From contig LR778135.1 of assembly GCA_902810075.1 (NCBI GenBank), positions 2,604,001-2,668,000 on the forward strand: a stretch of DNA of 64,000 nt. Direction: 5' to 3'. A model generated the notes under the pieces. The model was not told the DNA's origin. It saw only the letters and a list, made by a program, of their open reading frames with translations, and ran no database searches. Of the stretch, positions 1 through 64,000 are shown in pieces; position 1 is the stretch's first letter, and each line of letters begins with the position of its first letter. This stretch comes from Ruminococcaceae bacterium BL-6. GTDB lineage: Bacteria > Bacillota > Clostridia > Oscillospirales > Acutalibacteraceae. The position numbers and the translations under genes were made by a program.

Positions 1-127
1 ACTGCCCCTTGCGGATCTCCAGGCTGAAATCGGAAAAAAGCACCATTTCGCTGACGGAATCGGGGGAGAAGGTCTTGTCGATGTGGCGCATGCTGACCAT
101 GCTGTCAGATTTGAGTGGGGTTGACAT
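1..127 (-). CDS. ABC transporter ATP-binding protein, N-terminal fragment (runs off the window)
   Basis: Only the first 42 codons are inside the window. They read MSTPLKSDSMVSMRHIDKTF and continue to LEIRKGQ, the start of an ABC ATPase just before its Walker A. The ATG at 127-125 is chosen because AAGGAGG lies 10 bases upstream, while the in-frame ATGs at 100 and 91 have no ribosome site. The gene overlaps the end of the permease gene by 23 bases, which suggests translational coupling. It is the third gene of a T-box-controlled operon whose binding protein and permease are of the COG2984/COG4120 type, so it should energise uptake of tryptophan or a precursor. That substrate is inferred from the leader. 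Confidence 0.8.
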   Translation of the reverse strand, partial: MSTPLKSDSMVSMRHIDKTFSPDSVSEMVLFSDFSLEIRKGQ

Positions 128-1019
128 GCGGATGCTTCCTCCTTCCCGATACCATGCGGTTGCTCACCAGAGCGACGGTGAACAGGACCGCCATCAGCAG
201 CTTGAGGAAATTGGTCGGCAGGCCGAGCTGCATGGCGATGGCGAGGCAGGCCTTGTAAACGATCGCGCCCAGCACCACCATGACGGTCGGCTTCAAAAAC
301 CGGAGCCGGCCGAAGATGCTGGTCCCGATGATCACCGAGGCCAGCGCCATGACCACCATGCCGGTGCCGCTGTAAATGTTGGCGGAGCCGCTCTGCTGCG
401 CCAAAATGGAGCCCGCGAGCGCGGTGCAGCCGTTCCCGATCGCAAGCCCAAGGATTTTCATGCGCCCGGGGTCCTGCCCCAGCGAGATGACGTACTGCGG
501 GTTGTTGCCCGCGGCGCGCAGCAGGAGCCCGGATTTCGTCTTCAGATACAGGTCGAGCAGGATCTTGACCAGCGCGGCCGCAACCAGCGCCACCAGCACC
601 ACCTGAACATCCGACGCGCCGGCCGGCAGAAGCGCCGCCGGGCCGGAATTGAAAATGGTCGGCCGATTGTAGAACGGAAGCACTGCGCTCCCGGAGGTGA
701 TGACGAGGTTGACGCTCCAAAGTCCGGTCATCACGAGGATCCCCGAAAGAAGGTCCGTGATCTTCAGCCTGACGTGCAGGAAGCCGGTAACGCACCCGGC
801 AAGCGCGCCGAACACGAACGCCGCGGCGCAGGCCGCCCACGGGGACCCGCCCGCAACGATGACGGCCCCCGTGACGCAGGCGCCCAGCGGGAAGGTGCCG
901 TCCACCGAAAGGTCCGGGAAATCCAGCACCTGATAGGTGATGTACACCCCCATCGCCATCACGCCATAAATCAAGCCCTCCTCCAGCACGTTCAGGAGAA
1001 GCCCCGTTAAAATGTCCAT
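105..1019 (-). CDS. ABC transporter permease (COG4120 type, TrpXYZ-like importer)
   Basis: This 304-residue integral membrane protein has about eight hydrophobic segments from the N-terminus (MDILTGLLLNVLEEGLIYG) and ends in a short polar tail. The composition and the YQVLDFPDLSVDGTF segment match permeases that pair with COG2984 binding proteins. It is the second gene of a leftward operon, 40 bases downstream of the binding-protein gene, and its end overlaps the ATPase gene. In streptococci comparable T-box-controlled systems are called TrpXYZ. The Trp T-box upstream is the only evidence for substrate, so the specificity is inferred. Confidence 0.85.
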   Translation of the reverse strand: MDILTGLLLNVLEEGLIYGVMAMGVYITYQVLDFPDLSVDGTFPLGACVTGAVIVAGGSPWAACAAAFVFGALAGCVTGFLHVRLKITDLLSGILVMTGLWSVNLVITSGSAVLPFYNRPTIFNSGPAALLPAGASDVQVVLVALVAAALVKILLDLYLKTKSGLLLRAAGNNPQYVISLGQDPGRMKILGLAIGNGCTALAGSILAQQSGSANIYSGTGMVVMALASVIIGTSIFGRLRFLKPTVMVVLGAIVYKACLAIAMQLGLPTNFLKLLMAVLFTVALVSNRMVSGRRKHPHVNPTQI

Positions 1020-1059
1020 GTTTCGTTCCCTGCTTTCCCAGATTGCAACAGTCTTTTTA

Positions 1060-2079
1060 TTATTTTACCTCAGCGGCGTTCTCATAATCCTTCGGCAGCG
1101 AAAGGCCGAGGGAATCCAGCACGGTTTTATTGTAGACCGGTGAAAAATCCTTGACCAGGAACACCGGGAGATCCGCCGCCTTCTTCTCCCCTTTCAGGAT
1201 AGAGGCGGCCATCTTCCCGGTCTGGGCGCCCAGCGCGACGTAATCGATCCCCTGCGAAGCCAGGCACCCGTTTTTCACCTGTTCCACTTCGGAGCCGAAC
1301 ACGGGGATCTTCTTTTTGTTCGCTGCCTGAAGGACGGAGGAAAGGTTGTTCACGACGTTGTTGTCGGTGAAGTTGTTCAGGCAGTCCACCCCTTTCGCGA
1401 CGGTGGAAGCCGCGGCGGTCGCGACTTCGGAAGCGTTCGTCACGCCGGTCTCGACGATCTCGAAGCCGTAATTCCCCGCGATCTTCTTCAGGGAAGCGAG
1501 CTGGCTGACGGAGTTCGGCTCGCTGGTGGTGTAAAGCACCCCGATCTTTTTCGCCTGCGGCAGGAACGCGCGGATCATTTTCACCTGCTCCTCCAGCGGA
1601 AGCACGTCGGATGTTCCCGTGCAGTTCGTGCCCGGCTTCTCGAGGGATTTGACGATCCCGGCGGAAACGGGATCGGAGACCGCCGTGAACACGACCGGAA
1701 TGTCCGTCCCCTTGGCGGCGCTGTACGCCGACATGGCCGCCGGGGTCGCGATGCCCATGATCATGTCGTATTTCTTGGAAACCATATTTTTCGCGATCAG
1801 GTCGCCGTTCGCAGCGTCGCCCTGCGCGTTCTGAAGGTCGATCGTCACGTTCTGCCCGTTTTTGTATCCCGCTTCCTCAAGCCCCTGCAGGAACCCCTTG
1901 TAGCAGTTGTCGAGCGACGGATGCGGCGCGAACTGAATGACGCCGATCTGAAGCTTCTTCCCCGAAGGCTGCCCGGATGCGGCCTGGGAAGAGGATGAGC
2001 CTCCCGCCCCGCAGGCGGCAAGAGACGCGGTTAAAGCGAGGACAAGGATCGACGCGGCAAGTTTTTTCAATTGTTTCAT
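1060..2079 (-). CDS. ABC transporter substrate-binding lipoprotein (TrpX-like, COG2984)
   Basis: The protein is a predicted lipoprotein of 339 residues. It has a lysine-rich start, a hydrophobic segment and the lipobox SLAAC with Cys23, followed by a Gly/Ser linker. The mature part has the two-lobe binding-protein pattern (IGVIQFAPHPSLDNC near the start, PVVFTAVSDPV in the middle). The ATG at 2079 is preferred over a longer reading from 2157 because GGAAAGGAAAG lies just upstream and the signal peptide then begins correctly. It is the first gene behind a T-box leader with a UGG specifier, so it is expected to rise when charged tRNA-Trp is low. Confidence 0.85.
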   Translation of the reverse strand: MKQLKKLAASILVLALTASLAACGAGGSSSSQAASGQPSGKKLQIGVIQFAPHPSLDNCYKGFLQGLEEAGYKNGQNVTIDLQNAQGDAANGDLIAKNMVSKKYDMIMGIATPAAMSAYSAAKGTDIPVVFTAVSDPVSAGIVKSLEKPGTNCTGTSDVLPLEEQVKMIRAFLPQAKKIGVLYTTSEPNSVSQLASLKKIAGNYGFEIVETGVTNASEVATAAASTVAKGVDCLNNFTDNNVVNNLSSVLQAANKKKIPVFGSEVEQVKNGCLASQGIDYVALGAQTGKMAASILKGEKKAADLPVFLVKDFSPVYNKTVLDSLGLSLPKDYENAAEVK

Positions 2080-2195
2080 TTCAGACACTTTCCTTTCCAA
2101 AAATAAGAGGATTGTTTTTCTTCGGTTCCTTTTCGGCCACCACCAGTCGTCGGCCATCGCAAACCACCTCCCTTTCCCTTCCCGGAAAAACCAAT

Positions 2196-2477
2196 AAAAA
2201 AAGCCCCCGTCCCTTCTTCAGGGACAAGAGCATAGACTCCTGCGGTACCACCCGGATTGACGCGTTTCCGCGCCCACTCAATTTTACTGCTTTTCCGCCC
2301 CGCTTTTAACGGATGGAGCGATTCCGTCGGAAACTACTGGGCCCAGCCGGCTTTTCATCCCGCCCTCGTAAGTCCATTCCCCGTGCAACACCATGACGCG
2401 ATCTCACCCGCCGCGGCTCTCTGAAAAGGTGTTCCGCCCGGATACTACTCTTACTCATCGGTTTTTCTTTTTTTGTT
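2196..2477 (-). promoter_or_regulatory. T-box leader, tryptophan specific (UGG specifier)
   Basis: Read on the minus strand, the leader has the Stem I start GATGAGTAAGAGTAGTA, an AGAGAG segment with a matching GGTGAGA, a specifier loop GAA-TGG-AC with TGG at 2376-2374, and the T-box core GGGTGGTACCGC at about 2253-2242. A terminator GTCCC-loop-GGGAC followed by GGGGGC and seven T closes it near 2196. In T-box riboswitches uncharged tRNA pairs with the specifier and with the T-box bulge and stops the terminator from forming. The specifier UGG predicts control by tRNA-Trp. The leader precedes the binding-protein start by about 120 bases. Confidence 0.93.
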
Positions 2478-2483
2478 TTTATC

Positions 2484-2512
2484 ATTATATGTCCGTTCCC
2501 GCCGGTTGTCAA
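2484..2512 (-). promoter_or_regulatory. Promoter of the T-box operon
   Basis: On the minus strand a perfect sigma-A-type promoter is visible: TTGACA (2512-2507), a 17-base spacer and TATAAT (2489-2484). Transcription would begin about seven bases before the T-box Stem I. Confidence 0.9.
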
Positions 2513-2618
2513 TCTTTTTTTGATTTCGCCCCGTTATTTTCTCATGGATGCTCTGTTTTCATTTGCCGGGACATATGGTAAAATAAGATAATTCTCCAAA
2601 CGAAAGGATGCTGTCCGC

Positions 2619-3680
2619 GTGAAAAAGGTATTGGAACTCTCCCCCAAAAAGCTGGCCGCCGTTCTGACCGGCGTCCTGATCCTGGTGCTCGTGCTGCTCG
2701 CCGCGATCTTTCTGAGATACGACGCCGCCCGGCACTACGAATGCACGAATTACGCGTTCGGGACCTACATACAGCAGACGGTTTACGGAAAAGCCCGGGA
2801 GCAGGCGGCGGCTTCGGCCGCGGCGGCGATCGGGGATCTGGAGGACAGGATCTCCCTTCAGGGGGAGGACTCGGATATCGCGAAGCTGGACGCCGAAGCG
2901 GGGAGCGACTGGACGCAGCTGAACGAAAAGACCGTCTCGCTTTTGAACACCTGCCTCGACGTTGCGGAAAAATCCAGCGGCGCGTACGACCCCACCCTGT
3001 ACCCCGTGGCCTCGCTGTGGGATTTCGGCGGCCTTTCGAGCCGCGTCCCGGACCGGTCGGAGATCGAAAAATTTCTGCCGTACGTCGGGTATGAAAATCT
3101 CCGCATCGACGGGAACAAAGCCTCTTTGAAATATCATTCCAACGCGGCGGACCTGAGCGCGGTCGAAAACGGCGCCGCCTGCGACGAAGGGACGGCCGCC
3201 TACCGCAGCGCCGGGGCCTCGGCCGGCCTGATCGCCGCCGGAAAGAGCGTCGGCGTTTACGGAAAAAAACCGGGCGGCAAGCCGTGGAGCATCGCGGTGC
3301 AGTCGCCGCAGAACGGCAAAGACCCGGCTTCCATCGGTTCGCTGGAGATCGGCTCCGGCTTCGTTTCCACCGCAGACAGCTCGGAGAACAGCTTCCGGAG
3401 CGGCGGCGTCACCTACCATTCCCTGCTCAACCCGAAAACCGGGTATCCGGAAAACAACGGCCTCGTCTCCGTCACCGTGTGGTATGAAAAAAGCGGCGCG
3501 GCCGCCGACGCGCTGGCGCGGGCCTGTTTCGTGCTGGGGCCGGAAAAGGCCCTTGCCCTGGCGGAACGATACGGCGCGGGCGTGCTTTTGATCGACGACA
3601 AAAATAAAATCGTCATAAACGGCAGAATGAAGGATGCTTTTCATCTCGCTTCCTCTTCCTATACAGTGAAGCGCGGCTGA
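2619..3680 (+). CDS. ApbE-family protein (FAD:protein FMN transferase-like) with degenerate motifs
   Basis: This 353-residue protein has an N-terminal membrane anchor (residues 11-32) and an ApbE fold: AFGTYIQQTVYG near 46, GAYDPTLYPV near 121 and a DP-TG-like motif near 271. ApbE enzymes attach FMN to Thr residues of Rnf/Nqr subunits and extracellular flavoproteins. Several conserved positions differ here. The usual A-K-G segment reads ENG (183-185), H-x-x-D-P-x-T-G reads HSLLNPKTG (267-275), and the metal-site D-A-L-x-T reads DALAR (297-301). Activity is therefore uncertain. The GTG start at 2619 has GAAAGGA ten bases upstream. The gene stands alone, divergent from the T-box operon. Confidence 0.75.
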   Translation: MKKVLELSPKKLAAVLTGVLILVLVLLAAIFLRYDAARHYECTNYAFGTYIQQTVYGKAREQAAASAAAAIGDLEDRISLQGEDSDIAKLDAEAGSDWTQLNEKTVSLLNTCLDVAEKSSGAYDPTLYPVASLWDFGGLSSRVPDRSEIEKFLPYVGYENLRIDGNKASLKYHSNAADLSAVENGAACDEGTAAYRSAGASAGLIAAGKSVGVYGKKPGGKPWSIAVQSPQNGKDPASIGSLEIGSGFVSTADSSENSFRSGGVTYHSLLNPKTGYPENNGLVSVTVWYEKSGAAADALARACFVLGPEKALALAERYGAGVLLIDDKNKIVINGRMKDAFHLASSSYTVKRG

Positions 3681-3766
3681 TTTTCGGGAAACTGTGCAAA
3701 AATCGGCGGATTCTGCGTTTATTTGTAAAATATTTTCTTAAAATTCATCCAATTGAAAAGTTGGGC

Positions 3767-3795
3767 TTGCCAAACTGCGGAATCTGCATTAGAAT
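3767..3795 (+). promoter_or_regulatory. Promoter of the marR-dehydratase unit
   Basis: TTGCCA (3767-3772), a 17-base spacer and TAGAAT (3790-3795) form a good sigma-A-type promoter about 50 bases before the MarR gene. Confidence 0.65.
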
Positions 3796-3804
3796 AGGGT
3801 CTGA

Positions 3805-3819
3805 TAGTTCATGAACCTA
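3805..3819 (+). promoter_or_regulatory. Candidate MarR operator (palindrome)
   Basis: TAGTTCATGAACCTA contains the perfect ten-base palindrome GTTCATGAAC. It lies over the expected transcription start, between the -10 box and the MarR start codon, the usual place for an autorepressor site. Binding is inferred, not shown. Confidence 0.5.
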
Positions 3820-3847
3820 ACTAAAATAATCGGGGAGAGGGACGACT

Positions 3848-4282
3848 TTGGATCAAACATTGAACTCCGCCGCCATGAAAGTGGCGCTTTTCTGCCGCCT
3901 GAACAGAAGCCGAAAACCGTGCAGGTCCCTGCGCCACAGCGAACTGGGCATCCTGATCTTCATTGCGACCTCGAAAGAGCCGGTGTGCCCTCTCACCATC
4001 AGCGATTTTTTCGGAATCTCCAAACCCTCCATTTCTTTTACATTGAAAAACCTGATCAAAAACGGATATCTGGAATGCAAGCCGTCTGAAGTCGACCGAA
4101 GAAGCTACACGTTGTGTGTGACGCCCGTGGGCTGGAAAACGGTACGGGGCACCTGCAGCGAATATACCCGTCAGATCGACCTTCTGTGCAGCGAAATGGG
4201 CAAGGAAAACTTTGAAAAGATGATCGGCCTGATCGAAACGGCAAACCGCATCCTGAAAAAGGACGCGGAGAACAGACGGTAA
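3848..4282 (+). CDS. MarR-family transcriptional regulator
   Basis: The 144-residue protein has a winged-helix pattern. The recognition region FFGISKPSISFTLKNLIKNG lies near residues 54-73, followed by the wing ECKPSEVDRRSYTLCVTPVG. MarR proteins are dimeric repressors released by small ligands. The TTG start at 3848 is supported by GGGGAGAGG just upstream. The next gene, the CoA-dehydratase activase, begins 63 bases downstream on the same strand, so the regulator probably controls that unit and itself through the palindrome in its promoter. The ligand is unknown. Confidence 0.8.
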   Translation: MDQTLNSAAMKVALFCRLNRSRKPCRSLRHSELGILIFIATSKEPVCPLTISDFFGISKPSISFTLKNLIKNGYLECKPSEVDRRSYTLCVTPVGWKTVRGTCSEYTRQIDLLCSEMGKENFEKMIGLIETANRILKKDAENRR

Positions 4283-4345
4283 CCCGCGGCTTTTTCCGGC
4301 AGAGCACCGGCAAACCCGGCTGCTGAAGAAATGGAGAAGATGAGT

Positions 4346-7240
4346 ATGAAAATCGGCCTGGATGTCGGCTCCACCACGATCAAATGCGTCGTGCTGGATG
4401 CGGACAATCGAATCCTTTACCAGTCGTATGAACGTCATTATTCGCAGATCACGCAGAAAATGGCGGAGCTGCTGAAAAAGATAAAAAGCGATATCCTTCA
4501 CGGCGAGCCCGCGATGGTTTCGGTTTCCGGCTCCGCCGGAATGGGCATCGCCCAGAAATGCAGCCTCCCGTTTATTCAGGAGGTCTACGCGACCCGCATC
4601 GCCATGGGAAAGATGATCCCCGACGCCGACGTCATCATCGAGCTGGGCGGGGAGGACGCCAAGATCCTGTTCCTGAGCGGCGGGACCGAAGTGCGCATGA
4701 ACGGCTCCTGCGCGGGCGGCACCGGCGCGTTCATCGACCAGATGGCGACGCTGCTGCATCTGTCGCTGGACGAGATGAACGAGCTCGCTTCGAAGCACGA
4801 AAAGATCTACACCATCGCCTCGCGCTGCGGCGTGTTTGCAAAGTCCGACGTTCAGCCCCTGCTGAACCAGGGCGCGCGCAAAAGCGACATCTGCGCCAGC
4901 ATCTTCGCCGCCGTCGCGAACCAGACCATCGCCGGGCTGGCGCAGGGCCGCCCGATCCGCGGCAAGGTGATCTACCTGGGCGGGCCGCTCACCTTCCTGC
5001 CCGAGCTGCGCAAAAGCTTCGACACGGCGCTGAAGGTGAAGGGCGTCTGCCCGGAAAATTCGCTGTATTACGTCGCGCTGGGCGCGGCCTTCAACAGCGA
5101 GATCGCGGTGGACCTGGACACCGCGCTGAAAAACGTGGAGGCCTACGGCACCACGGCCGACTTCCTCTCGATCCCCCCGCTGTTCGAAAACGAGGAGGAG
5201 TACCGGGAATTCGTGAAGCGCCATGAAAAATGCCGCGCCAAACGGGGCGATATCAAGACCTACCGCGGAAACGCGTATCTCGGCGTGGACTCGGGCTCCA
5301 CGACGGTCAAGGCCGTCGTGCTCGGGGAAAACGGGGAGCTTCTCGATTCCGTCTACAAAAGCAACTCCGGCAACCCGGTGCCCATCATCCGGGAATACCT
5401 GCTGAGCCTTTACCGGAATTATCCGGAAATCAAAATCGCCTCCTCGGCCGTGACGGGCTACGGCGAGGAGCTGCTGAAAAACGCGTTCAACATCGACTTC
5501 GGCGTTGTGGAGACGATCGCCCACTTCACCGCCGCCAAATACTTCATGCCGAACGTCGATTTCGTCATCGACATCGGCGGGCAGGACATGAAATGCTTCA
5601 AGATCCGCAACGGCGCCATCGACAACATCTTCCTGAACGAAGCGTGCTCGTCCGGCTGCGGGTCTTTCCTTCAGACGTTCGCGAACACGCTCGGCTACGA
5701 CATCGCGGATTTCGCGAAAAAGGGACTTTTCGCAAAGCACCCGGTGGACCTGGGCTCGCGCTGCACGGTGTTCATGAATTCCTCCGTGAAGCAGGCGCAG
5801 AAGGACGGCGCGACCACCGCGGACATTTCCGCCGGCCTTTCGGTCAGCGTCGTGAAAAACGCGATCTACAAGGTCATCCGCGCGCCCTCGGCGGAGTCCC
5901 TCGGCCGGAACATCGTCGTGCAGGGCGGAACCTTCCTGAACGACGCCGTGCTGCGCGTGTTTGAAAAGGAGCTGGGCGTCGGCGTCGTAAGGCCCGACAT
6001 CTCGGGGCTGATGGGCGCGTTCGGCGCGGCGGTCTACGCGAAGGCGCACGGAAAAGGACAAAGCGGCCTGATCTCCCTTGAAGAGCTGGAGAACTTCTCC
6101 CACGAGGTAAAAGTCGCTTCGTGCGGCCTGTGCAGCAACCACTGCCGCCTGACCATCAACATCTTCAGCGGGAACCGGCGCTTCATCGGCGGGAACCGCT
6201 GTGAAAAGCCCGTCACGAAAAAGAGCGGCGGCGAGCCGCTCGACCTGTACGCTTTCAAGCTGGAAGCCCTTCAAAGCTACCGGCCCGTTCCGGGGAAACG
6301 CGGAAAGATCGGGATTCCGATGGGCCTGAACATGTATGAGCTTCTGCCGTTCTGGCACGCGTTCTTCACCTCGCTGGGGTTCGAGGTCGTCACCTCTCCC
6401 CTTTCCAGCCGCTCCCTTTACCTGGAGGGCCAGCACACCATCCCGTCGGACACCGTGTGCTTCCCCGCCAAGCTGATGCACGGCCATACATACGCCCTGC
6501 TGAAAGAGGGACTGGACACCATCTTCTACCCCTGCATGTCTTACAATTTCGACGAGGGGCTCGGCGACAACCACTACAACTGCCCCGTCGTCGCCTATTA
6601 CCCGGAGGTGATCTCCGCCAACATGGGCGAGCTCGCGGGCAAGACCTTCATCAAGGATTACGTTGGGATCCACCGCCCGCACGACTTCCCGATCAAGATG
6701 CATGGGATTTTAAACCAGTATTTTTCGGACATCTCCCTGCGTGAGGTTAAGAAGGCGGCGAAAGAAGCCTACCAGGCGTATTACGGCTACCTGGACAAAA
6801 TCCGCGCGGAAGGGAAACGGATCGTGGAACAGGCCGAAAAAGAGGGCAAGCCGATCATCGTGCTGTGCGGCCGCCCGTACCACCTCGACCCCGAAATCAA
6901 CCACGGCATCAACAAGCTGATCACGAGCCTGGGGGCCGCGGTGATCACCGAGGATTCGGTGAGCGACGAAGTCAAGCGGTTCCACACCGGCGTGCTCAAC
7001 CAGTGGACCTATCACGCGCGCCTGTACGCCGCCGCGAAATACGTCGGGGACCGCCCCGACATGAATCTGGTGCAGCTCGTTTCGTTCGGATGCGGCGTGG
7101 ACGCCATCACGACCGACGAGGTGCGCGAAATTCTGGAATCCGAAGGAAAAATATACACCCAGATCAAAATCGATGAAATCACAAACCTTGGCGCGGTAAA
7201 AATCAGGCTGCGCAGCCTGTTCGCCGCGCTGGAACAATGA
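4346..7240 (+). CDS. 2-hydroxyacyl-CoA dehydratase activase (tandem BadF/BcrA ATPase domains plus DUF2229)
   Basis: The 964-residue protein contains two ASKHA ATPase domains. The first starts GLDVGSTTIK and carries GGEDAK, NGSCAGGTGAF and SRCGVFAKSD; the second starts GVDSGSTTVK and carries GGQDMK, EACSSGCGSF and SRCTVF. Cysteines in these motifs hold a [4Fe-4S] cluster between subunits in known activases. A four-cysteine stretch (CGLCSNHC and RCEK) and a DUF2229-type region follow. Such proteins use ATP to push one electron into a dehydratase. The ATG at 4346 is preferred to that at 4331 because GGAGAAG precedes it. In many Firmicutes this region is fused to the dehydratase part encoded by the next gene. 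Confidence 0.85.
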   Translation: MKIGLDVGSTTIKCVVLDADNRILYQSYERHYSQITQKMAELLKKIKSDILHGEPAMVSVSGSAGMGIAQKCSLPFIQEVYATRIAMGKMIPDADVIIELGGEDAKILFLSGGTEVRMNGSCAGGTGAFIDQMATLLHLSLDEMNELASKHEKIYTIASRCGVFAKSDVQPLLNQGARKSDICASIFAAVANQTIAGLAQGRPIRGKVIYLGGPLTFLPELRKSFDTALKVKGVCPENSLYYVALGAAFNSEIAVDLDTALKNVEAYGTTADFLSIPPLFENEEEYREFVKRHEKCRAKRGDIKTYRGNAYLGVDSGSTTVKAVVLGENGELLDSVYKSNSGNPVPIIREYLLSLYRNYPEIKIASSAVTGYGEELLKNAFNIDFGVVETIAHFTAAKYFMPNVDFVIDIGGQDMKCFKIRNGAIDNIFLNEACSSGCGSFLQTFANTLGYDIADFAKKGLFAKHPVDLGSRCTVFMNSSVKQAQKDGATTADISAGLSVSVVKNAIYKVIRAPSAESLGRNIVVQGGTFLNDAVLRVFEKELGVGVVRPDISGLMGAFGAAVYAKAHGKGQSGLISLEELENFSHEVKVASCGLCSNHCRLTINIFSGNRRFIGGNRCEKPVTKKSGGEPLDLYAFKLEALQSYRPVPGKRGKIGIPMGLNMYELLPFWHAFFTSLGFEVVTSPLSSRSLYLEGQHTIPSDTVCFPAKLMHGHTYALLKEGLDTIFYPCMSYNFDEGLGDNHYNCPVVAYYPEVISANMGELAGKTFIKDYVGIHRPHDFPIKMHGILNQYFSDISLREVKKAAKEAYQAYYGYLDKIRAEGKRIVEQAEKEGKPIIVLCGRPYHLDPEINHGINKLITSLGAAVITEDSVSDEVKRFHTGVLNQWTYHARLYAAAKYVGDRPDMNLVQLVSFGCGVDAITTDEVREILESEGKIYTQIKIDEITNLGAVKIRLRSLFAALEQ

Positions 7241-7250
7241 GGTGATCATT

Positions 7251-8549
7251 TTGGCCGAACTGAAAAGAGACCGTACCGGAAGAATCCTTTTTACAAAGGA
7301 AATGAAAAAGGAATACACGCTTCTGTGCCCCATGATGGCCCGGATCCATTTCGAGCTGTTTGTCAACATATTCCGGAACTGCGGATATAAAATGGAACTG
7401 CTGACGAACGACGGCCCCAACGTGGTGCAGGAAGGCCTGAAATACGTCCACAACGACACCTGCTACCCCGCCCTGCTCGTCATCGGCCAGTTTATCGACG
7501 CGCTGAAAAGCGGAAAATACGACCTGGACCGCACCGCGCTGGTCATCACCCAGACGGGCGGCGGATGCCGCGCATCCAACTATGTCCACCTGCTGCGCAA
7601 GGCCCTGCGGAAAGCCGGAATGGAGAACATCCCGGTGGTTTCGCTGAACCTTTCCGGGCTGGAGCACAACCCCGGCTTTCAGGTGACGCTTCCGATGCTG
7701 CGCAAGATCATCGCGGGCCTTGTCTACGGCGACACGCTGATGCTGCTGAACAACCAGGTGAAGCCCTATGAAAACCATAAAGGGGAAAGCGAGCTTCTGG
7801 TAAAGAAATGGATCTCCGGCCTCTCCGCCCAATTCAACGGCGGGCGCGGGTATTCGCTGAAACAGCAGAAAAAGAATCTGGACGACATCGTTTCGGACTT
7901 CGCCCGGATCCCGGTCACGCGCGTCCCGAAAATCCGGGTGGGCATCGTCGGGGAGATTTTCGTCAAATACGCGCCGCTCGGAAACAACAATCTGGAGGAC
8001 TTTCTCGCCTCGCAGGATTGCGAAGTCAACGTTCCCGGGATTCTGAGCTTTGCGCTGTTCAAGTTTGACAACCGGCTGGACGACATCCGCCTTTACGGCG
8101 GAAACCCCGCGAAATTCGCCGTCGTGAAAATGCTGATGGACTATCTGCTGCAAATGCAGCAGATTCTGATCGCCGCCGTGAAAAAGCAGCCGTGCTTTCA
8201 AGCGCCCGTGCCCTACGCCCACACCAGGGAGCTGGTGAAAAACGTGATCGGCTACGGCGCCAAAATGGGCGAGGGCTGGCTTTTGACCGCGGAAATGCTG
8301 GAGCTTGTGGAAAGCGGATTTGAAAACATCGTCTGCGCGCAGCCCTTCGGCTGCCTGCCGAACCACATCTGCGGCAAGGGCATGATCCGCCGGATCAAGG
8401 AGGAGGACGAACGCGCCAACATCGTCCCGATCGACTACGACCCGAGCGCCACCCGCGTGAACCAGGAAAACCGCATCAAGCTGATGCTGGCGGTCGCCCG
8501 GGAGAATCTGGACAAGAAACTGAAAGAAGAGCTGAAAAAAGGCGCGTAA
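7251..8549 (+). CDS. 2-hydroxyacyl-CoA dehydratase D-component-like protein
   Basis: The 432-residue protein resembles the C-terminal part of the large activase/dehydratase proteins: it has HNDTCYPALLVIGQFIDAL, QTGGGCRASNY and QPFGCLPNHICGKG, whose cysteines could ligate an iron-sulfur cluster. It follows the activase stop by ten bases, so the two are surely co-translated. The TTG at 7251 is chosen because GAGGTGA sits six bases before it; a GTG at 7242 would be in frame but has no ribosome site. Substrate is unknown. Proteins of this class are widespread in clostridia and are distinct from characterised hydroxyglutaryl- or lactoyl-CoA dehydratases. Confidence 0.75.
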   Translation: MAELKRDRTGRILFTKEMKKEYTLLCPMMARIHFELFVNIFRNCGYKMELLTNDGPNVVQEGLKYVHNDTCYPALLVIGQFIDALKSGKYDLDRTALVITQTGGGCRASNYVHLLRKALRKAGMENIPVVSLNLSGLEHNPGFQVTLPMLRKIIAGLVYGDTLMLLNNQVKPYENHKGESELLVKKWISGLSAQFNGGRGYSLKQQKKNLDDIVSDFARIPVTRVPKIRVGIVGEIFVKYAPLGNNNLEDFLASQDCEVNVPGILSFALFKFDNRLDDIRLYGGNPAKFAVVKMLMDYLLQMQQILIAAVKKQPCFQAPVPYAHTRELVKNVIGYGAKMGEGWLLTAEMLELVESGFENIVCAQPFGCLPNHICGKGMIRRIKEEDERANIVPIDYDPSATRVNQENRIKLMLAVARENLDKKLKEELKKGA

Positions 8550-8579
8550 AATGACCCTTTTCCGGCCGTTATCGATCAG

Positions 8580-8614
8580 CACCGCCGCGCGGTTATGCGG
8601 CGGTGTCGATTTTT
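8580..8614 (+). terminator. Rho-independent terminator after the dehydratase unit
   Basis: CACCGCCGC and GCGGCGGTG form a nine-pair stem around an eight-base loop, followed by TCGATTTTTT. Confidence 0.85.
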
Positions 8615-8628
8615 TATGCCTGTGTTGA

Positions 8629-8802
8629 CTCTCGATCGGCATCTATGAAATCGTTTATGACGGGAAGCAGAAAAACGGCAAGGAAGGCGCGGGCGTCGTT
8701 CTGGACTGGGATGGCATACCGGACGACTTGAAAAAAGGGCTCAATCAGCCGGAGGAAGACACGGGAAAAACAGCGCTGGATTTGCTGAATGCACAAGCGT
8801 AA
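8629..8802 (+). pseudogene. Orphan reading-frame fragment without a start
   Basis: After a stop at 8626-8628, an open frame of 57 codons runs to TAA at 8800-8802. It reads IYEIVYDGKQKNGKEGAG and on to LNAQA and has a protein-like composition. There is no ATG, GTG or TTG with a ribosome site at its beginning, and no known family was recognised. It may be the tail of a decayed gene; chance is also possible. The rest of 8615-8918 shows nothing else before the mscL ribosome site. Confidence 0.3.
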
Positions 8803-8918
8803 GATTCCAAAACGACTCTTCCCGGCCGCTTTCGACCCACTTCGCCGCGGCGGAGTTGATTTTTTTCCGTCCATTTGTTATGATATGAGAATAACTAACG
8901 GAATCGGAGGAATCAGGT

Positions 8919-9326
8919 TTGCGAAAATTAATGGAAGAATTCAGAGCGTTCGCCATGCGCGGCAACGTGGTGGATATGGCGGTCGGCGTCATCATCGGCG
9001 GCGCATTCGGAAAAATCGTGTCTTCGCTGGTGTCGGACATCGTGATGCCGGCGCTTTCGCTGATCACCGGAAAAATCAATCTGGCAAAGCTGGCGTTTGT
9101 CCTTCCCGCCTCGTCTCCCGGCACCGACCCGATCTCCATCAATTACGGAAATTTTCTTCAGACGGTGCTGGATTTTCTGGTGATTGCTTTCGCCATTTTC
9201 ATGGCGATCAAGCTGGTCAACCGGGTACATAAAAAGAAAGAAGAAACTCCGCCCCCGGAACCCGGGAAGGAAGAGCTTCTTCTCACCGAAATCAGGGACC
9301 TTCTGAAAGAAAAGAACAACGGATAG
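8919..9326 (+). CDS. mscL: Large-conductance mechanosensitive channel MscL
   Basis: The 135-residue protein has the family layout: a short N-terminal helix, TM1 [20 protein letters not shown], a periplasmic-type loop, TM2 [20 protein letters not shown] and a charged C-terminal helix. MscL opens under membrane tension and protects against osmotic downshock. The TTG start at 8919 is fixed by GGAGG eight bases upstream. It is a single gene, convergent with the nuclease gene to its right. The only oddity is a proline run (EETPPPEPG) before the last helix. Confidence 0.95.
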
Positions 9327-9360
9327 CTCAGGCTTCGTCTGAACCGTCAGGGAACTGATC

Positions 9361-9441
9361 CGTTTCGGTTAAAATTGCGCCGCCCGGCGTCAAAAATGCC
9401 CGTGATAGGAAAAAGATTTCTGCACTTTTTCCTATTACGGG
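9361..9441 (-). repeat. Dispersed intergenic repeat, copy 1
   Basis: Read on the minus strand this contains GCATTTTTGACGCCGGG, GGCGCAATTTTAACC and GAAAC, preceded by GGAAAAAGTGCAGAAA. The same order of words occurs at 26376-26443 and in part at 23446-23471. All copies sit in intergenic DNA next to gene ends. Confidence 0.55.
9399..9441. terminator. Bidirectional terminator between mscL and the nuclease gene
   Basis: A 17-position stem, CCCGTGATAGGAAAAAG against CTTTTTCCTATTACGGG with one G-T pair, lies between the two convergent genes. The A- and T-rich flanks allow use from either side. It overlaps a copy of a dispersed repeat (9361-9441). Confidence 0.75.
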
Positions 9442-9487
9442 TAATTTTATCTCAAGAATCCATCGTTTTTTACTTCTTAAACATAGC

Positions 9488-11098
9488 CTAGCGGTCCCAC
9501 TTTTTGCACAGCGCGAGGATCTGGTCGGCAAAACGGGCGAGATCCTTGTTTGCGCCTCCCTCGTTGCGCATCACCACCTGAAGCAGCTGCTTTTCCGCCG
9601 CCAGCAGGCGGACAAACGCTGAGGAAACCCGATTGACTTTTGTCTTTCGGGCTTCTTTTTCTTCCGCCGGAACCGGCGGCGTTCCGGAATCGGTTTCCGC
9701 GTTTGCGACAAGGTCGAACCGGGCCTGGAAATTCGGCACGTAAGTGCGGTAGCCCATCTCTTCCAGCTCTGCGGAAAAAGCCGCGCAGATATGCTCTTCG
9801 CCGTGCACGATAAAAACGCGCCGCGGCTTCGGCTGAAACGCGCCCAGCCATTTCAGCAGGCCCGTGTGGTCCGCGTGGCCGCTCATGGCGCGGAAATTGT
9901 AGATGTGGGCCTTTACCGCGATCTCTTCGCCGAACAGCTTCACCTGTTTCGCCCCGTCCGCGAGGGCGCGCCCCAGCGTTCCCACGGACTGAAAGCCCAC
10001 AAACACGACGGCGCATTCGGGGCGCCACAGATTGTGCTTCAGGTGGTGGCGGATGCGCCCGGCCTCGCACATGCCGCTGGAGGAAATGATGACCTTGGGG
10101 GCCGGGTCGTCGTTCAGCGCCTTGGAATCCTCTACGCTCTGACTGATGTTGAGGTTGGAAAACGAGATGGGCTGAAATCCTTTTTTCAGAATTTCAATCG
10201 ACTCGTCGTCGAGATAGCCGGTCAGGTCGCCGCTGTAAATCCGGGTTGCCTCCGCCGCGAGCGGGCTGTCGACGTAGACGGGGAAATCCGGGATGCTTCT
10301 GACCAGGCCGCGCTCTTTGATCTCGCGGATAAAATACAGCAGCTCCTGCGTGCGGCCCACCGCGAAGGCGGGGATCACGACGTTTCCGCCCCGCGACAGC
10401 GTGCCGTCGATCACCTCTGCAAGCTGAAGAGCGTAATTGTCCGTCTTTTCATGCTCGCGGTCGCCGTACGTCGATTCCATCACGACGTAGTCCGCTTCCC
10501 TAATGTACTGGGGGTCGCGGATCAGCGGCTGGTTGACGTTCCCGATGTCGCCGGAGAAAACGATTTTCTTCGTCGTCCCGTTTTCGGTCAGCCACATCTC
10601 GACGGATGCGGAGCCGAGCAGGTGGCCCGCATCGACAAAGCGGAAGCGAACCCCGGGCGCGGGCTCGATCATCTCCCCGTAAGGGTAGGGATCAAGAAGC
10701 CCCAGCGCCTGTTCTGCCTCCCGGACCGTGTAGAGCGGCTCGATCAGCTCTTTTCCGGCGCGTTTTTCCTTGCGGTTCAGGTTCATGGCATCCATTTCCT
10801 GGATATGCGCGCTGTCACGCAACATGATGGAAAGCAGATCGCAGGTGAGGCCGGTCGCGTAGATTTTCCCGTGGAAGCCATCCTTCGCCATCAGCGGCAG
10901 GCGGCCGCTGTGGTCGATGTGGGCGTGCGTGCAGATCACGAAATCCACCGCGGCGGGCTGAAAGGGCAGGACACTGTTATCCTGATCGCCCCGGCCCTGC
11001 AGAAGCCCGCAGTCGACCAGAAATCTCTGTCCGTTCACGTCGATGCAGTGGCAGCTTCCCGTCACTTCCTTGTCGGCGCCGAAAAAATTCAAATGCAA
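9488..11098 (-). CDS. MBL-fold/beta-CASP RNA-processing exonuclease-like protein
   Basis: The 536-residue protein has metallo-beta-lactamase motifs: HAHIDHSGRLP near residue 60, DAGHLLGSASVE near 160, SGDIGN, and the late SGHADH. It also has beta-CASP features (PAFAVGRTQELL, SSSGMCEAGRI). Members such as Ysh1/CPSF73-like bacterial proteins are zinc-dependent RNA nucleases. The TTG at 11098 is the start because AGGGGAA precedes it by seven bases and the first strand HLNFFGADKEVTGS begins there. Upstream in-frame codons extend to 11716 but cover fbp on the same strand. The tail beyond about residue 455 is less conserved. The gene follows fbp by 56 bases. Confidence 0.85.
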   Translation of the reverse strand: MHLNFFGADKEVTGSCHCIDVNGQRFLVDCGLLQGRGDQDNSVLPFQPAAVDFVICTHAHIDHSGRLPLMAKDGFHGKIYATGLTCDLLSIMLRDSAHIQEMDAMNLNRKEKRAGKELIEPLYTVREAEQALGLLDPYPYGEMIEPAPGVRFRFVDAGHLLGSASVEMWLTENGTTKKIVFSGDIGNVNQPLIRDPQYIREADYVVMESTYGDREHEKTDNYALQLAEVIDGTLSRGGNVVIPAFAVGRTQELLYFIREIKERGLVRSIPDFPVYVDSPLAAEATRIYSGDLTGYLDDESIEILKKGFQPISFSNLNISQSVEDSKALNDDPAPKVIISSSGMCEAGRIRHHLKHNLWRPECAVVFVGFQSVGTLGRALADGAKQVKLFGEEIAVKAHIYNFRAMSGHADHTGLLKWLGAFQPKPRRVFIVHGEEHICAAFSAELEEMGYRTYVPNFQARFDLVANAETDSGTPPVPAEEKEARKTKVNRVSSAFVRLLAAEKQLLQVVMRNEGGANKDLARFADQILALCKKWDR

Positions 11099-11154
11099 GA
11101 AAATTCCCCTTTTCTGATTCAGTTTCAAGCCGCGGAAAAGGCCGCGCCCGAATT

Positions 11155-13089
11155 TTAAATTTTTGCTTTCTGCGCCAGAACGCCCTGCCGGTAAGCGTTG
11201 AGCAGAAGCGTCAGGTCGAAGATCTTGTTGCTGATGTCGTTGCCGTTGTCCGTGTCCATGACCATCGCGCGCATGTGCTGCGTCTCGAACACGTCGGAAT
11301 GGGATTCGATATCCTGATTTTCGTCGATCGCCGCTTCCACGCCGCCGAACGGCTGGTGCGACATGATGCGCATCCCGTGCGAATTGTAGATCAGCGTGTA
11401 GCCGGCGATCCCGGTCGTGGGGTGGTAAGCCTGGCAGAAACCGCCGTCGATCACGATCAGGCGGCCGCCCGCCTTGATGGGGTTTTCCCCGGAGGTCGCC
11501 CGAACCGGGACATGGCCGTTGACGATGTGGGAAAAAGGCGTATCCACGCCGAATTCCCGCAGCAGCATCCGGCAGGTCTCTTCCCGGTTGAAATAGGTGT
11601 AATACGCGTTTTTCTTCTCCTTCCAGGCGGACTTGTCGTCGATGAATATGCGCTCGAACGTCGTCATCTTCTCCCGCCCGAACAGAGGCGAATCCTTCCC
11701 GCACCACAGATACCACATATAGTCCTGGCAGAATTGTTTGTCCGCGCCGTCTTTCGGCCCGAAATACGCGCGGCGCGCGATTTTGTCGGAAAGGTCCATC
11801 AGCTCCTTTCCCTTCGCCAGCCGGTCGCCGATCCGCACGGAAGCGAGGGAGCCATCCGGACGGAGCGGGATGCAGCCGTGGAACAGAAGGTTCTGGTTGA
11901 AGCAGAGGTACATGCTGCCCTTGGCGTAAAGGAAGCGCATGTGGCGGTGCAGCCGCTCGCTCTCGCGGAAGCCCAGCACGAGGCCATCCATGATCTGCCG
12001 CTCCTGCGGCGTGAGCTCATAGGGGTATTCGCGGCTGACCGTCGGGAAAAACACGGTGTTCATCCGGTAGGTTTTTCCGTCGATCTCGATGCTCCGGTTT
12101 TCATAGTCGATCTTATGCAGCAGAAGGCGGCTTTCCATTTCGTATTCCGGGTGGCGCAGGATCACCGCGCCCTCGAGCTTGAACAGGATGACGGAGATCG
12201 CCTTTTTGATCGCCTGCGTCAGGTCCCCGCAGTCGGTGTACGTCTCCTTTGCAAACATCGCGAGCTCGCGCAGGCTGACCCCGTACCCCTGCTCCAAAGT
12301 CGCCAGATTGCCGTGGGCGACGCAGTTCTTCACGACTGTGGCGACGCAGGCCTCGCTGCCGCAGGCCGCGCCCATCCACAGGATGTCGTGGTTGCCCCAC
12401 TCGATGTCGACGGCGTGGTGCTTCATCAGAAGGTCCATGATGCTGTCCGCGCCCGGGCCGCGGTCGAAAATATCGCCGACAATGTGGAGCCGGTCGACCG
12501 CCAGGCGCTTGATCAGCGAAGAGATTGCGGAGATGAATTCATCCGCGTTGCTGATGCCGATGATCGTGTCGATGATCTTCGCGTGGTACACCAGCTGATT
12601 GCTGTTCTCGTCGGGCTGGGCGTGCAGGAGCTCGTCGATGATGTAGCTGAATTCCGGCGGCAGCGCCTTGCGGACCTTGGACCGCGTGTACTTCGACGCC
12701 GTCACCTTGCACACCTCGATCAGCTGGCGAAGCGTCTTCTGGTACCAGGCATCCATATTCTTCGTCTTTTTCTTCACCCTGCGCAGCTTCTGTTCCGGGT
12801 AATAGATCAGCGTGCACAGCTCCGAGCGCTCCTGAGCGCTGAGCCTGCCGCCGAATACGGCGTCCACCTTTTCCCGGATGACGCCGGAGCAGTTGTTGAG
12901 GATGTGGTAAAACGCCTCGTATTCGCCGTGCAGGTCGCTCATAAAATGCTCGGTGCCCTTCGGAAGGTTCAGGATCGCCTGAAGGTTGATGATCTCTGTG
13001 CAGACATCCTGAATCGTCGGGTATTTCTCGGAAAGAAGCTTTAAGTACTTGATTTCATCATGAGACAGATGATATTCCGAATTACTCAT
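11155..13089 (-). CDS. fbp: Fructose-1,6-bisphosphatase class III
   Basis: The 644-residue protein has the full class III pattern, including SDLHGEYEAFYH near residue 51, HIVGDIFDRGPGADS near 198, IEWGNHDILWMG near 225, and VNGHVPV near 522. These are calcineurin-type metallophosphatase motifs. It hydrolyses fructose-1,6-bisphosphate in gluconeogenesis and is typical of Firmicutes. ATG at 13089 is preceded by AGGGGAGG. It lies 15 bases downstream of the exonuclease gene, so the order xth-fbp-nuclease may be one transcript. Confidence 0.95.
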   Translation of the reverse strand: MSNSEYHLSHDEIKYLKLLSEKYPTIQDVCTEIINLQAILNLPKGTEHFMSDLHGEYEAFYHILNNCSGVIREKVDAVFGGRLSAQERSELCTLIYYPEQKLRRVKKKTKNMDAWYQKTLRQLIEVCKVTASKYTRSKVRKALPPEFSYIIDELLHAQPDENSNQLVYHAKIIDTIIGISNADEFISAISSLIKRLAVDRLHIVGDIFDRGPGADSIMDLLMKHHAVDIEWGNHDILWMGAACGSEACVATVVKNCVAHGNLATLEQGYGVSLRELAMFAKETYTDCGDLTQAIKKAISVILFKLEGAVILRHPEYEMESRLLLHKIDYENRSIEIDGKTYRMNTVFFPTVSREYPYELTPQERQIMDGLVLGFRESERLHRHMRFLYAKGSMYLCFNQNLLFHGCIPLRPDGSLASVRIGDRLAKGKELMDLSDKIARRAYFGPKDGADKQFCQDYMWYLWCGKDSPLFGREKMTTFERIFIDDKSAWKEKKNAYYTYFNREETCRMLLREFGVDTPFSHIVNGHVPVRATSGENPIKAGGRLIVIDGGFCQAYHPTTGIAGYTLIYNSHGMRIMSHQPFGGVEAAIDENQDIESHSDVFETQHMRAMVMDTDNGNDISNKIFDLTLLLNAYRQGVLAQKAKI

Positions 13090-13104
13090 ATTGCCTCCCC
13101 TTTT

Positions 13105-13854
13105 TCAATCGGACAAAATCAGTTCCACGGGGCAGTGGTCGCTGCCCTGCACTTCGGAACAGACGATGCTGTCGCGAAGGCGGCCGCGGAGCCGCTCCGA
13201 AATCAGAAAATAATCGATGCGCCATCCCGCGTTGCTGCTGCGGGAATGATACAGATACGACCACCAGGTATAGACCCCCGCTTTGTCCGGGTACAGCTCG
13301 CGGAACGTATCCAGAAACCCGCACGCGAGCAGCTCGGTCATTTTCCCGCGCTCTTCATAGGAAAAGCCCGCGTTCCCCACGTTGCTCTTCGGGTTTTTCA
13401 GGTCGATTTCATGGTGCGCGACGTTCATGTCCCCACAGACGACGACCGGCTTTTTCGAATCCAGCTCCATCACGTAATCGCGGAACGCGTCGTCCCACGA
13501 CATGCGGTAGTCCAGGCGAACCAGATCGCGCTGGGAATTGGGCGTGTAGACGTTGACGAGATAAAGGTCATCCCATTCCAGCGTGACGGCCCGCCCCTCG
13601 CCCGCGTGGGAGCCAATATCGTAAAAAACGGAAAGCGGTTCCCGTCTGCTGAAAACCGCCGTCCCGGAATATCCCTTTTTCTCGGCGGAATTCCAGTACT
13701 GCCGGTAGCCCGGCAGCTCCAGCTCCGCCTGTTCCGGCTGCATCTTCGTTTCCTGCACGCAGAAAACATCCGCGCCGCTCTCCCGGAAAAAATCCAGGAA
13801 CCCCTTGTTCATGCAGGCGCGCAGCCCGTTGACGTTCCAGGACACAAATTTCAT
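13105..13854 (-). CDS. xth: Exodeoxyribonuclease III / AP endonuclease
   Basis: The 249-residue protein starts MKFVSWNVNGLRA and carries CVQETKMQP, VNVYTPNSQ, CGDMNVAHHEIDL, RIDYFLIS and GSDHCPVEL, the catalytic and metal motifs of the ExoIII/APE1 family. It repairs abasic sites. The ATG at 13854 is chosen over a GTG two codons earlier because AAGGAG lies eight bases before it. It begins the leftward group that includes fbp. Confidence 0.95.
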   Translation of the reverse strand: MKFVSWNVNGLRACMNKGFLDFFRESGADVFCVQETKMQPEQAELELPGYRQYWNSAEKKGYSGTAVFSRREPLSVFYDIGSHAGEGRAVTLEWDDLYLVNVYTPNSQRDLVRLDYRMSWDDAFRDYVMELDSKKPVVVCGDMNVAHHEIDLKNPKSNVGNAGFSYEERGKMTELLACGFLDTFRELYPDKAGVYTWWSYLYHSRSSNAGWRIDYFLISERLRGRLRDSIVCSEVQGSDHCPVELILSD

Positions 13855-13974
13855 AGGCACATCTCCTTCGACCGTTTTTTCTTTCTCTGACTACTTTATC
13901 ATGTAATTATAACATAATTATTAAGAATCGAAATTTTGGCCGGAGGAAAAAATATTTTTCAGACAAAACGACGA

Positions 13975-14026
13975 AAAAAAAAGCGGGCAGGGCGCGATTG
14001 CTTTTCCGTTCCGCCTGACAGCCTGC
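13975..14026 (-). terminator. Probable terminator of the deoD-cdd-pdp operon
   Basis: On the minus strand AGCAGGC and AGGCG face CGCCCT and GCCCGCT with one mismatch and a small bulge, followed by nine T, starting 12 bases after the pdp stop. Confidence 0.55.
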
Positions 14027-14037
14027 TTTTTTATGAT

Positions 14038-15360
14038 TCAGAACCGCTCGATTCCGTCCTTCGTCACCCGCGCGCGGATGAGCGGCCGCTTCTGCGGGGG
14101 CTCAGGCCCGACGCATACGGCGCCTTGAAAACGCTGCGCCGCCGCGCGGCAGCGCTCCGGGCTTTCCGCGAACAGCTCGGCCGCCGGGGCCCCCTTCTTC
14201 ACGAAATCCCCCGGCTTGCAGCGGAGGATGATTCCCGCGGCGTGATCCACCGCGTCCTCCTTCTTTTCACGTCCGGCCCCCAGAAGCACAGAGGTTTCCC
14301 CGCAGAGAAGCGCGTCGACCGACGCCACATACCCCGTTTCCGGCGCCGGAACGATCAGCGAAGCCCCGGCCTTCGGGAATTTTCCGGGGTCCTCCAGAAC
14401 AGCGGTGCCGCCGCCCTGCGCAGAGACCATTTCGCAGAGCTTTCGGAAGGCCGCGCCGCTCTCCACCGCGCCGCGCACCCTGTTCAGGCACTGCTCCGCG
14501 CTTTCGCCGCCGGTCATATGGAGCATCTCGGCCGCAAGGCGGAGGGAAAGCTCCGTCAGGTCCTCCGGCCCGCGCCCCCGCAGCGTTTCGCACACCTCCG
14601 CGATTTCCAGCGAGTTGCCGACGGCGCGCCCGAGCGGGCAGCTCATGTCCGTAATCAGCGCGTTCGTCCGGCGCCCCGCCGTTTCGCCGATCCTCACCAT
14701 GGTCTGCGCGAGGCGCACGGCCTCATCCTCCGTCTTCATGAAGGCCCCGGTGCCGATCTTGACATCCAGCAGGATGCAGTCGGAACCGGCGGCTATTTTT
14801 TTGCTCATCACGCTCGAGGCGATCAGCGGGATGCTTTCCACCGTGGCGGTCACGTCGCGCAGGGCGTACAACTTCTTGTCCGCCGGAACCAGGTTGCCGG
14901 ACTGCCCCACGACGCTGCACCCGACCCGGCGCACGATGTCGTAGAACTCTTCGCGTGGGATCTCCGTGCGCATGCCGGGAATCGACTCCATCTTGTCGAT
15001 GGTGCCGCCGGTAAAGCCGAGCCCGCGCCCGCTCATTTTGGCGACGCGCACCCCGAGCGACGCGACGATAGGCGCCACGATCAGCGTCGTTTTGTCGCCG
15101 ACGCCGCCGGTGCTGTGCTTGTCGGCCTTGACGCCCGGAATTCCGGACAGATCCGCCGTTTCGCCGGACTTCGCCATTTCGATCGTCAGCTCCGCCGTCT
15201 CCTCATCCGTCATGCCGCGCAGGCAGATCGCCATCAGCAGGGCTGAAAGCTGGTAATCCGGGATCTCCCCACTGACGCAGCCCCGCACGAAAAAGCGGAT
15301 CTCCTGCGGGGTGAGCGTTCCTCCGTCGCGTTTTTTCGCGATGATATCATACATTCTCAC
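14038..15360 (-). CDS. pdp: Pyrimidine-nucleoside phosphorylase
   Basis: The 440-residue protein contains the phosphate-binding signature KHSTGGVGDKTT near residue 81 and MSGRGLGFTGGTIDK, and its length fits thymidine/pyrimidine-nucleoside phosphorylases. It splits pyrimidine nucleosides to base and ribose-1-phosphate or deoxyribose-1-phosphate. The GTG at 15360 has GGGAGG eight bases upstream; the ATG two codons later is too far from it. The start overlaps the end of cdd by 14 bases. It closes a salvage operon with deoD and cdd. Thymidine versus uridine preference cannot be read here. Confidence 0.92.
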   Translation of the reverse strand: MRMYDIIAKKRDGGTLTPQEIRFFVRGCVSGEIPDYQLSALLMAICLRGMTDEETAELTIEMAKSGETADLSGIPGVKADKHSTGGVGDKTTLIVAPIVASLGVRVAKMSGRGLGFTGGTIDKMESIPGMRTEIPREEFYDIVRRVGCSVVGQSGNLVPADKKLYALRDVTATVESIPLIASSVMSKKIAAGSDCILLDVKIGTGAFMKTEDEAVRLAQTMVRIGETAGRRTNALITDMSCPLGRAVGNSLEIAEVCETLRGRGPEDLTELSLRLAAEMLHMTGGESAEQCLNRVRGAVESGAAFRKLCEMVSAQGGGTAVLEDPGKFPKAGASLIVPAPETGYVASVDALLCGETSVLLGAGREKKEDAVDHAAGIILRCKPGDFVKKGAPAAELFAESPERCRAAAQRFQGAVCVGPEPPQKRPLIRARVTKDGIERF

Positions 15361-15787
15361 GATGATTTCCTCCCTGAAGCATCCCCGGGCCGAACGCCTG
15401 CGGCAGGAGCTGCCCGAGCGTGAATACCCGGATTTCCCCGGCTTCCGCGCCGAGAACGATCCGGAAATCGGGGCCGCAGAATTCCGCCATCACCTGGCGG
15501 CATATCCCGCACGGCGGGCAGAGCTCCGCGGCGGGCTCTCCCGTTTTTCCGCCCGCCACCGCGATGGCGGAAAAAGCCCGCTCGCCCTCGCTGACGGCTT
15601 TCCAGAACGCCGTGCGCTCCGCACAGTTTGTCGCGGGGTATGAAGCGCACTCGATATTACAGCCCGTATAAACTTTCCCGGACTCCGTGAGCAGCGCCGC
15701 CCCCACCGAAAACCCGGAATAAGGCGAGTAGGAGCGTTTTCTGGCTTCCAGCGCGCGCCCGAACAGGGCCTTTTCATCCGTATGCAT
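15347..15787 (-). CDS. cdd: Cytidine deaminase
   Basis: The 146-residue protein has the zinc motifs TNCAERTAF and PPCGICRQVM and the substrate strand SGFSVGAALLT. It deaminates cytidine and deoxycytidine to feed the downstream phosphorylase. ATG at 15787 is preceded by AAGGAGG with eight bases of spacing; a longer frame to 15811 has no such site. It is the middle gene of the salvage operon, 16 bases after deoD. Confidence 0.95.
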   Translation of the reverse strand: MHTDEKALFGRALEARKRSYSPYSGFSVGAALLTESGKVYTGCNIECASYPATNCAERTAFWKAVSEGERAFSAIAVAGGKTGEPAAELCPPCGICRQVMAEFCGPDFRIVLGAEAGEIRVFTLGQLLPQAFGPGMLQGGNHRENV

Positions 15788-15803
15788 TCCGTATTCCTCC
15801 TTT

Positions 15804-16508
15804 TTACACAAGCCCCAAAGCGATCTCCATCATTTGGGTAAACGACGTCTCGCGCTCCCCGGCCGGCAGGGATTCCCCGGTGAACGGGCAGTCCGAGACG
15901 GTGAGGATGCACAGGGCGCGCTTCCCGGCGCGCGCCGCGTTCATGTAAAGGGCGGCGGCTTCCATCTCCACCGCGAGAACGCCCATCTTTTTCCAGCGCG
16001 CGAGGGAATCCTGCCGGTCGTCGTAGAAGGCGTCGGCGGAAAGGATGTTTCCCACAACGGGGGCGATCCCCTTTTGCCGCGCGCAGTCGGCGGCTTTGCG
16101 GAGCAGATCATAATCCGCGACGGGTGCGAACGTCCCGGGCAGGCCAAACTGCGCCGCATAATTGGAATCGGTGCAGGCGCCCATGCCGATGACGATGTCG
16201 CGCAGCTTCACGCGGTCGGCCACGGCCCCGGCGGAACCGATCCGGATGATGTTTTCCACCCCGTAAAAATGGTACAGCTCATAGGTGTAGATTCCGACGG
16301 AAGGCATCCCCATGCCGCCCCCCATGACGGAGACCGGCTTTCCCTGATAGGTCCCCGTAAAGCCGAGCATGTTGCGGACCGTATTGAAGCACACCGCGTC
16401 CTTCAGATAGTGCTCCGCGATGAATTTCGCGCGCAGCGGGTCCCCCGGCATCAGGACCGTGCGGGCGATCTCCCCTTCCTTCGCGGCGTTGTGAGGCGTA
16501 GGCGTCAT
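15804..16508 (-). CDS. deoD: Purine-nucleoside phosphorylase, DeoD type
   Basis: The 234-residue protein has the trimeric/hexameric PNP pattern [43 protein letters not shown] and VEMEAAALY. It cleaves purine nucleosides with phosphate. ATG at 16508 has AAAGGA about ten bases upstream. It is the first gene of the leftward deoD-cdd-pdp operon, whose products together convert nucleosides to free bases plus pentose-1-phosphates. Confidence 0.95.
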
Positions 16509-16786
16509 CGTGCATCCATCCTTTCCTTTTTCCGGCAGGGCCGGAACCTGTTATTTTCCAGTTAAATTCTATCGCGGTTTCCCGGGAAAGTAAAGAACCT
16601 GTTTTTTAAGCTTACCGGCCTCCCGTATTTTTACGGCAATTCCACTGATGACCGTGGAGCCGGGTTTATTCCTTCCCGCTTCGGCGGGGGAGGGATAAAA
16701 AGAAACTCCACATCTTAATCCGGAATACTATAGGGTTCCCGCAAAAGACGGATTTTTCAAAAACGAGTCGGAAAATTCACGCAAAA

Positions 16787-16819
16787 AGCACGGCGCCCCT
16801 TTCGGGCGGGCGCCGTGCT
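16787..16819 (-). terminator. Terminator, probably for the uxaB-uxaA transcript
   Basis: AGCACGGCGCCC and GGGCGCCGTGCT form a perfect 12-pair stem with a nine-base loop. On the minus strand it is followed by TTTTTGC. It lies 250 bases beyond the uxaA stop, in the 560-base gap 16509-17068 that holds no gene. Confidence 0.75.
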
Positions 16820-16872
16820 CATAGTGTCAAAAGAAACAGGGATATTCAACAGGCCGTATAAAAGAGTACCGC

Positions 16873-16978
16873 GCATAAACAGTCCACCGGACTGTTTATG
16901 CTCCCTTTCCTGCATTCTCTCTTGTGTTTCAGGTCTTGGGGCGCCGCCCCAAACCCCGCAAGCTTTTGAAAAAGCTTG
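16873..16978. repeat. Cluster of palindromes in the deoD-uxaA gap
   Basis: Three perfect inverted repeats occur within about 105 bases. GCATAAACAGTCC and its complement flank ACC (16873-16901), TTGGGGC and GCCCCAA flank GCC (16936-16952), and CAAGCTTTT and AAAAGCTTG flank GA (16959-16978). No reading frame with a ribosome site covers them. They look like a compound intergenic repeat; no second copy was found in the window. Confidence 0.5.
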
Positions 16979-17068
16979 ACCAAAGCTTTTCAGTTTTTGG
17001 CTTATCAGAATTAGAATTCAGCTCCGCTCCCGGAAAGCGCCGGACAAATCCGAAAAAGTCCAATGGCT

Positions 17069-18553
17069 TTACAGGGTCACGCCATCCTTGAAAATCGGCA
17101 GCTCGCGCTTATCGAACGACTCCGACTTGGTATGCGCGGTTCCGGATGCGACGGAAAGGACGAAATCGAAGAATTCCTGCGCGACTGTTTCCATCGGCCT
17201 TCCCTCCAGAAGCCGGCCGGCGTCGAAGTCGATCCAGCCCGGCTTCTTTCTGCTCAGCGCCGTGTTGCTGGAGATTTTCACGGTGGGCACGGGGCAGGCG
17301 AACGGCGTGCCTCGCCCGGTGGTGAACAGGACGAGCTGCGCGCCGGAAATCGCCGTGGCCGTGGCCGCGACCAGGTCGTTCCCCGGGCCCTGAAGCAGGT
17401 TCAGGCCCTTTCGCACCGCCGGGCTGCCGTAGCTCAGCACGTCGGCGACCACGGCGGCGCCGCCCTTCTGGACGCACCCGAGGGACTTGTCCTCCAGCGT
17501 GGTGATCCCGCCCGCCTTGTTCCCGGGCGACGGGTTAGAGTCGATTTTTTCGCCGTAACGTATGAAATACTTCTTGAAATCGTTGATGAGGGCGACGGTT
17601 TTTTCAAACGTCCCCCTGTCCCTGCATCGGTTCATCAGCAGGGTTTCCGCGCCGAACATCTCCGGCACCTCGGTGAGGATGGTGGTGCCGCCCTGCGACA
17701 CGAGCAGATCGGAAAACGCGCCGACCAGCGGATTCGCGGTGATGCCGGAAAACCCGTCGGAGCCGCCGCATTTCAGGCCGACCACCAGGTCGGCGGCGCT
17801 GCATTCCTCGCGCCGGAAACGGGAGGCGATCCCGCACAGCTCCCGCACGGCCGCGACGGCGTCGCCGACTTCATCCTCGTGCTCCTGGCACACCAGGAAC
17901 CGGATGCGGTCGCGGTCGTAATCGCCCAGGACCTTCTTCATTTCCTCCATCGTATTGTTTTCGCACCCCAAGCCGAGCACCAGAGCCGCGCCCGCGTTCG
18001 GGTGGCGGATCAGGCCGGCCAGCGCAAGCTGGGTGTTGCGCAGATCCTGCGAAAGCTGGGAGCAGCCGTAGGGGTGGCTGTACGAGAAGATTCCGTCCAG
18101 CTGCGGCGTCAGGAACCGCTGAGATTCATCCTCGATCCGCTTCGCGACGGCGTTGACGCATCCTACGGTCGGGATAATCCAGACCTCGTTGCGGATGCCG
18201 ACCCTGCCGTCGCTTCTGCGGTAGCCCGAAAACGTCGCGGGCTTCCGTTTCGGGAGCTCCCGGAAATCGGGCCGGTACGTGTATTCCAGCAGGCCCCCGA
18301 GCCGGGTCACGACGTTGTGCGTATGCACCCACCCGCCCTTTGGGATATCTTGGGATGCGGTGCCGATGGGAAACCCGTATTTGACGACGGCTTCCCCTTT
18401 CGAAATGTCGCGCAGCGCGATCTTGTGGCCGGCGGGGATCTCCTCCAGCGCGGCGAACCGAGGCCCGCCCTCCGGCAGGGGCTCCCCGGTGCGAAGCCGT
18501 GTCAGCGCGACAGCCACGTTGTCCGACGGATGAATCCGATAGATCTTTTTCAT
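17069..18553 (-). CDS. uxaA: Altronate dehydratase
   Basis: The 494-residue protein joins an N-terminal SAF-type domain (IHPSDNVAVAL, HTHNVVT) to the dehydratase domain with GYRRSDGRVGIRNEVWIIPT, GCVNAVA, GLGCENN, KCGGSDGFSG and TTGRGTPFACPVPTVKI. It converts D-altronate to 2-keto-3-deoxygluconate in galacturonate breakdown. ATG at 18553 follows GGGGGAGCC. It is 16 bases downstream of uxaB and shares its promoter. Confidence 0.93.
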   Translation of the reverse strand: MKKIYRIHPSDNVAVALTRLRTGEPLPEGGPRFAALEEIPAGHKIALRDISKGEAVVKYGFPIGTASQDIPKGGWVHTHNVVTRLGGLLEYTYRPDFRELPKRKPATFSGYRRSDGRVGIRNEVWIIPTVGCVNAVAKRIEDESQRFLTPQLDGIFSYSHPYGCSQLSQDLRNTQLALAGLIRHPNAGAALVLGLGCENNTMEEMKKVLGDYDRDRIRFLVCQEHEDEVGDAVAAVRELCGIASRFRREECSAADLVVGLKCGGSDGFSGITANPLVGAFSDLLVSQGGTTILTEVPEMFGAETLLMNRCRDRGTFEKTVALINDFKKYFIRYGEKIDSNPSPGNKAGGITTLEDKSLGCVQKGGAAVVADVLSYGSPAVRKGLNLLQGPGNDLVAATATAISGAQLVLFTTGRGTPFACPVPTVKISSNTALSRKKPGWIDFDAGRLLEGRPMETVAQEFFDFVLSVASGTAHTKSESFDKRELPIFKDGVTL

Positions 18554-18569
18554 AGGCTCCCCCTTGCTC

Positions 18570-20039
18570 TCATCTTAACAGCTTTTCCAGCGCCGCGGTC
18601 ATGCCGTCTGCCCGGATCTCTTCCAGGTCTGCGCGGACCATCTCTTCAAAGCCGCGGTATTTCGTCAGATCCTCGCCCCAGAAATCGGCCCTGGAAGCCA
18701 GCGCGGAGACATACTCGGGAACCGGCTTTCCGCTGTTTTCCAGGAAGAACTCCATGACAGGCTCGTCGTCCTTGACAGGATAAGTCTCGTTTCCGCGGCG
18801 GCCCGCCAGCATTCCGTCCTCCCTGTGGTCGGCGGTGTAAAATGCCATCAGCGCCGCAAAGGAAAACGTGAGGTACTTCGGCGGGACCTGGTTTTTCGCG
18901 TACTGGTCCCGGAACGTGGGAAGGACCCTCGTTTTCCACTTGGAAACGGAATTGAGGGCGATGGAAAGGATCCGGTGGTCGACGAACGGGTTGTCGAACC
19001 GCTCCAGCACCGAATTTGCGAAAGCTTCCGCTTGCTCCCGGGGCAGATGCACCGTGGGGACGATCTCTTCGAACACGGTTCTTTCCATCAGGGTGCGGCA
19101 CAGCGTGTCGTGCATCGCGTCGCGCACGATGTCTTTGCCCGCCAGGTATGCCGCCAGCACGCAGGAGGTGTGCGCGCCGTTGAGGATGCGCACCTTCCTC
19201 TCGCGGTAGGGCTTCTGATCGTCTGTGAAGATCACGTTCATGTCCGGCTTGCCGAGTTTGTCAAACGGAAGCTTCCCGGAAATATCCCGGCTGCTTTCGA
19301 TGACCCAAAGGCCGAACGGCTCGCCCGTGTCCAGCAGCTCATCCCGATAGCCGAGCTGCTCCCAGATCTTTTCGGCCTCCCCCTTCGGGTATCCGCTGAC
19401 GATGCGGTCGACGAGCGTGCTGCAGAACACGCACTCGTTTCTGACCCACTCCGCGAACCCGTCCCCCAGCTTCCACAGGGAGATCAGCTTCGTAACGCAG
19501 CCGTACAGCTTTCCGCCGTTGTTTTCGATCAGCTCCACCGGCAGGATGATCAGCCCATGGCCGGGCTCCCCCCGGAACGCCCGAAAGCGCTCGTACAGGA
19601 ATTTGGTCAGCTTGCCGGGGTAGGTGTTGGGCGGGGTCAGCTCGAACCGGTCGGTCTCGTCATAGACGATGCCGGCCTCCGTGGTGTTGGAAACGACGAA
19701 CTGAAGCGAATCCAGCCGGGCGAGCTCCCGATACTGCCTGTATTCGGTGTAGGGGTCCACCGCTTTCTGAACGCAGGTGACCGCTCGGTTCTCCACATAA
19801 GGCTCGCCGTTCATCCGGCCGCGCAGGGACACGGTATAAAGGTTGTCCTGCCGGTGAAAGCGGTCGAGCGTTCCAAAGGCGATCGGCTTCACGATCGCGA
19901 CGTCGCCGTCGAAAACGCCCTTTTCATTGGCGGCGTCGACAAAGTAATCGACGAACGCCCTCAGAAAATTTCCTTCCCCGAACTGAACGACCCTGATCGG
20001 GCGGGGTTTTCTCTGATAAACCTCTTGTATCTTTTTCAA
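18570..20039 (-). CDS. uxaB: Tagaturonate reductase (altronate oxidoreductase)
   Basis: The 489-residue protein has the mannitol dehydrogenase-family layout: VVQFGEGNFLRAFVDYF at the start, VVSNTTEAGI, KVRILNGAHTSCV and NPFVDHRILSIALNSVSKW. It reduces D-tagaturonate to D-altronate. The start is a TTG at 20039 with AGGAG ten bases upstream. It is the first gene of the leftward uxaB-uxaA unit, divergent from the LacI regulator, with an operator at its transcription start. Confidence 0.93.
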   Translation of the reverse strand: MKKIQEVYQRKPRPIRVVQFGEGNFLRAFVDYFVDAANEKGVFDGDVAIVKPIAFGTLDRFHRQDNLYTVSLRGRMNGEPYVENRAVTCVQKAVDPYTEYRQYRELARLDSLQFVVSNTTEAGIVYDETDRFELTPPNTYPGKLTKFLYERFRAFRGEPGHGLIILPVELIENNGGKLYGCVTKLISLWKLGDGFAEWVRNECVFCSTLVDRIVSGYPKGEAEKIWEQLGYRDELLDTGEPFGLWVIESSRDISGKLPFDKLGKPDMNVIFTDDQKPYRERKVRILNGAHTSCVLAAYLAGKDIVRDAMHDTLCRTLMERTVFEEIVPTVHLPREQAEAFANSVLERFDNPFVDHRILSIALNSVSKWKTRVLPTFRDQYAKNQVPPKYLTFSFAALMAFYTADHREDGMLAGRRGNETYPVKDDEPVMEFFLENSGKPVPEYVSALASRADFWGEDLTKYRGFEEMVRADLEEIRADGMTAALEKLLR

Positions 20040-20060
20040 TATGGGTCAGCTCCTTTTATT

Positions 20061-20109
20061 ATGTAAGTACTTACATTAGAAATTCTATCACTTTGCCTGA
20101 ATATGTCAA
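20061..20109 (-). promoter_or_regulatory. uxaB promoter with LacI-type operator
   Basis: On the minus strand TTGACA (20109-20104), 16 bases, then TAGAAT (20087-20082). The perfect palindrome ATGTAAGTACTTACAT (20061-20076) follows over the expected start site. The same palindrome type lies at the regulator promoter. Confidence 0.85.
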
Positions 20110-20168
20110 TATAATTTCGCAGAATTCATAAAATATTTCGTGATTATCTTATTTTTCTGATTTGTTTC

Positions 20169-20217
20169 TTGATTTTTTTGAAAAAGGGTCTTATACTTGT
20201 CTTGTAAGTATTTACAA
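20169..20217 (+). promoter_or_regulatory. Promoter and operator of the LacI regulator-uxaC unit
   Basis: TTGATT (20169-20174), 17 bases and TATACT (20192-20197) form the promoter. TTGTAAGTATTTACAA (20202-20217) overlaps the expected start and matches the uxaB operator at most positions, so the LacI protein probably represses both arms. Confidence 0.82.
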
Positions 20218-20240
20218 ATCGGAACAAAGAGGAATCACAC

Positions 20241-21245
20241 GTGAACATTTACGATATCGCCGAACGAAGCGGGGTCTCCATCGCGACCGTTTCGCGCGTC
20301 CTGAACGGCAGCCCCAGCGTCAGCCCGGCCACCCGGGAGAAGGTGCTCTCGGTGATGCGGCGGGAGGAATATGTGCCGAACGCGTTCGCGCGCGGCCTCG
20401 GCCTGAACACGATGCATTTCATCGGGATCCTGTGCACGGATGTGTCGGACACCTTTTACGCGAAGGCCGTGTCCCTGGTGGAGGGCCTGCTGCGCCGAAA
20501 AGGCTTCGACGCGCTTCTGTGCTGCACGGGGAACAGCCTGGATGACAAGAAAAAATATCTCGAGCTTCTGCTGGAAAAGCGCGTGGACGCCGTGATCCTG
20601 ATCGGCTCCGCGTTCAAGGAGAGCATGGACAACTCCCACATCGAAAACGCCGCCCGCAGGGTGCCGGTCATCATCATCAACGGCATGGTGGAACTGCCGA
20701 ACACCTACTGCGTCTGCTGCGACGAAAAATCCGCCGTTTCGGACAACGTATCCCTGCTGCACCAGAAGGGATGCCGGCGCATCCTTTACCTGTACGACGC
20801 GCTGACCTACAGCGGCTGCCAGAAAATCGAAGGCTACCGCGAGGGGCTGCGGCGGTGCGGCCTTCCCGGGGACGACGCCCTTCTCGTGCAGACGGAAAAA
20901 TCCATCCCGGAAACGGCGGAACTGGTCTCTTCGCTCCTGAAAAAAGGGACGGCGTTCGACGCGGTTGCGGCTTCCGAGGACCTGATCGCCGTGGGCGCGC
21001 TCAAGGCGCTTTCCAAAGCGGGTCTCGCCCTTCCGGTGATCGGCTTCAACAACTCGATCCTGGCGCAGTGCTGCACCCCCTCGCTCACGTCGGTGGACAA
21101 TATGCTCGAAACGCTCTGCCCCACCGCCGTGAATATCCTGACCCAGATCCTGAACCATAAAAGCGTTCCTCAGAAAATGTCCGTTTCCGCCAGGCTGGTG
21201 GAACGGGAAACCTTTCAAATCACCAAAACGGAGGAGTCAAAATGA
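20241..21245 (+). CDS. LacI-family regulator of galacturonate genes
   Basis: The 334-residue protein starts with the LacI helix-turn-helix MNIYDIAERSGVSIATVSRV and its hinge region, followed by a periplasmic-binding-protein-like ligand domain. The GTG at 20241 has AGAGG eight bases upstream. Its stop overlaps the uxaC start (ATGA). Position between uxaB and uxaC, and matching operators on both promoters, indicate a local repressor released by a uronate or an intermediate such as tagaturonate or fructuronate. The inducer is inferred. Confidence 0.9.
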   Translation: MNIYDIAERSGVSIATVSRVLNGSPSVSPATREKVLSVMRREEYVPNAFARGLGLNTMHFIGILCTDVSDTFYAKAVSLVEGLLRRKGFDALLCCTGNSLDDKKKYLELLLEKRVDAVILIGSAFKESMDNSHIENAARRVPVIIINGMVELPNTYCVCCDEKSAVSDNVSLLHQKGCRRILYLYDALTYSGCQKIEGYREGLRRCGLPGDDALLVQTEKSIPETAELVSSLLKKGTAFDAVAASEDLIAVGALKALSKAGLALPVIGFNNSILAQCCTPSLTSVDNMLETLCPTAVNILTQILNHKSVPQKMSVSARLVERETFQITKTEESK

Positions 21246-22648
21246 AAAAGTTTATGGACGAGGACTTTCTGCTTTCCAATGAAACGGCGAAAAAGCTGTA
21301 TTTCAACCACGCCGCGAAAATGCCGATCATCGACTACCACTGCCACATCAACCCGGCGGAAATCGCGCAGAACCGCAAGTTCGACAACATCACCCAGGTA
21401 TGGCTCGGCGGCGACCATTATAAATGGCGCCTGATCCGCAGCTGCGGCGTCGACGAAAAATACATCACCGGAAACGAAAGCACCGACTGCGAAAAATTCC
21501 AGGCGTTCGCGGAATCCCTGCCGAAGGCGGTCGGGAACCCGCTGTATCACTGGACGCACCTGGAGCTGAAGCGGTATTTCGGCTACGACGGCATCCTGAA
21601 CAGTGAGACCGCCGAGGAAGTTTGGAACCTGTGCAACGAAAAGCTGCGGCACGACGACATGAGCGTGCGCGGCCTGATCGACCGCTCCAACGTCAGGGCG
21701 ATCGCGACCACGGACGACCCGGCGGACTCGCTCGAGTGGCATAAAAAAATCAAAGAAGATTCGTCCTTCCGGGTGAAAGTCGTTCCGGCGTGGCGGCCCG
21801 ACAGGATCATGAACATCGAAAAGCCCGGCTTTGCGGAATACACAAAGAAGCTGGAGCAGGCGAGCGGCGTTTCCATCCACGGGATCGACGACGTGAGGGA
21901 CGCCCTGAACGCGCGCCTGGACTTTTTCGACGGCATGGGCTGCCGCGCTTCGGATCACGGGCTGGATTCCGTCATGTACGCCCCCGCGACGGACGGCGAG
22001 CTGGACGCGATCCTGAAAAAGGGCCTTGCCGGAAATCCGCTGACCGGCGGGGAGATCGAAAAGTACAAATACGCCGTCCTGCTGTTCCTGGGAAGGCAGT
22101 ACGCAAAGCGCGGCTGGGTCATGGAAATCCATTACGGCGCGCTGCGCGGCGTCAACAGCCGCATGCTCCGCAGACTCGGCCCGGACACCGGATACGACGG
22201 CATCGCCACCCGCTTCTGCGCGGAAGGCATCGTCCGCTTCCTCAACGAGCTGGACCGTACCGGCGAGCTGCCCAAAACGATCCTCTACCCGCTCAACGCG
22301 AACGACAACGACGTCGTCAACGCCGCGGCCGGCTGCTTTTCGGGAACCACCCCGGGGAAGGTGCAGGCGGGCGCGGCCTGGTGGTTCAACGACACCAAGG
22401 CCGGAATGATCGAACAGATGACCTCGTTTGCCAACATCGGCGTGCTCGGCACGTTCGCCGGGATGCTCACCGATTCCAGAAGCTTTCTGTCGTACGCGCG
22501 GCACGAATATTTCCGCCGCATCCTGTGCGACCTGATCGGCACGTGGGTGGAAAACGGCGAATATCCGGATGACGAAAAGGCGCTGGGGCAGATCGTCGAG
22601 GACATTTCCTTCAACAACACGAACCGCTTCTTCGGATTCGGGTGCTGA
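21242..22648 (+). CDS. uxaC: Glucuronate isomerase (uronate isomerase)
   Basis: The 468-residue protein has the amidohydrolase-type metal motif IIDYHCHINP near residue 31 and late family motifs EIHYGALRGVN, NDNDVVNAAAG and DSRSFLSYARHEYFRR. It interconverts galacturonate/tagaturonate and glucuronate/fructuronate. It is translationally coupled to the regulator through ATGA. With uxaB and uxaA it covers galacturonate to 2-keto-3-deoxygluconate; kdgK and kdgA are not in this window. Confidence 0.95.
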   Translation: MKKFMDEDFLLSNETAKKLYFNHAAKMPIIDYHCHINPAEIAQNRKFDNITQVWLGGDHYKWRLIRSCGVDEKYITGNESTDCEKFQAFAESLPKAVGNPLYHWTHLELKRYFGYDGILNSETAEEVWNLCNEKLRHDDMSVRGLIDRSNVRAIATTDDPADSLEWHKKIKEDSSFRVKVVPAWRPDRIMNIEKPGFAEYTKKLEQASGVSIHGIDDVRDALNARLDFFDGMGCRASDHGLDSVMYAPATDGELDAILKKGLAGNPLTGGEIEKYKYAVLLFLGRQYAKRGWVMEIHYGALRGVNSRMLRRLGPDTGYDGIATRFCAEGIVRFLNELDRTGELPKTILYPLNANDNDVVNAAAGCFSGTTPGKVQAGAAWWFNDTKAGMIEQMTSFANIGVLGTFAGMLTDSRSFLSYARHEYFRRILCDLIGTWVENGEYPDDEKALGQIVEDISFNNTNRFFGFGC

Positions 22649-22651
22649 GCC

Positions 22652-23311
22652 ATGACTGATTTTCCCCGCATCAAAAGGATCGTCTGCTTCGGCGACTCCA
22701 ACACCCACGGCTACAACGCGGAAAACGGCGGCCGCTTCGGCGAAAGCATCCGCTGGCCCTGCGTGCTTCAAAAGCTGCTCGGCGCGGGCTACCGCGTGGT
22801 GGAAGAGGGGATGAACGGGCGGACCGCCGCCTTTGAGGACCCTGAGTTCGAGGGCAGGCGCGGCATGGATTACATCGTGCCGTGCATGATGTCGCACAAG
22901 CCGGTCTCGCTTCTGATCGTCATGCTCGGCACGAACGACCTGAACCCGGCATTCGGCGCGCATCCCAAAACCATCGCGGAGGGCGTCGGCCTGCTGCTTC
23001 AAAAGGCCCTTCCTCTGCCGGCGTGGGACGAAAAGCCGAACAGCCTGCTGATCTCCCCGCCCGTGATCCGGGGTCCCGGAGGAGACGCCCTCTTCGGCCC
23101 CGGCGCAAAGATGGGCGAGCGGTCGCGCATGCTCGCCGGATACTACCGGAAGGTGGCGGAAAAGCTGCCCTGCGCGTTCCTGGACGCCGGCGCGATGGAG
23201 GTGCACCCGCTGGACGGCACCCACCTGACCCCGGCTGGCCACCGGGCGCTCGCCGGGCTGCTGGCCCCGAAGGTGCGCGCCCTGACGGGGGAAGGCCCGC
23301 AAAACAGATAA
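22652..23311 (+). CDS. SGNH/GDSL-family esterase
   Basis: The 219-residue protein has the SGNH blocks: CFGDSNTHGYN with the catalytic Ser in block I, EEGMNGRTA as block II, VMLGTNDL as block III and DGTHLTPAGHRAL with Asp and His as block V. There is no signal peptide, so it acts inside the cell. It starts three bases after uxaC, so it is in the uronate operon. An acetyl-esterase role on substituted uronides would fit the context. The substrate is inferred. Confidence 0.85.
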   Translation: MTDFPRIKRIVCFGDSNTHGYNAENGGRFGESIRWPCVLQKLLGAGYRVVEEGMNGRTAAFEDPEFEGRRGMDYIVPCMMSHKPVSLLIVMLGTNDLNPAFGAHPKTIAEGVGLLLQKALPLPAWDEKPNSLLISPPVIRGPGGDALFGPGAKMGERSRMLAGYYRKVAEKLPCAFLDAGAMEVHPLDGTHLTPAGHRALAGLLAPKVRALTGEGPQNR

Positions 23312-23318
23312 AAAGATT

Positions 23319-23372
23319 GAGATGGATCGTGCGCCGTGTGAAGCGAAAATCACACGGCGCACGATCCATCTC
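23319..23372 (+). terminator. Long perfect hairpin after the esterase gene
   Basis: A 23-pair perfect stem starting GAGATGGATCGTGCGCCGTG encloses the eight-base loop AGCGAAAA. It begins seven bases after the esterase stop. No T-run follows on the plus strand, so it may work as a transcript-end stabiliser rather than a classical terminator. Confidence 0.55.
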
Positions 23373-23445
23373 CGCCGGACTTTGAAAAGCGATGAATTTT
23401 CGGGATAGAATCACGCCCGGCAAAGAACGCGGGAATCCCGATCCG

Positions 23446-23471
23446 CAGCATTTTGACGCCGGGCGGCGCAG
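23446..23471 (+). repeat. Dispersed intergenic repeat, partial copy 2
   Basis: GCAGCATTTTGACGCCGGG followed by CGGCGCA matches the core of the repeats at 9361-9441 (inverted) and 26376-26443. The match stops after the GGCGGCGC core. Confidence 0.45.
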
Positions 23472-23490
23472 CTTCAGGTCATGAAAAAAC

Positions 23491-24744
23491 TCAGCGCCGA
23501 AACCATGCTTTCATCACTTCCAAGACATGGACCAGTTCATCTTCCTGAATAATATAGGGAACCATCGCGTACAGGTAGGTCAGAAACGGGCGGCTGAACA
23601 CACCGTGCCGATAAGCAAATTCCTGAAAGCCGTTTAATGTATTGGAATCGTAGACTTCAATGCAGACACACCCGCCCATCATGCGGACTTCCTTAATCCT
23701 TGGGTCGGTAAATTCCTGCATTTCCCGTTTGGTGATTTCCGCAATTTTTTTGATTTTAGACATATAATCTTCTTTCTCGAAGAGTTCAATGGATTTTAAG
23801 GCCACCGTGCATGCGAGGGCGTTGCCCATGAAGGTAGGCCCGTGCATAAGCGCATGAGTCGGATCATCGCTGTAAAATCCGTTATAGATTTTATGGTTGG
23901 CAACCGTAACCGCATGGCCGATGTAGCCGCCGGTAAGCGCTTTCCCCAATACCAGAATGTCAGGAAGAACGAGGTCCGCGACAAAACGGTTGCCAGTGCG
24001 GCCGAAACCTGTGGCAACTTCATCGAAAATGAGGATAACATCGTATTGATCACAGAGTTCCCGTGCACGCTTCAGAAAGGAAATATCATACATCTGCATT
24101 CCACCCGCACCCTGTAAAAGCGGTTCGACAATGAAGCATATCAGATTATTGCCGTACTTTTCAAATGCTTCCTCAAGGGCAGGCAGCTCCGTTGGGATAT
24201 GGATTACGCCTTTTTTCTCTTTAAAAGCAAAATGATAGTCTTCATCGTCGCCGACCTTCATAGCCATGAACGTATCGCCGTGATAGGCATGGTTCAGGGC
24301 AAGGATCGTATTCCTTTTGCCGCCGGCAAGCTCCCGCTCGGATCTTTTCCAGTTCTTGTCAAGCGCAAGGACGGCTTTTCTGTCACTCTCACGGTTGGAG
24401 TTGAACTGAATCGCCATTTTTAGGGCAACTTCCACTGCCACACTGCCTGAGTCGGAGAAAAAGCAGTAGTCTAAACCGCCCGGCAGCCACTCCTGAAGCT
24501 TTTGAGAAAGTTTAAGCACAGGCTCATGGGTAAGCCCGCCAAGCATGACATGAGAGAATTTATCTACCTGGGATTTTATCGCTTCATTCAGCACAGGGTG
24601 GCTGTATCCATGGATCACGCTCCACCACGAAGACACGGAGTCAATCAGCTTTTGATCTTTCGTGTAAAGATAAACCCCCTTTGCATTTTCAACTTTGATT
24701 GGCGGCTTCATCGTTTTCATCTGTTCATAAGGATACCAAATCAC
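23491..24744 (-). CDS. bioA: Adenosylmethionine-8-amino-7-oxononanoate aminotransferase
   Basis: The 417-residue class III aminotransferase has DSVSSWWSVIHGYSHP, SDSGSVAVEVALKMA, NHAYHGDT, IFDEVATGFGRTG and LGKALTGGYIGHAVT, which holds the PLP lysine. It makes 7,8-diaminopelargonate in biotin synthesis. The start is GTG at 24744; AAGGATGG lies about 14 bases upstream, a weak site. It is the last gene of bioY-bioD-bioA, 18 bases after bioD. Base composition is lower in GC than flanking genes. Confidence 0.92.
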   Translation of the reverse strand: MIWYPYEQMKTMKPPIKVENAKGVYLYTKDQKLIDSVSSWWSVIHGYSHPVLNEAIKSQVDKFSHVMLGGLTHEPVLKLSQKLQEWLPGGLDYCFFSDSGSVAVEVALKMAIQFNSNRESDRKAVLALDKNWKRSERELAGGKRNTILALNHAYHGDTFMAMKVGDDEDYHFAFKEKKGVIHIPTELPALEEAFEKYGNNLICFIVEPLLQGAGGMQMYDISFLKRARELCDQYDVILIFDEVATGFGRTGNRFVADLVLPDILVLGKALTGGYIGHAVTVANHKIYNGFYSDDPTHALMHGPTFMGNALACTVALKSIELFEKEDYMSKIKKIAEITKREMQEFTDPRIKEVRMMGGCVCIEVYDSNTLNGFQEFAYRHGVFSRPFLTYLYAMVPYIIQEDELVHVLEVMKAWFRR

Positions 24745-24762
24745 GTCTTTTCACCATCCTTG

Positions 24763-25446
24763 TCAGTTGTAAAGGGAAGCGAGCAGGTTCCCGTCAATAT
24801 CGAGGTCCGTGTCCCCGTCTTTCACGCGGCAAAGGATCGGAACGCCGGAACGATGCTCGATCATCCTGGCGTTGTCTTCTTCCATTTCGTCGCCGGGATG
24901 AAAATGGTTCAGGATAATTCCTTTTACTGGCAGACCTTTCTGCTTCATATATTCTGATGTGAGGACCGTGTGATTGATGGTGCCAAGCCCCGCATCAGCC
25001 ACAATCACACTGTTCATGCGGAATGCTTTAATGATATCTTCCAGCCACAGCTCCCGCTCATTAAAAATAATGGGGCAGAGGATACCGCCGCTTCCTTCCA
25101 TGGTAATATAGGCGTGTTTCGCGGCAAGGCGGCTGTAATCTCGTTTTACAATCCGCATATCCACCGGATTTCCTTCTATGCGGGAAGCCAAATGCGGGGA
25201 AACCGCAATTTCATAAACATATGGGACAAGTTCCGAAAGGTCATCTCTTAATCCGGAAAGTTCTTGGACCAGCTTGGCATCGCCGCAAACTAGACGGCCG
25301 CCGGAATCCCTTTCATTGCCGGAGGCGGCGGCCTTAAAATAGGTGGTATCGTAACCGGTACGGATCATTTTCTTTATCATCAGCCCGGTGATATATGTTT
25401 TGCCTACATCTGTATCCGTTCCGGTAATAAAAAGATTTTTACTCAT
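24763..25446 (-). CDS. bioD: Dethiobiotin synthetase
   Basis: The 227-residue P-loop enzyme has TGTDTDVGKTYITGLM near residue 8, YFKAAASG and MEGSGGILCPI. It closes the ureido ring using CO2 and ATP. ATG at 25446. A 13-codon frame (25439-25480, MKKLGYEVKLQNE) covers the short gap after bioY and its stop overlaps the bioD start, which could couple translation. bioB and bioF are not here. Confidence 0.93.
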   Translation of the reverse strand: MSKNLFITGTDTDVGKTYITGLMIKKMIRTGYDTTYFKAAASGNERDSGGRLVCGDAKLVQELSGLRDDLSELVPYVYEIAVSPHLASRIEGNPVDMRIVKRDYSRLAAKHAYITMEGSGGILCPIIFNERELWLEDIIKAFRMNSVIVADAGLGTINHTVLTSEYMKQKGLPVKGIILNHFHPGDEMEEDNARMIEHRSGVPILCRVKDGDTDLDIDGNLLASLYN

Positions 25447-25496
25447 TTTGCAGTTTCACCTCATAACCAAGTTTTTTCATGTTTCGCAATGCACTT

Positions 25497-26072
25497 TTAT
25501 TTTGCCGGTACTGCCCCCAAAAACCTGTTTGTAATGGGATACAGCCTTTTTGCCAGACAGGCGCAGAAAAAGCACAGGATGATATCGCACGGGATATCGA
25601 CCGGGAAACAGGCGGCCAAAATGACGGCCCACGTTATCGGCGTGTGCAGATAAAAATTCAAAATGAGATACTTGTAGGGCAGCCCGAACGCATAGACGAC
25701 GAACAACGCGGAATAGCAGGCAATCAGCATATGCTTTAAACTGACCGTTCGCAGCCGCTTTACCAGCATGCCGGTAACCCAAGCCGCGACAATAAAACCC
25801 GGCAGATAACCAAAACTGGGGTTTAAAACGTAACCGGGTCCGCCTCCGCCGGCAAAAACAGGCAGCCCGAACAGCCCAAGCGCTACATATACGGCGGTGG
25901 AAATGGTACCCCGTTTTGCCCCCAGAAGCAGCCCTGCCAAGAGCACAAAAAGCAATTGAAGCGTATAATAATCGCCGAACAGCAGGGAAATATGAATATA
26001 GGCCCCAACCGTGATCAGTGCTGTAAACAGAGCGCAAAGCGCCATATCCGGGACAGAAAGTTTATTTGTCAA
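25497..26072 (-). CDS. bioY: Biotin transporter BioY (ECF substrate-binding subunit)
   Basis: The 191-residue membrane protein has about six hydrophobic segments and the BioY words VGAYIHISL, YTLQLLFVLLAGLLLG and GPGYVLNPSFGYLPGF. It binds biotin and works with an energy-coupling module encoded elsewhere. The TTG at 26072 is chosen because AGGAGG lies eight bases before it; the GTG at 26081 sits inside the ribosome site. It is first in the biotin operon, directly behind the BirA operator. Confidence 0.92.
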   Translation of the reverse strand: MTNKLSVPDMALCALFTALITVGAYIHISLLFGDYYTLQLLFVLLAGLLLGAKRGTISTAVYVALGLFGLPVFAGGGGPGYVLNPSFGYLPGFIVAAWVTGMLVKRLRTVSLKHMLIACYSALFVVYAFGLPYKYLILNFYLHTPITWAVILAACFPVDIPCDIILCFFCACLAKRLYPITNRFLGAVPAK

Positions 26073-26103
26073 CTCAATCACCTCCTTTCAGTCAATACGT
26101 TAG

Positions 26104-26158
26104 ATTATAGAGAAAAGGAAGAACATTGTCAACCTAAAATATAAAAATAGGTTGACAA
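26104..26158 (-). promoter_or_regulatory. BirA biotin operator over the bioY promoter
   Basis: TTGTCAACC and GGTTGACAA are perfect inverted half-sites 15 bases apart (26126-26158), the classical BirA operator form. On the minus strand TTGACA (26132-26127), 17 bases and TATAAT (26109-26104) give a consensus promoter whose -35 box lies inside one half-site, so BirA-biotinyl-AMP would block polymerase. Confidence 0.93.
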
Positions 26159-26244
26159 TAGAAGCGGATTTTCTCAACTTTTTCTATCCCGCCGGTGAAA
26201 AATGTTGTCATACCTCTATTGTTACAGAAAAAAGTGATCGATAA

Positions 26245-26290
26245 AAAGTTCCCCCGGATTTCCGATTTTTCGGAAATCCGGGGGAACTTT
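26245..26290. repeat. Hairpin repeat, left copy
   Basis: A 21-pair perfect stem (AAAGTTCCCCCGGATTTCCG plus A) with loop TTTT. On the minus strand it is followed by TTTTTATCGATC, so it can end leftward transcripts. The same stem, with loop GAAA and the same flanking words GATCGATAAAA and GCGCG, occurs at 30878-30927. Confidence 0.8.
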
Positions 26291-26375
26291 CCGCGCGCTC
26301 AGGTAGCCGCTGATTGAAATGACGTATGTGCAACCAACAAGGGATTTTTCGCTTCGGCAAGGAAAAAAGCGCAGA

Positions 26376-26443
26376 AACACTTGCGTATTCCGAGCATTTT
26401 TGACGCAGGCAGGCACGATTTTAGCCGAAACAGACAAGACTTT
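26376..26443 (+). repeat. Dispersed intergenic repeat, copy 3
   Basis: AGCATTTTTGACGCAGGC, GGCACGATTTTAGCCGAAAC and the upstream GGAAAAAAGCGCAGAAA (26360 onward) align with the copy at 9361-9441 at most positions. No gene is seen in 26159-26461 apart from this and the hairpin. Confidence 0.5.
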
Positions 26444-26461
26444 GGATTTTACAAACAAGGC

Positions 26462-27556
26462 CTAATTAAAATAGGCTATTCCGGTAACACAGGCGCCGAA
26501 TTTCGAATCGTCTGCATTTTTTCCCCGCAGCACCGCCTGCCCCGTATAAGTTTCTCCGTTCTCGTAATCATACTTCAGGTAATTGTTTCCCTCCTAAACG
26601 GCAGTCTCAGCCGTCCTTTTCCTTCCGCTTACTTCAATAAAGAAAATCAGGGTGCGCGCATCCCTGATTTTCCCGATATACTGCTCCGAGCCTTTTGAAG
26701 TCGGGCCTTTCTTTTTCCCTTCCACAATTTTTGCGGCCTTCTGCTCCGGGGAGACGGAAGCCCGGTGGTAAACCTTTCCCCCGGGCCTGCTCATTTTATC
26801 CACACCGCCGTCTTCATTCTCTTTCTCATTCAGCAGGGAAAGCATTTTTTCCTTGTTGCGGAAAAACGTCTTAATCCAGCTTTTATCCTGCAGCAGAATC
26901 TCATATTTCTTCGCTTCGCCGAAAGAAATCGGCGAAAGGGGCTTTTGGTAGGTATCGGCCGTCACGCCCGAATCCGGGGAAAGCTTGGCGTAGGGGCTTT
27001 CCGTCAGGGTATAGTAAGGAACGGCCGTCTTCTTTTCCTTTGGGTAAAAGGACCGCAGCAGCAGCACATAATTCTGTCCCGGGATTATTTTCGTCCGGGC
27101 GCCCGCCCCTATGTCATTCCCGGTAAAGATGATATTTTTCGTCCCGAACCTCTTGATCCAGTCGGCGGGAGTCTCGGCGGACGCTCTGTATTCCTGCAGC
27201 TCAATCGGCTCGCAGACCATTATTTTTTTCCCCTGCAGATTTTTGTCGCTCTTCATCACCCTCTGCACTTCCATGGGGGTGATGAACGATTTTCCATGGT
27301 AATCGCCCTCCCCCTCCGCGGAAGCCGTCACGATGATTTCCGCTTTTTCCAGAACCTTTCCCAAATCGGACGGGTTGACCCCGTGATCGCCGCTGGGGGA
27401 ATCCTCCCCGTACTGATAGATGCAACGATCCAGCCGGGCTTTGGCTTCCGACCACATGTCGGTATAAGTCGCCTGTGTTCTCAGCCCCGCCCCGATGCAG
27501 ACGAGGTAAAGCAGCAGGCTGGCGAAAACCCAATAAAATCTCTTTAATTTTTTCAT
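26462..27556 (-). pseudogene. Membrane-anchored protein with C-terminal secreted domain, interrupted by an amber codon
   Basis: The frame runs from ATG at 27556 to TAG at 26596-26594 (320 codons), then stays open in the same frame for 43 more codons to TAG at 26464-26462. The part after the first stop (EGNNYLKYDYENGETYTG to TGIAYFN) aligns without gaps to the end of the secreted protein at 30059-30532. There the stop position is a serine codon TCG, so a single C-to-A change explains the break. The N-terminus is a membrane anchor (residues 7-27). Residues 30-230 match no family I recognise. It is the last gene of the ABC cassette, 14 bases after the ATPase gene. Either truncated protein is made or the gene is dead. 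Confidence 0.7.
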
Positions 27557-27570
27557 TCAAACCGCCCCCT

Positions 27571-28224
27571 TCACGCAGGACCGGAATCCGGCAGGACTTC
27601 CTGCAAGCGCCCTTCGTTCATTTTGAATTTTCTCCGGCACAGGGAATCGATATCCGCTTTATTGTGGCTTGCGATCAAAACCGTGCATCCGCGCTTGTTT
27701 TCTTCGCGTACGATCCGATGCACCGCGGCGGCCCCGTCCTCATCCAGCGCGTTGGTCGGCTCGTCCAGCACGAGAAGCTCCGGACGCTCCATCACGGCCT
27801 GCGCGATGGCCAGGCGCTGCTTCATGCCGAGGCTGTATTTTTTATAGATTCTCCCGTCATCCGGGTCGAGCCCCACCCGCGCCAGAGCGCCGCGGATGTC
27901 CGTATCCGAAAGCTTCCCCCTGACCGAAGCCAGAAATTTCAGATTTTCAAATCCGGTGAACTCGTTCCAGAAGCCGACCGATTCGATGACCAGGCCGAGG
28001 CCGTCGGGAAATTTTTTTCCCCCGATCTTCTCCCCGAACACCGTGATCTCGCCCGAATTCAGATAGATCAGGCCGCATATGGCACGGAACAGCATCGTTT
28101 TCCCGGAGCCGTTCGGCCCGAAAAATCCGTAAATCCCGCCCCGGTCGAGCGTCAGGTCCACATGGTCCAACACCGTGCGCCTTTTCAGCACCTTGGTGGC
28201 CTGCACCACATTGATTTGTTCCAT
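27571..28224 (-). CDS. ABC transporter ATP-binding protein
   Basis: The 217-residue ATPase has Walker A FGPNGSGKT, Q-loop-region VIESVGFWNEFTG, signature YSLGMKQRL, Walker B LLVLDEPT and the switch ASHNKAD. It resembles BcrA/CcmA-type ATPases that drive ABC-2 exporters. ATG at 28224 is preferred over one 45 bases upstream because GAGGG lies seven bases before it. It follows two permease genes and precedes the broken anchored-protein gene. Confidence 0.9.
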   Translation of the reverse strand: MEQINVVQATKVLKRRTVLDHVDLTLDRGGIYGFFGPNGSGKTMLFRAICGLIYLNSGEITVFGEKIGGKKFPDGLGLVIESVGFWNEFTGFENLKFLASVRGKLSDTDIRGALARVGLDPDDGRIYKKYSLGMKQRLAIAQAVMERPELLVLDEPTNALDEDGAAAVHRIVREENKRGCTVLIASHNKADIDSLCRRKFKMNEGRLQEVLPDSGPA

Positions 28225-28275
28225 CTTGCATCCCTCTTTTCCTTTCCCGGGAACCCCGCGGGTCCCCAAAACTGT

Positions 28276-29103
28276 TCACGCCTTTGCGGCTTCTTCCTGC
28301 ACCGTCAGGAAATCCTTGCGCCGGACGGCCGCCAGGCTGAGCAGGATAAACAGGGCCAAAAGGCCGGCGAGAAGCGCGGCGGAAAAAGGATCGATCAGCC
28401 GCGACGTTATGCCCTGCATTTTCCCGAGCTTCGACAGGTCCAGGCTCTCGTCGATATTCGAAAACACCCTGCTCCAGCCGATGCCAAGGTCCAAAGTGAT
28501 CAGATATCCGTTTGTATCGGTATAATCGTATATTCCAAAAAGTGCATCCCATGCCCCGTACAGGATCATGGCGGCAGCCGCGGCGACCGAACTGTTCGTC
28601 AGCGACTGGACCAGCAGCCAGACCATGGAAAAAGTCACCAGGACCAGATACTCCCCCGCCATGCAGACGAGGATAAACGCCAAGGCTTTCGCCACGCTTC
28701 CCCCCATCATCCAGATCGCGATGCACGCTGGAATATTCAGCAGCAGCAGGAAAACGCCCGCCTGATAGCAGGAAAGCGAAAGATAGCGTCGCACCCACCC
28801 GGCCCTGGAGCCGGTGCGCACCACGAACTTCACATCCTGCAGATAGCGCGACATCGCGGCCACCCCGAACGCGTAAACAGGATCCACAATAAAAGCCATG
28901 GCATTGTCAAAAAAGAATTCCTTATAAAACGCTTCCGAAAAGGCTCGGGAGCCGCCGAAATCGACCCCGCGGTAAGCCTGCGTCCCAAACACCAAAAGGA
29001 TGACGAGGCCGATCCGTATGGCAAGCGTCATGATCACGAAAGCCCAGGTCGTTTTCTGCCGCCAGTACATCCGGTAAAAATAATTCCTATGGAGACAGCT
29101 CAC
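28276..29103 (-). CDS. ABC-2-type permease, second subunit
   Basis: The 275-residue protein has about six hydrophobic segments and no family motif I can name. The GTG at 29103 is chosen because GGAGG lies seven bases upstream, inside the preceding gene, whose TGA overlaps it (GTGA). This coupling suggests equal amounts of two different permease subunits. Upstream in-frame codons to 29367 only shadow the preceding gene. Confidence 0.8.
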   Translation of the reverse strand: MSCLHRNYFYRMYWRQKTTWAFVIMTLAIRIGLVILLVFGTQAYRGVDFGGSRAFSEAFYKEFFFDNAMAFIVDPVYAFGVAAMSRYLQDVKFVVRTGSRAGWVRRYLSLSCYQAGVFLLLLNIPACIAIWMMGGSVAKALAFILVCMAGEYLVLVTFSMVWLLVQSLTNSSVAAAAAMILYGAWDALFGIYDYTDTNGYLITLDLGIGWSRVFSNIDESLDLSKLGKMQGITSRLIDPFSAALLAGLLALFILLSLAAVRRKDFLTVQEEAAKA

Positions 29104-29969
29104 AGCTCGTCCTCCCCTTTCTTCCGCAGGCGCCTGAAAAGGATCAGGATGCACGCCGCGAGGGGAACCAGCACATACGCCGCGAACACCGCGGGATATT
29201 TCACAAATCCGCTCCCCGGGTAGAGATAATGGTCGTATATCAGAAAAAGCAGGCCGAAACAGCCCGCCGTATACGAACCGGCCGCCAGCAAAACCACCGG
29301 CAGGATCAGGAACAGGAAGCGGGCCTTCCTGACAAACAGGGAAAGCACATAAGAAACGAGCGCCCATGTCCCGGCCATCAGCCCGTCATAGAAGATGTAA
29401 AGCAGATTGGTCAGGTAAGGGTGGTTGAAAAACAGGGAGGGAAACAGAACGCCCTCTCCCCACATCTGCTTCCACAAAGGGCTGGAAACAAAATCTTCAT
29501 TCACAACCGTTTCGGCGGGGAACAGAAAAAACATCAGCCCCTGCGAAATCAGCAGCGGCGCCGCAATCACCGCAAAGGCCCCCAGAAAGCAGAGGATGGC
29601 GCCGGAGACGTGATACGCGTTCGAGGAGCATCTGGTGATCAGGGCAGGGTAGATCCCCGCCCTTTGATCGGTATCGTAAAAATCCGAAAAGGCAAGCGCC
29701 CCGAATAAAATCAGAAAAAAGTTGAAGAACGTGTCCATCACACCGGGAGTCCATTTCCCGATATTGAACCCGCCGAACGCGTTGATCCTCCCGATCCAGC
29801 CCGTCGCGGCGGAATAAATACACCTGACATCCCCGCCGGAGGCAGCCGCGCAGGTTTCCAGATAAGACGCCGCCACCAGCAGCGACATGGCCAGGAAAAG
29901 CAACCCGAAGCGCCTGCGCGTCAGCATCCGCCGCGCCTGCATTTTGAAAACAGCGGAAAAGCCCCGCAT
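29100..29969 (-). CDS. ABC-2-type permease, first subunit
   Basis: The 289-residue membrane protein has an arginine-rich N-terminus (MQARRMLTRRRFG), a long extracellular-type loop after the first segment, and about six membrane helices ending in RRLRKKGEDEL. ATG at 29969 has AAGGAGG upstream. It follows the secreted-protein gene after a gap with a hairpin and begins the permease-permease-ATPase set. Confidence 0.8.
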   Translation of the reverse strand: MRGFSAVFKMQARRMLTRRRFGLLFLAMSLLVAASYLETCAAASGGDVRCIYSAATGWIGRINAFGGFNIGKWTPGVMDTFFNFFLILFGALAFSDFYDTDQRAGIYPALITRCSSNAYHVSGAILCFLGAFAVIAAPLLISQGLMFFLFPAETVVNEDFVSSPLWKQMWGEGVLFPSLFFNHPYLTNLLYIFYDGLMAGTWALVSYVLSLFVRKARFLFLILPVVLLAAGSYTAGCFGLLFLIYDHYLYPGSGFVKYPAVFAAYVLVPLAACILILFRRLRKKGEDEL

Positions 29970-30008
29970 CGATAAAAAGCCTCCTTCTCAAAGCATCCAT
30001 AAAAATGA

Positions 30009-30038
30009 TACACCGTGTGATTTGCCTCACACGGTGTA
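30009..30038 (-). terminator. Hairpin between the secreted-protein gene and the ABC genes
   Basis: TACACCGTGTGA and its perfect complement enclose a six-base loop. On the minus strand TCATTTTTAT follows. It lies 21 bases after the secreted-protein stop and could act as an attenuating terminator that lets some transcripts reach the exporter genes. Confidence 0.6.
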
Positions 30039-30058
30039 CGGTTACGGCCGGCTAACCG

Positions 30059-30532
30059 CTAGTTGAAATTCGCTATGCCTGTAACATGGGCATTATAACC
30101 TGATTTCCTTGCATTTTTCCCCCGCAGTTCAGCCGATCCGGTATAAGTTTCACTGCTTGCATAATTGTACTCGAGGTAATTGTCTCCTACCGAAACGGAA
30201 GTCTCATCTGTCTTTTGCTTTCCGCTTACTTTGATGAAGTAAATCAGCGTATCTGCATTTTCAATTTCGCTGATTGACTGCTCCGACCCTCTGGAACTGG
30301 GGCCTATCTTACTCCCTCTTACAATCGACGAAGTCTTTTGGTTCGGGAGAATAAGAGCATAATTGTAAGCCTTTCCGTTGGGCCTGCTTTCCACGACCGC
30401 AGCACCATTTTCTACCGCAGCCTCCGCTCCGGTCGTCTGCCCCGAAGTTTCCGCGCCGGCCGGAGCCGTCGCGGCGCTGATCAGCATCATGGCGGAAAAA
30501 CCTATCCCCAGAAATTTCTTCATGTTTTTCAT
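30059..30532 (-). CDS. Secreted protein of unknown function, paralogue of the anchored protein's C-terminus
   Basis: The 157-residue product has a signal peptide (MKNMKKFLGIGFSAMMLISA, likely cut after AGA near residue 27), a short linker, and a domain of about 105 residues starting PNGKAYNYALILPNQK. That domain has KIGPSSRGSEQSISEIENAD, TLIYFIKVSGKQ, NYLEYNY and ends TGIANFN. It aligns along its length with the end of the product at 26462-27556. ATG at 30532 has AGGAGG nine bases upstream. No cysteine-rich, lantibiotic or leader motif was found. Role unknown; the neighbouring exporter suggests a linked function. Confidence 0.75.
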   Translation of the reverse strand: MKNMKKFLGIGFSAMMLISAATAPAGAETSGQTTGAEAAVENGAAVVESRPNGKAYNYALILPNQKTSSIVRGSKIGPSSRGSEQSISEIENADTLIYFIKVSGKQKTDETSVSVGDNYLEYNYASSETYTGSAELRGKNARKSGYNAHVTGIANFN

Positions 30533-30765
30533 TCTTTTGTACCTCCTTGACTTGCATCACGAAAACGCCAACACTTACCAAGAAGGGGAATTTTTCACCC
30601 CGCTACCGGTTCATGGGGCAAGCCTCCTTTCCCAAAAGATTTGCACGCGCGCCGCGCGGCCGCGTATGGCATCGAAACCGCCCTGTGTGGAACCACTGCT
30701 TTTTATAGGGCAGGCGGATTACAAAATTCAATTTGTTTTTCCATATATCATCTTTTTATATTTCT

Positions 30766-30794
30766 ATGGTACTCCAGTATTTTATAATTGTCAA
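30766..30794 (-). promoter_or_regulatory. Probable promoter of the secreted-protein cassette
   Basis: On the minus strand TTGACA (30794-30789), 17 bases and TACCAT (30771-30766). The transcript would have a leader of about 230 bases, 30533-30760, in which I see no gene. Confidence 0.5.
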
Positions 30795-30877
30795 GAAATA
30801 ATATAGCTTAAAAATTGTTAAATTATTTTAACAATAATAATTCAACACATATTTATTATAGAAGAAAAATGATCGAT

Positions 30878-30927
30878 AAAAAGTTCCCCCGGATTTCCGA
30901 GAAATCGGAAATCCGGGGGAACTTTTT
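30878..30927. repeat. Hairpin repeat, right copy
   Basis: A 23-pair perfect stem, AAAAAGTTCCCCCGGATTTC plus CGA, closes on the tetraloop GAAA. Stem and flanks match the copy at 26245-26290. On the minus strand it follows the ybaK stop by 12 bases and ends in TTTTT, so it can terminate that gene. Confidence 0.82.
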
Positions 30928-30939
30928 GCGCGGTTCGTT

Positions 30940-31434
30940 TCAGGCCGTCGCGGCGCGCTCCTCCGCGCGCCAGCCCTTGCAGACGTCGGCCCAGCCTTCG
31001 CTGTGCGAATATTCGGCAAGCTCGCCGCAGGTCAGCTCGATCGCGGAATTGCTGCTGCCGCAGGCCGGGAAGACCGTTTCAAAACGCTTGAGGGACACAT
31101 CCAGAAACACGCGGGCGCAGGAAGGATTCGCGAACGGGCAGATTCCCCCCACGGCGTGCCCGGTCAGCGCGACGGTCTCCTCCGGGGCAAGCATTTTCGC
31201 CTTCATCCCGAACTTCTTCTTAAAGCGGGAATTGTCGATCTTCCCGTCGCCCGCCGTGACGATCAGCACGCATCCATCCCCGTCCCTAAGCGCGATGGTC
31301 TTCGCGATCCGTGCAGGCTCCACCTGCAGGGCTTGCGCCGCAAGCTCCACCGTAGCGCTGGAGACGTCGAATTCCAATACGTCGCCGTCCCGGCCGAACT
31401 GTTTCAGATATTCCCTTACCGCTTCGATTGCCAT
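30940..31434 (-). CDS. YbaK/EbsC-type aminoacyl-tRNA deacylase
   Basis: The 164-residue protein has the YbaK fold pattern: IAKTIALRDGDGCVLIVTAGDGKID, FGMKAKMLAPEE, GGICPFA and VFLDVSLKRFE. Such proteins hydrolyse mischarged tRNAs such as Cys-tRNA-Pro or Ala-tRNA-Pro. ATG at 31434 is chosen because AAAGGGG lies eight bases before it; the longer frame to 31515 overlaps the ABC-F end and lacks a site. Substrate class cannot be read from sequence alone. Confidence 0.87.
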   Translation of the reverse strand: MAIEAVREYLKQFGRDGDVLEFDVSSATVELAAQALQVEPARIAKTIALRDGDGCVLIVTAGDGKIDNSRFKKKFGMKAKMLAPEETVALTGHAVGGICPFANPSCARVFLDVSLKRFETVFPACGSSNSAIELTCGELAEYSHSEGWADVCKGWRAEERAATA

Positions 31435-31511
31435 GACTTTTTCCCCTTTCGTTATTTCCGCTCTTTTCCTTCCATGTAACGATGATTGAAATGACATGTG
31501 CGCGGAATCAA

Positions 31512-33095
31512 TCAATGGTCACCCAGATATTCGTCGTAGGTGGTGACGCGGTCCGTCACGCCGCCCTCGCGCAGCTCGATGATGCGGTTGGCGACGGTCT
31601 GCACGAACTGGCGGTCGTGCGAGGAAAAGAGCACGATTCCCTTAAATTCGATCAGGCCGTTGTTGACGGCCGTGATGGATTCCAGATCCAGATGGTTCGT
31701 GGGCTGGTCGAGCAACAGGACGTTCGAGCCGAACATCATCATGCGCGACAGCATACAGCGCACCTTTTCCCCGCCGGAAAGCACGCCGACAGGCTTGAGG
31801 ACATCCTCACCCGAAAAAAGCATCTTGCCGAGGAAGCCCCGCAGATACGTTTCCGTGGTATCTTTGGAATACTGCTCGAGCCACTGGATGACGCTGAGAT
31901 CGCACCCGCTGAAAAACGGGGAGTTGTCCAGCGGGAAATAGGACCGGCTGGTGCTGACGCCCCACTGAAAGCTCCCCTCGTCCGGCTCCAACTCCTCCAT
32001 CAGGATTTTGAACAGCGTGGTCACCGCGATCCCGTTTTCCGAGAGGAACGCGATCTTGTCGCCTCGGTTCACCCGGAACGAAACGTTGTCGAGCACCTTG
32101 ACCCCGTCGACGGTCTTGCTCAGATTTTCCACCGCCAGAATCTCCTTGCCGGGCTCGCGGTCCATCTCAAACCCGACGTACGGATACCGGCGCGAAGAAG
32201 CGGGCATCTCCTCCACCGTGATCTTATCCAGCAGCTTTTTGCGGGAGGTCGCCTGGCGGGATTTCGATTTGTTCGCGGAAAACCGCCGGATAAAGCCCTG
32301 CAGCTCCTTGATTTTGTCTTCCTTTTTTCTGTTCTGATCCCGGATCATCCGCTGCATCAGCCGGCTCGACTCGTACCAGAAATCGTAATTGCCCACATAA
32401 AGCCGAATCCGCGTGTAGTCGATATCGACGATATGGGTGCAGACGTCGTTGAGAAAATGACGGTCGTGCGACACCACGATCACCGTGCCCGAGTAATCCA
32501 TCAGAAAATCCTCAAGCCATCCGACGGAAGGGATGTCCAGGCCGTTCGTCGGCTCGTCCAGCAAAATGATGTCCGGCTGCCCGAACAGGGCCTGCGCCAG
32601 CAGGACCTTGACCTTCTCGCTCTCCGTGAGCGAGCTCATCCGCGCCTGGAGAAGGTCGGCGGAAAGGCCGAGCCCCTGCAGGATCTTTCCGGCTTCCGTC
32701 TCCGCATCCCAGCCGTTCATTTCGGCGAACTCCGCTTCCAGCCCGGCTGCGATATTTCCATCCTCCTCGGAAAAATCCTCTTTGGCGTAAAGGGCATCCT
32801 TCTGCTTCGCCACCTGATACAGCCGCGGGTTGCCCTGCAGCACGGTATCGAACACGGTGAAGGCCTCAAAGGCATAGTGGTCCTGCCGCAGCACGGACAT
32901 GCGCAGCTTTGGGTCGACCGTCACTTCCCCTTTGGTCGGCTCCAGCTCCCCGGAAAGGATCTTCAGGAAGGTGGACTTTCCGGCGCCGTTCGCGCCGATC
33001 ACCCCGTAGCAGTTGCCCGCGGTGAAAAGAAGGTCGACATGGGAAAACAGGTCCTGCCCGTTGAAGCTCAAACCCAGATCAGATACTGTAATCAT
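31512..33095 (-). CDS. ABC-F family ATPase (YkpA/YbiT-like)
   Basis: The 527-residue soluble protein has two ABC domains and no membrane segment. The first has Walker A GANGAGKST, an unusual signature LTESEK and LLDEPTNGLD. The second has a degenerate Walker A region FLSENGIAVTTL but an intact LSGGEK and LLDQPTNHLD. ABC-F proteins act on ribosomes. ATG at 33095 has GGAGG six bases upstream; codons to 33125 have no site. YkpA-like members of Firmicutes also diverge in domain two. A role in translation is family-based. Confidence 0.87.
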   Translation of the reverse strand: MITVSDLGLSFNGQDLFSHVDLLFTAGNCYGVIGANGAGKSTFLKILSGELEPTKGEVTVDPKLRMSVLRQDHYAFEAFTVFDTVLQGNPRLYQVAKQKDALYAKEDFSEEDGNIAAGLEAEFAEMNGWDAETEAGKILQGLGLSADLLQARMSSLTESEKVKVLLAQALFGQPDIILLDEPTNGLDIPSVGWLEDFLMDYSGTVIVVSHDRHFLNDVCTHIVDIDYTRIRLYVGNYDFWYESSRLMQRMIRDQNRKKEDKIKELQGFIRRFSANKSKSRQATSRKKLLDKITVEEMPASSRRYPYVGFEMDREPGKEILAVENLSKTVDGVKVLDNVSFRVNRGDKIAFLSENGIAVTTLFKILMEELEPDEGSFQWGVSTSRSYFPLDNSPFFSGCDLSVIQWLEQYSKDTTETYLRGFLGKMLFSGEDVLKPVGVLSGGEKVRCMLSRMMMFGSNVLLLDQPTNHLDLESITAVNNGLIEFKGIVLFSSHDRQFVQTVANRIIELREGGVTDRVTTYDEYLGDH

Positions 33096-33494
33096 AAATT
33101 TCCTCCGTAAAAATCCGGGCCGCATCCCGCCCGGGAAACAATTCTATCATGGAAAGGCTTTTGTTATTTTACCATAAACCCCGCGATTTTCAAAACGCTT
33201 CGGCGCGGTTCGGCACAGTCTCCACTTCTTTCACGCTTTTTCGTCCCGGCTTGTGCAAAATGTCGGGGTTTTCCAGGCCTTCGGCCCGCCGTGAGGAAAC
33301 TTTTCTGGAAACAAAAGGAATCTCCCCGGCGGCCGAACAGGCCCGTCCAAACGGCGCCCGGCGGCCAGGCGGAAAAGGACGCCGCGTAACCGGATCGCTT
33401 TGTGAAAAAGCACAGGAATTTTGATTCATAAAGCTTCTTTTTTTATGGTAAGCTCCGGTTATCCATTGAATTTATGAAGGTTGCAAATTTTTTC

Positions 33495-33522
33495 TTGCAT
33501 TTTCAGGATTCCATGCTATAAT
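33495..33522 (+). promoter_or_regulatory. Promoter upstream of a candidate small RNA
   Basis: TTGCAT (33495-33500), a 16-base spacer and TATAAT (33517-33522). No gene starts close downstream. Confidence 0.6.
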
Positions 33523-33528
33523 AGATAC

Positions 33529-33592
33529 CAAGCTCATGTAAGACCGAACGGGGGGCGCTCAGTATCAGGACTGTGCGCTTTTCGTTTATTCT
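33529..33592 (+). ncRNA. Candidate small RNA with its own promoter and terminator
   Basis: From the expected start after the TATAAT at 33517, about 25 bases of single-stranded sequence are followed by a hairpin: GCGC-T-CAGT against ACTG-T-GCGC with loop ATCAGG (33555-33578), then TTTTCGTTTATTCTTTTG. No ribosome site or frame is seen. The product would be about 55-65 nt. No known family was recognised. It could also be an attenuated leader of the downstream genes. Confidence 0.35.
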
Positions 33593-33672
33593 TTTGATTT
33601 TTTACTTTTCTTCTTTGTGAAGTTGTAGTATAATATATTGTATATTATCGCCAGAAAGGAGCGGGGGTTGGG

Positions 33673-33750
33673 ATGAAAAAATATCTGGTTAAGCTGGATT
33701 TGGGCCTCTTGCCGTCGCCCGGGCCCGTTCTGGTTCCCCGGCAGCGCTGA
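33673..33750 (+). CDS. Possible 25-codon small ORF
   Basis: ATG at 33673 begins a 25-codon frame (MKKYLVKLDLGLLPSPG onward) ending TGA, with AGGAGCGGGGG upstream and a TATAAT at 33630-33635. It lies 174 bases before the GNAT gene. It might be a leader peptide or chance; no regulatory structure tied to it is obvious. The remainder of 33096-33923 holds only the candidate RNA described and no convincing gene. Confidence 0.25.
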   Translation: MKKYLVKLDLGLLPSPGPVLVPRQR

Positions 33751-33923
33751 AAAAGGCGGCACCGCATTTTTTCGGTTCTGCCCCTGCACAGGGATTCGTC
33801 CTGCGGCCCGGGGAGGCTACCGCTGCAGGGCTGCGGCTTTCGGGCGCTCCGTTCCGCCGGCGGAAAGTCCGGCACAGGTTCCCGCAGCCGGGGAAACAAT
33901 TAACAAAGATTGGAGCAACTGCG

Positions 33924-34376
33924 ATGATTAGAGAGTTTCATAAAGATGAGCTGGATACCGTGATGCAACTTTGGGTCAATTCCGTGACGAAAGCGAATCC
34001 GTTCATCCCGAGAGAATATTGGCTCGAACAGTACCGGGTCGTCCGGAACGAACATCTGTCCGAAGCAAAGACCTTCGTGTACGGCGACCACGGCCGCCTG
34101 AAAGGCTTCATCAGCATTCTGGAGGACAGCTTTGTCGGCGCGCTGTTCGTCGACGCGGACAACTGGGGCCAGGGAGTCGGAACCAAACTGGTCGAATGGT
34201 GCCAGGAACGCTACCCGCATCTGGAGCTTTCCGTTTACAAGGAAAACAGGAAGGGCGTTGAATTCTGCAAAAAATGCGGATTTCAGATCGTGCGGGAACA
34301 GATGAACTCCGATTCCGGCAAGCCCGAGCTTGCCATGAGCTGGGAAAAGAAGGATGCAAAAAAAGCCGAGGCATAG
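33924..34376 (+). CDS. GNAT-family N-acetyltransferase
   Basis: The 150-residue protein has the GNAT core: IREFHKDELDTVMQLW at the start, acetyl-CoA loop VDADNWGQGVGTKLVEW near 73-89, and the late strand FCKKCGFQIVREQ. Members acetylate small molecules or proteins; the substrate here is unknown. ATG at 33924 has GGAG eight bases upstream. It is a single gene before the hydrogenase operon. Confidence 0.85.
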   Translation: MIREFHKDELDTVMQLWVNSVTKANPFIPREYWLEQYRVVRNEHLSEAKTFVYGDHGRLKGFISILEDSFVGALFVDADNWGQGVGTKLVEWCQERYPHLELSVYKENRKGVEFCKKCGFQIVREQMNSDSGKPELAMSWEKKDAKKAEA

Positions 34377-34512
34377 CCTGCCGGGCCATAAGAGGGGATT
34401 CACCGCCCTTTTCGGCCGCAACACAGAGCGGAAAACCGGGCGGTATGATTTTGTTTGTCATTTAACAGAGAATTTTTCAGGGTAGAATTTGTATATGTTA
34501 CACATAAGTTGA

Positions 34513-34554
34513 AGAGCATTTCACAAATTTCATGATGTGAAATGCTCTTTTTTT
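34513..34554 (+). terminator. Strong terminator before the hydrogenase operon
   Basis: AGAGCATTTCACA and TGTGAAATGCTCT form a 13-pair perfect stem with a ten-base loop followed by seven T. It ends transcripts from the GNAT side. Nothing else is visible in 34377-34617. Confidence 0.9.
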
Positions 34555-34617
34555 GACTTTTTATCTAAAATTTAACGATTCTTGAAATCCTCCCGCAAAA
34601 GCACCTCCCGTTTTAAA

Positions 34618-34646
34618 TTGACACTCTTCTGCTTGTGAAGTAAAAT
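34618..34646 (+). promoter_or_regulatory. Promoter of the ech-hyp operon
   Basis: TTGACA (34618-34623), 17 bases and TAAAAT (34641-34646). The first gene starts about 70 bases downstream. Confidence 0.85.
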
Positions 34647-34720
34647 ACAAGAGGCATTGGTAAAAAGATTTTTTTAGTGATTTATGATATTCGGCAGTAC
34701 TTTCTGAGGGGGAATTTTTT

Positions 34721-36628
34721 TTGCCTATCATAGCATTTTTGATCTGTTTTCCCTTTGCGGCCGCCCTTTTCATGGCCTTCCTGAAAAAAGCGGGCAAAGT
34801 GCGAAAATTTGTGTTCCTTACCTGTTGCACCGTAATCATCGCAGTGATGCTCTTCTTTGTGGTCACCGCTTTTATCCGGGGCGGGACAACTACCTATCTT
34901 CCCCACACGCCGGGGATCAACGCGCTGATTCTGGTGGGTGAATGGGTGATTGTGGCGCTTGTTGCATATTACAGCTTCCGCTACAAAAAATATTATGCCT
35001 TCCTGCTTTCCATCGCGCAGACGGGGCTGATCACCTGGCTGGAGCTTTCCGGGAAGACGGAAATCCCCGGCGACCACATCCTGACGGACAACCTCACCCT
35101 GATCATGTGCCTGATCGTCGGCGGGATCGGCGGTTTGATCTGCGTCTACGCGATCGGCTACATGAAGGATTATCACGAGCACCACAAAGAGTTCAAGGAC
35201 CGGCGGAATTTCTTCTTTTCCATGCTGTTCGTCTTTCTCGGCGCGATGTTCGGCCTGGTGTTTTCCAGCAACCTGACCTGGATGTATTTTTTCTGGGAAA
35301 TCACCAGCATCTGTTCGTTCCTGCTCATCGGCTACAGCCAGACGCCGGAGGCCATCCATAATTCCTTCCGCGCCCTTTGGATGAACCTTCTGGGCGGGCT
35401 GGGCTTTGCGCTCGCCATCACTTACAGCGCGGCCGAGCTTCATATCATCGGTCTGGAAGAGCTTGCTGCAAGCGCGGACGGTCTTGCCGTGATTCCCGTG
35501 ATCCTGCTCGCCTTCGCGGCGCTGACCAAAAGCGCGCAGATGCCGTTTTCCGGCTGGCTGCTCGGCGCGATGGTCGCGCCGACGCCCACTTCCGCGCTGC
35601 TGCACTCCGCCACGATGGTGAAGGCCGGCGTCTATCTGCTGATCCGCCTTTCCCCCGCCATGGCCGGCAACGTCGCGGGCCTGATGGTGACGACCGTGGG
35701 CGGCTTCACCTTCCTCGCCGCCTCGTGCCTTGCCATCGCGCAGAGCGACGGGAAAAAGGTGCTGGCGTATTCCACGGTTTCCAACCTAGGGCTGATCGCC
35801 GCCTGCGCCGGCGTGGGCAACCACGAGGCGGTCTGGGCCGGCATTCTGCTGATGATGTTCCATGCGGTTTCGAAGTCCATGCTGTTCCAGTCCGTCGGCG
35901 CGGTGGAAAATTCCATCGGCAGCCGCAATATTGAAGACATGCACGGCCTGATCGTCAGGCTGCCGAGGCTCGCGTTCATCATGATCGTCGGCATCTGCGG
36001 AATGTTCCTCGCGCCGTTCGGCATGCTGGTTTCCAAATGGGCGGCCCTGCGCGCGTTCATCGATTCCAAAAGCATCCTGCTCGTCGTGTTCCTGATTTAC
36101 GGCAGCGCCACCACCCTGTTCTACTGGGGCAAATGGCTCGGAAGCCTCGTCGCCGTGCACAACGGCTCCAAGCGGCAGCACGAGGTCGCGCACAGCACCG
36201 AATGGGTTTCGCTGATCACGCACGCCGCGGTGATGATCGTGCTCCTTCTGACGTTCCCCCTCGCCTCCTCCTATCTGATCGAGCCGTTCCTTTCCGTGAT
36301 GTTCCAGGATTCCATTCCGGATATCATCGGACGCGGAAACGTCATCATCATGCTGATGATGCTGATTGCGATCGCCGTACTGCCGGTCGTCCTGCGGATT
36401 CTTTCCGTAGGCGAGAAGAACAAGATCGTCAACACCTATATGGCGGGCATCAATCATGGAGACGACCGCACCTTTACCGATTCCATGGGCGGCGAAAAGA
36501 GCGCCTACCTCGCCAACTGGTATCTGGAGGATTATTTCGGGGAAAAGCGCCTGCTGAAGCCCTCCCTGATTTTCTCCAGCGCCGTGATTATCGTTTTGAT
36601 CGTTCTCGGGATCGGAGGTATGGTGTAA
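34721..36628 (+). CDS. echA: Ech-type hydrogenase membrane subunit A (NuoL/antiporter-like)
   Basis: The 635-residue protein has about 16 membrane helices and the antiporter-like core shared with NuoL/HyfB: FFWEITSICSFLLIGY, a helix around KSAQMPFSGWLLGAMVAPTP, and LLHSATMVKAGVYL with its conserved Lys. It should move ions while the hydrogenase oxidises ferredoxin. The TTG start at 34721 is supported by GAGGGGGAA. It is the first gene of the operon and its stop overlaps the next start (TAATG). Confidence 0.9.
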   Translation: MPIIAFLICFPFAAALFMAFLKKAGKVRKFVFLTCCTVIIAVMLFFVVTAFIRGGTTTYLPHTPGINALILVGEWVIVALVAYYSFRYKKYYAFLLSIAQTGLITWLELSGKTEIPGDHILTDNLTLIMCLIVGGIGGLICVYAIGYMKDYHEHHKEFKDRRNFFFSMLFVFLGAMFGLVFSSNLTWMYFFWEITSICSFLLIGYSQTPEAIHNSFRALWMNLLGGLGFALAITYSAAELHIIGLEELAASADGLAVIPVILLAFAALTKSAQMPFSGWLLGAMVAPTPTSALLHSATMVKAGVYLLIRLSPAMAGNVAGLMVTTVGGFTFLAASCLAIAQSDGKKVLAYSTVSNLGLIAACAGVGNHEAVWAGILLMMFHAVSKSMLFQSVGAVENSIGSRNIEDMHGLIVRLPRLAFIMIVGICGMFLAPFGMLVSKWAALRAFIDSKSILLVVFLIYGSATTLFYWGKWLGSLVAVHNGSKRQHEVAHSTEWVSLITHAAVMIVLLLTFPLASSYLIEPFLSVMFQDSIPDIIGRGNVIIMLMMLIAIAVLPVVLRILSVGEKNKIVNTYMAGINHGDDRTFTDSMGGEKSAYLANWYLEDYFGEKRLLKPSLIFSSAVIIVLIVLGIGGMV

Positions 36629-37494
36629 TGAAAGAATCCTGGCTTTTTCTCGTTCTTTATCTGATCCTCGCCCCGGTTCTGGGCGGGCTGCTCAACGGGG
36701 CCGACCGGAAAATCTCCGCGCGCCTGCAGGGCCGTCAGGGCCCGCCGCTGCTTCAGCCGTTTTACGACCTTTCCAAGCTTTTCGCGAAGGAGCCCGTCTC
36801 CGTCAACCGGATCCAGACCTTCCTGATCTGCGGCTTTCTGTTCTTCATCGTCTTTACGGGCTGCCTGTTTTTCTGGGGCGGCGACCTGCTTCTGGTTTTC
36901 TTCGCGCTGACTTTGGCGGAGATCTTCTATATGATGGCCGCCTTCAGCGCGAATTCCCCGTTCAGCTCGATGGGCGCGGAACGCGAGCTGATGCAGACCA
37001 TGTCGTACGAACCGATGGTGCTGCTTTCGGCGATCGGCTTTTATGTGGCGACTGGTTCCTTCTCCGTGCGGGAGATTGCTTCCGGAGGACGCTCCGCCAT
37101 CGCGTTCCTTCCCGGAATTTTCGCGGGGTTCGTCTTCATTCTGACGATCAAGCTGCGCAAGCATCCGTTCGACCTGAGCACGTCCCACCATGCGCACCAG
37201 GAAATGGTGAAGGGCATGACGACCGAGATTTCCGGCAGCTCTTTGGGCCTGGTGGAAATCGCCCACTGGTATGAAACCATCTTCCTGCTCGGCGTCGTCG
37301 CGCTCTTCATTCTGAACGCGGACCCCAGAAGCATCCTTGTGGCCGTTCTGGTCTGCATCCTGACCTATCTTCTCGAGATCCTGATCGACAACACCTGCTC
37401 CAGGGTAAAATGGCAGACGATGCTGAAAACCACTTGGATGGTCACGCTGGTGGCGGGCGTTATCAACCTGATGATCATTACCATGATAAAATAA
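36628..37494 (+). CDS. echB: Ech-type hydrogenase membrane subunit B (NuoH-like)
   Basis: The 288-residue protein has about eight helices and NuoH/EchB words: GRQGPPLLQPFYDLSKLF, GAERELMQTMSYEPM and HPFDLSTSHHAHQEMVKG. It anchors the hydrophilic arm to the membrane. Its ATG overlaps the echA stop by one base. An apparent longer frame to 36037 only shadows echA. Confidence 0.92.
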   Translation: MKESWLFLVLYLILAPVLGGLLNGADRKISARLQGRQGPPLLQPFYDLSKLFAKEPVSVNRIQTFLICGFLFFIVFTGCLFFWGGDLLLVFFALTLAEIFYMMAAFSANSPFSSMGAERELMQTMSYEPMVLLSAIGFYVATGSFSVREIASGGRSAIAFLPGIFAGFVFILTIKLRKHPFDLSTSHHAHQEMVKGMTTEISGSSLGLVEIAHWYETIFLLGVVALFILNADPRSILVAVLVCILTYLLEILIDNTCSRVKWQTMLKTTWMVTLVAGVINLMIITMIK

Positions 37495-37507
37495 GGAGGC
37501 GGTTTTT

Positions 37508-37972
37508 ATGTCCAAGGTTTCAAAATCGCCATGGCTTTTGCATTATGACGGTTCAAGCTGCAACGGCTGCGATATCGAGGTTCTCGCCTGCATGACCCCC
37601 GTTTACGACCTGGAGCGCTTCGGCGTGATCAACACGGGCAATCCCAAGCACGCGGACATCTTTCTGATCACCGGCGGAATCAACCGGCAGAACGAGCCGG
37701 TGGTGCGCCAGCTTTACGACCAGATGCCGAACCCGAAGGTGGTCGTCGCCGTGGGGATCTGCGCGTGCGACGGCGGAATTTTCAAAGAGTGCTATAATAT
37801 TCTTGGGGGAACGGACACCGTGATCCCGGTGGATGTTTATGTTCCCGGATGCGCCGCGAGACCGGAAGCGATCATCGACGGCGTCCTCAAGGCCGTCGCG
37901 CTTCTGAATGAAAAACGGGAAAAGCTGAAAAATAAGAGCAAAACCAGCCCCCCGGCGGAAGGAGTTTCATGA
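37508..37972 (+). CDS. echC: Ech-type [NiFe] hydrogenase small subunit C (NuoB-like)
   Basis: The 154-residue protein has the single-cluster pattern of group 4 hydrogenases: SSCNGCDIEV (Cys18, Cys21), GICACDGGIF and VPGCAARPE, ligating the proximal [4Fe-4S] cluster that feeds the NiFe site. ATG at 37508 has AAGGAGG upstream. Its stop overlaps the next start. Confidence 0.94.
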   Translation: MSKVSKSPWLLHYDGSSCNGCDIEVLACMTPVYDLERFGVINTGNPKHADIFLITGGINRQNEPVVRQLYDQMPNPKVVVAVGICACDGGIFKECYNILGGTDTVIPVDVYVPGCAARPEAIIDGVLKAVALLNEKREKLKNKSKTSPPAEGVS

Positions 37973-38319
37973 TGCAAAACGGTGAGATCTTGACCATTCA
38001 ACCGGAAGACCTGCTCTCCGAATGCCTGAAAAGGAAAGAGGAAGGGTATCGTCTGGTGCAGATCAGCAGCGTGACGACAAAAGAAAGTTACGAGCTGACC
38101 TATTCGTTCGGAAAAGGGTACGAACTTTCCCATCTGCGCATCGAAGCGGAGCCCGGCGCGAAAATCATGAGTATCAGTCACATTTACGAATGTGCTTTCT
38201 TATATGAAAACGAAATCCACGATCTGTTCGGCGTCGATATCGAGCTGATCACGCTGGATTACCACGGGAACCTTTACCGCATCGGGCAGAAGGCGCCTTA
38301 TCAGAAGAAGGAGGAATAG
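37972..38319 (+). CDS. echD: Ech-type hydrogenase subunit D (NuoC-like)
   Basis: The 115-residue protein has the NuoC 30-kDa signature near its end (SISHIYECAFLYENEIHDLFG). It sits between the small and large subunits as in Ech and related complexes. Two adjacent ATGs (37969, 37972) are possible; the second has better spacing to AAGGAG. It overlaps the echC stop. Confidence 0.88.
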   Translation: MQNGEILTIQPEDLLSECLKRKEEGYRLVQISSVTTKESYELTYSFGKGYELSHLRIEAEPGAKIMSISHIYECAFLYENEIHDLFGVDIELITLDYHGNLYRIGQKAPYQKKEE

Positions 38320-38321
38320 CA

Positions 38322-39401
38322 ATGTCCACACGAAGCGTTGTCCCCTTCGGGCCGCAGCACCCGGTGCTTCCGGAGCCGATTCATCTCGACCTCGTCCTGG
38401 AGGACGAGAAAGTTGTGGAAGCGATCCCCTCCATCGGATTCATACACAGGGGTTTGGAAAAACTGGTGGAGAAAAAAGATTTCAACGATTACGTATTCGT
38501 CGCGGAGCGCATCTGCGGCATCTGCAGCTTTATGCACGGCATGGGCTACTGCGAATCGGTGGAGCATATCATGAACGTGGAGCTTCCGCCCCGCGCGCGG
38601 TATCTTCGCACCATCTGGGCGGAGATGTCGCGGATTCACAGCCATACGCTGTGGCTGGGGCTTCTGGCCGACGCGTTCGGCTTCGACAGCCTGTTCATGC
38701 AGACGTGGAGGATCCGCGAAAAGATTCTGGATATGTTCGAGTACACCACCGGCGGGCGGGTGATCTTCTCCGTCAACAAGATCGGCGGCCAGCGCAAGGA
38801 CATGGATGCCGAAGCGCTGAAAAAGCTTCTCGCGGCCCTGGATGAGATCGAAAAGGACCTTCACTCCATCACCAAAACGTTCCTGAACGACTCCACCGTG
38901 AACACCCGCCTGCGCGGCGTGGGGGTCATGACGAAGCAGCAGGCCCACGACTTCGGCGCGGTCGGCCCGTTCATGCGCGCCAGCGGAATCGGGCTCGACA
39001 TGCGCAACCTGGGCTACGGGGCCTATCCGGACCTGGAATTCGAGCCGATCACGAGCGAAGAGGGCGACAGCTACGCCCGCACCTACGTGCGCATTCAGGA
39101 AATCTTCCAATCCATCAACCTGATCCGTCAGGCGGTTGCGAAAATCCCGGATGGGGAAATCGCGGTGCCCGTCAAAGGCTTTCCGAAAGGGGAATACTTC
39201 ATGCGCGTGGAGCAGCCGCGCGGCGAAGCGATTTATTATGTAAAGGCGAACGGCACCAAGTTTTTGGACCGCATGCGCGTCAGGACGCCCACGTTCGCGA
39301 ACATTCCGGCCATGCTGGAAATGCTCAAGGGCTGTCAGCTCGCCGACGTCCCGATCCTGATTCTGACGATCGACCCGTGCATCAGCTGCACTGAGAGGTG
39401 A
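38322..39401 (+). CDS. echE: Ech-type [NiFe] hydrogenase large subunit E (NuoD-like)
   Basis: The 359-residue catalytic subunit carries both nickel-binding pairs: ERICGICSFMH near residue 62 and the C-terminal DPCISCTER. The protein stops directly after that arginine. In many [NiFe] hydrogenases a peptide beyond this point is removed by a dedicated protease during maturation; here no such extension exists. ATG at 38322 has AAGGAGG upstream. It makes or uses H2, coupled to ferredoxin through EchF. Confidence 0.95.
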   Translation: MSTRSVVPFGPQHPVLPEPIHLDLVLEDEKVVEAIPSIGFIHRGLEKLVEKKDFNDYVFVAERICGICSFMHGMGYCESVEHIMNVELPPRARYLRTIWAEMSRIHSHTLWLGLLADAFGFDSLFMQTWRIREKILDMFEYTTGGRVIFSVNKIGGQRKDMDAEALKKLLAALDEIEKDLHSITKTFLNDSTVNTRLRGVGVMTKQQAHDFGAVGPFMRASGIGLDMRNLGYGAYPDLEFEPITSEEGDSYARTYVRIQEIFQSINLIRQAVAKIPDGEIAVPVKGFPKGEYFMRVEQPRGEAIYYVKANGTKFLDRMRVRTPTFANIPAMLEMLKGCQLADVPILILTIDPCISCTER

Positions 39402-39407
39402 GCGGCC

Positions 39408-40031
39408 ATGAGTATTATGAATTTCACCAAAACCGTTGTCAAAAACCTTTTTTCCAAGCCGGCGACGAGGATGTATCCCCAGCAGCCGCGCAGCTATCCG
39501 GCGCGCACCCGGGGGCATATTGAGATCGACATCGATTCCTGCATTTTCTGCGGCATGTGCTCCAGAAAATGCCCCACCGGCGCCATCACCGTCACCCGCC
39601 CGCAAAGGACCTGGTCCATCAAGCGCTTCAGCTGCATCCAGTGCGGCTACTGCGTGGAAAGCTGCCCGAAAAAGTGTCTGAGCATGCACCAGACCTATAC
39701 CGAACCGGACGGCGTGAAAAGGACGGATACTTTCGCCGGCCCGCCGCAGGCGGCGAAGCCCGCGGCACCGAAAGCCGGAGTGCCCGCAGCTCCGAAGGCG
39801 GAAGCACCCGCAGCTCCGAAAGCGGAAACTCCCACTGCGCCAAAGATGGGAGCATCCGCTGCCCCGAAAGTGGAAACACCTGCTGCCCAGAAAACGGAAA
39901 CTCCCACCGCTCCGAAGTCGGAAGCATCCGCAGCTCCGAAAGTGGAAACGCCTGTGGCCCAGAAAGCGGAAACGCCTGCCGCTCCAAAGGCGGAAGCATC
40001 CGCCGGCGTGAAAGACGGCGGGGAAAAATGA
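39408..40031 (+). CDS. echF: Ech-type hydrogenase ferredoxin subunit F with an Ala-Pro-Lys repeat tail
   Basis: Residues 1-105 form a NuoI-like 2x[4Fe-4S] ferredoxin with CIFCGMCSRKCP and CIQCGYCVESCP. It should pass electrons from ferredoxin to EchC. Residues 106-207 are a low-complexity tail built of ten eight-residue units of the type K-A-E-A-P-A-A-P (DNA 39771-40010) ending VKDGGEK. Such a tail is not part of the known Ech subunit. ATG at 39408 follows GAGGTGAGC. Confidence 0.92.
   Translation: MSIMNFTKTVVKNLFSKPATRMYPQQPRSYPARTRGHIEIDIDSCIFCGMCSRKCPTGAITVTRPQRTWSIKRFSCIQCGYCVESCPKKCLSMHQTYTEPDGVKRTDTFAGPPQAAKPAAPKAGVPAAPKAEAPAAPKAETPTAPKMGASAAPKVETPAAQKTETPTAPKSEASAAPKVETPVAQKAETPAAPKAEASAGVKDGGEK
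39771..40010 (+). repeat. Ten tandem 24-bp units inside echF
   Basis: Units such as AAGGCGGAAGCACCCGCAGC plus TCCG repeat ten times in register with the codons. The units differ by base changes but none by length, so the frame is kept. The translated unit is K-x-(E/G)-x-(P/S)-x-A-(P/Q/V). Confidence 0.9.
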
Positions 40032-40053
40032 CCATCGAGGTTACCGCAAAAAC

Positions 40054-42282
40054 ATGACTCTTTTTATCACCGTTCTCGGCGTGGTCCAGGGGGTCGGATA
40101 CCGCCCCTTTGTCGCGCGCCTGGCGGAAAAGCTGAACATAACCGGTTCTGTGAAGAACAGCGGCGGGATCGTCGAAATCACCGCCAGCGGGACAAAAAAG
40201 GCGGCGGATGAATTCATCCGCTGCCTTCAGTCGCTTACGCCCCCCGGCGGACAGGTCCTGAAAGTGATCGCAAAGCCGCTCGCGGAGCAGCGGTTCCCGG
40301 ATTTCCGCATCGTGCCGAGCGCGCCGGAAAGCCGCACGGGCCAGACGCCTATCATCCCGCCGGACCTTCCGGTGTGCGACGCCTGCCTGAAAGAGCTGTA
40401 CGACAAAAATAACCGCCGGTATCTCTACCCGTTCATCAGCTGCGTCTCCTGCGGGCCGCGGTACAGCATCATGAACACCCTCCCCTACGACCGGGACACC
40501 ACGACGATGGAGGATTTTCCCATGTGCCCCGAATGCCGGGCGGAATATACCGGAAAGGGAAGGCGCCGCCACGCGCAGACCATTTCGTGCCATGACTGCG
40601 GGCCCCAGCTTCTGTATTCCCGCGGCGGCGAGCCGCTCCAGCGAGAGGAAGCGCTGGAGCAGGCAATCCGCGACCTGAAAAGCGGCGCCGTAATCGGGGT
40701 GAAGGGGATCGGCGGATACCAGTTCGCCTGCCTGCCGCAGGACGATGCGGCCGTGGACCGGCTGCGCCGCCTGAAGCGCCGCGACAAGAAGCCGTTCGCG
40801 GTGATGTTCCCGAGCCTCGCTTCGCTGAAGGACTGCTGCGAGGTTTCGCCCCAGGAAGAGGCTCTGCTTTCCTCCCCCGCGCGGCCGATCGTCCTTTTGA
40901 ACAAAAAGAAAGAGATCTTCTGCACCGGCGTAAGCAGCGAAAGCCGGTTTCTCGGTGCGTTTCTGTCCTACACGCCCCTGCACCAGCTTCTCACCGATTC
41001 GTGCGGCCCGCTCGTCATGACGAGCGGGAACCTTTCCGGCGAGCCAGTGATGATCCGCGACGAGCAGATGCTTTCGGTGAAATCCCCGTTTTTGAACGGA
41101 GTACTCTACAACGCCCGGCGCATCGTGACGCCGCTGGATGACTCCGTGGCCCGCGTCATGGATAGAAAGCCTTTTCTCATCCGGCGCAGCCGCGGCTATG
41201 TCCCCCTCCCCATCCTGCTGGAACGGCGGGCCGGAAAGCCCCTGTTTGCGGCGGGGGGCGACCTGAAGGCGGGGTTCTGCCTTTATCAGAACGACCGCGC
41301 CTACCTGAGCCAGTACTTCGGCGACACCGAACACGACCGAGTTTTCCGCACCTATGAACAAAATTACAACCGCATGACAGAGATGTTCCGGATCGAGCCG
41401 GAGCTTGCCGTCTGCGACCTTCACCCCGGCTACCTGACCGCCTCCTTCGCCGAAAGGCTGGGAAAGCCGCTGATCCGGATTCAGCACCACCACGCGCACA
41501 TCGCTTCCGTCATGGCGGAGCACGCGCTCGATTCGTGCATCGGCGTCGCATTCGACGGAACGGGCTACGGCACCGACGGCGCCGTGTGGGGCGGGGAATT
41601 TCTGCTCTGCCGGGGCGGAAAATTCGAGCGCCGGGCGCATCTGGACTATGTCGCGCTGTGCGGCGGGGACGCCGCCGCGAAAAACGCCGCCGCCACGGCG
41701 GACTGCTATCGGTACGCGGCGGGCGAAACGGGCGGCGGGCCGGATTTTAACGTGATCCGCGCGGCACTGGAGCACCGGGTAAACACGCAGAACTATTCCA
41801 GCATGGGCCGCCTGTTCGACGCGGTGGCGGCGGAGCTCGGCATCCGGAAGGAAAACAGCTACGAAGGCGAATGCGCGATCGCGCTGGAAAACGAGGCCGC
41901 CGCCGCGAAAGCGAAGGGCATCGCCCCTTATCCGCTCCCGTTTCCGGTGAAAAAAGGCCCGGACGGGCTTTTGATCGATCAGGCCGGGCTGTTCCGCAGC
42001 CTGCTTCTGGCAAAGCGGGACGGCGTTCCGGCCGGAGCGCTGGCGCTCGGGTTCCACGCCGCCGCCGCGGACATGGTGGTTCGAACCTGCGCCGAAATCC
42101 GCCGTGAGACCGGCGAAAACCGCGTCGCGCTGAGCGGCGGGGTATTCGCCAACCTTCTGCTCACCGAGGACTGCCTGCAAAAGCTGAGGCAGGAAAATTT
42201 TGAAGTGTTCTTAAACTCCGCTGTCCCGTCGAACGACGGCGGAATCTGCTTGGGGCAGGCCTGGCTCTGCTCTTATCTCTGA
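40054..42282 (+). CDS. hypF: Hydrogenase maturation carbamoyltransferase HypF
   Basis: The 742-residue protein has the four HypF parts in order: acylphosphatase domain (VVQGVGYRPFV, residue 10), two zinc-finger motifs (CDACLKEL with CVSCGP, CPECRAEY with CHDCGP), a YrdC-like domain and a Kae1-like domain with HHHAHIASVMAEH. It makes the thiocarbamate on HypE for the CN ligands. ATG at 40054 overlaps the stop of a nine-codon mini-frame (40028-40057) that itself overlaps the echF stop. Confidence 0.95.
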   Translation: MTLFITVLGVVQGVGYRPFVARLAEKLNITGSVKNSGGIVEITASGTKKAADEFIRCLQSLTPPGGQVLKVIAKPLAEQRFPDFRIVPSAPESRTGQTPIIPPDLPVCDACLKELYDKNNRRYLYPFISCVSCGPRYSIMNTLPYDRDTTTMEDFPMCPECRAEYTGKGRRRHAQTISCHDCGPQLLYSRGGEPLQREEALEQAIRDLKSGAVIGVKGIGGYQFACLPQDDAAVDRLRRLKRRDKKPFAVMFPSLASLKDCCEVSPQEEALLSSPARPIVLLNKKKEIFCTGVSSESRFLGAFLSYTPLHQLLTDSCGPLVMTSGNLSGEPVMIRDEQMLSVKSPFLNGVLYNARRIVTPLDDSVARVMDRKPFLIRRSRGYVPLPILLERRAGKPLFAAGGDLKAGFCLYQNDRAYLSQYFGDTEHDRVFRTYEQNYNRMTEMFRIEPELAVCDLHPGYLTASFAERLGKPLIRIQHHHAHIASVMAEHALDSCIGVAFDGTGYGTDGAVWGGEFLLCRGGKFERRAHLDYVALCGGDAAAKNAAATADCYRYAAGETGGGPDFNVIRAALEHRVNTQNYSSMGRLFDAVAAELGIRKENSYEGECAIALENEAAAAKAKGIAPYPLPFPVKKGPDGLLIDQAGLFRSLLLAKRDGVPAGALALGFHAAAADMVVRTCAEIRRETGENRVALSGGVFANLLLTEDCLQKLRQENFEVFLNSAVPSNDGGICLGQAWLCSYL

Positions 42283-42303
42283 CTTTGGAAAGGCGGGATT
42301 TTT

Positions 42304-42516
42304 ATGTGTGTCGCAATGCCGGGAAAAGTGGTTTCCGTCGTGGGAACCCGGGCGATCGTCGATTTCAGCGGGAACACCGTTCCGGCGGAAGCCGGGCTCG
42401 TCGACGTGAAGCCGGGGGATTACGTTCTGGTCCACGCGGGATGCATCCTTCAGGTACTGTCAAAATTTGACCACGATACGCTGGTAGAATTGTTTGAGGA
42501 AATTGAAAACGCATGA
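42304..42516 (+). CDS. hypC: Hydrogenase maturation chaperone HypC
   Basis: The 70-residue protein begins MCVAMPGKVVSV with the essential Cys2. It carries the Fe(CN)2CO unit with HypD to the large subunit. ATG at 42304 has AAAGGCGGG upstream. Its stop overlaps the hypD start (ATGA). The short tail EELFEEIENA is typical. Confidence 0.95.
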   Translation: MCVAMPGKVVSVVGTRAIVDFSGNTVPAEAGLVDVKPGDYVLVHAGCILQVLSKFDHDTLVELFEEIENA

Positions 42517-43547
42517 CGGAAATCAAACGCTTTTTAAAGGAATATGACGGCCCGCCGCTCCGCCTGATGGAGGTCTGCGGGACCCACACCGCCGAAATTT
42601 CGCGCTGCGGCATCGTCTCGATGCTTTCGCCGAAGATCCGGCTCGTTTCGGGGCCTGGGTGCCCGGTCTGCGTCACCGTGACGGCCTATGTCGACCGCCT
42701 GGTGGAGCTCTGCCGGGAACCGGGAAACACGGTCGTCACCTTCGGTGACATGCTGCGGGTGCGCGGCAGCGGGAAATGCCTGAACGACGCCAGGGCCGAG
42801 GGCGGCCGGGTGCGCATGGTGTATTCCCCGATGGACGTGCTGAAGCTCGCGTCAAAGGAGCCGGGCCAGACCTTCATCTTCGCGGCGGTCGGCTTTGAAA
42901 CCACCGCACCGGTGTACGCCGCCCTGCTTCGGGATGCGACCGACGCGGGGATTGCGAACATCCGGCTTCTGACGTCGCTGAAAACCATGCCGCCGGTCAT
43001 CGACTGGGTGTGCGGAAATCAGGGCGGCGTGGACGGCTTTCTCGCCCCCGGCCACGTCAGCGTCGTCACGGGCAGCAGAATTTTCCGCCCGCTGGCGCGG
43101 CGCTACGGGATCCCGTTCGCCGTGGCCGGCTTTCAGGGCGACGAGCTTCTCGTCGCCATTGCCGCGCTCGTCAAAAAGCGGGGCTCCGGCTGCGTCATGA
43201 ACCTTTACCCCTACGCCGTGACGGAAAACGGCAACGAAAAGGCGCAGGCCGCCGTAAACAAATATTTTTCTCCGCACGACGCCGCGTGGCGCGGCATCGG
43301 CGTCATCCCGGGCTCCGGCATGGAGCTGCGCCCCGAATACGCGCGGTTCGACGCGGGCAGCGGCGGGCTGTACGAGGATAAGGGAACCAACGCGGACTGC
43401 CGATGCGGTCAGGTGCTGACCGGCGCGCTCACGCCGACGCAGTGCCCGCTGTTCGGCACCGCCTGCACCCCGCAGACGCCGCAGGGCGCCTGCATGGTTT
43501 CGATGGAGGGAAGCTGCTACCACTATTATCTGAACAAAAGAGGGTAA
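42513..43547 (+). CDS. hypD: Hydrogenase maturation protein HypD
   Basis: The 344-residue protein has MEVCGTHTAEISRCGI, SGPGCPVCVT, FAAVGFETTAP and the C-terminal cysteine region DCRCGQVLTGALTP, the HypD motifs for the [4Fe-4S] cluster and cyanide transfer. It is coupled to hypC by ATGA. Confidence 0.95.
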   Translation: MTEIKRFLKEYDGPPLRLMEVCGTHTAEISRCGIVSMLSPKIRLVSGPGCPVCVTVTAYVDRLVELCREPGNTVVTFGDMLRVRGSGKCLNDARAEGGRVRMVYSPMDVLKLASKEPGQTFIFAAVGFETTAPVYAALLRDATDAGIANIRLLTSLKTMPPVIDWVCGNQGGVDGFLAPGHVSVVTGSRIFRPLARRYGIPFAVAGFQGDELLVAIAALVKKRGSGCVMNLYPYAVTENGNEKAQAAVNKYFSPHDAAWRGIGVIPGSGMELRPEYARFDAGSGGLYEDKGTNADCRCGQVLTGALTPTQCPLFGTACTPQTPQGACMVSMEGSCYHYYLNKRG

Positions 43548-43550
43548 GCG

Positions 43551-44537
43551 ATGAAAATAACCATGGCACACGGAAGCGGAGGAAAGGCCACCTCCGAGCT
43601 GATTTCCAATCTTTTCGCCAAAAACTTCGGCAACTCCGTCCTTCTGCGCATGGAGGATTCGGCAATCGTCCCGGGCGCGGAAAAAATCGCCGTCACGACG
43701 GACAGCTTTGTCGTCACCCCCTTGTTTTTTCAAGGCGGGGACATCGGCCGCCTGGCGGTGTGCGGAACGGTAAACGACCTGGCGGTCAGCGGAGCCGTGC
43801 CGAAATACCTCACGTGCGGATTTATTCTGGAGGAGGGCGCCGACACCGAAGAGCTGGACCGCATCGCCGCCTCGATGGCCGAGACCGCGAAGGAAGCCGG
43901 GGTGATGATCGTCGCGGGCGACACCAAGGTGATCGAGGGCAAGGGCGGCGTCTATATCAACACCGCCGGCGTCGGCTTCCTCCCGGAGGGGGTCTCTTAC
44001 AGCGCCGCCGCGTGCAGGCCGGGCGACGCGGTGCTGCTCTCGGGAAATCTGGGCGACCACCACGCCGCGATTCTGAGCGGGCGCATGGGGATCGAAAACG
44101 CGATCCAAAGCGACTGCGCCCCGCTGAACGGAATGATGGAAGCCCTGAAAAAAAGCGGCGCGCGCGTCCGGACGGTACGCGACGTGACGCGCGGCGGCCT
44201 TGCGACGATCCTGAACGAGTTTGCGGCGGCTTCCCGCTGCTGCATCGAGCTTTCCGAGGACGCCATTCCGGTCTCGGAGCAGGTGCGCGGCTTCTGCGGA
44301 ATCCTCGGCCTCGACCCGCTCTATATGGGTAACGAGGGGAAGCTCGCGGCCGTCGTGGCGAAGGAGGACGCCGAAAAGGCGCTTTCGGCCATCCGATCCG
44401 ACCGATACGGCGAAAACGCCGCAGTCATCGGCACAGTCACCGAAGAAAAGCGGGCGGCCGTCCTGCTGAAAACGCCGATCGGCGGTACCAGGATCGTCAC
44501 GGAACTGTACGGCGAGGGCCTCCCCCGAATCTGCTGA
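43551..44537 (+). CDS. hypE: Hydrogenase maturation protein HypE
   Basis: The 328-residue AIR-synthase-like protein has AHGSGGKATSELI, DSFVVTPLFFQGGDIGRLA and the C-terminal PRIC whose last Cys accepts the carbamoyl group. It dehydrates it to thiocyanate. It is the last hyp gene here; hypA and hypB are missing from the operon. Confidence 0.95.
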   Translation: MKITMAHGSGGKATSELISNLFAKNFGNSVLLRMEDSAIVPGAEKIAVTTDSFVVTPLFFQGGDIGRLAVCGTVNDLAVSGAVPKYLTCGFILEEGADTEELDRIAASMAETAKEAGVMIVAGDTKVIEGKGGVYINTAGVGFLPEGVSYSAAACRPGDAVLLSGNLGDHHAAILSGRMGIENAIQSDCAPLNGMMEALKKSGARVRTVRDVTRGGLATILNEFAAASRCCIELSEDAIPVSEQVRGFCGILGLDPLYMGNEGKLAAVVAKEDAEKALSAIRSDRYGENAAVIGTVTEEKRAAVLLKTPIGGTRIVTELYGEGLPRIC

Positions 44538-44559
44538 GCCCGCGCCCGGGAGAAAACGA

Positions 44560-45810
44560 ATGGAACGAACGATTTTGCACTGCGACTGCAACGGATTTTT
44601 CGCCTCGGTGGAATGTCTGCTCCATCCGGAACTGAAAAAAGTGCCCATGGCGGTCTGCGGAAACCCGAAAGAGCGCCACGGAATCATTCTGGCCAAAAAC
44701 GAGCGGGCGAAAAAATATGGCGTCCAGACAGCCGAAACCATCTGGCAGGCCAAACGGAAATGCCCAAAGCTCGTCCTGGTCCCGCCCCACCACGGGGAAT
44801 ACCGGAAATATTCGGCGCTGGTCAACCGCATCTACCGGGAATACACCGACCAGGTGGAGCCGTTCGGCATCGACGAGTCGTGGCTCGACGTGACGGGGAG
44901 CCGCCTTCTGTTCGGGGACGGAGAGTACATCGCCAACGAAATCCGCGAACGGGTGAAGGCGGAGATCGGCATCACCGTTTCCGCCGGCGTCTCTTTCAAC
45001 AAGATCTTCGCGAAGCTGGGCAGCGACTATAAAAAGCCGGATGCGACGACCGTCATCAGCAGGGAAAATTTCCGCTCCCTCGTTTTCCCGATGCCCGTCG
45101 GGAACCTGCTGTTCGCGGGAAAATCCGTGTGCCGGACCCTTTCGCGTCTTTCGATCCGCACCATCGGCGACCTTGCGCAGAGCGACCGGGCCATGATCTC
45201 CCGCGCCCTCGGCAAAATGGGCGAAATGCTGCACGACTACGCGAACGGGCTGGACGACAGCCCTGTGCGCTCCGCCTATGAGGAACGGGAAATCAAGTCC
45301 GTCGGGAACGGCATCACCTTTCGGCGCGACCTGACCGGGACGGACGACATCCGCCTGGGCGTGCTCGCGCTTTCGGACAGCGTCGCCGCGCGGATGCGGA
45401 AATACGGCGTCAAATGCCAGACCGTTCAGGTGACGATCAAAAACCCCAGCCTGAAATCCATCACGCGTCAGAAAACGCTGGAAAAGCCGACCCATCTCGC
45501 GCGCGTGCTGAGCGATACCGCGATGGAGATCATCGCGGATTCCTGGAATCCGAACGCGCCGATCCGCATGCTGACGATCACCGGGGGAAACCTGGTGCCG
45601 GAGGATCAATCGTTCGAGCAGCTCTCGCTGTTCGCAAAGCCGGATGCGCCGGACCTGAAAAAGCAGGAGTATCTGGAGCAGACGCTGGACCGGATCCGGG
45701 AGAAATTCGGCAGGGATTCCGTTTCCCGGGCCGGAATTTTAAAGAACGACCTCGGCATCCGGGTATCCGAAAAGACAAACCCCTCCAACAGTAAAAAGGA
45801 CGGAAAATAG
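44560..45810 (+). CDS. dinB: DNA polymerase IV (Y family)
   Basis: The 416-residue protein has HCDCNGFFASVE at the start, the catalytic DESWLDVTG near 106, a helix-hairpin-helix region IRTIGDLAQSD and a C-terminal clamp-binding motif QLSLF. It performs translesion synthesis. ATG at 44560 has GGGAG upstream. It lies 22 bases after hypE and may be read from the same transcript; no LexA box was found near it. Confidence 0.93.
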   Translation: MERTILHCDCNGFFASVECLLHPELKKVPMAVCGNPKERHGIILAKNERAKKYGVQTAETIWQAKRKCPKLVLVPPHHGEYRKYSALVNRIYREYTDQVEPFGIDESWLDVTGSRLLFGDGEYIANEIRERVKAEIGITVSAGVSFNKIFAKLGSDYKKPDATTVISRENFRSLVFPMPVGNLLFAGKSVCRTLSRLSIRTIGDLAQSDRAMISRALGKMGEMLHDYANGLDDSPVRSAYEEREIKSVGNGITFRRDLTGTDDIRLGVLALSDSVAARMRKYGVKCQTVQVTIKNPSLKSITRQKTLEKPTHLARVLSDTAMEIIADSWNPNAPIRMLTITGGNLVPEDQSFEQLSLFAKPDAPDLKKQEYLEQTLDRIREKFGRDSVSRAGILKNDLGIRVSEKTNPSNSKKDGK

Positions 45811-45839
45811 GAAAAGCCCCAAACGGGGCTTTTCCTATT
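45806..45839. terminator. Bidirectional terminator after dinB
   Basis: AATAGGAAAAGCCCC and GGGGCTTTTCCTATT form a perfect 15-pair stem with loop AAAC between two convergent genes. Confidence 0.9.
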
Positions 45840-47075
45840 CTAATATGTAAAAATCGCGGCAAGCCCGGGCAGCGCCCGGATTCCGACATAGCCGGTGAGC
45901 AGCAGCACAAGGATCCCCGCCGCCGTCAGCGCCGGCGGGTGGCGGTAGGTCTCCCCCACGATCCGCCTGCTGTGCGACGCGGCGAAGATCACCCCCATGG
46001 TGACCGGCAGGATCAAACCGTTCACCGAGCCTGCGGCGACCAGAAGGGAAGACGCGTTGCCAAGCAGGGCCATCATTGCCGCCGACAGCGCGATAAACCC
46101 GGAAATGAACCACTTTTCCTGTTCTTCGATAACCGGGTGCAGCGTTTTCAGAAACGACACCGACGTGTAGGACGAGCCGATGATCGTGGTAATGCCGGCG
46201 GAAAAAAGCGCGACCCCGAACATCCGGTACCCGAATTCCCCCGCCGCCCGGCGGAAGGCCTCCCCGGCCGGGTTTTCCGCGCCGGAGATCGCCGCGGCCG
46301 CCGCCCCGCCCCCGGAGCACACCCCGAACGCGACGAGGAAGATCAGGATGCGGGACAGGCCCGTGATGGCGGATGAGAGCAGCACGCTTTTCTGGATTCG
46401 CCCGAGATTTTCCTGCCCGAAAAAACCGGAATCGATCAGGCGGTGCGCGCCGGAATAGGAAATGTACCCGCCCGAAGCGCCGCCGAGCAGCGTGATCATG
46501 GGGAACAGGAGCTCCGCCGGCCGGTCGGGCAGAAACAGCTTTTCCGCCACCCGGCCCATCGGCGGCTTCGCGAGGAACGCCACCACAAGGAGGACCGCCA
46601 GCACCAGAATGCTCAGAATTTTGGAAGCCGCGTCGATCCCGGCCCTCGCGTTTTTCGACAGAAAGATCAGGATCGCGAGCAGGCTCGAGACAAGATAACC
46701 CGCCCACAGGGGCAGCCCGGCCAGGGCGTTTAACCCCAAAGCCGCGCCGCCGACGTTTCCGACGCTGAACAGCAGGCCGCCCAGCGCGACCAGAACGGCT
46801 ACCGCATGGCCCAACCCCGGAAGAAGCCGGTTCGCGATATCCTGCCCGCGGATTCCGGCTGCGCCGATGACGCGCCAGACGTTGCTTTTGACCGCGATAT
46901 CCAGCAGGATGGTGCAGAGCACGACGGCCCCCATCGACGCCCCGAACTGCGCGGTGAACAGGGACGTCTGCACCAGAAAGCCCGGCCCGATGGAAGAGGC
47001 GCCGGTCAGAAACGCGGCGCCCACCAGAGCCGATTTTTCCGTTTGACCGGCGGAGCCGGTTTTTCGCAGATTCAT
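45840..47075 (-). CDS. NRAMP-superfamily transporter, YcsG-like
   Basis: The 411-residue protein has 11 or so helices and opens with AFLTGASSIGPGFLVQT, like Bacillus YcsG. The metal-binding D-P-G-N motif of NRAMP helix 1 is replaced by SIGPG, and helix 6 reads GASGGYISYSGAH without the usual Met-Pro-His. A transition-metal role is therefore doubtful. YcsG genes often accompany 5-oxoprolinase genes, which are absent here. ATG at 47075 follows AAAGGAGCGG. Confidence 0.75.
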   Translation of the reverse strand: MNLRKTGSAGQTEKSALVGAAFLTGASSIGPGFLVQTSLFTAQFGASMGAVVLCTILLDIAVKSNVWRVIGAAGIRGQDIANRLLPGLGHAVAVLVALGGLLFSVGNVGGAALGLNALAGLPLWAGYLVSSLLAILIFLSKNARAGIDAASKILSILVLAVLLVVAFLAKPPMGRVAEKLFLPDRPAELLFPMITLLGGASGGYISYSGAHRLIDSGFFGQENLGRIQKSVLLSSAITGLSRILIFLVAFGVCSGGGAAAAAISGAENPAGEAFRRAAGEFGYRMFGVALFSAGITTIIGSSYTSVSFLKTLHPVIEEQEKWFISGFIALSAAMMALLGNASSLLVAAGSVNGLILPVTMGVIFAASHSRRIVGETYRHPPALTAAGILVLLLTGYVGIRALPGLAAIFTY

Positions 47076-47096
47076 TTCAATAACCCGCCGCTCCTT

Positions 47097-47936
47097 TCAG
47101 TGTCCTTCCATTTTACCCCGCCCCAGGGGCAATTGCAAGGCGTTTCCCGCGGTTTTGCGCACCGGACTGTTTTCCCCGGATCTGCGGCGCGGAAAATCGT
47201 CGGACTGAAATTCCGTCAGGTACTTCCAGTAGCGTTTCGGCATATGGGTGCGCCTGCACTTGGGGTTGTTCCGCTCCCGGATCGCGATCGTGCGGTACAT
47301 CGTCCGCCACAGGCGGCGGTATTCGAGCTCTTTTTCATCCGGCTCGGGCAGGATCAGGTCGTCGAGCGGGATGATCTCGCGTCGGCCCGCCTGATACACC
47401 AGCGCCATGCCGTGGGTGCGGTCGTAAATCAGAAACGCCTCGTTCGCGTAGCGGTCGCAGAAATGCGGGGCCAGAAGCGGCAGGACCCGGTTTTTCGGCT
47501 CGATCACCGACGTCAGCGCGCCGCCAAAGACCGAAAAGCGGACAAAGCCCTCGTACTGGTGGCTTTCATTTTTCAGATTCTGTACCGCCTTATTCAGGGT
47601 GAGCACGGTGCGGTTCGCCAGCATAAAAACCGCGTCCCCGCCGTAATGAAAACCCAGACGCAGAAAACGGAGGATCCAAAGCTCCTTCTGGGCAAGGCAG
47701 GTCAGAAGGCCGAGCCGGGCCAGCTCCCGGGCGGCGGGGGAAATCTTTTCCGCGATTGCCGCATCCGCGCGCGCCGCCTTCTCGGGATCGGTCGCGATTT
47801 CGCGGACGGGGTAAAGGGTCGTCTGCGTGTCTTCCGGGGAAAGCACTTCCTCCGGCATCTCCTTCTTTTCATACGTCTCGGAAAGGCAGCAGAGAAGGCC
47901 GCCGTATGTGCCGTCGTACGAATAGGCGGCGCTCAT
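47097..47936 (-). CDS. DUF4130 (TIGR03915) DNA-metabolism protein
   Basis: The 279-residue protein starts SAAYSYDGTYGGLLCCLSET and has the DUF4130 block HFCDRYANEAFLIYDRTHGMA and WRTMYRTIAIRERNNPKC. Such proteins are encoded next to a specific radical-SAM protein and are thought to act in DNA repair or modification. The ATG at 47936 overlaps the preceding stop (ATGA). Codons to 48302 only shadow the partner gene. The biochemical activity is not established. Confidence 0.85.
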   Translation of the reverse strand: MSAAYSYDGTYGGLLCCLSETYEKKEMPEEVLSPEDTQTTLYPVREIATDPEKAARADAAIAEKISPAARELARLGLLTCLAQKELWILRFLRLGFHYGGDAVFMLANRTVLTLNKAVQNLKNESHQYEGFVRFSVFGGALTSVIEPKNRVLPLLAPHFCDRYANEAFLIYDRTHGMALVYQAGRREIIPLDDLILPEPDEKELEYRRLWRTMYRTIAIRERNNPKCRRTHMPKRYWKYLTEFQSDDFPRRRSGENSPVRKTAGNALQLPLGRGKMEGH

Positions 47937-49234
47937 CGGGGCGCCTCCAGCCACCGGCGCGCCTCCTCCCCGGCGGGCGCGCCGTCGAACAGCGAAAGCT
48001 GCTCGCCGCCCGGCGGCAGCAGGGAACGGCACGAATCGGAGACCAACGCCCGGAGCGCGGTCTCCCTCGTCAGGCCGGGCAGGCGCTCCTCCCTTCCGGC
48101 GCACCGGATGAAAAACTGCGCGCGTTTGAGCACGACGCCCAGCTTTTTCAGGTCCTCCCGCCGCAGGGATGAGAACCGGCGCGCGGAGACGATCCGGCGG
48201 GCGCTTTTGACGCCGACCCCCGGCACGCGGAGCAGCGTCTCGTACGGGGCCCGGTTCACATCCACCGGGAACCGCTCCATGTGGTTCACGGCCCAGTTGC
48301 ATTTCGGGTCGATCAGCGGGTGGAAGCTCTGGTGCTCTTCATCCAGAAGCTCTTCCGCCTGAAAGCCGTAAAAGCGAAGCAGCCAGTCCGCCTGATACAG
48401 CCGGTGCTCGCGCAGGAGCGGCGGCCGCGTGCCCCGCGAAGGCAGCATGGGGTCGTCGGAAACCGGAATGTAAGCCGAAAAAAAAATGCGCTTCAGCCCG
48501 TACCGGCGGTAAAGGCCTTCCGTCAGGCGCAGGATGCGGTAATCCGTATCGGGCGTCGCGCCCACGATCATCTGGGTGCTCTGCCCCGCGGGGGCGAACC
48601 GGGGCGCGTGGCGGTATTTGACAATCTCGGTGGAATTCTGTTTGATTTTTTCGGTAATGTACCCCATCGGCCCGAGGATCGCGCCCTTCGACTTTTGCGG
48701 CGCGAGCAGCGACAGGCTTTTCTGCGACGGAAGCTCGATGTTGACGCTCATGCGGTCCGCCAGGGCCCCGAGCGCCGAAATCAGCACGCCGTCCGCGCCG
48801 GGGATCGCCTTGGCGTGGATGTATCCGCGAAACCGGTATTCCTCCCGCAAAATACGGAGCGTCTCGATCATCCGCTCGCAGGTGTTGTCCGGCGTGCCGA
48901 GAATCCCCGAGCTGAGGAAAAGCCCCTCGATATAATTGCGGCGGTAAAAGTTCATCGTCAGGTCGGCCAGCTCCCGCGGGGTGAACGCGGCGCGCGGGAC
49001 GTCGTTCGAGCGGCGGTTGACGCAGAATTTGCAGTCGTAGGCGCAGCAGTTCGTCATCAGCACCTTCAAAAGGGAGATGCACCGCCCGTCCGCCGCAAAG
49101 CTGTGGCAGACCCCCGCGGGGCAGGCGTTCCCCATGCCGCTCTTCGCGCCGCCGCGGGAAACCCCGCTGGAGGTGCACGCGGCGTCGTATTTCGCGGCGT
49201 CGGTCAGAATTTTCAGCTTTTCCAGAACATCCAT
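47933..49234 (-). CDS. Putative DNA repair/modification radical-SAM protein (TIGR03916)
   Basis: The 433-residue protein has the radical-SAM cysteines in CCAYDCKFC near residue 63, additional cysteines near 20-43, and a C-terminal helix-hairpin-helix VPGVGVKSARRIVSARRF for DNA contact. It carries QLSLF near its end, a clamp-binding-like motif. ATG at 49234 has GGAAGG upstream. It is first in a two-gene operon with DUF4130, behind a LexA-type box, so it is probably SOS-induced. Confidence 0.87.
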   Translation of the reverse strand: MDVLEKLKILTDAAKYDAACTSSGVSRGGAKSGMGNACPAGVCHSFAADGRCISLLKVLMTNCCAYDCKFCVNRRSNDVPRAAFTPRELADLTMNFYRRNYIEGLFLSSGILGTPDNTCERMIETLRILREEYRFRGYIHAKAIPGADGVLISALGALADRMSVNIELPSQKSLSLLAPQKSKGAILGPMGYITEKIKQNSTEIVKYRHAPRFAPAGQSTQMIVGATPDTDYRILRLTEGLYRRYGLKRIFFSAYIPVSDDPMLPSRGTRPPLLREHRLYQADWLLRFYGFQAEELLDEEHQSFHPLIDPKCNWAVNHMERFPVDVNRAPYETLLRVPGVGVKSARRIVSARRFSSLRREDLKKLGVVLKRAQFFIRCAGREERLPGLTRETALRALVSDSCRSLLPPGGEQLSLFDGAPAGEEARRWLEAPR

Positions 49235-49260
49235 GCAAAGGGCCTTCCTTTCTTTTGTCT

Positions 49261-49290
49261 ATCATATCATAGAACGTATGTTCTTGTAAA
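49261..49290 (-). promoter_or_regulatory. LexA (SOS) box within the radical-SAM promoter
   Basis: GAACGTATGTTC (49272-49283) is a perfect GAAC-N4-GTTC box of the Gram-positive LexA type. On the minus strand TTTACA (49290-49285), 18 bases and TATGAT (49266-49261) flank it, placing the box in the spacer. Confidence 0.85.
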
Positions 49291-49432
49291 GAGAAAAATT
49301 TAACACGTCCTGCTGGCGATGCCGCGGAAACCCGGCCGCCGCTTTTCAAGGGACGGAAGCGCAGAAACGTTTTTTCCGTTCCTCGGAAATGCCGCTAAAA
49401 AATTTGCTCGTGTAGAACCGGGGATTTTGTAG

Positions 49433-49571
49433 TATAATAACCTCACGGCGGTAAACGGAAGCAAAGCTTCCGGCGCCTGGGAGAGCATTGAACCATGATG
49501 AGCTTTGCGGGGTCGGAAATTTTCCTGGAAAGATAACCGCTCTGCTTTGCAATCGTGTTATAATAACCTCA
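49433..49571 (+). repeat. Structured repeat element upstream of ldh (single copy)
   Basis: The element begins and ends with the same 13 bases, TATAATAACCTCA (49433-49445 and 49559-49571). Inside, GGAAGC-AAA-GCTTCC forms a hairpin within an outer GGCG/CGCC pairing. It aligns over its length with the minus strand upstream of degV (51951-52322). The hairpin there is GGAGGC-AAA-GCCTCC, a paired change that keeps the stem. The element lies directly before ldh in the same direction, and either TATAAT could be a -10 box. Confidence 0.75.
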
Positions 49572-49596
49572 AACGACAAGATTAGGGGGATGAACC

Positions 49597-50550
49597 ATGC
49601 CGAATGATAATCGTAAAATCGTTCTGGTGGGAACCGGATTCGTGGGCATGAGCTTTGCCTATGCGCTTCTGAACCAGAATGCGTGCGACGAGCTGGTGCT
49701 GATCGACCTGGACACGCGCCGCGCCGAGGGCGAAGCGATGGACCTGAACCACGGGCTGGCGTTTTCCGGCTCGCATATGAAAATCCACGCCGGGTCTTAC
49801 CGCGACTGCAAAGACGCGGACATCGTCGCGATCTGCGCCGGGGTCGCGCAGAAGCCCGGCGAAAGCCGCATCGACCTTCTTCAGCGCAACACCGCCGTGT
49901 TCCGCTCCATCATCGGCCCGGTCACGGATTCGGGGTTCCGGGGGATTTTCCTGATTGCGACCAACCCGGTCGACATTATGGCGCACGTGACCCAGCGGCT
50001 TTCCGGCTTCGACCACCGCCGCGTCATCGGCACCGGCACCGCGCTGGACACCGCGCGCCTGCGCTATATGCTGGGCAGCTATTTCGGCGTCGACCCCCGC
50101 AACGTGCACGCCTATGTGATGGGCGAGCACGGGGACAGCGAATTCGTGCCGTGGTCTCAGGCGCTGATCGCGACAAAGCCGATCCTGACCATCTGTAAGG
50201 AATCGGGCGACCGGTACTGCCTCGGCCACCTGAAATCCATCAGCGAAGAGGTCAAAAACGCCGCCCAGAAGATCATCGCGGCCAAAAAGGCGACCTATTA
50301 CGGCATCGGCATGGCGATGGTGCGCATCGCAAAGGCGATTCTGGGCAACGAAAGCAGCGTCCTTACGGTTTCCATGCTGCTGCAGGGTGAATACGGGCAG
50401 ACGGACGTCTACGCCGGGGTGCCCTGCGTCGTGGGGCGGGACGGCGTTTCCGGCATCCTCACCCTTTCCCTGACAGAAAAAGAGCTTGATCAGCTCAAGC
50501 TCTCCTGCGATCTGCTGAAGAAGTCCTTCAGCGGGATTCAGTTTTCCTGA
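49597..50550 (+). CDS. ldh: L-lactate dehydrogenase
   Basis: The 317-residue protein has the NAD motif VLVGTGFVGMSFAYAL, the substrate region ATNPVDIM and the active-site GEHGDSEFVPWS with its His. It interconverts pyruvate and L-lactate with NADH. ATG at 49597 has AGGGGG upstream. Its leader is the structured repeat. No clear Rex site was seen. It converges with ridA, six bases apart. Confidence 0.93.
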   Translation: MPNDNRKIVLVGTGFVGMSFAYALLNQNACDELVLIDLDTRRAEGEAMDLNHGLAFSGSHMKIHAGSYRDCKDADIVAICAGVAQKPGESRIDLLQRNTAVFRSIIGPVTDSGFRGIFLIATNPVDIMAHVTQRLSGFDHRRVIGTGTALDTARLRYMLGSYFGVDPRNVHAYVMGEHGDSEFVPWSQALIATKPILTICKESGDRYCLGHLKSISEEVKNAAQKIIAAKKATYYGIGMAMVRIAKAILGNESSVLTVSMLLQGEYGQTDVYAGVPCVVGRDGVSGILTLSLTEKELDQLKLSCDLLKKSFSGIQFS

Positions 50551-50556
50551 CCCTTT

Positions 50557-50937
50557 TTACAAGGCTGCGACCAACTCGATTTCCACCAGCGCCCCTTTGG
50601 GGAGCCCGGCGACCTGCACACAGGAACGCGCCGGATACGGCTTTTCAAAATAGGACGCGTAAAGCTCGTTGAGCGCGCCGAAATCCTTCAGGTCGGCCAT
50701 GAAGACGTTGACCTTGACGACGTTCGAAAAATCGGCGCCCGCCTGCGCCAGCACGGCTTTCAGGTTGGCGAACACGCGGGCTCCCTGCTCTTTGATCCCG
50801 CCCGGAACGATTGCGCCGGTCGCGGGGTCGATCGGGATCTGCCCGGAGGTGTAAAGGGTGTCTCCGGCCCGGATCGCCTGGGCGTAAGGCCCGATCGCGG
50901 CGGGGGCGTTTCTGGTTGCGATTTCCTGCTTGTTCAT
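50557..50937 (-). CDS. ridA: RidA-family enamine/imine deaminase
   Basis: The 126-residue protein has AIGPYAQAIRAGDTLYTSGQ, the catalytic Arg in PARSCVQVAGLP and the Glu strand LVEIELVAAL. It removes reactive enamines such as 2-aminoacrylate. ATG at 50937 has AGGAGG eight bases upstream; codons to 51018 belong to the degV end. It follows degV by 31 bases and probably shares its transcript. Confidence 0.93.
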   Translation of the reverse strand: MNKQEIATRNAPAAIGPYAQAIRAGDTLYTSGQIPIDPATGAIVPGGIKEQGARVFANLKAVLAQAGADFSNVVKVNVFMADLKDFGALNELYASYFEKPYPARSCVQVAGLPKGALVEIELVAAL

Positions 50938-50968
50938 ATCAAAAACCTCCTGTAAGAAATAGAATCGA

Positions 50969-51841
50969 TTAGTTTTCACTCGCCCAAAAGGATACCGCCA
51001 GCATGCCCGGCCCCACATGGCAGCCGATCACCGGCCCGATATCGCACAGAATGATTTCTTTCGGGTGAAACCTTTCTTTCACGTCATGCCTCAGCTTTTT
51101 CGCATCTTTCTCGCTGTTCCCGTGGCCGATCAGCACCGTCTGCTCGCCGGGGTTGATGCACGTTTCCGCCATTTTTTCCACCAGGGCCTCCATCGACTTT
51201 TTGCGGCCCCGCATCCTCATGGCAGGGACAAGGGCGCCCTCGCTGTCCACATGGAGGATGGGCTTGATGCCGAGCGCGGAGCCGGCGACCGCCGCGACGG
51301 ATGAGATCCTGCCGCCGCGCCGCAGGTATTTCAGGTCGTCCACAGTAAACCACTGGCCGATGTGGTAATGGCTGCCGTTGCCCCAGCGGACCACTTCGTC
51401 CATCGCCGCGCCCCGCTCTTTTTCCCTCGCCGCCAGCAGGACGAACAGGCCCTGACCGATGGAGGCGCAGCGGGAATCGAGGCACACGATGCGCGATTCG
51501 GGATATTTCTCCTGAAGGCCGGCCGCCGCGATCAGCGACGACTGATAGGTTCCGCTCAGGGCGGAGGAAAAGGCGAGGTACAGGACATCCTGCCCCGCCT
51601 GAAGCACCGGTTCAAAATAATGCGTATACGTAACCCCGTTGATCTGCGAGGTGGACGCCGTTTCGCCCGCCTGCATGCGTTCGTAAAACGTCTGGACGGG
51701 AAGCTCCCTCGCATCCGGGTAATGGTGATACAGCGTGCCGCCGATCTGGAACTCCATCGGGATCACGCGGACATCCAGCTTTTCCAGCACATCCGCGGGA
51801 AGGTCACAGGTGGCATCGGTCATCAGAACATAATCTCTCAA
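50969..51841 (-). CDS. DegV-family fatty-acid-binding protein
   Basis: The 290-residue protein has the DegV start YVLMTDATCDLPADVL, TSQINGVTYTHYF near the lipid site, LAFSSALSGTYQSS and the late IGPVIGCHVGPGMLAVSFW. DegV proteins present fatty acids to FakA kinases. The TTG at 51841 is chosen because GGAGGAG lies nine bases upstream and the protein then begins at the domain; an ATG at 51907 has no ribosome site. Its transcript begins far upstream and contains the four tandem structured repeats. Confidence 0.85.
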   Translation of the reverse strand: MRDYVLMTDATCDLPADVLEKLDVRVIPMEFQIGGTLYHHYPDARELPVQTFYERMQAGETASTSQINGVTYTHYFEPVLQAGQDVLYLAFSSALSGTYQSSLIAAAGLQEKYPESRIVCLDSRCASIGQGLFVLLAAREKERGAAMDEVVRWGNGSHYHIGQWFTVDDLKYLRRGGRISSVAAVAGSALGIKPILHVDSEGALVPAMRMRGRKKSMEALVEKMAETCINPGEQTVLIGHGNSEKDAKKLRHDVKERFHPKEIILCDIGPVIGCHVGPGMLAVSFWASEN

Positions 51842-51950
51842 TCGGTCTTTCTCCTCCGGGATTGGAACATCTGCGCTTGCCGCGATATTCCTGCATTTTT
51901 CGATCATCCCAAATTTTCCGAACCTATAAAAAACTCACAAATTATTTTTA

Positions 51951-52322
51951 ATTATACCATGATTGCAAAGCAGAATGGAGCAATTTTGCGGAGAAGTTTC
52001 CGAACACGCAAAGCTCATGGTTCAATGTTCTCTCAGGCGTCGGAGGCTTTGCCTCCGCTTACGCCGTGAGGTTATCTATCACATGCCGCAGAGCGGCATG
52101 TTTCAATGTTCTCTCAGGCGTCGGAGGCTTTGCCCCCGCTTACGCCGTGAGGTTATCTATCACATGCCGCAGAGCGGCATGTTTCAATGTTCTCTCAGGC
52201 GTCGGAGGCTTTGCCTCCGCTTACGCCGTGAGGTTATCTATCACATGCCGCAGAGCGGCATGTTTCAATGTTCTCTCAGGCGTCGGAGGCTTTGCCTCCG
52301 CTTACGCCGTGAGGTTATTATA
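51951..52322 (-). repeat. Structured leader of degV: four tandem 81-bp units plus one unique end
   Basis: Core copies of 55 bases start at 52021, 52102, 52183 and 52264, exactly 81 apart. Three identical 26-base linkers separate them, each with the perfect hairpin CATGCCGC-AGA-GCGGCATG. Each core on the minus strand reads AACCTCACGGCGTAAGC, then GGAGGC-AAA-GCCTCC, then GACGCC and GAGAGAACATTGAA. Copy 2 has one base change in the stem. The part 51951-52020 matches the second half of the ldh element. The whole lies between the degV promoter and the degV start. Confidence 0.85.
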
Positions 52323-52345
52323 TCTTAATGCGGATCGTTTGACAA
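52317..52345 (-). promoter_or_regulatory. Promoter of the degV leader
   Basis: On the minus strand TTGTCA (52345-52340), exactly 17 bases, then TATAAT (52322-52317). The TATAAT is the outer edge of the last repeat unit; the inner units carry GATAGAT instead, so only this copy keeps a full -10 box. Confidence 0.8.
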
Positions 52346-52458
52346 GTCGGATTTCCGCGAAATTTGCAGATAACCCGCGCTTCCCGGCGCTTTGCCGCGA
52401 AACGCGATATCTGTATACGGCCTTTTTGCCCGCATTACTTTTCTCCGGGGGGAACGGA

Positions 52459-53994
52459 ATGAAAAAATTACTGAAACAGCTGCTGAGCAGAACTTTTCTG
52501 ATGGTGCTGGCCATTCTGGCCCAGGTCGCCGTGCTGATCCTGATGATTCTGGAATTCAGCTCTTATTTTGTCGGGTTTTACGCGGTCTGCACCCTGGGCA
52601 GCCTGGTGGCGGTGCTCTGGATCGTCAACAGCGAGCGCAACCCGGCCTATAAGCTCGCGTGGGTCATTCCGATCATGCTTTTCCCCATTTTCGGCGGGCT
52701 GTTTTTTCTGCTGTTCGGCACCAACAAATCGAACCGGAAAATCCGGCGCAGCGTCCAGATTTCCCGGCAGAACTACCGCAGCTATCTGAAGCAGGACCCA
52801 TCCGTTCTCGACGAAATTCATTCGCTCAGCCGGGACGCCTGCGCCCAGGCGCTGTACCTTCAGCGGTATTCCTGCTGCCCGGTATGCCGGAACAGCTCGT
52901 CGGTGTTCCTGCCGGACGGAGAGGCCAAATTCGCCGCGCTGAAAGAAGAACTGCAGAAAGCAGAGCATTTTATTTTTCTGGAGTATTTCATCATTCAGGA
53001 CGGCGTGATGTGGGACACAGTCCTGAGCATCCTGGAAAAAAAGGCGAAGCAGGGCGTGGACGTGCGCGTGCTGTACGACGACATGGGCTGCCTGTTCACG
53101 CTGCCGTTCCGCTACAACCGCACTCTGGAGCAGAAGGGGATCCAGTGCTGCGTGTTCAACGCGTTCGTCCCGTTCCTCTCCACGCTGATGAACAACCGCG
53201 ACCACCGGAAAATCGCCGTGATCGACGGGCACACGGCGTTTACCGGCGGAATCAACCTGGCGGATGAATACATCAACCTCTACCCGAAGCACGGCCACTG
53301 GAAAGACGCCTCCATCCTCATCCGCGGCGAGGCGGTCTGGAACTTTACCGTGATGTTCCTTTCCCAGTGGGATTCCGTGCGCCACATCACCGAGGATTTC
53401 GAGCAGTACCGCCCGCACATGCACCATTTGAAGCCGTTCGAGTCGGACGGCTTTGTGCTGCCGTACAGCGACAATCCGCTGGACTGGGAGGCGGTGGGCG
53501 AAAACGCCTATCTGAATCTGATCAACCGCGCGGAACGGTACGTCTTCATCAACACGCCGTACCTGATCCTGGACAACGAAATGACCACCGCGCTGTGCAA
53601 CGCGGCCAAGGGCGGGATCGACGTGCGCATCGTGACGCCCCACATCCCCGACAAGCGGTTCGTGTACGCCGTCACCCGCGCGAACTATGCGGCGCTGGTG
53701 AAAAGCGGCGTAAAAATCTACGAGTATCTGCCCGGCTTCAACCACGCCAAAACCGTGGTGTGCGACGACGAATACGCGATCGTCGGCACGATCAATTTTG
53801 ATTTCCGAAGCTTTTATATGCACTTTGAATGCGCCGCATGGCTGTACCGCGCAAGCTCCATCCTGGATATCCGGGAGGATTTCATCAAAACGCTCGAGGT
53901 GTGCCACCAGGTGATGCTTTCGGAATGCCGGAACGGAAAATGGTTCGAGCGGCTGGGCAGCTTTATTCTGCGCATCCTCTCTCCCCTTTTATAA
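52459..53994 (+). CDS. cls: Cardiolipin synthase
   Basis: The 511-residue phospholipase D-family protein has two N-terminal membrane helices and two HKD motifs: NNRDHRKIAVIDGHTAFTGG near residue 250 and NHAKTVVCDDEYAIVGTINF near 432. It joins phosphatidylglycerol molecules into cardiolipin. ATG at 52459 with GGGGGGAAC upstream is the start; an open frame extends back through the tandem repeats only because 81 is a multiple of three. Confidence 0.93.
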   Translation: MKKLLKQLLSRTFLMVLAILAQVAVLILMILEFSSYFVGFYAVCTLGSLVAVLWIVNSERNPAYKLAWVIPIMLFPIFGGLFFLLFGTNKSNRKIRRSVQISRQNYRSYLKQDPSVLDEIHSLSRDACAQALYLQRYSCCPVCRNSSSVFLPDGEAKFAALKEELQKAEHFIFLEYFIIQDGVMWDTVLSILEKKAKQGVDVRVLYDDMGCLFTLPFRYNRTLEQKGIQCCVFNAFVPFLSTLMNNRDHRKIAVIDGHTAFTGGINLADEYINLYPKHGHWKDASILIRGEAVWNFTVMFLSQWDSVRHITEDFEQYRPHMHHLKPFESDGFVLPYSDNPLDWEAVGENAYLNLINRAERYVFINTPYLILDNEMTTALCNAAKGGIDVRIVTPHIPDKRFVYAVTRANYAALVKSGVKIYEYLPGFNHAKTVVCDDEYAIVGTINFDFRSFYMHFECAAWLYRASSILDIREDFIKTLEVCHQVMLSECRNGKWFERLGSFILRILSPLL

Positions 53995-53997
53995 AAG

Positions 53998-54038
53998 CAG
54001 GACCGGAAAGCGCGTTTCGCCTTCCGATCCTGTTTTTA
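53998..54038 (+). terminator. Terminator after cls
   Basis: CAGGA-CGGAA-GCG pairs with CGC-TTCCG-TCCTG with small mismatches, followed by TTTTT. It separates cls from the convergent radical-SAM gene. Confidence 0.8.
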
Positions 54039-54057
54039 TGTATCTTGATTTTGTGGT

Positions 54058-54681
54058 TCAGCCGGCCGAATAGCTCTGATGCTCCAGGTATTTGCGGACC
54101 CGGAAGGTCGCCCCCGTGGAATTGCAGAGCTTTTCACACGCCTGAAGCTCCTCCTTCGGCATATTGTCCACCACCGTCATGTACACCTTCGGCACATAAA
54201 GGCCGACCATCTTGGTGAATTTCAGAATGGCGGGCAGCGCCTGAAGCCCGAATTTGGAATGGCAGAGCGCGTTGTACTTTTCCGGCGTGGATGCGTTCAG
54301 GCTGATGGAAACCGCGTCCAGAAGGCCGTCGAGCTCCGGGGCCGTGGGGCGGCCGTTGATCAGGTCGGAAAGGCCGTTGGTATTGAGCCGGATGTTGACG
54401 CAGCTGATTTTCCGGATCTCGCCGCAAAGCCACACAAGGTCGTCGAACCGGCAGGTCGGTTCCCCGTAGCCACAGAAAACCAGCTCGCGGTAGCTGTCCA
54501 GATCTTTCCCCTTCAGGTGTTCCAGAACCTCCTCTTTGGTCGGCTCGCGTTCCAGCCACAAATCCACTTCCCCGGGTTTGCGGCTGTTGTGGCTGCGCAC
54601 GCAGAATTTGCAGGCGTTGGGACAGCGATTGGTAAGGTTGACATAAAGGTGGTCTGCCTGCACAACATAAGTGATAGTCAA
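54058..54681 (-). CDS. TatD-associated radical-SAM protein (TIGR04038 type)
   Basis: The 207-residue protein has the radical-SAM motif LTNRCPNACKFCVR near residue 17 and continues VFCGYGEPTCRFDDL and NIRLNTNG, a short radical-SAM barrel. It follows tatD by five bases, the pairing that defines this family. ATG at 54681. The substrate is not known; the tight link to a nuclease suggests RNA or DNA. Confidence 0.85.
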   Translation of the reverse strand: MTITYVVQADHLYVNLTNRCPNACKFCVRSHNSRKPGEVDLWLEREPTKEEVLEHLKGKDLDSYRELVFCGYGEPTCRFDDLVWLCGEIRKISCVNIRLNTNGLSDLINGRPTAPELDGLLDAVSISLNASTPEKYNALCHSKFGLQALPAILKFTKMVGLYVPKVYMTVVDNMPKEELQACEKLCNSTGATFRVRKYLEHQSYSAG

Positions 54682-54686
54682 GTCGA

Positions 54687-55466
54687 TTACTCCTCAGCAA
54701 TAATATCGAAAAGCTTTTCCGCGTTGCGCCGCCCCGCGGAAAGGATTTCTTCCATAGTCTGGCCGCGGATCTCCGCAATTCTTTCCGCCGTGCTCCGGAT
54801 CATCGTGGAATCACAGCGCTTTCCGCGGAATGGGACCGGCGCGAGAAAAGGCGCGTCCGTTTCGGTAAGCAGGCGGTCAAGCGGAACCTCTTTCGCAACC
54901 TGGACCGGCACCCGCGCGTTTTTGAACGTGACCACGCCGCCGATGCCGATGTACATGCCCAACCGAAGCAGCTCGCGCATCATTTCCACGCTGCCCGAAA
55001 AGCAGTGCACCGCGCCGCGCGGATGGTGCTTTTTCAGCAGCTCCATCGTGTCGCCGTGCGCATCCCGGTCGTGCACGACGACCGGAAGCTTCAGCCGGTT
55101 CGCCAGCAGAAGCTGCTCTTCGAACACCCGCCGCTGCACCTCCCGCGGAGCCATGTCCTCAAAATGGTAATCCAGCCCGATCTCCCCGATCGCCACCACT
55201 TTGGGATGCTTCGCCCAACGCTCCAGCCGGCCGAGATAATCGGCGGGCAGCCCATCCGCACATTCCGGGTGGATGCCGACCGCCGCGTAAAAATACGGGT
55301 ACCGCTCGGCGAGCGCGATGGAATCGGTGCAGCCCGCGAAATCCGCGCCCATATTGACGACATTGCAGACGCCCCGGCCGGGCAGGCTGCTCAGCAGCTC
55401 GTCGCGGTCGGGGGAAAACGCTTCGTCGTCGTAATGGGCGTGCGAATCAAAAATCAATTTTTCCAA
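54687..55466 (-). CDS. tatD: TatD-family metal-dependent hydrolase
   Basis: The 259-residue protein has the TatD metal motifs FDSHAHYDDEAF, GEIGLDYH, VVHDRDAH, VHCFSG and LLTETDAPFL. TatD proteins are magnesium-dependent 3'-5' exonucleases. ATG at 55466. It lies 17 bases after metG, a common order in Firmicutes, and precedes its radical-SAM partner. Confidence 0.93.
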   Translation of the reverse strand: MEKLIFDSHAHYDDEAFSPDRDELLSSLPGRGVCNVVNMGADFAGCTDSIALAERYPYFYAAVGIHPECADGLPADYLGRLERWAKHPKVVAIGEIGLDYHFEDMAPREVQRRVFEEQLLLANRLKLPVVVHDRDAHGDTMELLKKHHPRGAVHCFSGSVEMMRELLRLGMYIGIGGVVTFKNARVPVQVAKEVPLDRLLTETDAPFLAPVPFRGKRCDSTMIRSTAERIAEIRGQTMEEILSAGRRNAEKLFDIIAEE

Positions 55467-55483
55467 TGACGTTCATCAGCCCT

Positions 55484-57460
55484 TCAGTGAATCTTCGAGC
55501 CGGCGGGGACGCCGTCCGCAAACAGCACGCGCACGTCGTTTTCACCGCAGTCCGCAGACAGGATCATGCCCTGGCTCTCCACGCCGCACAGGGTGACGGG
55601 CTTTAAGTTCGCGACCAGCAGGATGCTGTGTCCGGAGAGGTCCTCCGGGCTGTACCACTGGGCGATCCCGGAAACGACCGTGCGCTCGCCCTCGCCGTCG
55701 TCGAGCGTCAGCTTCAGCAGCTTCTTGGCGCGCTTGATGTGCTCGCACGCCTTTACATAAGCGACGCGGAGATCCGCTTTGGAAAAGTCATCGATGCCGA
55801 TCTGAGCGATTCCTTCCACTTTCTCTTTCCCCTCCTGTTCCGGCTGGGCCTTCGCTTCTTCCGGCTCCTTCTTCTGTTTTTCGGCGGGATTCGGGATCAG
55901 CTTGTTCAGCTCCTCGATCTCCTTGTCCACGTCGATGCGCGGGAACAGTGCCTCTCCCTTTTCGATCCGGGCCGACGCCGGCAGAAGCCCCCAGCGGGCC
56001 GCGCTTTCATACGTCAGCACCGAAGAGTCCGCGCCGATCTGCCGCTGGATCTTCGGCGCAGTGTTCGGCATAAACGGCGTGATCAGGATCGAAAGGACAC
56101 GAAGCGTTTCGCACAGGTTGTACATCACCGCGGCGAGGCGCGCCCTCTTGCTCTCGTCTTTCCCCAGCGCCCACGGCATGGTTTCGTCGACATATTTGTT
56201 CGCGCGCGCAACGACCTTCCAGATCTCGGTGAGGGCGCTGGAAAACTGGTAGCTGCCGATATACGAGTCGCATTTTCCCCGCAGGGATGTCACCATGCCG
56301 ATCAGCTCGTCGTCCACCGGCTCCTTTTCCCGCTCTTCCGGGATCGTCCCGCCGAAATACTTCTGCACCATCGCCGTCGTGCGCGAAACGAGGTTGCCCA
56401 GATCGTTCGCAAGGTCCGAATTGATCCGGTTGATGAGCGCCTCGTTCGTAAAGGTTCCATCCGCGCCGAACGGGATCTCGCGCAGGAGGAAATACCGGAT
56501 GGCGTCGACGCCGTACCGTTTGCAGAGAATGACGGGGTCGACCACGTTTCCCTTGCTCTTGCTCATCTTGCTCCCGTCGCCGAACAGCAGCCAGCCGTGG
56601 CCGTAAACCTGCTTCGGAAGCGGCAGATCGAGCGCCATCAGGATCGCAGGCCAGATGACCGTATGGAACCGCACGATCTCTTTGCCGACGAAATGGACGT
56701 CGGCAGGCCAGTATTTGCGGTAATCCGAGTCGTCATCCGAACCGTAGCCCATCGCGGTGATATAGTTCGTCAGCGCGTCCAGCCAGACGTAGACCACGTG
56801 CTTGGGGTCGAAATCCACCGGGATCCCCCAGGAAAAGCTGGTGCGCGAAACGCACAGGTCGTTCAGCCCGCTTTTGATGAACTGGATCATCTCGTGCTTC
56901 CGGCTGTCCGGCTGAATGAAGTCCGGGTGGTCCTCATACAGCTTGAGCAGCCTGTCCGCGTATTTGGAAAGCCGGAAGAAATAGGCCTCTTCCTCCGCCC
57001 ATTTCACCTCGCGCCCGCAGTCGGGGCATTTTCCGTCCTTGAGCTGGGTTTCGGTCCAGAAGGATTCGCAGGGGGTACAGTACCATCCCTCGTATTTGCC
57101 CTTATAGATTTCGCCCTTGTCATACAGCGTGCGGAAGATTTTCTGCACCGCCTTTTCGTGGTAAGCATCGGTGGTGCGGATGAAGCGGTCGTTGCTGATG
57201 TCCAGGAGCTTCCAGAGCCGCTGGAATCCCGCGACGACCCGGTCCACATACTCCTTGGGGGTGACGCCCTCCTTTTCCGCATTGATCTCGATTTTCTGGC
57301 CATGCTCATCCGTCCCGGTCAGGAACATCACGTCATAACCCTGAAGGCGCTTGTAGCGCGCGATCGCGTCGCTCGCCACCGTGCAGTAGCTGTGGCCGAT
57401 GTGCGGCTTCCCCGAAGGGTAATAGATGGGGGTGGTGATATAGAATGTCTTTTTGTCCAT
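55484..57460 (-). CDS. metG: Methionyl-tRNA synthetase
   Basis: The 658-residue class I enzyme has YYPSGKPHIGHSYCTVASD at the start, a zinc-binding pair CTPCESFW and CPDCGREV near 128-150, KMSKSKGN near 303 and a C-terminal EMAP/tRNA-binding domain after a charged linker near 540. It charges tRNA-Met. ATG at 57460 follows AAAGGAAT. It heads the metG-tatD-radicalSAM operon. Confidence 0.96.
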   Translation of the reverse strand: MDKKTFYITTPIYYPSGKPHIGHSYCTVASDAIARYKRLQGYDVMFLTGTDEHGQKIEINAEKEGVTPKEYVDRVVAGFQRLWKLLDISNDRFIRTTDAYHEKAVQKIFRTLYDKGEIYKGKYEGWYCTPCESFWTETQLKDGKCPDCGREVKWAEEEAYFFRLSKYADRLLKLYEDHPDFIQPDSRKHEMIQFIKSGLNDLCVSRTSFSWGIPVDFDPKHVVYVWLDALTNYITAMGYGSDDDSDYRKYWPADVHFVGKEIVRFHTVIWPAILMALDLPLPKQVYGHGWLLFGDGSKMSKSKGNVVDPVILCKRYGVDAIRYFLLREIPFGADGTFTNEALINRINSDLANDLGNLVSRTTAMVQKYFGGTIPEEREKEPVDDELIGMVTSLRGKCDSYIGSYQFSSALTEIWKVVARANKYVDETMPWALGKDESKRARLAAVMYNLCETLRVLSILITPFMPNTAPKIQRQIGADSSVLTYESAARWGLLPASARIEKGEALFPRIDVDKEIEELNKLIPNPAEKQKKEPEEAKAQPEQEGKEKVEGIAQIGIDDFSKADLRVAYVKACEHIKRAKKLLKLTLDDGEGERTVVSGIAQWYSPEDLSGHSILLVANLKPVTLCGVESQGMILSADCGENDVRVLFADGVPAGSKIH

Positions 57461-57526
57461 GCGATCATTCCTTTGATAAAGTTAACGGATTCCAGTTCGA
57501 AGCGTTTTAGCCAAAATGCAGAGAAT

Positions 57527-57571
57527 CGTTTCTGTTCCTCTCCCGCGGAAAGCGGAGGAAGAACAGAAACG
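57527..57571 (-). promoter_or_regulatory. Hairpin in the metG leader
   Basis: CGTTTCTGTTC and GAACAGAAACG pair perfectly around an inner CCCGC/GCGG hairpin. It lies between the metG promoter and its start. No T-box motif is present. It is related in style to the CCTCCC hairpin near 58863. Confidence 0.45.
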
Positions 57572-57593
57572 GGCCGATTTTACTAATTCTATT

Positions 57594-57621
57594 ATTATAC
57601 CATTTTATGGCGGAATTTCAA
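57594..57621 (-). promoter_or_regulatory. Promoter of metG
   Basis: On the minus strand TTGAAA (57621-57616), 16 bases and TATAAT (57599-57594). Confidence 0.75.
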
Positions 57622-57652
57622 CTTTCCCGTTCAATTTTCACCCAAAAAGAAG

Positions 57653-57678
57653 AAAAGGGCGGGAAAAACCGCCCTTTT
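57653..57678. terminator. Terminator after the LCP gene
   Basis: AAAAGGGCGG and CCGCCCTTTT enclose a six-base loop directly after the LCP stop, with T-runs on both strands. Confidence 0.88.
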
Positions 57679-57679
57679 T

Positions 57680-58747
57680 TTATTCCTCGGTCCCATAAAT
57701 AAATTTCCGGAGCATCGCGCAGTTCTTTTCCAGGTCGACATCCAGCACCTTCGCGCCGTTGTCCAGCGTCAGATTCTGGTACGTACCCGTATTCGGGACG
57801 TGCATGCTGTCGATCGGATAGTCCATGATCTTCATCGCGCCGGCGGCGAGGGAAATCAGCTCCGTGTCGGTGAGGTTCGTTTTGACGTACTGAAGATAGT
57901 CGTACAGGATACCCGTCATCTCGATGGGGTTCCTTGTCTTCAGCTTGTCGATCATGCAGCGGATCACCTGGCGCTGCCGGCCGGTGCGGGCGAAATCGGT
58001 GTCGATGATGCGCATCCGCGCGTAATAGACCGCCAGCGTGCCGCGCATGTGGTTTTTGCCCGCGCTGAAATTGCAGTGCTTCACGCGGTTCATCTCATCC
58101 GCTTCCGCTTTGTTGACGACCACGTCGATCCCGCCCATTTTGTCGATGACCTCCGCAAAGCTGTCCACGTCGATCTGAACGTACCGGTCGACGTTCACGC
58201 GGAAGTTGTTCTCGATGGTCTGCATGGTCAGCGCCGCCCCGCCGTTGCTAAACGAAGCGTTGAGCTTGTCCTTCCCCACCGTGGGGATCTCCAGATAAAG
58301 GTCGCGCAGGAACGAGGTCAGATGAAGCTTTTTATTCTGGTTGTCGATCGAAACGAGCATCATCGAGTCGGACCGCCGAAGGCCATCCTTTTCTCTGTCC
58401 GTGCCGATCAGAAGGATATTCGTCACCTTCTTGTCCTGCGCCACATCCCAGGAAGGGGCGTCGGACGGAAGCTGGACATAGCTCTGCGGGTCCGTGTTGT
58501 CGCGGCTGATGCGGGACAGCATCGTGTTGGCATAAACGAAAAGGCCGACGGCAAGAAGGACCAGAAGGCTCAAAAAGGCGGTCAGGATCTTTCTGCCGCG
58601 CCGTTTTTTCTTCCTGCGGCGCCGGGGGCCGGACGAGGAGCTGTAAATATCGCGGCCGCCGTACTGATTGCGATCCACCTGATCATACCGGTCGATATCC
58701 TGCTCCGGCCCGTCGCGGCCGTTCCGGCTGTTCTTTCTGCTCGCCAT
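57680..58747 (-). CDS. LytR-CpsA-Psr (LCP) family cell-wall ligase
   Basis: The 355-residue protein has a charged cytoplasmic N-terminus (PRRRRKKKRRGRK), one membrane helix near residues 53-73, and the LCP domain with NILLIGTDREKDGLRRSDSMM, SFLRDLYLEIP, and YARMRIIDTDFARTGRQRQ. LCP proteins attach teichoic acid or polysaccharide to peptidoglycan. ATG at 58747 is fixed by GGGAGG six bases upstream; the longer frame to 58807 is not. Confidence 0.92.
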   Translation of the reverse strand: MASRKNSRNGRDGPEQDIDRYDQVDRNQYGGRDIYSSSSGPRRRRKKKRRGRKILTAFLSLLVLLAVGLFVYANTMLSRISRDNTDPQSYVQLPSDAPSWDVAQDKKVTNILLIGTDREKDGLRRSDSMMLVSIDNQNKKLHLTSFLRDLYLEIPTVGKDKLNASFSNGGAALTMQTIENNFRVNVDRYVQIDVDSFAEVIDKMGGIDVVVNKAEADEMNRVKHCNFSAGKNHMRGTLAVYYARMRIIDTDFARTGRQRQVIRCMIDKLKTRNPIEMTGILYDYLQYVKTNLTDTELISLAAGAMKIMDYPIDSMHVPNTGTYQNLTLDNGAKVLDVDLEKNCAMLRKFIYGTEE

Positions 58748-58862
58748 GGAACACCTCCCATCCGTCCATTTTCTACTTGGGCCACGTTTGCAGAATAAAA
58801 GCGGCACAATTCGCCGAAATAGACTGATAACATTTCCAGCTAAGATGTAAAATTTGTTTTTG

Positions 58863-58888
58863 CTCCTCCCGCCGAAGGCGGGGGAGGA
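58863..58888 (-). promoter_or_regulatory. Hairpin in the LCP leader
   Basis: CTCC-CCCGCC and GGCGGGGGAG pair with one bulged T around loop GAA. The transcript from the promoter at 58965-58993 has a leader of about 210 bases with this structure; nothing else is seen in it. Confidence 0.4.
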
Positions 58889-58964
58889 ACAAATCCCGGT
58901 TCGCAGTCATAAGTGGAATTGTTGTAGTTTCTTGATTCTTGAAACGAGGCCTGACAGTGAGTTT

Positions 58965-58993
58965 ATTCTATTGCAAAAGGAGGGGGATGTCAA
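58965..58993 (-). promoter_or_regulatory. Promoter of the LCP gene
   Basis: On the minus strand TTGACA (58993-58988), 17 bases and TAGAAT (58970-58965). Confidence 0.85.
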
Positions 58994-59040
58994 GCTTTGC
59001 GAAAACCCCCGCTTCCTTTTTTCCCGATGTTTACACTGAT

Positions 59041-59070
59041 TTAACATATTATCCCCCGATTCCGTATAAA
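59041..59070 (+). promoter_or_regulatory. Possible promoter of the 40-residue protein
   Basis: TTAACA (59041-59046), 18 bases and TATAAA (59065-59070), 28 bases before the start codon. Confidence 0.45.
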
Positions 59071-59097
59071 ATAAGAAAGGAACAGGAGGCGTTTGTC

Positions 59098-59220
59098 ATG
59101 CCTGAAATCAAACGGAACAGGCGCCGTGTGGACACGCGAAAGCTGTTCATCCGCATTGTTGCACTGCTTTGTGCGGTTCTGATCGCGGGTTCCATTCTGA
59201 CGATGGTATTCTACATGTAA
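59098..59220 (+). CDS. Small single-helix membrane protein (40 residues)
   Basis: The product MPEIKRNRRRVDTRKLFIRI continues into one hydrophobic helix ending MVFYM. The basic head and single helix predict an inner-membrane protein with its N-terminus in the cytoplasm. AGGAGG lies eight bases before ATG 59098, and a terminator follows at 59246. The codons upstream in frame have no ribosome site. Function is unknown. Confidence 0.75.
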   Translation: MPEIKRNRRRVDTRKLFIRIVALLCAVLIAGSILTMVFYM

Positions 59221-59245
59221 AAAGGGCGGAAAACGATAAGCCAAA

Positions 59246-59278
59246 ACGCGGAAAGCGCCGCTTTGCGCGTATTTTTTT
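59246..59278 (+). terminator. Terminator after the small membrane protein
   Basis: ACGCG and AAAGC pair with GCTTT and CGCGT around GCC with one mismatch, followed by seven T. Confidence 0.65.
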
Positions 59279-59301
59279 GCCTGAATTCAGGAGGTTCTTT
59301 T

Positions 59302-60726
59302 ATGTTGGATTACGATGTGGTGATTGTGGGCGCCGGCCCGGCGGGGATTTTCGCGGCGCTGGAGCTGAAAAAGGAAGCTCCCCAGGCGCGGATCCTGATG
59401 ATGGACAGCGGAAGCTGCATCGAGCGGCGGTCCTGCCCCGCCAGAACCCGCGGCGTCTGCGCGCACTGCAATCCCTGTCATATCATGAACGGCTGGGCCG
59501 GGGCGGGCGCCTTTTCGGACGGGAAGCTTTCCCTTTCCAGCGAAGTGGGCGGCAACCTGACGGACTACCTGCCCCAGGAAAAAGTACAGGCCCTGATCCA
59601 TTACGCCGACGAATCCTATCTTCGTTTCGGCGCGCCCGATATCGTATACGGCCTGAACGACAAATACGCGGAAAAGATCTCGTACGAGGCGAAAAAGAAC
59701 GGGATCCGCCTGATCCCCTGCCCCGTGCGCCACATGGGCACGGAGTATTCGTATCAAGTGCTCAGCCGCATGTACGACTATCTGGAGGAAAAAGAGGGCT
59801 TCACCTTTCTGGAATACACGACGGCGGAAAGCATCGTTTCCGAAAACGGGGCGGCCGCCGGCGTCTGGGCCGTGGACCGCGAAGGGAACCGCAAGTGCTA
59901 CAAGGCGCCCTACGTCGTGATCGCGCCCGGGCGCGGCGGGGCGGAATGGCTCAGCCGCGTGGCCGCGGAAAACAAAATCCAGACGACGAACAACGCCGTG
60001 GATATCGGTGTGCGCGTAGAGGTCCCGAACGCCGTGATGGATGTTCTGACCAAGCACCTGTACGAGGCGAAGCTGGTGTATTACTCGGATACGTTTGAAA
60101 GCAGGGTGCGCACGTTCTGCATGAATCCGGGCGGCATCGTCAGCGAGGAGCATTACGACGGCGGCGTGGGCGGAAAGGGGATCGCCGTGGTGAACGGCCA
60201 CAGCTACGCGGATGAGGACAAACGCACCGACAACACGAATTTCGCGCTGCTTGTGTCCACCCACTTTACAGAGCCGTTCCATCATCCCATCGAATACGGG
60301 CGGTACATCGCCCAGCTCGGGAACATGCTGACCGGCGGCGGGATCATGGTGCAGCGCCTGGGCGACCTGCTGATGGGCCGGCGCACCGACGTTTCCCGCC
60401 TGAAGCGTTCGACCACGGTGCCGACGCTGAAAAACGCGGTGCCGGGCGACCTTTCGTTCGTCCTCCCCCACCGCCACCTGACGAGCGTGGTGGAGGGGCT
60501 GAAAGCGTTCGACAAGCTTGCGCCCGGGCTCTACGCCAAAAACACGCTGCTCTACGGCGTGGAGGTGAAATTCTACTCCTCCAAGGTCAAGGTGGAAAAC
60601 AATTTTGAAACGGCGATCAGCCGTCTTTACGCCATCGGGGACGGCGCTGGGATCACGCGGGGCCTGATGCAGGCTTCCGTCACCGGCGTCGTCGTCGCGA
60701 GGGACATCGCCGGGAAGCTCGCGTGA
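59302..60726 (+). CDS. FAD-dependent oxidoreductase (COG2509 type)
   Basis: The 474-residue protein begins with a Rossmann motif YDVVIVGAGPAGIFAALEL, has the COG2509 words WAGAGAFSDGKLSLS and RGGAEWLSRV, and ends with the FAD-closing AIGDGAGITRGLMQASVTG. The substrate of these proteins is not known. ATG at 59302 has AGGAGG seven bases upstream; the apparent extension to 59263 has none. It is a single gene ended by a terminator. Confidence 0.87.
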   Translation: MLDYDVVIVGAGPAGIFAALELKKEAPQARILMMDSGSCIERRSCPARTRGVCAHCNPCHIMNGWAGAGAFSDGKLSLSSEVGGNLTDYLPQEKVQALIHYADESYLRFGAPDIVYGLNDKYAEKISYEAKKNGIRLIPCPVRHMGTEYSYQVLSRMYDYLEEKEGFTFLEYTTAESIVSENGAAAGVWAVDREGNRKCYKAPYVVIAPGRGGAEWLSRVAAENKIQTTNNAVDIGVRVEVPNAVMDVLTKHLYEAKLVYYSDTFESRVRTFCMNPGGIVSEEHYDGGVGGKGIAVVNGHSYADEDKRTDNTNFALLVSTHFTEPFHHPIEYGRYIAQLGNMLTGGGIMVQRLGDLLMGRRTDVSRLKRSTTVPTLKNAVPGDLSFVLPHRHLTSVVEGLKAFDKLAPGLYAKNTLLYGVEVKFYSSKVKVENNFETAISRLYAIGDGAGITRGLMQASVTGVVVARDIAGKLA

Positions 60727-60780
60727 AAATCCTCTGTTTTCGATGACGGCTTTCTTACGCAGCCCTCATAAACAAAGACG

Positions 60781-60808
60781 AAAAAGGACACTGAACGGTG
60801 TCCTTTTT
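60781..60808 (+). terminator. Terminator after the FAD oxidoreductase gene
   Basis: AAAAAGGACAC and GTGTCCTTTTT form an 11-pair stem with a six-base loop. It may serve the convergent spoIIE transcript too. Confidence 0.88.
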
Positions 60809-60924
60809 CTATTGGAAACGCGGGCTTCATCCGCCGCGCCGCGGAACTCCCCTTCCGGGCGGCGGATGAAAGCCGGCGGGCCCGCCGCAGAGCACGCAGC
60901 TTCCGCGGGGCCCCGCCTTGCGTT

Positions 60925-63267
60925 TTACACTTCCTTCTTTGCTTCGGTCATCCGCATCACCAGAACCGTGATGTCGTCGTCGTGCCCGTCGCTGCGGCGC
61001 TTGATCGCCTGCGCCAGAATTTCCTCCGCCAGCTCCTGCGGAACTTCGCCCTTCCATTCCCCGACCAGCTCGCGCACCCAGTCGTCGCCCGAAGCGACGG
61101 CGCCGTCCGAAAACAGGACGATCAGGTCGCCCGCCGAAAGCGATACCGTCTTGTGGGAAAGGCTGGCCTCGGTGAGGATTCCGACCGGCAGGGACGGCAT
61201 GTCCACCGTGACCGCCTTTCCGCCCTTGCGCAGGACGCTGACCGCGGCGCCCGCCTTCATCAGCTCCACCTTTCCGCTGAACAGGTCGACGGCGGCGAGA
61301 TCCAGCGTGGAAAGCGATTCATCCCCGGACTTTGCCAGAAGCGCCGAGTTGACGATCTTCAGGGCGCAGTCGAAGCCGATCCCCGCCTTGATGAGCGTCG
61401 CCATGATGCCGGCGGCCATGGCACCATCCACCGCCGCGCGGCCGCCCGTGCCCATCCCGTCGCTGATGACCGCGATCTGCCGGCCGCATCCGTCCAGGAA
61501 GAACTCGTGGCTGTCGCCGCAGAGCTGCCCGTTCCCGAACACATGCTGGGAGAACCCGCTCTGAATCCGGTAAACGGGGCGCTCGCTCATCTGAATCCGG
61601 TATTTGCCCTGCGCCATGCTGATGCAGGGCGTCTCGAAGGTGCGGCCGCAGGCGCGGGAAATCTGTTTCGTCAGCTCGGCCTTGTTCAGGTGGAACCGGT
61701 CGAGCTGCGCCGCCTCGGCCTCGATGGACATGCGGTCGAACCGGTCGATGCGGCAGCTCACATCCACCGGGATGACCCCGCACTGCCGCAGGACCTCGCT
61801 CACGCGCTGGGCGGCGGAGAAATCGAACCGCTCGAACAGCTCCAGCTCGTGCGCCATATCGCTCAGCATCTGGGATGTGGTGCCGAACTGATCCGCCACG
61901 ACCGAGCGCACCTGCGTCACGCGCCGCTCCGCCGCCTCGCGCGTGACGAACTCGGCGTACTGCCGGTCGATGTTGTGGGTGATTTCCGCCATATGGCTGC
62001 AATGGTCCGAAAAATGCTTCGGGAAATCCTCTTTCGTGACCTTCCCGTTTTCGCGCAGGAGGGCCGTCACGTGATTGAACGAATCCATCGTATTCGAATA
62101 GTTGCGCTCCCAGCAATAGACCCGCAGCCCGCACCGGCTGCACGTGTCGTCGATCACGCGCTTGTAGACGCCGTTGATGTCCGGCGCGCAGATCTTCGCG
62201 AGCTTCCTCGAAACCTCCTCCACCGACTCCGAAACGCTGCCCAGGGCCTTGGCCGCGTAATCCAGCTTCATGATGACGGAGCGCCTCAGGCCGTCGCTGT
62301 GCAGCATGTCGTACGGCTGGGTGAACACGGCGGAAAGGCGGCTTCCGCTCTCCGCCGGCCACAGCATGTAAATCACCGTCGCGGCCATCACCTCATAAAG
62401 GCCAATCAGAACCGCCTCTCGGTTGCCCACCTGCAGCGAGGCGATGGCGTTGGAAACGACGAACGCGCTGGCGGAAACGAGACGGCCGAGCGGCGAGAAC
62501 ACACCCGCCATCAGCCCGCCCAGGGCGTAAGCGCCCGAAAGGTAGCTGACCCCGGCGGTGGAAAGGCTGAGCACGACCCCCGCCGCGATGCCCGAAATGG
62601 AGCCGCCCGCAACGCCGCCGTAGCGCGCCGCGAACAAAATGGCGATTACCGCGAGCACCCGCCCCACGGAGATCCCCCCCACCGTCAGCCCCGAAAACGC
62701 CAGCACGACGATTCCGGCGCTCATCGTGACGCAGGCGATCTCCTGCTGTTTCAGCGCCGCGAACCCCTTGCCCTTCAGAATCAGATTCACCGTGCGGGCA
62801 AAAAAGTACGCCCCGCCCGCCGAAAGCAGGGATTCCGCCACATACATGGCGATTCCCCCCGCGTCGGTCCCGTTCACCAGCCCCATCGCCAGCCCCGTCG
62901 CGAGCACCGGCGCCATCGAGATCAGCGGGGCGAAAAACGGATGCATCCGCAGCTTTGCCAGATCGCTGAGCGTCCACCGGATCGCGGCGGCGGCCAGCAC
63001 CGCCGCTATGTACCGCACCGGGACCACAACCCCGGATGGCAGCAGATAACCGGCAAAGGCCCCCAGCAGCACGGCCCACAGCCCGCCGTAAGGCGACGCC
63101 GCCACGGCCGCCACGCCGAACGGCGCGTATTTTCCAAAGACTACGGCGCGTGAGCAGATGAGCCCCGCTGCAAAACACGCCGCCTGCATCGTCAGCTTCT
63201 TCGCGGCGGGCGCAGCCAGCAGTTCGCCGAACGACAGCCTTTGCCTCGCAATCGCTTTTTCTTTCAT
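60925..63267 (-). CDS. spoIIE: Stage II sporulation protein E, SpoIIE (PP2C phosphatase)
   Basis: The 780-residue protein has about ten N-terminal membrane helices, a central regulatory region with CSRCGLRVYCWERNYSNT, and a C-terminal PP2C domain with AVISDGMGTGGRAA and GHDDDITVLVM. It dephosphorylates SpoIIAA to activate sigma-F in the forespore. ATG at 63267 is taken as start though its GGTGG site is modest; in-frame codons extend to 63360. It shows the organism is or was a spore former. Confidence 0.95.
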   Translation of the reverse strand: MKEKAIARQRLSFGELLAAPAAKKLTMQAACFAAGLICSRAVVFGKYAPFGVAAVAASPYGGLWAVLLGAFAGYLLPSGVVVPVRYIAAVLAAAAIRWTLSDLAKLRMHPFFAPLISMAPVLATGLAMGLVNGTDAGGIAMYVAESLLSAGGAYFFARTVNLILKGKGFAALKQQEIACVTMSAGIVVLAFSGLTVGGISVGRVLAVIAILFAARYGGVAGGSISGIAAGVVLSLSTAGVSYLSGAYALGGLMAGVFSPLGRLVSASAFVVSNAIASLQVGNREAVLIGLYEVMAATVIYMLWPAESGSRLSAVFTQPYDMLHSDGLRRSVIMKLDYAAKALGSVSESVEEVSRKLAKICAPDINGVYKRVIDDTCSRCGLRVYCWERNYSNTMDSFNHVTALLRENGKVTKEDFPKHFSDHCSHMAEITHNIDRQYAEFVTREAAERRVTQVRSVVADQFGTTSQMLSDMAHELELFERFDFSAAQRVSEVLRQCGVIPVDVSCRIDRFDRMSIEAEAAQLDRFHLNKAELTKQISRACGRTFETPCISMAQGKYRIQMSERPVYRIQSGFSQHVFGNGQLCGDSHEFFLDGCGRQIAVISDGMGTGGRAAVDGAMAAGIMATLIKAGIGFDCALKIVNSALLAKSGDESLSTLDLAAVDLFSGKVELMKAGAAVSVLRKGGKAVTVDMPSLPVGILTEASLSHKTVSLSAGDLIVLFSDGAVASGDDWVRELVGEWKGEVPQELAEEILAQAIKRRSDGHDDDITVLVMRMTEAKKEV

Positions 63268-63407
63268 CTTCAGCACCACCAAATTCTTTAAATGATAGGC
63301 ATTTCCGGGTGAATTGCAGAACCCTTCTTTCTCCTCCCCGCCTGCGGCGGAAAGAAGCACATGTATCCATGCAATTGAACAGAGAATTGCCGTAAGCTTG
63401 TCCCATA

Positions 63408-63440
63408 ATTATACAATATGTATATCAATACGATTGTCAC
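63408..63440 (-). promoter_or_regulatory. spoIIE promoter with 21-base spacer
   Basis: On the minus strand GTGACA (63440-63435), 21 bases and TATAAT (63413-63408). Spo0A-activated sigma-A promoters such as Bacillus spoIIE have this over-long spacing. No strict 0A box was found; TGACAAT is a partial match. Confidence 0.6.
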
Positions 63441-63489
63441 AACGTGCTGTAATTTTATAGGGAAAAATGGCGGGGAATAAAAAAAACGC

Positions 63490-63519
63490 TTGCAATTGAT
63501 TCTTGCGGGGTTTTATGAT
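63490..63519 (+). promoter_or_regulatory. Promoter of the aminotransferase gene
   Basis: TTGCAA (63490-63495), 18 bases and TATGAT (63514-63519). Confidence 0.6.
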
Positions 63520-63557
63520 AAACTTAAAAAAGATTTTTTGCCGGAAGGGGCGGTTTT

Positions 63558-64000
63558 ATGGAGTATGTTTTTTCAGACAGGGTTTTGACGCTGAAGCCAT
63601 CTGCGATCCGGGAAATTTTTAAATTTGCCGCCGATCCGGAAGTGATTTCGCTTTCCGCCGGGAATCCGGCGCCGGAGGCTTTTCCGGCGAGGGAGATCGC
63701 GGAGATTTCCGCGCGCGTTTTCGCCGAACGGCCGATCGACGCGCTTCAGTACAGCATCACGGAAGGCTACCAGCCGCTCCGGCGCCGGGTGACCGCTTAT
63801 ATGAAGGAGCACCACGGCGTGGGAGGGCCCGGAGACGACATCCTGATCACGTCGGGCGCGCAGCAGGTGATGGACCTTTTCACCAAATCCCTGTGCAACG
63901 AAGGGGACGTCATCCTGTGCGAAGCGCCCAGCTTCATCGGCTCGCTGAACACGTTCCGCTCCTACCGGGCAAGGCTGCGCGGAATCCCCATGCAGAGCGA
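63558..64000 (+). CDS. PLP-dependent class I aminotransferase, N-terminal part (runs off the window)
   Basis: The first 147 codons are present. They read MEYVFSDRVLTLKPSAIREI, then ISLSAGNPAPEAFPA, LQYSITEGYQPLRRRV and ITSGAQQVMDLFTKSL, the pattern of fold-type I 2-aminoadipate/aromatic aminotransferases related to the MocR catalytic part but without its DNA-binding domain. ATG at 63558 has AAGGGG seven bases upstream. The lysine-bearing half lies outside the window. Confidence 0.88.
   Translation, partial: MEYVFSDRVLTLKPSAIREIFKFAADPEVISLSAGNPAPEAFPAREIAEISARVFAERPIDALQYSITEGYQPLRRRVTAYMKEHHGVGGPGDDILITSGAQQVMDLFTKSLCNEGDVILCEAPSFIGSLNTFRSYRARLRGIPMQS

Follow-up and report, generated by a model that had tools for sequence, protein, structure and literature searches.

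A tandem repeat array upstream of degV belongs to a dispersed palindromic repeat family seated directly behind promoter −10 boxes

Introduction

In Ruminococcaceae bacterium BL-6, the degV gene is preceded by four nearly identical structured units that lie between a promoter and the start codon. What are these units, and why do they stand there? The window analysed here is a 64,000-nucleotide stretch of contig LR778135.1. A preliminary description of it proposed that the units are transcribed as a leader of about 465 nt, and that they form either a ligand- or protein-binding RNA, multiplied for a sharper response, or an unstable repeat that carries a promoter. Our preferred reading, to which we assign a probability of roughly 0.7, is that a palindromic repeat, non-autonomous and of the insertion type, is present in the array four times over, and that it lands at the 3′ edge of sigma-A-type −10 hexamers.

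Results

The array and the promoter upstream of degV

The four tandem 81-bp units of the preliminary description are real, as TRF (52016-52318, period 81, 3.7 copies, 98% matches), a direct-repeat search (copy spacings of 81 and 81 bp) and our covariance model R1 (four copies, all on the minus strand) agree on them (Table 1). The single base change reported among the copies affects copy 3, counting from the promoter, and lies in its stem. Three linker hairpins were recovered as well, each with the hairpin-forming sequence ACATGCCGC-AGA-GCGGCATGT. The promoter TTGTCA-N17-TATAAT (52345-52317, minus strand) matches the consensus at 11 of 12 positions, and the same arrangement was read in three sister genomes of the genus (G001, G002 and G003). 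Because the TTG at 51841 is the likeliest degV start, the leader, counted from the predicted transcription start to this codon, has a predicted length of ~470 nt, close to the earlier estimate. One 81-bp unit folds with a z-score of −4.7, which was equalled by 0 of 200 shuffles, and the whole leader folds at −10.4, partly owing to copy-copy pairing. A terminator scan of 51700-52700 returned no site. The repeat also stands, in two copies, before another degV-family gene of this genome (L055:2864-3733).

Table 1. Positions of the degV array, its promoter and neighbouring features in the window.
Feature	Position	Strand	Basis or remark
−35 box TTGTCA, degV promoter	52340..52345	−	position kept in G001, G002 and G003
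−10 box TATAAT, degV promoter	52317..52322	−	repeat copy 1 starts right after it
Repeat copy 1, degV array	52256..52327	−	R1 match; takes in the −10 box and preceding bases
Linker hairpin 1, degV array	52243..52263	−	direct-repeat search; overlaps the end of copy 1
Repeat copy 2, degV array	52175..52245	−	R1 match
Linker hairpin 2, degV array	52162..52182	−	direct-repeat search
Repeat copy 3, degV array	52094..52164	−	R1 match; single stem base change
Linker hairpin 3, degV array	52081..52101	−	direct-repeat search
Repeat copy 4, degV array	52013..52083	−	R1 match
Long terminal segment of copy 4, degV array	51957..52020	−	bounded by ACCATG / CATGGT
TATAAT at right end of degV array (TGGTATAAT), possible second promoter	51951..51956	−	read from sequence
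degV, TTG start	50969..51841	−	gene caller; Pfam DegV, 258 bits
ldh-like gene	49597..50550	+	Pfam Ldh_1_N, Ldh_1_C
Single repeat copy upstream of ldh	49428..49500	+	R1 match; directly behind the ldh −10 box

The units belong to a dispersed repeat family

A 141-base query returned at least 75 matches in the same 3.44-Mb genome (best 40 of 57 candidates scored). When 36 stretches around own-genome matches (209 kb) were scanned with a one-sequence profile, 95 matches in 43 groups were obtained. The covariance model R1 (72 positions, 16 pairs) was built from 74 copies of four genomes. At E 0.01, it found at least 98 matches in the own genome and at least 38, 69 and 85 in the three same-genus genomes; these counts are lower bounds, as the best 150 of 1505-1913 candidates were scored per genome. 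A survey of the family gave an R1 match in at least 36 of 300 genomes and at least 24 of 135 genera (E 1e-5; 16 candidates scored each), and a sample of the order in at least 15 of 394 genomes, eight of them outside the family (E 1e-6; 12 candidates scored each). An earlier sequence query had matched 5 of 79 relatives, all but one within the genus. The covariance-model search of related genomes that the preliminary description had suggested thus yielded matches in three sisters and in other genera. The degV array consists of members of a dispersed repeat family and is not a degV-specific riboswitch. The notion of a ligand-binding RNA special to degV is not supported; the element precedes many unrelated genes.

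With a 72-position core, units of 68-129 bp and many copies, the family shares with MITEs that its members are short, dispersed and non-autonomous. As for possible terminal inverted repeats, the left end reads AACC by eye, and some right ends read only GGTT or GGTTAT. The copies differ chiefly in the segment between the cores, which is of three kinds: a short hairpin (68-71-bp units), a CATGCC hairpin as in degV (77-82-bp units) and a long segment (125-129-bp units).

The predicted stem of the repeat is well supported by compensatory change. Among 74 distinct copies, 97.3% of the cells were paired, both sides had changed at 8 of the 16 pairs, and 115 cells were double-changed compared to a shuffled mean of 34.5. 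Slid versions of the structure paired in 28-45% of cells, a comparison in which R1 is favoured, as its structure was derived from the same sequences. The impression that the tandem leader fits no recognised riboswitch class was borne out, as no Rfam family reached its gathering score anywhere in the window. In nine loci of related genomes, the cut-off likewise left no Rfam class, riboswitches included, and at E 0.1 only an unrelated miRNA model appeared, away from the repeat. The Gut-1 RNA (RF01706) scored 26.7 and 17.6 bits against a gathering score of 50. Its UGAAA-hairpin-UGA pattern resembles the 81-bp linkers (52067-52270, minus strand), but it fits these linkers and not the conserved stem of the repeat.

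First copies almost always follow an exact TATAAT directly

The position of the repeat relative to promoters was surveyed in 102 arrays from 93 loci of 14 genomes, the loci being picked for high scores. In 96 of these 102 arrays, an exact TATAAT stands immediately before the first copy. Of the six arrays without such a call, L153 was anchored wrongly and does read TATAAT as well, and L236 runs into the end of its contig. Internal copies directly followed an exact TATAAT in 67 of 139 cases, the other junctions reading TTAAAT, TATAGA, TTGAAT and the like. The search model includes the TATAAT columns, yet these internal copies, which lack TATAAT, were returned by the same search.

Removal of near-identical flanks, and of flanks lacking TATAAT, left 89 first flanks. 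TGN precedes TATAAT in 75 of them (TG at −15/−14), and TRTGN in 51. Matches to TTGACA averaged 2.54 at a spacer of 17, compared to 1.54 at other spacers (maximum 1.82). This mean was reached by 0 of 2000 within-flank shuffles, and 22 of the 89 flanks had at least four matches. Beyond these promoter motifs, the columns showed no strong consensus, and the flanks were locus-specific. With predicted transcription starts, the 5′ end fell at most 2 nt before the hairpin in 91 of 97 elements, compared to 42 of 110 control TATAAT sites. The first 50 nt of the predicted transcripts had a median folding energy of −18 kcal/mol for elements and −8 kcal/mol for the control sites. As the promoter stays intact and the repeat adjoins its 3′ side, the repeat would become the first part of the mRNA.

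Arrays face genes of many pathways

Genes were called by codon usage with a simple program. The gene next downstream pointed the same way as the array in 40 of the 42 own-genome arrays, in 32 of the 33 sister arrays with a called gene (34 examined) and in 21 of the 22 such arrays in other genera (26 examined). One array in this survey overlaps a called gene. The own-genome genes upstream of the arrays were evenly oriented (20 to 20; 2 uncalled). L041 and L061, which had been called antisense, are followed by sense genes with the Pfam domains PrpR_N and polysaccharide deacetylase; these calls were caller errors, and a sense gene lies ahead of all 42 own-genome arrays, as shown by the caller for 40 and by Pfam for the other two. 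A repeat found at random places unrelated to gene starts had been named as the outcome that would speak against a leader. The sites found here are many, and nearly all of them are promoters.

This orientation bears on the possibility that the repeat inserts at any TATAAT and is restricted to sense promoters only through loss of copies elsewhere. We consider this a real possibility, albeit one with less than even odds. Within 265 kb of this genome, TATAAT free of the element is itself sense-intergenic in 58 of 100 cases, and element-free TGNTATAAT in 18 of 25, and in nested arrays an element-borne TATAAT suffices as neighbour. Nevertheless, the 40 of 42 sense arrays exceed both backgrounds (Fisher P 6e-6 and 0.011, the second background being small). 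Moreover, antisense intergenic TATAAT (14 of 100) should be a harmless target, yet both antisense-called arrays face sense genes. Copy loss elsewhere, taken as the sole cause, therefore explains the sense-promoter pattern poorly.

The downstream genes (20 own-genome genes with Pfam assignments, plus degV and ldh) belong to many pathways, with no evident common one. They include an arginase-family gene, RuvC, Dus, YfhO, a glutamyl-type tRNA synthetase, a nitroreductase, AzlC, an aldolase, trigger factor, NusB, an rRNA methylase and a malic enzyme, among others.

Some promoters occur without the repeat in sister genomes

For six own-genome sites, the corresponding regions of the three sisters were compared and rescanned by profile. 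The arginase-family gene is preceded by eight copies here; none of the three sisters had a match, and TATAAT was kept in all of them. At the ldh promoter, where a single copy is present here, all three sisters were again without a match at this place. G002 shows GTAGTATAAT there, resembling the left flank of the own copy, and G001 and G003 show TATACT. Weak traces facing the divergent gene (8.1 bits in G001, 28.4 bits in G003) were detected on the other strand of the ldh intergenic region. A promoter without the repeat is shown most firmly at the arginase-family gene and ldh.

The remaining sites are more varied. The ruvC promoter has the same TATAAT in all genomes, followed by two copies here, by none in G003, by six R1 matches in G002, and by another palindromic repeat and a 13-bit trace in G001. 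The degV leader of G002 is short and plain and gave no repeat match. G003 has a decayed copy deeper in the leader, in degV sense (13.2 bits), followed by TCTGTTATAATAAC, and G001 showed similar traces by eye, with no clear match. The decayed G003 copy suggests that the element may be old at degV and that G002 may have lost it, which makes degV a less clear instance of insertion. At the YfhO gene, all four genomes have the element or what is left of it (a single copy in each of two, four R1 matches in one, a remnant in one), which indicates that much of the repeat family is inherited. At dusB, the sister arrays face a divergent gene, and the site comparison is not interpretable. Two G003 sites were also looked up in its closer relative G001, where one holds a remnant and the other has lost the promoter. 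The degV leaders of G001 and G003 (L182 and L184) contain long palindrome-rich inserts directly behind the −10 box, with a recurring CAGGCT..AGCCTG / CGCACA motif that is also present after truncated copies in G002 (L141 and L142).

The family is thus dispersed, seated behind TATAAT and gene-facing, and its copy number varies between orthologous sites. A functional cis-regulatory RNA leader, ligand- or protein-binding, acting regulon-wide and in tandem for a sharper response, would account for the compensatory changes that maintain the stem, for the strong conservation of unpaired bases such as GAACATTGAA, for the placement of nearly all arrays in sense 5′ leaders and for the sites common to all four genomes. 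It is at odds with the lack of an evident common pathway among the downstream genes, the same promoters being without the element in sisters, the lack of an Rfam family at the cut-off and the occupation of the same seat by an unrelated repeat, designated type B. We regard such a leader as quite improbable.

Array length changes, and right ends often read TATAAT

The arrays contain 1 to 11 copies. The part of the preliminary description that called the repeat unstable is upheld at another locus: a contig of the viral collection (L121), a close relative of the own L046 locus, has one copy where four are present here. The added L046 copies carry another stem variant. More than one stem variant was present in 21 of 24 multi-copy own-genome arrays. 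The type B repeat, an unrelated palindrome, takes the same TATAAT seat and nests with the degV-type repeat at L045, L047 and L050. The added L046 copies, the mixed stem variants and the type B nesting fit repeated insertion better than slippage alone.

The other part of that proposal, a repeat that carries a promoter, is reversed for the promoter in front of the repeat at two sites, the arginase-family gene and ldh, as the sisters have this promoter and lack the element. A mobile promoter, i.e., a repeat that spreads by bringing a promoter to genes, seems as doubtful to us as the regulatory leader. The right ends of own arrays do read exact TATAAT in 16 of 42 cases and deviate by one base in 7 more (random stretches, 0.9% exact), and TGNTATAAT is present at many internal junctions, so that a second, element-borne promoter is conceivable. 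However, the left promoter flanks are locus-specific and the promoter is present without the repeat in sisters. The left hexamer is exact in 41 of 42 own arrays, which, compared to the right one, gives it the look of a maintained promoter. In addition, the internal junctions of the degV array are TATAGA-like and not TATAAT. TATAAT flanks many arrays on both sides, as a target duplication might, although the right junctions were not cleanly readable. The junctions of G002 arrays read TTTAAAT or AAAAT, and the right-end hexamer therefore looks element-borne.

Type B, in which TATAAT is followed by AGCCGC..GGCTATTATACC, also occurs at the ruvC promoter of G001 (L197). There, its inverted arm copies the flanking TTATGG, as if the palindrome extended into the flank. 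At L047, the nesting order is B-A-B, and the inner arm of type B matches the TATCAT variant of the hexamer.

Discussion

In the preferred reading, insertion behind the −10 hexamer, copies would arrive at TATAAT, and right ends that read TATAAT may let further copies land head to tail; recombination and repeated insertion could thus both lengthen the arrays. With both the −35 and −10 boxes intact, insertion would probably be tolerated and the host gene would stay on. The mRNA would then start one or two bases ahead of a stable hairpin. A 5′-terminal hairpin can protect mRNA in Gram-positive bacteria. The hairpin, if it acts at all, would most likely influence how stable the 5′ end of the mRNA is, rather than serve as a ligand switch.

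As a rule, insertion elements land in the gaps between genes and thereby spare them. A base-precise landing behind the −10 box, with the promoter still working and the element forming the first hairpin of the transcript, would be unusual in a compact genome. It would also raise the question of whether open promoter complexes can be recognised by a transposition system. We find it rather unlikely, if less so than the leader or the mobile promoter, that the repeat is transposable DNA homing to the melted −10 region of active promoters, its enzyme recognising TATAAT where the open complex exposes the non-template strand and inserting behind it. Such homing would be a promoter-preserving insertion strategy of at least two unrelated palindromic repeat families, and it would give dozens of mRNAs of one genome a 5′-terminal hairpin. 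The sites also offer naturally occurring promoters that have a 5′-terminal hairpin, in 1 to 11 copies, or lack one, for tests of what such hairpins do to mRNA stability.

The repeat is of a known kind, the small structured interspersed repeats, some of which are modular like BOX and some of which have promoters, according to the accessible parts of the cited papers. The BOX elements of Streptococcus pneumoniae are small, interspersed, RNA-structured repeats built of modules, the inner ones being tandem and variable in number (PMC3049150). The likeness to the present repeat is in this modular design, with BOX taken from its description, and extends to the low-GC Gram-positive host, the strain-variable length and the lack of a transposase of its own in the part of the description available (PMC3049150). 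BOX differs in its reported terminal inverted repeats and target duplications, neither of which is plainly evident here, and a seat directly behind the −10 box is not described for it in that part (PMC3049150). Correia elements are promoter-carrying MITEs, and one of them, a single case in the available portion of the paper, lies just downstream of the mtrCDE promoter (PMC10969869). BrickBuilt is a MITE with a tandem array that expands and contracts (PMC4596501). As far as these excerpts go, both resemble the present repeat as short, non-autonomous intergenic repeats with sigma-70-like promoter sequences in or beside them (PMC10969869, PMC4596501); they differ in that the repeat here sits behind a promoter that is present without it in sisters. 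A literature search of partial coverage found neither the repeat family nor insertion behind −10 boxes.

Possible mobilisers were also considered, and no enzyme that would move the repeat was found. IS200/IS605-type ends, REP/REPIN and related palindromic elements have end hairpins, orientation-specific insertion behind a short target and a target-like right end, and the present repeat is alike in these respects. It differs in that its left hairpin starts at most 3 nt from the junction and in that G002 and G003 yielded no Y1 transposase; two broken matches were found in G001. A guide pairing between AACAT of the element and ATGTT of the flank was rejected, as its variable base was without covariation (C-A 14 times, C-G once). 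Plasmid records gave no repeat match, a second pattern scan of the viral collection found nothing, and the one match in phage records (34 bases, 88%, E 0.04) was taken as chance. At 15 Y1 loci, the model of the repeat core gave only matches with E above 3. The resident IS200 was dismissed as the mobiliser of the repeat, as ends and target differ in its 11 identical copies. These IS200-like copies (L067-L077 on contig C1 of the own genome, G000) are ~600 bp long, encode a 154-residue Y1 transposase and have a TTTAT-type target; they have apparently spread recently.
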